Assembly: GCA_030630935.1 (NCBI GenBank)
Contig: DAOVMD010000096.1
Coordinates: 1 to 9,052 of the forward strand
DNA: 9,052 nt
Origin: Candidatus Mcinerneyibacteriota bacterium
Lineage (GTDB): Bacteria; AUK180; JAQVHJ01
Direction of reading: 5' to 3'
Made by a program: the position numbers and the translations under genes. The notes beneath the pieces are model-generated. The model ran no database searches. It was not told the origin of the DNA and worked only from the letters and a program-made list of their open reading frames with translations. Below, piece by piece: positions 1 to 9,052 of this stretch; the first letter of the stretch is position 1, and the number at the start of each line of letters is the position of its first letter.

Positions 1-160
1 GGAACGTCTGTGCTACGCTTGTCGCAGGACTTTAATCTATAAAGCAACAGTTCTCGGTTCTCTGATATCTGTTCTCTGTTCAAGCAACAGAGTTGCTTGA
101 GAATAGCAGGTTGACGACCGAAGGGAGGAAATCCCGATAGAGAATCGTATCGGGAGACTT
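1..160. repeat. Intergenic repeat patchwork with two hairpins
   Basis: No convincing coding sequence is visible here. The stretch contains a hairpin TCAAGCAAC-AGA-GTTGCTTGA (80-100, 9-bp stem) and a second, TCCCGATA / TATCGGGA (132-139 with 148-155, 8-nt loop). The second resembles the TCCCGAC-GT-GTCGGGA hairpin at 3152-3167, which suggests one dispersed intergenic family. The segment is richer in GC than the flanking AT-rich DNA. The left edge is cut by the window, so an upstream gene or repeat may continue outside. No terminator T-run follows either hairpin on the + strand. Confidence 0.5.
36..80 (+). repeat. 45-nt degenerate direct repeat, copy 1
   Basis: An ungapped alignment by eye to 728-772 gives 36 identical positions out of 45. 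Both copies start with TCTATAAA and continue into pyrimidine-rich TTCTCTG/TTATCTG runs. Internally the unit is itself quasi-periodic (TCTG / TTCTCTG steps). On the minus strand it reads as AACAGA/GAACAGAG tracts. The function is unknown. Confidence 0.5.
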
Positions 161-226
161 TAAAGGGACTTGTAATTGACTTACTTATGGAGTTTATATT
201 TGTTTTAATATGATGTTCTTTTCTAA

Positions 227-541
227 CAGTCCTGAAAGGACTGATGGTAGTAGCCCAGCAATTCATTGCTGGGTTATAATGTAAAAAGACAAGAACAGTC
301 CCGTAGGGACTGATGTTGGTTCAAAGGAATTTATTCCTGTGAATAATTATCTAAACAAGTTATGTTCAAATATATTAATATAATATTTTTTGCATCTTTT
401 TCTATTAATAATTCATTATTATATATTATCGGGACTGAAGTCCCTCCTTGTACATCTGTCCCTACGGGACAGTGGGTATATGGGGGGAATCACTACCCAG
501 CAATGAATTGCTGGGCTATTATTATTAGTCCCTACGGGACT
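227..541. repeat. Array of eight palindromic hairpins with mirrored halves
   Basis: Perfect hairpins lie at 227-243 (CAGTCC-TGAAA-GGACTG), 254-273 (CCCAGCAA-TTCA-TTGCTGGG), 296-312 (CAGTCCC-GTA-GGGACTG), 325-338 (AGGAAT-TT-ATTCCT), 431-444 (GGGACT-GA-AGTCCC), 457-471 (TGTCCC-TAC-GGGACA), 496-515 (CCCAGCAA-TGAA-TTGCTGGG) and 527-541 (AGTCCC-TAC-GGGACT). The 496-515 unit is the exact reverse complement of 254-273, and the GTCCC hairpins on either side are in matching reversed order. The right half is therefore an inverted copy of the left half's family around an AT-rich centre (about 345-425). An open frame through the right half (362-577) is a by-product of the palindromes. What the array does, or how it spreads, is unknown to me. 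Confidence 0.75.
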
Positions 542-622
542 GTAAGGTTTTTGTTCTCTATTCCGCTAACTCCTTAATAAAACATGCCCTGACCATAAGA
601 AACAAAAAAAAAACATAATAAA

Positions 623-673
623 AATGAGAAAAGCATCATTTAAATCGGAGATTTAAGTGATGCACTCCATATA
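623..673 (+). repeat. 51-bp hairpin repeat (REP-like), copy A
   Basis: This copy is identical over 51 bp to 3169-3219. Its core is an imperfect 14-bp stem, GCATCATTTAAATC (633-646) and GATTTAAGTGATGC (650-663), with a GGA loop and one T-G mismatch that becomes a G-U pair in RNA. The right end reads ATGCACTCCATATA, closely matching the ATGCATTCCGATATA end of the element at the window's right edge. In minus orientation the stem is followed by TTTTCTC and then, beyond the repeat, by a run of ten T (the A-run at 604-613). It could therefore stop leftward transcription, although no leftward gene reaches it in this window. Confidence 0.8.
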
Positions 674-727
674 GTATCAAATGCTTATAATCCTTAGTCT
701 TGATCTCAATTATCTTTTCTTTGTTTA

Positions 728-772
728 TCTATAAAACGACTGCTTTCTGTTCTCTGTTATCTGCTTTCTGTT
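728..772 (+). repeat. 45-nt degenerate direct repeat, copy 2
   Basis: This is the partner of 36-80 (36/45 identical, same strand, no gaps). The copy ends about 15 nt before the -35 element of the WG-repeat gene. The two copies bracket the palindrome array and the first 51-bp repeat. Confidence 0.5.
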
Positions 773-787
773 ATGTGAATTTATCCC

Positions 788-816
788 TTGCAATTATCTT
801 GATTTTGTAGTATAAT
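788..816 (+). promoter_or_regulatory. Sigma70-like promoter of the WG-repeat gene
   Basis: A perfect TATAAT (-10) lies at 811-816 and TTGCAA (-35, four of six consensus bases) at 788-793, separated by 17 nt. Transcription would start near 823, leaving a leader of about 20 nt before the ATG at 843. That leaves room only for a weak purine-rich ribosome site (GAAGAG, about 831-836). No operator-like palindrome overlaps it. Confidence 0.65.
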
Positions 817-842
817 ATTTTCATTAAGATGAAGAGAAAAAG

Positions 843-2843
843 ATGGAAAAATCTAAAGTAAAAAAGAGTAAAGCGAAAAAGAGAAAAGAGAAGGGATGGT
901 TTTTTAAAGCCTTTGTTTTATTTGGGCTAATACTTATATTCCTAATTTACTTTGTAGAGATTAGAATTGAGAAGAAATATGGTTATATAGATGAAACGGG
1001 GAAGTTTGTTATTGAAGCCCAATTTGATTATGTTGGAGACTTTATTGAGGGATTTGCTGATGTTGAAATAAATAATAAATGTTTTTTTATAGATAGAACA
1101 GGACAACCTGTAGTAAATATCAAATGTGACTATTGTTTAAAAAAAGGTATATTCGGAACAAGAATAATATCTAAAAATGGTAAATATGGGTTGATAGATA
1201 AGAAGGGAAAAAGAATTTTAGAATCTATCTATGATGAAATAGAATCAATAGGAACTATTGAGCTTCCTTTAGGAGAATCTCCAATAGTATTATTGTGGAG
1301 AAATAATAAGATGGGTTTTTTTAATAGAAAAACCAATAAGCTTGTTAAATGTTCTTATAATTATGTAAGTGGACATTCTATGTATTGGAGTTATTCATCT
1401 ATAGCTGTTGAGAAAGATACTGGTTGGGGAATTATAGATTTTTCGGAAAAAGTTATTGTTCCATGCATTTATAATTCTGCAAGAGTTTTTAATGATGAAT
1501 ATTTTATTTGTTATCTGAAAGACAAATCAATAGTCTTTAATAAAAAGGGTGAGATTCAATTTTCATTTAAAGAAGCTAACATAGAATATGTTAAGGATGG
1601 GGTGTTTTTGCTAATTACCAACTGTTTAAAAGGTCATAAATTAGATGAGATTGGTAAGGAGGGGTGTAAATATGGCTTGATAGATAAAACTGGTAAGATT
1701 ATACTTGAACCCAAATATGACGATATTTCTTATTTTAATCAAAATGGAATAGCAAGAGTAAATATTGGTGGGACCTGGGATCCTTTTTCACTTCGTGGAG
1801 GACAATGGGGATTTATAAATAAAAAAGGAGAAGTCGTTCTTGAACCAAAATATGTTTATATTGGTTTTTTTAGTTCCGATGGTTATGCAAGAATTAATTT
1901 ATCCGGATTGGAAAGCAGAGATCGTATACATGGTGGTAAATGGGGAATCATAGATGAACATGGAAAAATAATAATCAACCCGATTTATGATAATATTGTG
2001 TTTTACTCTAAAAACGGTAATAAGAAGGATTATTATTGTAAAGGTTATGATAAAATCAATTATTTTTATAAAGGAATGATCTGGATTAAGAAAGGGGATA
2101 AATACGGTGTTATAAATAAGAAAGGTGATGTTATAATTCCGTTTAAATTCGATTCATTCAAATCATTTAATAAGAAGGGGATATCAGTAGTTGAGGTCAA
2201 TGGAAAATTTGGGTATATTGACGAGAAAGGGAAGTATATAATTAAACTATCTTATGATCACGCTGAAAATTTTGATGAGAATGGTTTTGCAATTGTTGGG
2301 TATAAAAAATCTAAAAAACCAGATGAATTTAAATTTGGTTTAATAAATAGAAAAGGAAAGTTTATTTTAAAACCAATATTTGATGATATCTTTTATAATG
2401 ACAGATATGGTTATGTACCAACCCGTAGGACAAGAGTAAAGGACTATAAATTTAAAAAGGTAGGTTTAGTTTCGAAAGATGGTAAATTAATTTTAAAAAC
2501 TAAATTTAATAGATTTCATTGTACACAAGGTGATTATTTATATGTTGAAAAAGGGTATAAAAAAGGAGTAATTAATAAAAACACAGGTGAAGTAATCGTT
2601 AAACCCAGCAGGAAATATATTTTTGTTCCAGTATTCGGATCTTTTGGTCGTAATTATACGCCGAGATTTAATGATGGTTTAATTCCCTTAGGTGTTTATA
2701 AAATTAAAATAAATGTACGTTATAGGTTTTTTGAAGGTAATCTTATTTTTGATTTACGAAAATATTTTGTTAAGTTAGTTGATGATTATCCTTTTAATCT
2801 TTATTGGGAACTTTATAGTAACACTCCTTTTTTCTTCAATTAA
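843..2843 (+). CDS. Membrane-anchored WG-repeat protein
   Basis: This 666-residue protein consists of a lysine-rich N-terminus (residues 2-17), one hydrophobic membrane segment (about 19-38), and then roughly 13 WG-type repeats. The repeats start with motifs of the form [WYF]-G-x-I-[DN]-x-x-G-K-x-[IV]-[IL], at about residues 46, 79, 115, 157, 195, 277, 322, 367, 421, 456, 498, 540 and 574. The motif is clearest at 277-290, 322-335 and 367-380. The positive N-terminus predicts that the repeat domain lies outside the cytoplasm. WG repeats form beta-sheet structures used for binding, and I know of no enzymatic activity for them. The tail after about residue 600 lacks the motif, although DGLIPLGVY (611-619) looks like the end of another repeat. 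Translation ends in tandem TAA TAA. The ribosome site is weak (GAAGAG). The gene stands alone, convergent with the ABC operon, between two identical 51-bp repeats, and looks more AT-rich than the operon. The family call is confident; the role is unknown. Confidence 0.85.
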   Translation: MEKSKVKKSKAKKRKEKGWFFKAFVLFGLILIFLIYFVEIRIEKKYGYIDETGKFVIEAQFDYVGDFIEGFADVEINNKCFFIDRTGQPVVNIKCDYCLKKGIFGTRIISKNGKYGLIDKKGKRILESIYDEIESIGTIELPLGESPIVLLWRNNKMGFFNRKTNKLVKCSYNYVSGHSMYWSYSSIAVEKDTGWGIIDFSEKVIVPCIYNSARVFNDEYFICYLKDKSIVFNKKGEIQFSFKEANIEYVKDGVFLLITNCLKGHKLDEIGKEGCKYGLIDKTGKIILEPKYDDISYFNQNGIARVNIGGTWDPFSLRGGQWGFINKKGEVVLEPKYVYIGFFSSDGYARINLSGLESRDRIHGGKWGIIDEHGKIIINPIYDNIVFYSKNGNKKDYYCKGYDKINYFYKGMIWIKKGDKYGVINKKGDVIIPFKFDSFKSFNKKGISVVEVNGKFGYIDEKGKYIIKLSYDHAENFDENGFAIVGYKKSKKPDEFKFGLINRKGKFILKPIFDDIFYNDRYGYVPTRRTRVKDYKFKKVGLVSKDGKLILKTKFNRFHCTQGDYLYVEKGYKKGVINKNTGEVIVKPSRKYIFVPVFGSFGRNYTPRFNDGLIPLGVYKIKINVRYRFFEGNLIFDLRKYFVKLVDDYPFNLYWELYSNTPFFFN

Positions 2844-3168
2844 TAAAAAATTGTCTGATATTAATCTTTCTCTTTTTCAAATATTCTTTTTAAATCATTT
2901 ACGATTCTTATAAAAATGTATTCATTCGAAAACCAAAGAATTGTTTCCCAAACAAAGTAGGTGGCGCATCGAGCGAAGCGAGATCTAGCTTGCGTCCAGG
3001 GCCTTCGCCCGAATCATTCGCATATAATTCTTCGACATAATTAGGGAACGAATTTATTGATTTTTAAGGACGGCTGAAAAAAAACAATAAAACAAAAAGA
3101 TCAGATTGCCGCACTTTGCTTTAGCGCGTGGCTGGAGTGTAACGAAAGTCATCCCGACGTGTCGGGAC
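2844..3168. other. Non-coding convergent intergenic region with repeat remnants
   Basis: I find no supported gene. The first ~115 nt are AT-rich with no clear terminator for the upstream + strand gene. From about 2960 to 3020 the composition changes abruptly to GC-rich, with GAGCGAAGCGAGA, a GGGC-CTTC-GCCC hairpin (2999-3010) and an adjoining CGAAT-C-ATTCG palindrome (3010-3020). After another AT-rich stretch, 3105-3168 is again GC-richer and ends with the hairpin TCCCGAC-GT-GTCGGGA (3152-3167), abutting the 51-bp repeat. These look like stacked fragments of dispersed intergenic elements. Confidence 0.5.
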
Positions 3169-3219
3169 AATGAGAAAAGCATCATTTAAATCGGAGATTT
3201 AAGTGATGCACTCCATATA
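3169..3219 (+). repeat. 51-bp hairpin repeat (REP-like), copy B
   Basis: This copy is identical base for base to 623-673, including the loop and the single mismatch in the stem (3179-3192 with 3196-3209). Identity stops sharply at both ends (c versus a on the left, a versus g on the right), which helps define the unit. It is 2546 bp from copy A in the same orientation, so the pair flanks the WG-repeat gene as direct repeats. It ends 21 nt from the stop codon of the last gene of the minus-strand operon. Confidence 0.8.
3171..3209 (-). terminator. Probable intrinsic terminator of the ABC operon, formed by repeat copy B
   Basis: Reading on the minus strand, the last permease stops at 3241. About 30 nt later comes a 14-bp stem (3209-3196 with 3192-3179) with a 3-nt loop, followed immediately by TTTTCTC. 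The stem is AT-rich, so strength is uncertain, but its position and the T-run fit a Rho-independent terminator. On the + strand the hairpin is followed by ACTCC, with no T-run, so it would not serve the WG-repeat gene. Confidence 0.5.
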
Positions 3220-3240
3220 ACGAACAACTATCCTCGATTT

Positions 3241-4446
3241 TCAAATCTTCCTAAGCATTTCTGATGGTGTGAATTTCTTTGTTAACTTAGCCGGGATCAT
3301 TGAAGATAGTGCCGGTATGATAATAGAGAAGATAGCCGTCACCACAAAGAAGGAAAAGTTATATGGTGGATATATTATACTTTCAAATGGTATATCAGAA
3401 CCTTCCGCCGCAGCAGAGACATCGACACCTTTGTTATTAAGATAGATTAATATGAGTAGTCCTGCTAAACTCCCGAGAACCCCGCCGAATGCTCCGATTA
3501 TACTGCCTTCAATTGTGAAGTTTATAAACATATCCCTATCAGTCATCCCGATTGCTTTCAGGGTTCCGATCTCTCTTAATCTTTCAAAGACAGCTTTTAT
3601 CATTGTATTGATAACGACAAAAGAAGCAAGGAATATTATTATTGCAAATATAAAGTAAATAATTTTCTTTTCTATCTCAATAAATTCAATCAGTCCACCA
3701 AGCTGTTCTTTATAAGTTAAAGCAATAGTACCTTCCGGTAAAAACTCTTTTATCCTTTCCTGTACTATTTCGGAATCCTCATGTTGTTTTGTATAAATAT
3801 AAATTTCAGTAGTTCCGTTTCTAATCTTGAGTAATTTCTTTGCATTCTCCAGACTTATAAAGAAAACTTTTTTATCAAATGCCTTCATTCCTGTTGTAAT
3901 GATTGCAGTGACCGGAAGTTTTATTCCATTCAACCCGCCTTCGGAAGTTTTTGTTGCGAGCAGAAGCTCTTCACCCACATCAACCCCCAACTTCTGAGCT
4001 AAGTCTTTTCCGATTGCGATTCCATTGTTTTGGATATTTCCCTTAATTACTTTTTGTTTCAGGTTGAATGTTTTATTATCAAAATCAATTCCTATTCCCA
4101 AACCAAATACAGTTGTTTCATCTTTCCCGAGCATAATCCCGAACCTGATTCTCTCTTCAACATATTTGACTTCGCTATATCTTTCAATCCTCATTATTAT
4201 TTCGTCACTATTATTAATGATCTCATCTACCGGCAGGAATTTCTCACGGTTCTTATATTCTTCAGTAATGATTCTAACATTCCCTGACTGGTAATTAATC
4301 ATACCCGATGTAAGCATCTCAAATAATCCGAAGACCCAACCCTGAGCAAAGCAAACAATTAGAGCTGCAAAGAAAATTGACAGAGCTGTCAGGAAAGATC
4401 TTTTTTTATTTCTCATAACATTCCTGAATGCAAATTTAAATAACAT
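3241..4446 (-). CDS. ABC transporter permease, FtsX/MacB (LolC/E-like) type, second of pair
   Basis: This 401-residue inner-membrane permease has the type VII ABC layout. A transmembrane helix lies at about 17-37, followed by a large periplasmic domain (about 38-260). Three more helices follow at about 261-283, 310-336 and 364-384. The cytoplasmic coupling segment REIGTLKAIG lies at 291-300, just after helix 2, and the C-terminal end PAKLTKKFTPSEMLRKI is typical of the FtsX family. There is no fused ATPase domain, so it should pair with the upstream permease and the upstream ATPase as in LolC-LolD-LolE. Family members act as mechanotransmitters moving lipoproteins, peptides or drugs from the membrane or periplasm rather than through a channel. 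The AAGGAG site (4459-4454) is well placed for the ATG, 16 nt after the previous stop. It is the last gene of the operon. Its substrate is unknown. Confidence 0.88.
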   Translation of the reverse strand: MLFKFAFRNVMRNKKRSFLTALSIFFAALIVCFAQGWVFGLFEMLTSGMINYQSGNVRIITEEYKNREKFLPVDEIINNSDEIIMRIERYSEVKYVEERIRFGIMLGKDETTVFGLGIGIDFDNKTFNLKQKVIKGNIQNNGIAIGKDLAQKLGVDVGEELLLATKTSEGGLNGIKLPVTAIITTGMKAFDKKVFFISLENAKKLLKIRNGTTEIYIYTKQHEDSEIVQERIKEFLPEGTIALTYKEQLGGLIEFIEIEKKIIYFIFAIIIFLASFVVINTMIKAVFERLREIGTLKAIGMTDRDMFINFTIEGSIIGAFGGVLGSLAGLLILIYLNNKGVDVSAAAEGSDIPFESIIYPPYNFSFFVVTAIFSIIIPALSSMIPAKLTKKFTPSEMLRKI

Positions 4447-4462
4447 TATATCTCTCCTTATA

Positions 4463-5689
4463 TTATTGAATTGTTCTTAAACATTCAACCGGTTGTAGTT
4501 TAGTTGCTTGTTTTGCAGGATAATAACTTGCAGCAACACTCGCAATCACACAGATTATTATTGAATTTATCATTGGTTTGATGCTCCAGGTAGATTTTGC
4601 GATTCCGATTATTTTATAACCCATATTATCAGTACCAAAACCCTCCATCATTGTAGTCATGTCAATTCCATGTTCAACAAAATACCAATTGAGGATAATA
4701 CTTAAGATTATTCCGAATATACTTCCGAGAACACCTATGATTGCTCCTTCAAATATAAACATCTTCAAAATATCTCCGTCAGTAAAACCTAAAGCCTTCA
4801 TCGTTCCTATTTCACGTTTTTTTTCAAGAACCGACATAAGCATAGTATTAATAATTCCAACTAGTGCAATTATTATTATGAAGTAAACAAATATAAATGA
4901 AAACTTTTTCTTCATTTTAGAGATTGCAAGAAAATTCTGACTCATATCTATCCAGCTTTGTATCTTATAATCTGGAATTGACTTTTGAAGAGCAACTTTA
5001 TATTTTTTATATTTATCACGGTTATTCGTTTTTATTGCAATTTCAGTTACGCCTTCAGTGTTCAGGAATTCCTTTGCTTCGGAAAGGTTAATAAAGACTG
5101 TTGAGTTATTGGTTCCCGGGTCAGGAGAAAAGACAATCCCGGAGACTTCCATTTCAATTGAGTTAAACATGCCTTTTGCTTCACGGAATGTAATGTAAAT
5201 AAAGTCTCCAACCTTTACATCCATACTTGCTGCAAGTTTTTTCCCAATCATTGCACACCCGGGTTTTAAGCTGCCTTCTTCAATAAATTCAGGTAATATA
5301 AATACTTTTTTATCCTGTTCCTGGTCAATTCCTATAACCAGGCAAGGTGTTGAGTCAATTGAATTATCAAGTTCAGCCGGGAATTTTATCCTTGTAGTAT
5401 GTGACTCGATAAAATCTGTTCCTTCAAGAGCCGTGACAACTTCTTTATAATTATTCATGAAATTATCTTCTGAAAACGGTTTGTCTTCATCATACTTTTC
5501 ACTCTGGATCTTGAAATGACTGGTTTCAAAATTGATGACATTATCAAAAGACTGTTCATTTAAGCCGTCAATAAAACTATCCATCCAAATATAAAAAGCA
5601 ATGCCGAATGAGAGGATTAGAAATGTAAGGATAGTTCTTTTCTTATATCTAATTATGTTTTTTAACGATAACGAAAAAAGAAATTTCAT
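4463..5689 (-). CDS. ABC transporter permease, FtsX/MacB (LolC/E-like) type, first of pair
   Basis: This 408-residue permease has the same architecture as its downstream neighbour: a helix at about 19-37, a periplasmic domain to about 262, and helices at about 263-285, 310-336 and 373-391. The coupling motif KREIGTMKALGFT spans 291-303, and the C-terminus PAKQATKLQPVECLRTI is diagnostic of the family. The two permeases are clearly diverged from each other, suggesting a heterodimer like LolC/LolE. Both carry a short segment between helices 3 and 4, GIDMTTMMEG (341-350) here and GVDVSAAAEG (340-349) in the other, which may mark a subfamily. The site AAGGGAG (5703-5697) overlaps the stop codon of the ATPase gene, so translation is probably coupled. 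Function as part of an inner-membrane extraction complex is inferred from family and context. Confidence 0.88.
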   Translation of the reverse strand: MKFLFSLSLKNIIRYKKRTILTFLILSFGIAFYIWMDSFIDGLNEQSFDNVINFETSHFKIQSEKYDEDKPFSEDNFMNNYKEVVTALEGTDFIESHTTRIKFPAELDNSIDSTPCLVIGIDQEQDKKVFILPEFIEEGSLKPGCAMIGKKLAASMDVKVGDFIYITFREAKGMFNSIEMEVSGIVFSPDPGTNNSTVFINLSEAKEFLNTEGVTEIAIKTNNRDKYKKYKVALQKSIPDYKIQSWIDMSQNFLAISKMKKKFSFIFVYFIIIIALVGIINTMLMSVLEKKREIGTMKALGFTDGDILKMFIFEGAIIGVLGSIFGIILSIILNWYFVEHGIDMTTMMEGFGTDNMGYKIIGIAKSTWSIKPMINSIIICVIASVAASYYPAKQATKLQPVECLRTIQ

Positions 5690-5701
5690 TTTTAATCTCC
5701 C

Positions 5702-6373
5702 TTAGTTTATTACTCGACCATCTCTTAGTCTAATCACTCTTTTTGCATGTTTAAGTATGAGCTCGTCATGAGTCGAGAATATAAAAGTAACATTATCTTC
5801 ATCATTCATCCCCTTCATTAAATCGACGATTGTTTCTCCCGTCTCTAAATCCAGGTTCGCGGTTGGTTCATCCGCAAGTATCAGTTTTGGGTTTTTTACT
5901 AATGCCCTTGCAATCGAGACTCTTTGCTGCTGCCCACCGGAAAGTTCCAGGGGCTTCCTATTTTCAAGTCCTTCCAAACCAACCTTCTTTAATATCTGCA
6001 TTACCATATCTTTACTTTGGGACTTGGAGTATTGTTTCAAAATCCGTAATGGCAATTCAACATTTTCAAATGCTGTCAGGATAGGGATTAGGTTATAAGT
6101 TTGAAAAATAAATCCGAAATGCTCTCTTCTGTAAAAAGCAAGCTCGTCAGAATTCTTTTCTGTAAGTAATTCCCCATCAATAAAAACTTCTCCATTATCA
6201 GGCTTATCAATACACCCGATGATATTAAGTAGGGTAGTCTTTCCCGAACCTGAAGGTCCGGCTAATGCTGTGAATTCTCCCTTTGTAATATCCAGAGTGA
6301 TATCATGGAGTGCCTGGAACGGCACCTTCCCGGCATAGTATGTCTTATTGATATCTGTGACTTCTAAAAACAT
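5702..6373 (-). CDS. ABC transporter ATP-binding protein, LolD/MacB class
   Basis: This 223-residue cytoplasmic ATPase powers the two adjacent permeases. All the catalytic motifs are intact: Walker A GPSGSGKTT (39-47), Q-loop glutamine 91 in FIFQTYNLIP, signature LSGGQQQRVSIARAL (144-158), Walker B LILADEP (164-170), D-loop NLD (173-175) and switch histidine 202 in STHD. The N-terminal pattern, the length and the FQTYNLIP stretch are typical of the LolD/MacB/FtsE group. The gene begins after a perfect AGGAGGT ribosome site (6385-6379), 20 nt past the stop of the barrel gene, probably the strongest initiation signal in the operon. LolD, MacB and other antimicrobial-peptide exporters share these motifs, so the ATPase alone does not reveal the substrate. 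Confidence 0.95.
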   Translation of the reverse strand: MFLEVTDINKTYYAGKVPFQALHDITLDITKGEFTALAGPSGSGKTTLLNIIGCIDKPDNGEVFIDGELLTEKNSDELAFYRREHFGFIFQTYNLIPILTAFENVELPLRILKQYSKSQSKDMVMQILKKVGLEGLENRKPLELSGGQQQRVSIARALVKNPKLILADEPTANLDLETGETIVDLMKGMNDEDNVTFIFSTHDELILKHAKRVIRLRDGRVIN

Positions 6374-6393
6374 GAGTAACCTCCTGTTATGAT

Positions 6394-7470
6394 TTAAAAT
6401 TTATAATCAAGTCTTAATAATATTGAAAAATCTCCAAGTGTATCTTTTGAAAATTCATCCCCGTCCGTTCCGGTTGCAATTCCAATTTGCGCATTCAGAT
6501 ATAATTTATTGGAAATTGTATAATCAGCAAATGGAATGATTATGCTGCTCCCGTCAACTAAGTTAATGAAGTTATTGAGTCCAAAACTAAGGAATTCATC
6601 ATATATGATCATAAGACTATTAAACATATAGTTCTTTGCAATGAAGTACGTGTCATTTGGTATTGTGCTTGAATAATCATTTACATTGGAAGCACCAATC
6701 TCATTATAATAAAAACTTGCTGAAAATACAGCACTCTTATAACTGTAATCAAAGCCGAGTGTTGCCTCGTGGAACTTATCTACAAAATCATCATCGAAAT
6801 GATAACCCCAGGAACCATTTATACCTATCTCAATATCACCTTTAAAATAAACCCCTGTAATGTTAACATCTTTGTTTTTACGATTAAGAACTGCACCATA
6901 ATCAAAATTAAATTTATTATCGAATATACAAATCCCTGTTTGGCCTTCGGAGTCTCCGCTTAAATATGTTTTGATCCCGGACATCTCTCCGAGTGGGATA
7001 TCAAATACAAGACTGAAAATCCCAGCTTTATCATAAGAGAGGTCGGTCATGTTAACTTCCTTCTCCATTTCAAAAATATTCAGTGTTCCGGCATTGCCGA
7101 AGTTTATATAAGTCTTTCCAAAAGTCCAGGTGAATTCCGGTTTGTAAAATCTCCAGAACAATCGCATTAATTGTGGAGAGGGTAGTTGTGGAATATCTTC
7201 AAACTTAGTGAAAGTATCTCCAAAATCCCAATACCCCCTTAAGTCAAAATAGAATCTTAATTTATCCGTTTTTTGTCTCAGTATTAATCTTGTTTCTAAT
7301 AAATTCATGAATTGATAATTGTCTCCTACCTTGAATGCGATAAAGTCATCCCGTAATCTTCCTGTAAACCTTAGTGGGTAATGCTTTGGTTTCACCGATT
7401 CATCTTCTGCTCTTGACAGGATTGAAAAGAATAATAAAATAATTAGAATTGTAAAAAGTTTCTTTTCCAT
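6394..7470 (-). CDS. Predicted outer-membrane beta-barrel protein
   Basis: A 358-residue protein with a signal peptide (two lysines, hydrophobic 5-18, likely cleavage after SRA at residue 21). Alternating polar and hydrophobic segments rich in Tyr, Phe, Trp and Gly follow to the end (LDYKF), where the terminal phenylalanine matches the BAM recognition signature of outer-membrane barrels. I start it at 7470. The frame is open to an ATG at 7548, but that would add 26 non-signal-like residues and overlap the preceding gene by 74 nt, whereas AGGT (7480-7477) is placed for 7470, four nt after the upstream stop. The overall look recalls DUF1302-type or transport-associated porin-like proteins, but I do not recognise a precise family. 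Its place between a periplasmic carrier and an ABC exporter suggests that it receives or exports the transported molecule at the outer membrane. Confidence 0.75.
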   Translation of the reverse strand: MEKKLFTILIILLFFSILSRAEDESVKPKHYPLRFTGRLRDDFIAFKVGDNYQFMNLLETRLILRQKTDKLRFYFDLRGYWDFGDTFTKFEDIPQLPSPQLMRLFWRFYKPEFTWTFGKTYINFGNAGTLNIFEMEKEVNMTDLSYDKAGIFSLVFDIPLGEMSGIKTYLSGDSEGQTGICIFDNKFNFDYGAVLNRKNKDVNITGVYFKGDIEIGINGSWGYHFDDDFVDKFHEATLGFDYSYKSAVFSASFYYNEIGASNVNDYSSTIPNDTYFIAKNYMFNSLMIIYDEFLSFGLNNFINLVDGSSIIIPFADYTISNKLYLNAQIGIATGTDGDEFSKDTLGDFSILLRLDYKF

Positions 7471-7474
7471 TCGC

Positions 7475-8221
7475 TTACCTGAATAAATTTTGTTTTGTGA
7501 AAGTATCTTTGGGAATTTCAACATTAAACTTAATCTCAGTTGTCTCAACTGTAGTTAGTGTGTCCTTCTTCCGCATATCCTGAATTGTGATTTTCATTGG
7601 GTAATGTTTTTCACCATGCTTTTGAATATTAAAATACTCAATTCTCTTTAATAATCGTCCACTCTTGGCGAATAAGTCCATCTTGAGAATTATAAATTTC
7701 TCTTTATCAACCAATAGCTCTTCCTTATAATAAGTTACATCGTCAACCTTAGCGATCAATCTGATCTTATAACATTCGGAATCCCGATATGTTTCTTCAC
7801 CAAGTAGTTCAGTTGAATATTTCTCTTTCAACTTATCAAGGTCCATCATATCTTCATACGAAATGTCACTTCCCATCATCCCCTGCCTGAGCATGTGACC
7901 GGATATCTTCATAACATCATCAGCATCAGGAAAGTAAATCCAGAGCTCACCCTCAATCTTTAAATACTTTACTCCAAGGTCTTCAGAGTTAGTGAACTCA
8001 AGGATAAACTTTTCATCTTGCTCCTGACCATAACCCTGATATTCCTTTTTCAAAAGCTTCTTACCTTTCTTAATCGACATCTTTGCCTTGAATTGCTGAG
8101 TGCTGGAAACCATGTTGTCGTCAACTTTATCAATGATCTCGTCTGCGGTAAGAGAAAATGCCTGAAGAAATAAAATTGAAATAATGAAACCTATAGATAA
8201 CAATTTTGAAAATGATTTCAT
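7475..8221 (-). CDS. LolA-like outer-membrane lipoprotein-sorting protein
   Basis: This is a 248-residue periplasmic protein. Residues 1-26 are a signal peptide (MKSFSKLL then a hydrophobic core, probable cleavage after LTA). The mature part has the strand-rich pattern of the LolA-like fold. It includes LWIYFPDADDVMKISG and a MMGSDISYEDMM segment that I recognise as characteristic of the outer-membrane lipoprotein-sorting family (LolA_like, related to LolA/LolB). Such proteins hold a lipid or acyl chain in a hydrophobic cup and shuttle it through the periplasm. Here the partner permeases are encoded two genes downstream, mirroring the LolA-LolCDE relationship. The ribosome site AAGGAG (8234-8229) lies inside the last codons of tetR and the gap is 2 nt, so translation is probably coupled. 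It is not obviously the housekeeping LolA; its ligand may be a lipoprotein or another amphiphile. Confidence 0.82.
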   Translation of the reverse strand: MKSFSKLLSIGFIISILFLQAFSLTADEIIDKVDDNMVSSTQQFKAKMSIKKGKKLLKKEYQGYGQEQDEKFILEFTNSEDLGVKYLKIEGELWIYFPDADDVMKISGHMLRQGMMGSDISYEDMMDLDKLKEKYSTELLGEETYRDSECYKIRLIAKVDDVTYYKEELLVDKEKFIILKMDLFAKSGRLLKRIEYFNIQKHGEKHYPMKITIQDMRKKDTLTTVETTEIKFNVEIPKDTFTKQNLFR

Positions 8222-8223
8222 AA

Positions 8224-8877
8224 TTAAACTCCTTGTTTTTTATATATTCCGCTTCTTAAAATCTCTTTAAGGATCTTAAATTTCTCTTTATAAACTTTTC
8301 TTAAATCCTTAATGTCAAGATCACTTTGCGTCATCTGTGAATGAATAGATAACTTAATCCCGCTTATAATCCAGTATAGGGCCGGAAGAAATTCTTCCTT
8401 CGAAAATCGTAGGTTTTCTGTATTAATATCACTATAGAAATTTAAAAATAAATTCATGCCCTGACTATCTTTTTGATTGAATTTACTCATAACCTTTTGA
8501 AGTATTTCCTGGTTATCCCTGGAAGTGATACTTATCATAAACCTGTAAAGATCTGGGTTCTTCTCATAAAAGTCAAACCCGAAATCAAGGATGCTGTCTA
8601 TCCTGTCTATTATATCTTTCGGTAAACTTGTCTTATTTAATTCCGATGTGAGTTTTATCATGACTTCGTGAAGGATATAGTAAAAAAGATTTTCCTTACT
8701 TGTGAAATATTTAAATAGACTACCTTTGGAAATCCTGGCTCTCTTTACAATCCTGTTAGTCGAAGCATTCTTAAAACCATACTCTGAAAATTCCTGCATC
8801 GCAATCCTGATGATTCGATTTCGCTTACTTTTCTTTAACCTTTGAAATGTCTCTGTTTCAAATTTTTGCTGTTTCAT
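8224..8877 (-). CDS. TetR-family transcriptional regulator
   Basis: A 217-residue repressor. The N-terminal DNA-binding domain (about 17-65) carries the family pattern: AMQEFSEYGFKNAST, then the helix-turn-helix IVKRARISKGSLFKYF (43-58) and the following FTSKENLF. The rest is a helical ligand-binding and dimerisation domain typical in length but not in recognisable sequence, so the inducer cannot be named. It starts after AAAGGAGAA (8889-8881). It is the first gene of the six-gene operon, directly downstream of a strong promoter and two palindromes of the TGACC-N4-GGTCA form. Autorepression controlling the whole transport operon is therefore the natural reading. Confidence 0.92.
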   Translation of the reverse strand: MKQQKFETETFQRLKKSKRNRIIRIAMQEFSEYGFKNASTNRIVKRARISKGSLFKYFTSKENLFYYILHEVMIKLTSELNKTSLPKDIIDRIDSILDFGFDFYEKNPDLYRFMISITSRDNQEILQKVMSKFNQKDSQGMNLFLNFYSDINTENLRFSKEEFLPALYWIISGIKLSIHSQMTQSDLDIKDLRKVYKEKFKILKEILRSGIYKKQGV

Positions 8878-8890
8878 CTATTCTCCTTTC

Positions 8891-8904
8891 TGACCACTCG
8901 GTCA
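8891..8904. promoter_or_regulatory. Probable TetR operator 1
   Basis: The palindrome TGACC-ACTC-GGTCA lies in the leader between the promoter and the tetR start codon, close to the ribosome site. It is 18 bp (start to start) from a near-identical site, which would put two repressor dimers on related faces of the helix. Assignment to the adjacent TetR protein is inferred from position and symmetry. Confidence 0.7.
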
Positions 8905-8908
8905 CTAA

Positions 8909-8922
8909 TGACCACTTGGTCA
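8909..8922. promoter_or_regulatory. Probable TetR operator 2
   Basis: The palindrome TGACCA-CT-TGGTCA is perfect over six bases per half. It overlaps the predicted transcription start (about 8921) and directly abuts the -10 region, a position where bound repressor would block polymerase. It differs from operator 1 at a single base in the central region. Confidence 0.75.
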
Positions 8923-8927
8923 CTTAT

Positions 8928-8956
8928 AGTATAGCATAAAAATCACAAAAAGTCAA
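8928..8956 (-). promoter_or_regulatory. Promoter of the tetR-ABC transport operon
   Basis: Reading on the minus strand, TTGACT (8956-8951) is followed after exactly 17 nt by TATACT (8933-8928), preceded by TGC, which makes an extended -10. Five of six bases match consensus in both boxes, so this should be a strong promoter when unrepressed. The start site would fall near 8921, inside operator 2. Confidence 0.78.
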
Positions 8957-8980
8957 GTGGGAAAATGTAATTATAAATTT

Positions 8981-9052
8981 TGGAGTGCATTGATGAGTTT
9001 ACGAATCAATGCAAAAACCTTGCATCGATTAGCATCGATGCATTCCGATATA
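8981..9052. repeat. Bipartite hairpin element related to the 51-bp repeats
   Basis: Two hairpins stand back to back: TGCATTGAT / ATCAATGCA (8986-8994 with 9005-9013, 10-nt loop) and TGCATCGAT-TAGC-ATCGATGCA (9021-9042). The left end GGAGTGCAT (8982-8990) and the right end ATGCATTCC (9038-9046) are inverted versions of nearly the same 9-mer. The right side plus GATATA closely matches the ATGCACTCCATATA end of copies A and B. The ends are thus conserved while the stems differ. The window edge may truncate the element. Confidence 0.6.

Follow-up and report, generated by a model that had tools for sequence, protein, structure and literature searches.

A compact gene cluster in the genome of a Candidatus Mcinerneyibacteriota bacterium raises the question of whether a sensor, a LolA-like carrier, an outer-membrane barrel and an ABC transporter encoded side by side serve one export route across the cell envelope, and, if so, for what kind of molecule. 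The cluster lies in a stretch of 9,052 nucleotides (the window), which corresponds to contig 281 of an assembly of 3.16 Mb in 471 contigs that is 80% complete. The source lineage is small: among the 20 nearest genomes, only 6 others belong to its class or family.

The six genes run head to tail on the minus strand from 8877 to 3241 in the order TetR regulator, LolA-like carrier, barrel, LolD-like ATPase, FtsX-1 and FtsX-2 (Table 1). The coordinates confirm the gene order and positions given in the initial annotation, Pfam matches confirm the identities of all genes but the barrel, and the spacing of 2 to 20 nt that it reported is reproduced by successive gaps of 2, 4, 20, 12 and 16 nt. Most gene starts have a clear GGAG-type ribosome site, and the site of the barrel gene (AGGTAAGCGAATG) overlaps the lolA stop but is weaker. 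The barrel start was taken at an internal ATG (7470); a longer open reading frame with a TTG start begins at 7548. In the window, no biosynthetic or substrate gene and no catabolic gene adjoins the operon, and no lipoprotein cargo gene is linked to it. An assignment to a defence system was rejected, as the PADLOC matches consist only of a LolE-like protein and a generic ATPase.

Table 1. Features of the operon and its upstream region (positions within the window).
Feature	Position	Strand	Evidence or remark
TetR-family regulator, 217 aa	8224..8877	-	PF00440 TetR_N 51.5 bits
LolA-like periplasmic carrier, 248 aa, N-terminal signal helix, no lipobox cysteine	7475..8221	-	PF17131 LolA_like 164 bits
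Outer-membrane beta-barrel (predicted), 358 aa including signal peptide	6394..7470	-	structure prediction; no family match
LolD/MacB-type ATPase, 223 aa	5702..6373	-	ABC_tran 124.8 bits
FtsX/MacB_PCD permease 1 (FtsX-1), 408 aa	4463..5689	-	PF02687 81.3, PF12704 41.7 bits
FtsX/MacB_PCD permease 2 (FtsX-2), 401 aa	3241..4446	-	PF02687 67.5, PF12704 39.1 bits
Sigma-70-type promoter, TTGACT, 17 nt, TATACT	8928..8956	-	10/12 consensus bases, TG before -10
Operator palindrome 1 (putative), TGACCAAGTGGTCA	8909..8922	-	TetR-type, 14 bp
Operator palindrome 2 (putative), TGACCGAGTGGTCA	8891..8904	-	TetR-type, 14 bp, 18 bp from palindrome 1

The carrier is predicted to have a LolA fold. Its model (pLDDT 82.3) is matched best by the DUF1329 protein 4z48 (Z 26.8 over 221 residues, rmsd 2.1) and by Porphyromonas gingivalis LolA3 (9tp6, Z 26.0); PF17131-type structures as a group score Z 22 to 27, and canonical LolA structures Z 10 to 12. 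There is also a weak match to the MucB/RseB sensor fold (32 bits; Z about 9 to 10). The source genome encodes four PF17131 carriers, every one of them beside a barrel. Two are found with ABC permeases (in the window and on contig C310) and two with MMPL/RND pumps (C355 and C247), the latter in agreement with the statement in the initial annotation that LolA-like proteins and barrels occur with RND/MMPL exporters.

The barrel gene product has no family match in Pfam or NCBIfam, and none of its 18 family members matches Pfam DUF1302 or an Omp85 family. The barrel identity proposed for it is nevertheless upheld by structure prediction: the model, built from an alignment of the 18 relatives, has 18 strands and a pLDDT of 84.9, a signal helix, a C-terminus (DYKF) that ends in an aromatic residue, phenylalanine, and no separate periplasmic domain. 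It matches the solved folds of Wzi (2ynk, Z 21.5), a BenF-like protein (3jty, Z 21.5), OccK2 (Z 21.2) and AlgE (Z 20.5) over about 290 residues. Foldseek ranks trimeric porins first and VIA-align ranks Wzi, OprD/Occ and AlgE first, and these comparisons are best read as indicating a large outer-membrane barrel, rather than a function or a direction of transport. OprD-like barrels can also import or act as plain pores. A search of PDB sequences with the barrel profile gave no match, so the assignment rests on structure prediction and fold comparison, which predict an OprD/AlgE/Wzi-like outer-membrane barrel with confidence.

The FtsX core (PF02687) and the MacB-like periplasmic domain (PF12704) both score above cut-off in each permease, which places the pair within the type VII (MacB/LolCDE/FtsEX) ABC superfamily. 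The best NCBIfam model for the ATPase is LolD (TIGR02211), matched over its full length at 224.2 bits, below the cut-off of 307.75, and the permeases reach 163 and 110.7 bits with the LolC/E model TIGR02212, below the cut-off of 362.45. In a tree of 57 permeases (a quick tree, no bootstrap), FtsX-1 and FtsX-2 form clades with support of 99 and 95, each spanning several phyla, and the housekeeping LolCE group (ten rows) has support of 100. On this evidence the pair is a conserved two-gene permease of old origin, distinct from LolCE. The separate housekeeping Lol genes on which the initial annotation made its reading depend are present in the source genome. A lolA gene (PF03548) lies directly after ftsK on contig C171, and on C315 a LolCE gene (TIGR02212, 348 bits, just under the cut-off) is followed by a LolD gene which, at 177 aa and cut by the contig end, already scores 218.7 bits. 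A LolCE-like gene scoring well above the permeases of the set is likewise found in 12 of 13 other genomes that carry the set; the exception, G021, apparently duplicates the draft genome G001 (72% complete). The source genome also contains a MacB-like ATPase-permease cluster elsewhere.

The expectation that the gene set would recur in other bacteria was borne out in many genomes from several phyla. Within the class, the order LolA-barrel-LolD-FtsX is kept in G001, G002, G003 and G004, several of these loci being cut by contig ends, and in G006 the carrier, barrel and LolD genes remain together with the FtsX pairs on other contigs. The FtsX-1/FtsX-2 pair is doubled in G002 and G003, where TetR is at the far end. 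A contig scan of genomes with the single barrel sequence gave no match, but the carrier alignment, run against named genomes, found 18 loci, distributed among Spirochaetota (including a Turneriella parva MAG), FCPU426, Firestonebacteria, Cloacimonadota and other bacteria. Where no contig end truncates the locus, the genes for carrier, barrel, LolD, FtsX-1 and FtsX-2 are nearly always all present, and L056, the only departure, is the G006 locus; in the Cloacimonadota loci every part is present and the gene order is changed. The cultured Persicobacter psychrovividus (Bacteroidota) harbors a barrel-sized gene, LolD, FtsX, FtsX and a carrier that is 41% identical. Plasmids of Escherichia coli and Rahnella sikkimica contain related sets of ABC genes, a LolA-like gene and a barrel candidate within fatty-acid/polyketide-type clusters that include acyl carrier protein, ketosynthase, dehydratase and malonyltransferase genes; the barrel profile recognises their barrel candidates only weakly (E 0.005 and 0.0002, respectively). 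Related sets are also found in Vibrio.

Examination of 55 carrier neighborhoods revealed a recognised barrel adjoining the carrier in 45, with an ABC or RND engine in most; many of the neighborhoods were picked by carrier similarity, which inflates the ABC share, and a few are duplicates. Carriers partnered with ABC and with RND engines separate with one change in a quick, unrooted carrier tree. To avoid carrier-based selection, the barrel profile alone was run against 290 genomes, giving matches in 33, and 27 loci outside genomes already known to contain the set were considered. These comprise 26 free-standing barrel genes and one RND-barrel fusion. A LolA_like gene adjoins 22 of the 26 free-standing barrels, so the linkage of carrier and barrel is far beyond chance. 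The engine is ABC at 13 of the 26 loci and RND at 7. No carrier is visible beside the other four barrels: two of these loci begin where the contig does, a third contains ABC genes but no carrier, and the fourth shows neither. When the profile was run on 441 length-matched open reading frames, neighbors of LolA_like genes ranked first down to an E of about 0.7, and the first clear outsider appeared at E 0.85.

The barrels of the ABC and RND sets appear, by profile comparison, to be remote kin. In a profile alignment, the window barrel matches a DUF1302 protein of the source genome at near full length (E 2e-4, probability 44.5), and a motif G[KR]...G...NP is common to the barrels of both sets. 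ABC and RND engines have been exchanged on one carrier-barrel core. Gene fusions support a working partnership: RND-LolA fusions occur in two unrelated genomes (1195 aa, with both Pfam domains, and 1154 aa), the RND-barrel fusion is 1294 aa long, and all three retain a signal-peptide-like stretch at the joint, with the proviso that they come from draft assemblies in which assembly errors are possible.

The regulation proposed in the initial annotation, by a dedicated TetR repressor, is supported for the window itself by a putative tandem operator over the predicted transcription start, but TetR is not a constant part of the set elsewhere. Both palindromes lie downstream of the -10 box and ahead of the TetR start. 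The exact operator motif (TGACCNNNTGGTCA) has no other occurrence in the 3.16 Mb assembly and zero occurrences in shuffled window sequences, and it is kept ahead of the operon in four relatives (L015, L016, L017 and L018), each of which has TTGACA/TTGACT...TATACT/TATAAT at a position equivalent to the window promoter. The nearest relative, whose regulator is 56% identical, has the same palindrome pair in the same place. In G002, G003 and G004, TetR is not upstream, and a single motif copy lies just past the -10 box, before the carrier gene. A motif that is both unique in the genome and conserved is strong evidence, at the sequence level, that the operon is dedicated and self-regulated, with TetR presumably acting as its repressor. 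The TetR gene is absent or elsewhere in many other relatives that carry the set, and TetR control is therefore a local feature. One-mismatch operator matches elsewhere in the genome are not read as a wider regulon, their number (22) being close to that for a reversed control pattern (17). The regulator resembles FadR-type proteins (44 bits against a cut-off of 200) too weakly to name a ligand. The solved chains closest to the regulator are TetR-family proteins of unstated function, and a search of the TetR-operator literature found no match to the palindrome motif.

Several characterized or proposed systems resemble the operon in part. AmeABCD-type HAE3 RND exporters, described in Castellaniella defragrans, where AmeABCD confers monoterpene tolerance (PMC6394551), likewise combine a LolA-superfamily periplasmic protein, a barrel and an energised inner-membrane pump in one cassette. 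The two RND sets of the source genome are of this kind, carrying TetR, an MMPL pump, a LolA_like protein and a barrel, which is a DUF1302 barrel in one of them, and the window carrier is itself DUF1329-like (4z48 being its best fold match and PF17131 its Pfam family). In contrast to AmeABCD, the window engine consists of an ABC ATPase and two FtsX permeases with no RND gene in the operon, the window barrel is below Pfam DUF1302 detection, and there is no partner like the YCF48-like AmeC. Canonical LolABCDE shares the ATPase, the two FtsX-type permeases and the LolA-fold carrier, but the window proteins score far below the LolCE and LolD cut-offs, the permeases fall in their own clades, and a barrel takes the place of LolB, with a dedicated TetR in addition. 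The ApeL/ApeM/ApeN system pairs a LolA-like carrier with an energised pump and has been proposed to transport lipid to the outer membrane (PMC8253772); unlike the window operon, it has an RND pump and a LolB-like acceptor and no barrel. MacAB-TolC has the same FtsX/MacB_PCD permease architecture, whereas the window operon lacks a MacA adaptor and a TolC-type duct and encodes its ATPase as a separate chain. The Borrelia BBJ23-29 cluster, for which outward transport of a non-polar ligand has been proposed (PMC13078400), unites a LolD/MacB-like ABC protein, a LolA-like carrier and a barrel, but its barrel is Omp85-type, it has a single homodimeric permease gene and it includes two extra TPR proteins. 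No Borrelia record is among the plasmid matches listed with the window carrier. Among published systems, the RND-LolA-DUF1302 cassette is the most similar in kind, and the Borrelia BBJ23-29 cluster proposed in 2026 is the most similar that has an ABC engine; no prior description of a class with an ABC engine, a LolA-like carrier and an OprD-like barrel was found in the open-access full texts searched.

The operon is best read as an ABC-powered equivalent of AmeABCD and similar RND systems. Its products probably provide one dedicated route that carries a small hydrophobic or amphiphilic molecule, such as a lipid, a lipid-like product or a toxic hydrophobe, out across the envelope. We infer both the assembly of the products into one machine and the outward direction. 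In this scheme, the ATPase and the permease pair would transfer the substrate to the LolA-like carrier, which would shield it across the periplasm and deliver it to the partner barrel for insertion or release at the outer membrane. TetR would repress the operon from the tandem operator and release it on sensing the substrate or a related compound. The substrate class is suggested by analogy. A small amphiphile or lipid is more likely than a lipoprotein because the housekeeping Lol genes are separate and because AmeABCD, ApeL/ApeM, the LolA2/LolB2 proteins located in flexirubin loci (PMC11885536) and the plasmid clusters point that way, ApeL, ApeM and ApeN (LolA-like, RND and LolB-like) having been proposed as carriers of aryl polyene lipid (PMC8253772).

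The same components could instead constitute a second, specialised lipoprotein pathway, in which the ABC complex and carrier extract certain lipoproteins, which are then inserted by the barrel or flipped by it to the surface, much as has been proposed for Borrelia BBJ23-29 (PMC13078400). That LolCE and LolD are the nearest NCBIfam models of the permeases and ATPase, and that the carrier has a predicted LolA fold, would fit such a pathway. We consider it unlikely given the separate housekeeping lolA, lolCE and lolD, the distance of the permease clades from LolCE, the absence of a linked lipoprotein cargo gene in the window, the dedicated TetR control, and the association of the carrier's RND-engine relatives with small hydrophobes (PMC6394551, PMC8253772).

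The occurrence of OprD/Occ uptake channels among the top structural matches of the barrel is consistent with a retrograde route, in which the barrel takes up a hydrophobic nutrient and the carrier brings it to the inner membrane, where the ABC complex receives it using ATP. However, characterised type VII (MacB/LolCDE) ABC transporters work outward, as does the exchangeable RND engine in characterised cases, and no catabolic genes adjoin the operon, which makes import quite improbable. It is similarly improbable that the products do not form one machine, and that an ABC extractor, an RseB-like periplasmic lipid sensor and an unrelated porin merely share a stress-induced operon. The weak MucB/RseB match of the carrier points in that direction, and a shared operon by itself is no proof of a complex, but carrier and barrel are linked at 22 of the 26 loci found without selection, in several gene orders and alongside two unrelated engines, and this argues against it, as do the RND-LolA and RND-barrel fusions.

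More broadly, we lean slightly towards the view that the window operon belongs to a widespread, so far undescribed class of trans-envelope exporters built on a portable core, a LolA-like carrier with its own barrel, that evolution has joined to either of two unrelated engines, an ABC heterodimer or an RND pump. Members of the ABC class would bring specialised lipids or amphiphiles to the cell surface and need no LolB, TolC or adaptor. For diderm bacteria, the passage of lipids and other hydrophobic products across the periplasm and outer membrane has long been a puzzle, and a self-contained cassette with an outer-membrane end point, a carrier, an engine and a sensor would make such a route testable by one deletion or reconstitution. 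Related sets in Vibrio, in Persicobacter and on enterobacterial plasmids show that there are cultured strains. The finding also helps to annotate many genes now labelled as "outer membrane lipoprotein-sorting", which are probably not lipoprotein sorters, and the occurrence of the same carrier-barrel pair with an ABC or RND engine suggests a general design rule.

Two Acido-Lenti-1 RNA matches lie in the window, inverted to each other at a spacing of about 220 bp, and flank the start of a 71-codon ORF; the pair could form the termini of a small element, either mobile or palindromic. The WG-repeat gene, also outside the operon, is convergent with it and encodes a protein with an N-terminal membrane segment.

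In the nearest relative (L015), an inverted-repeat element of about 310 bp precedes the operon promoter. The operon itself varies among relatives. In L017 and L053, four permeases accompany one ATPase, one carrier and one barrel. Genes for a 23S rRNA intervening-sequence protein or look-alikes, for which PF05635 was tested only on the first L017 copy, interrupt the operon between its genes, with two insertions in L017. Where an RND pump is the engine, it can be fused in one ORF to the LolA-like domain or to the barrel, and the joint retains a signal-peptide-like stretch.

Features in the window, at another locus of its own genome (L013), in the nearest relative (L015) and in other genomes
Feature	Location	Strand	Remarks
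Acido-Lenti-1 RNA match (RF01687)	window 228-273	-	43.7 bits
Acido-Lenti-1 RNA match (RF01687)	window 496-541	+	43.3 bits
WG-repeat protein, 666 aa	window 843-2843	+	PF14903, 259 bits
Element	L015:7079-7390		bounded by GGTGCCGGCCCATGACATATGACATG
Intervening-sequence protein gene	L017:10236-10595		tested with PF05635
Look-alike	L017:11977-12336		
Look-alike	L018:6652-7011		
Look-alike	L033:8369-8728		
Doubled FtsX-1/FtsX-2 pair	L017:10709-16070		
Doubled FtsX-1/FtsX-2 pair	L053:11956-17520		
RND pump + LolA-like domain	L075:5967-9554	-	
RND pump + LolA-like domain	L168:6966-10430	-	
RND pump + barrel	L166:3236-7120	+	
RND set	L013:3311-11957		
ABC-LolA-barrel-candidate sets	L114:79-8516 and L117:1-8871		plasmid-borne (E. 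coli G8; Rahnella sikkimica)

The plasmid-borne ABC-LolA-barrel-candidate sets are embedded in fatty-acid/polyketide-type clusters, whose gene content is reminiscent of the streptococcal cyl genes (polyene lipid). One RND set of the window's own genome is joined with genes for a TetR regulator, an alpha/beta hydrolase and a radical SAM/SPASM enzyme, as well as a protein resembling GNAT acetyltransferases; this company is suggestive of a lipid-like product being made.
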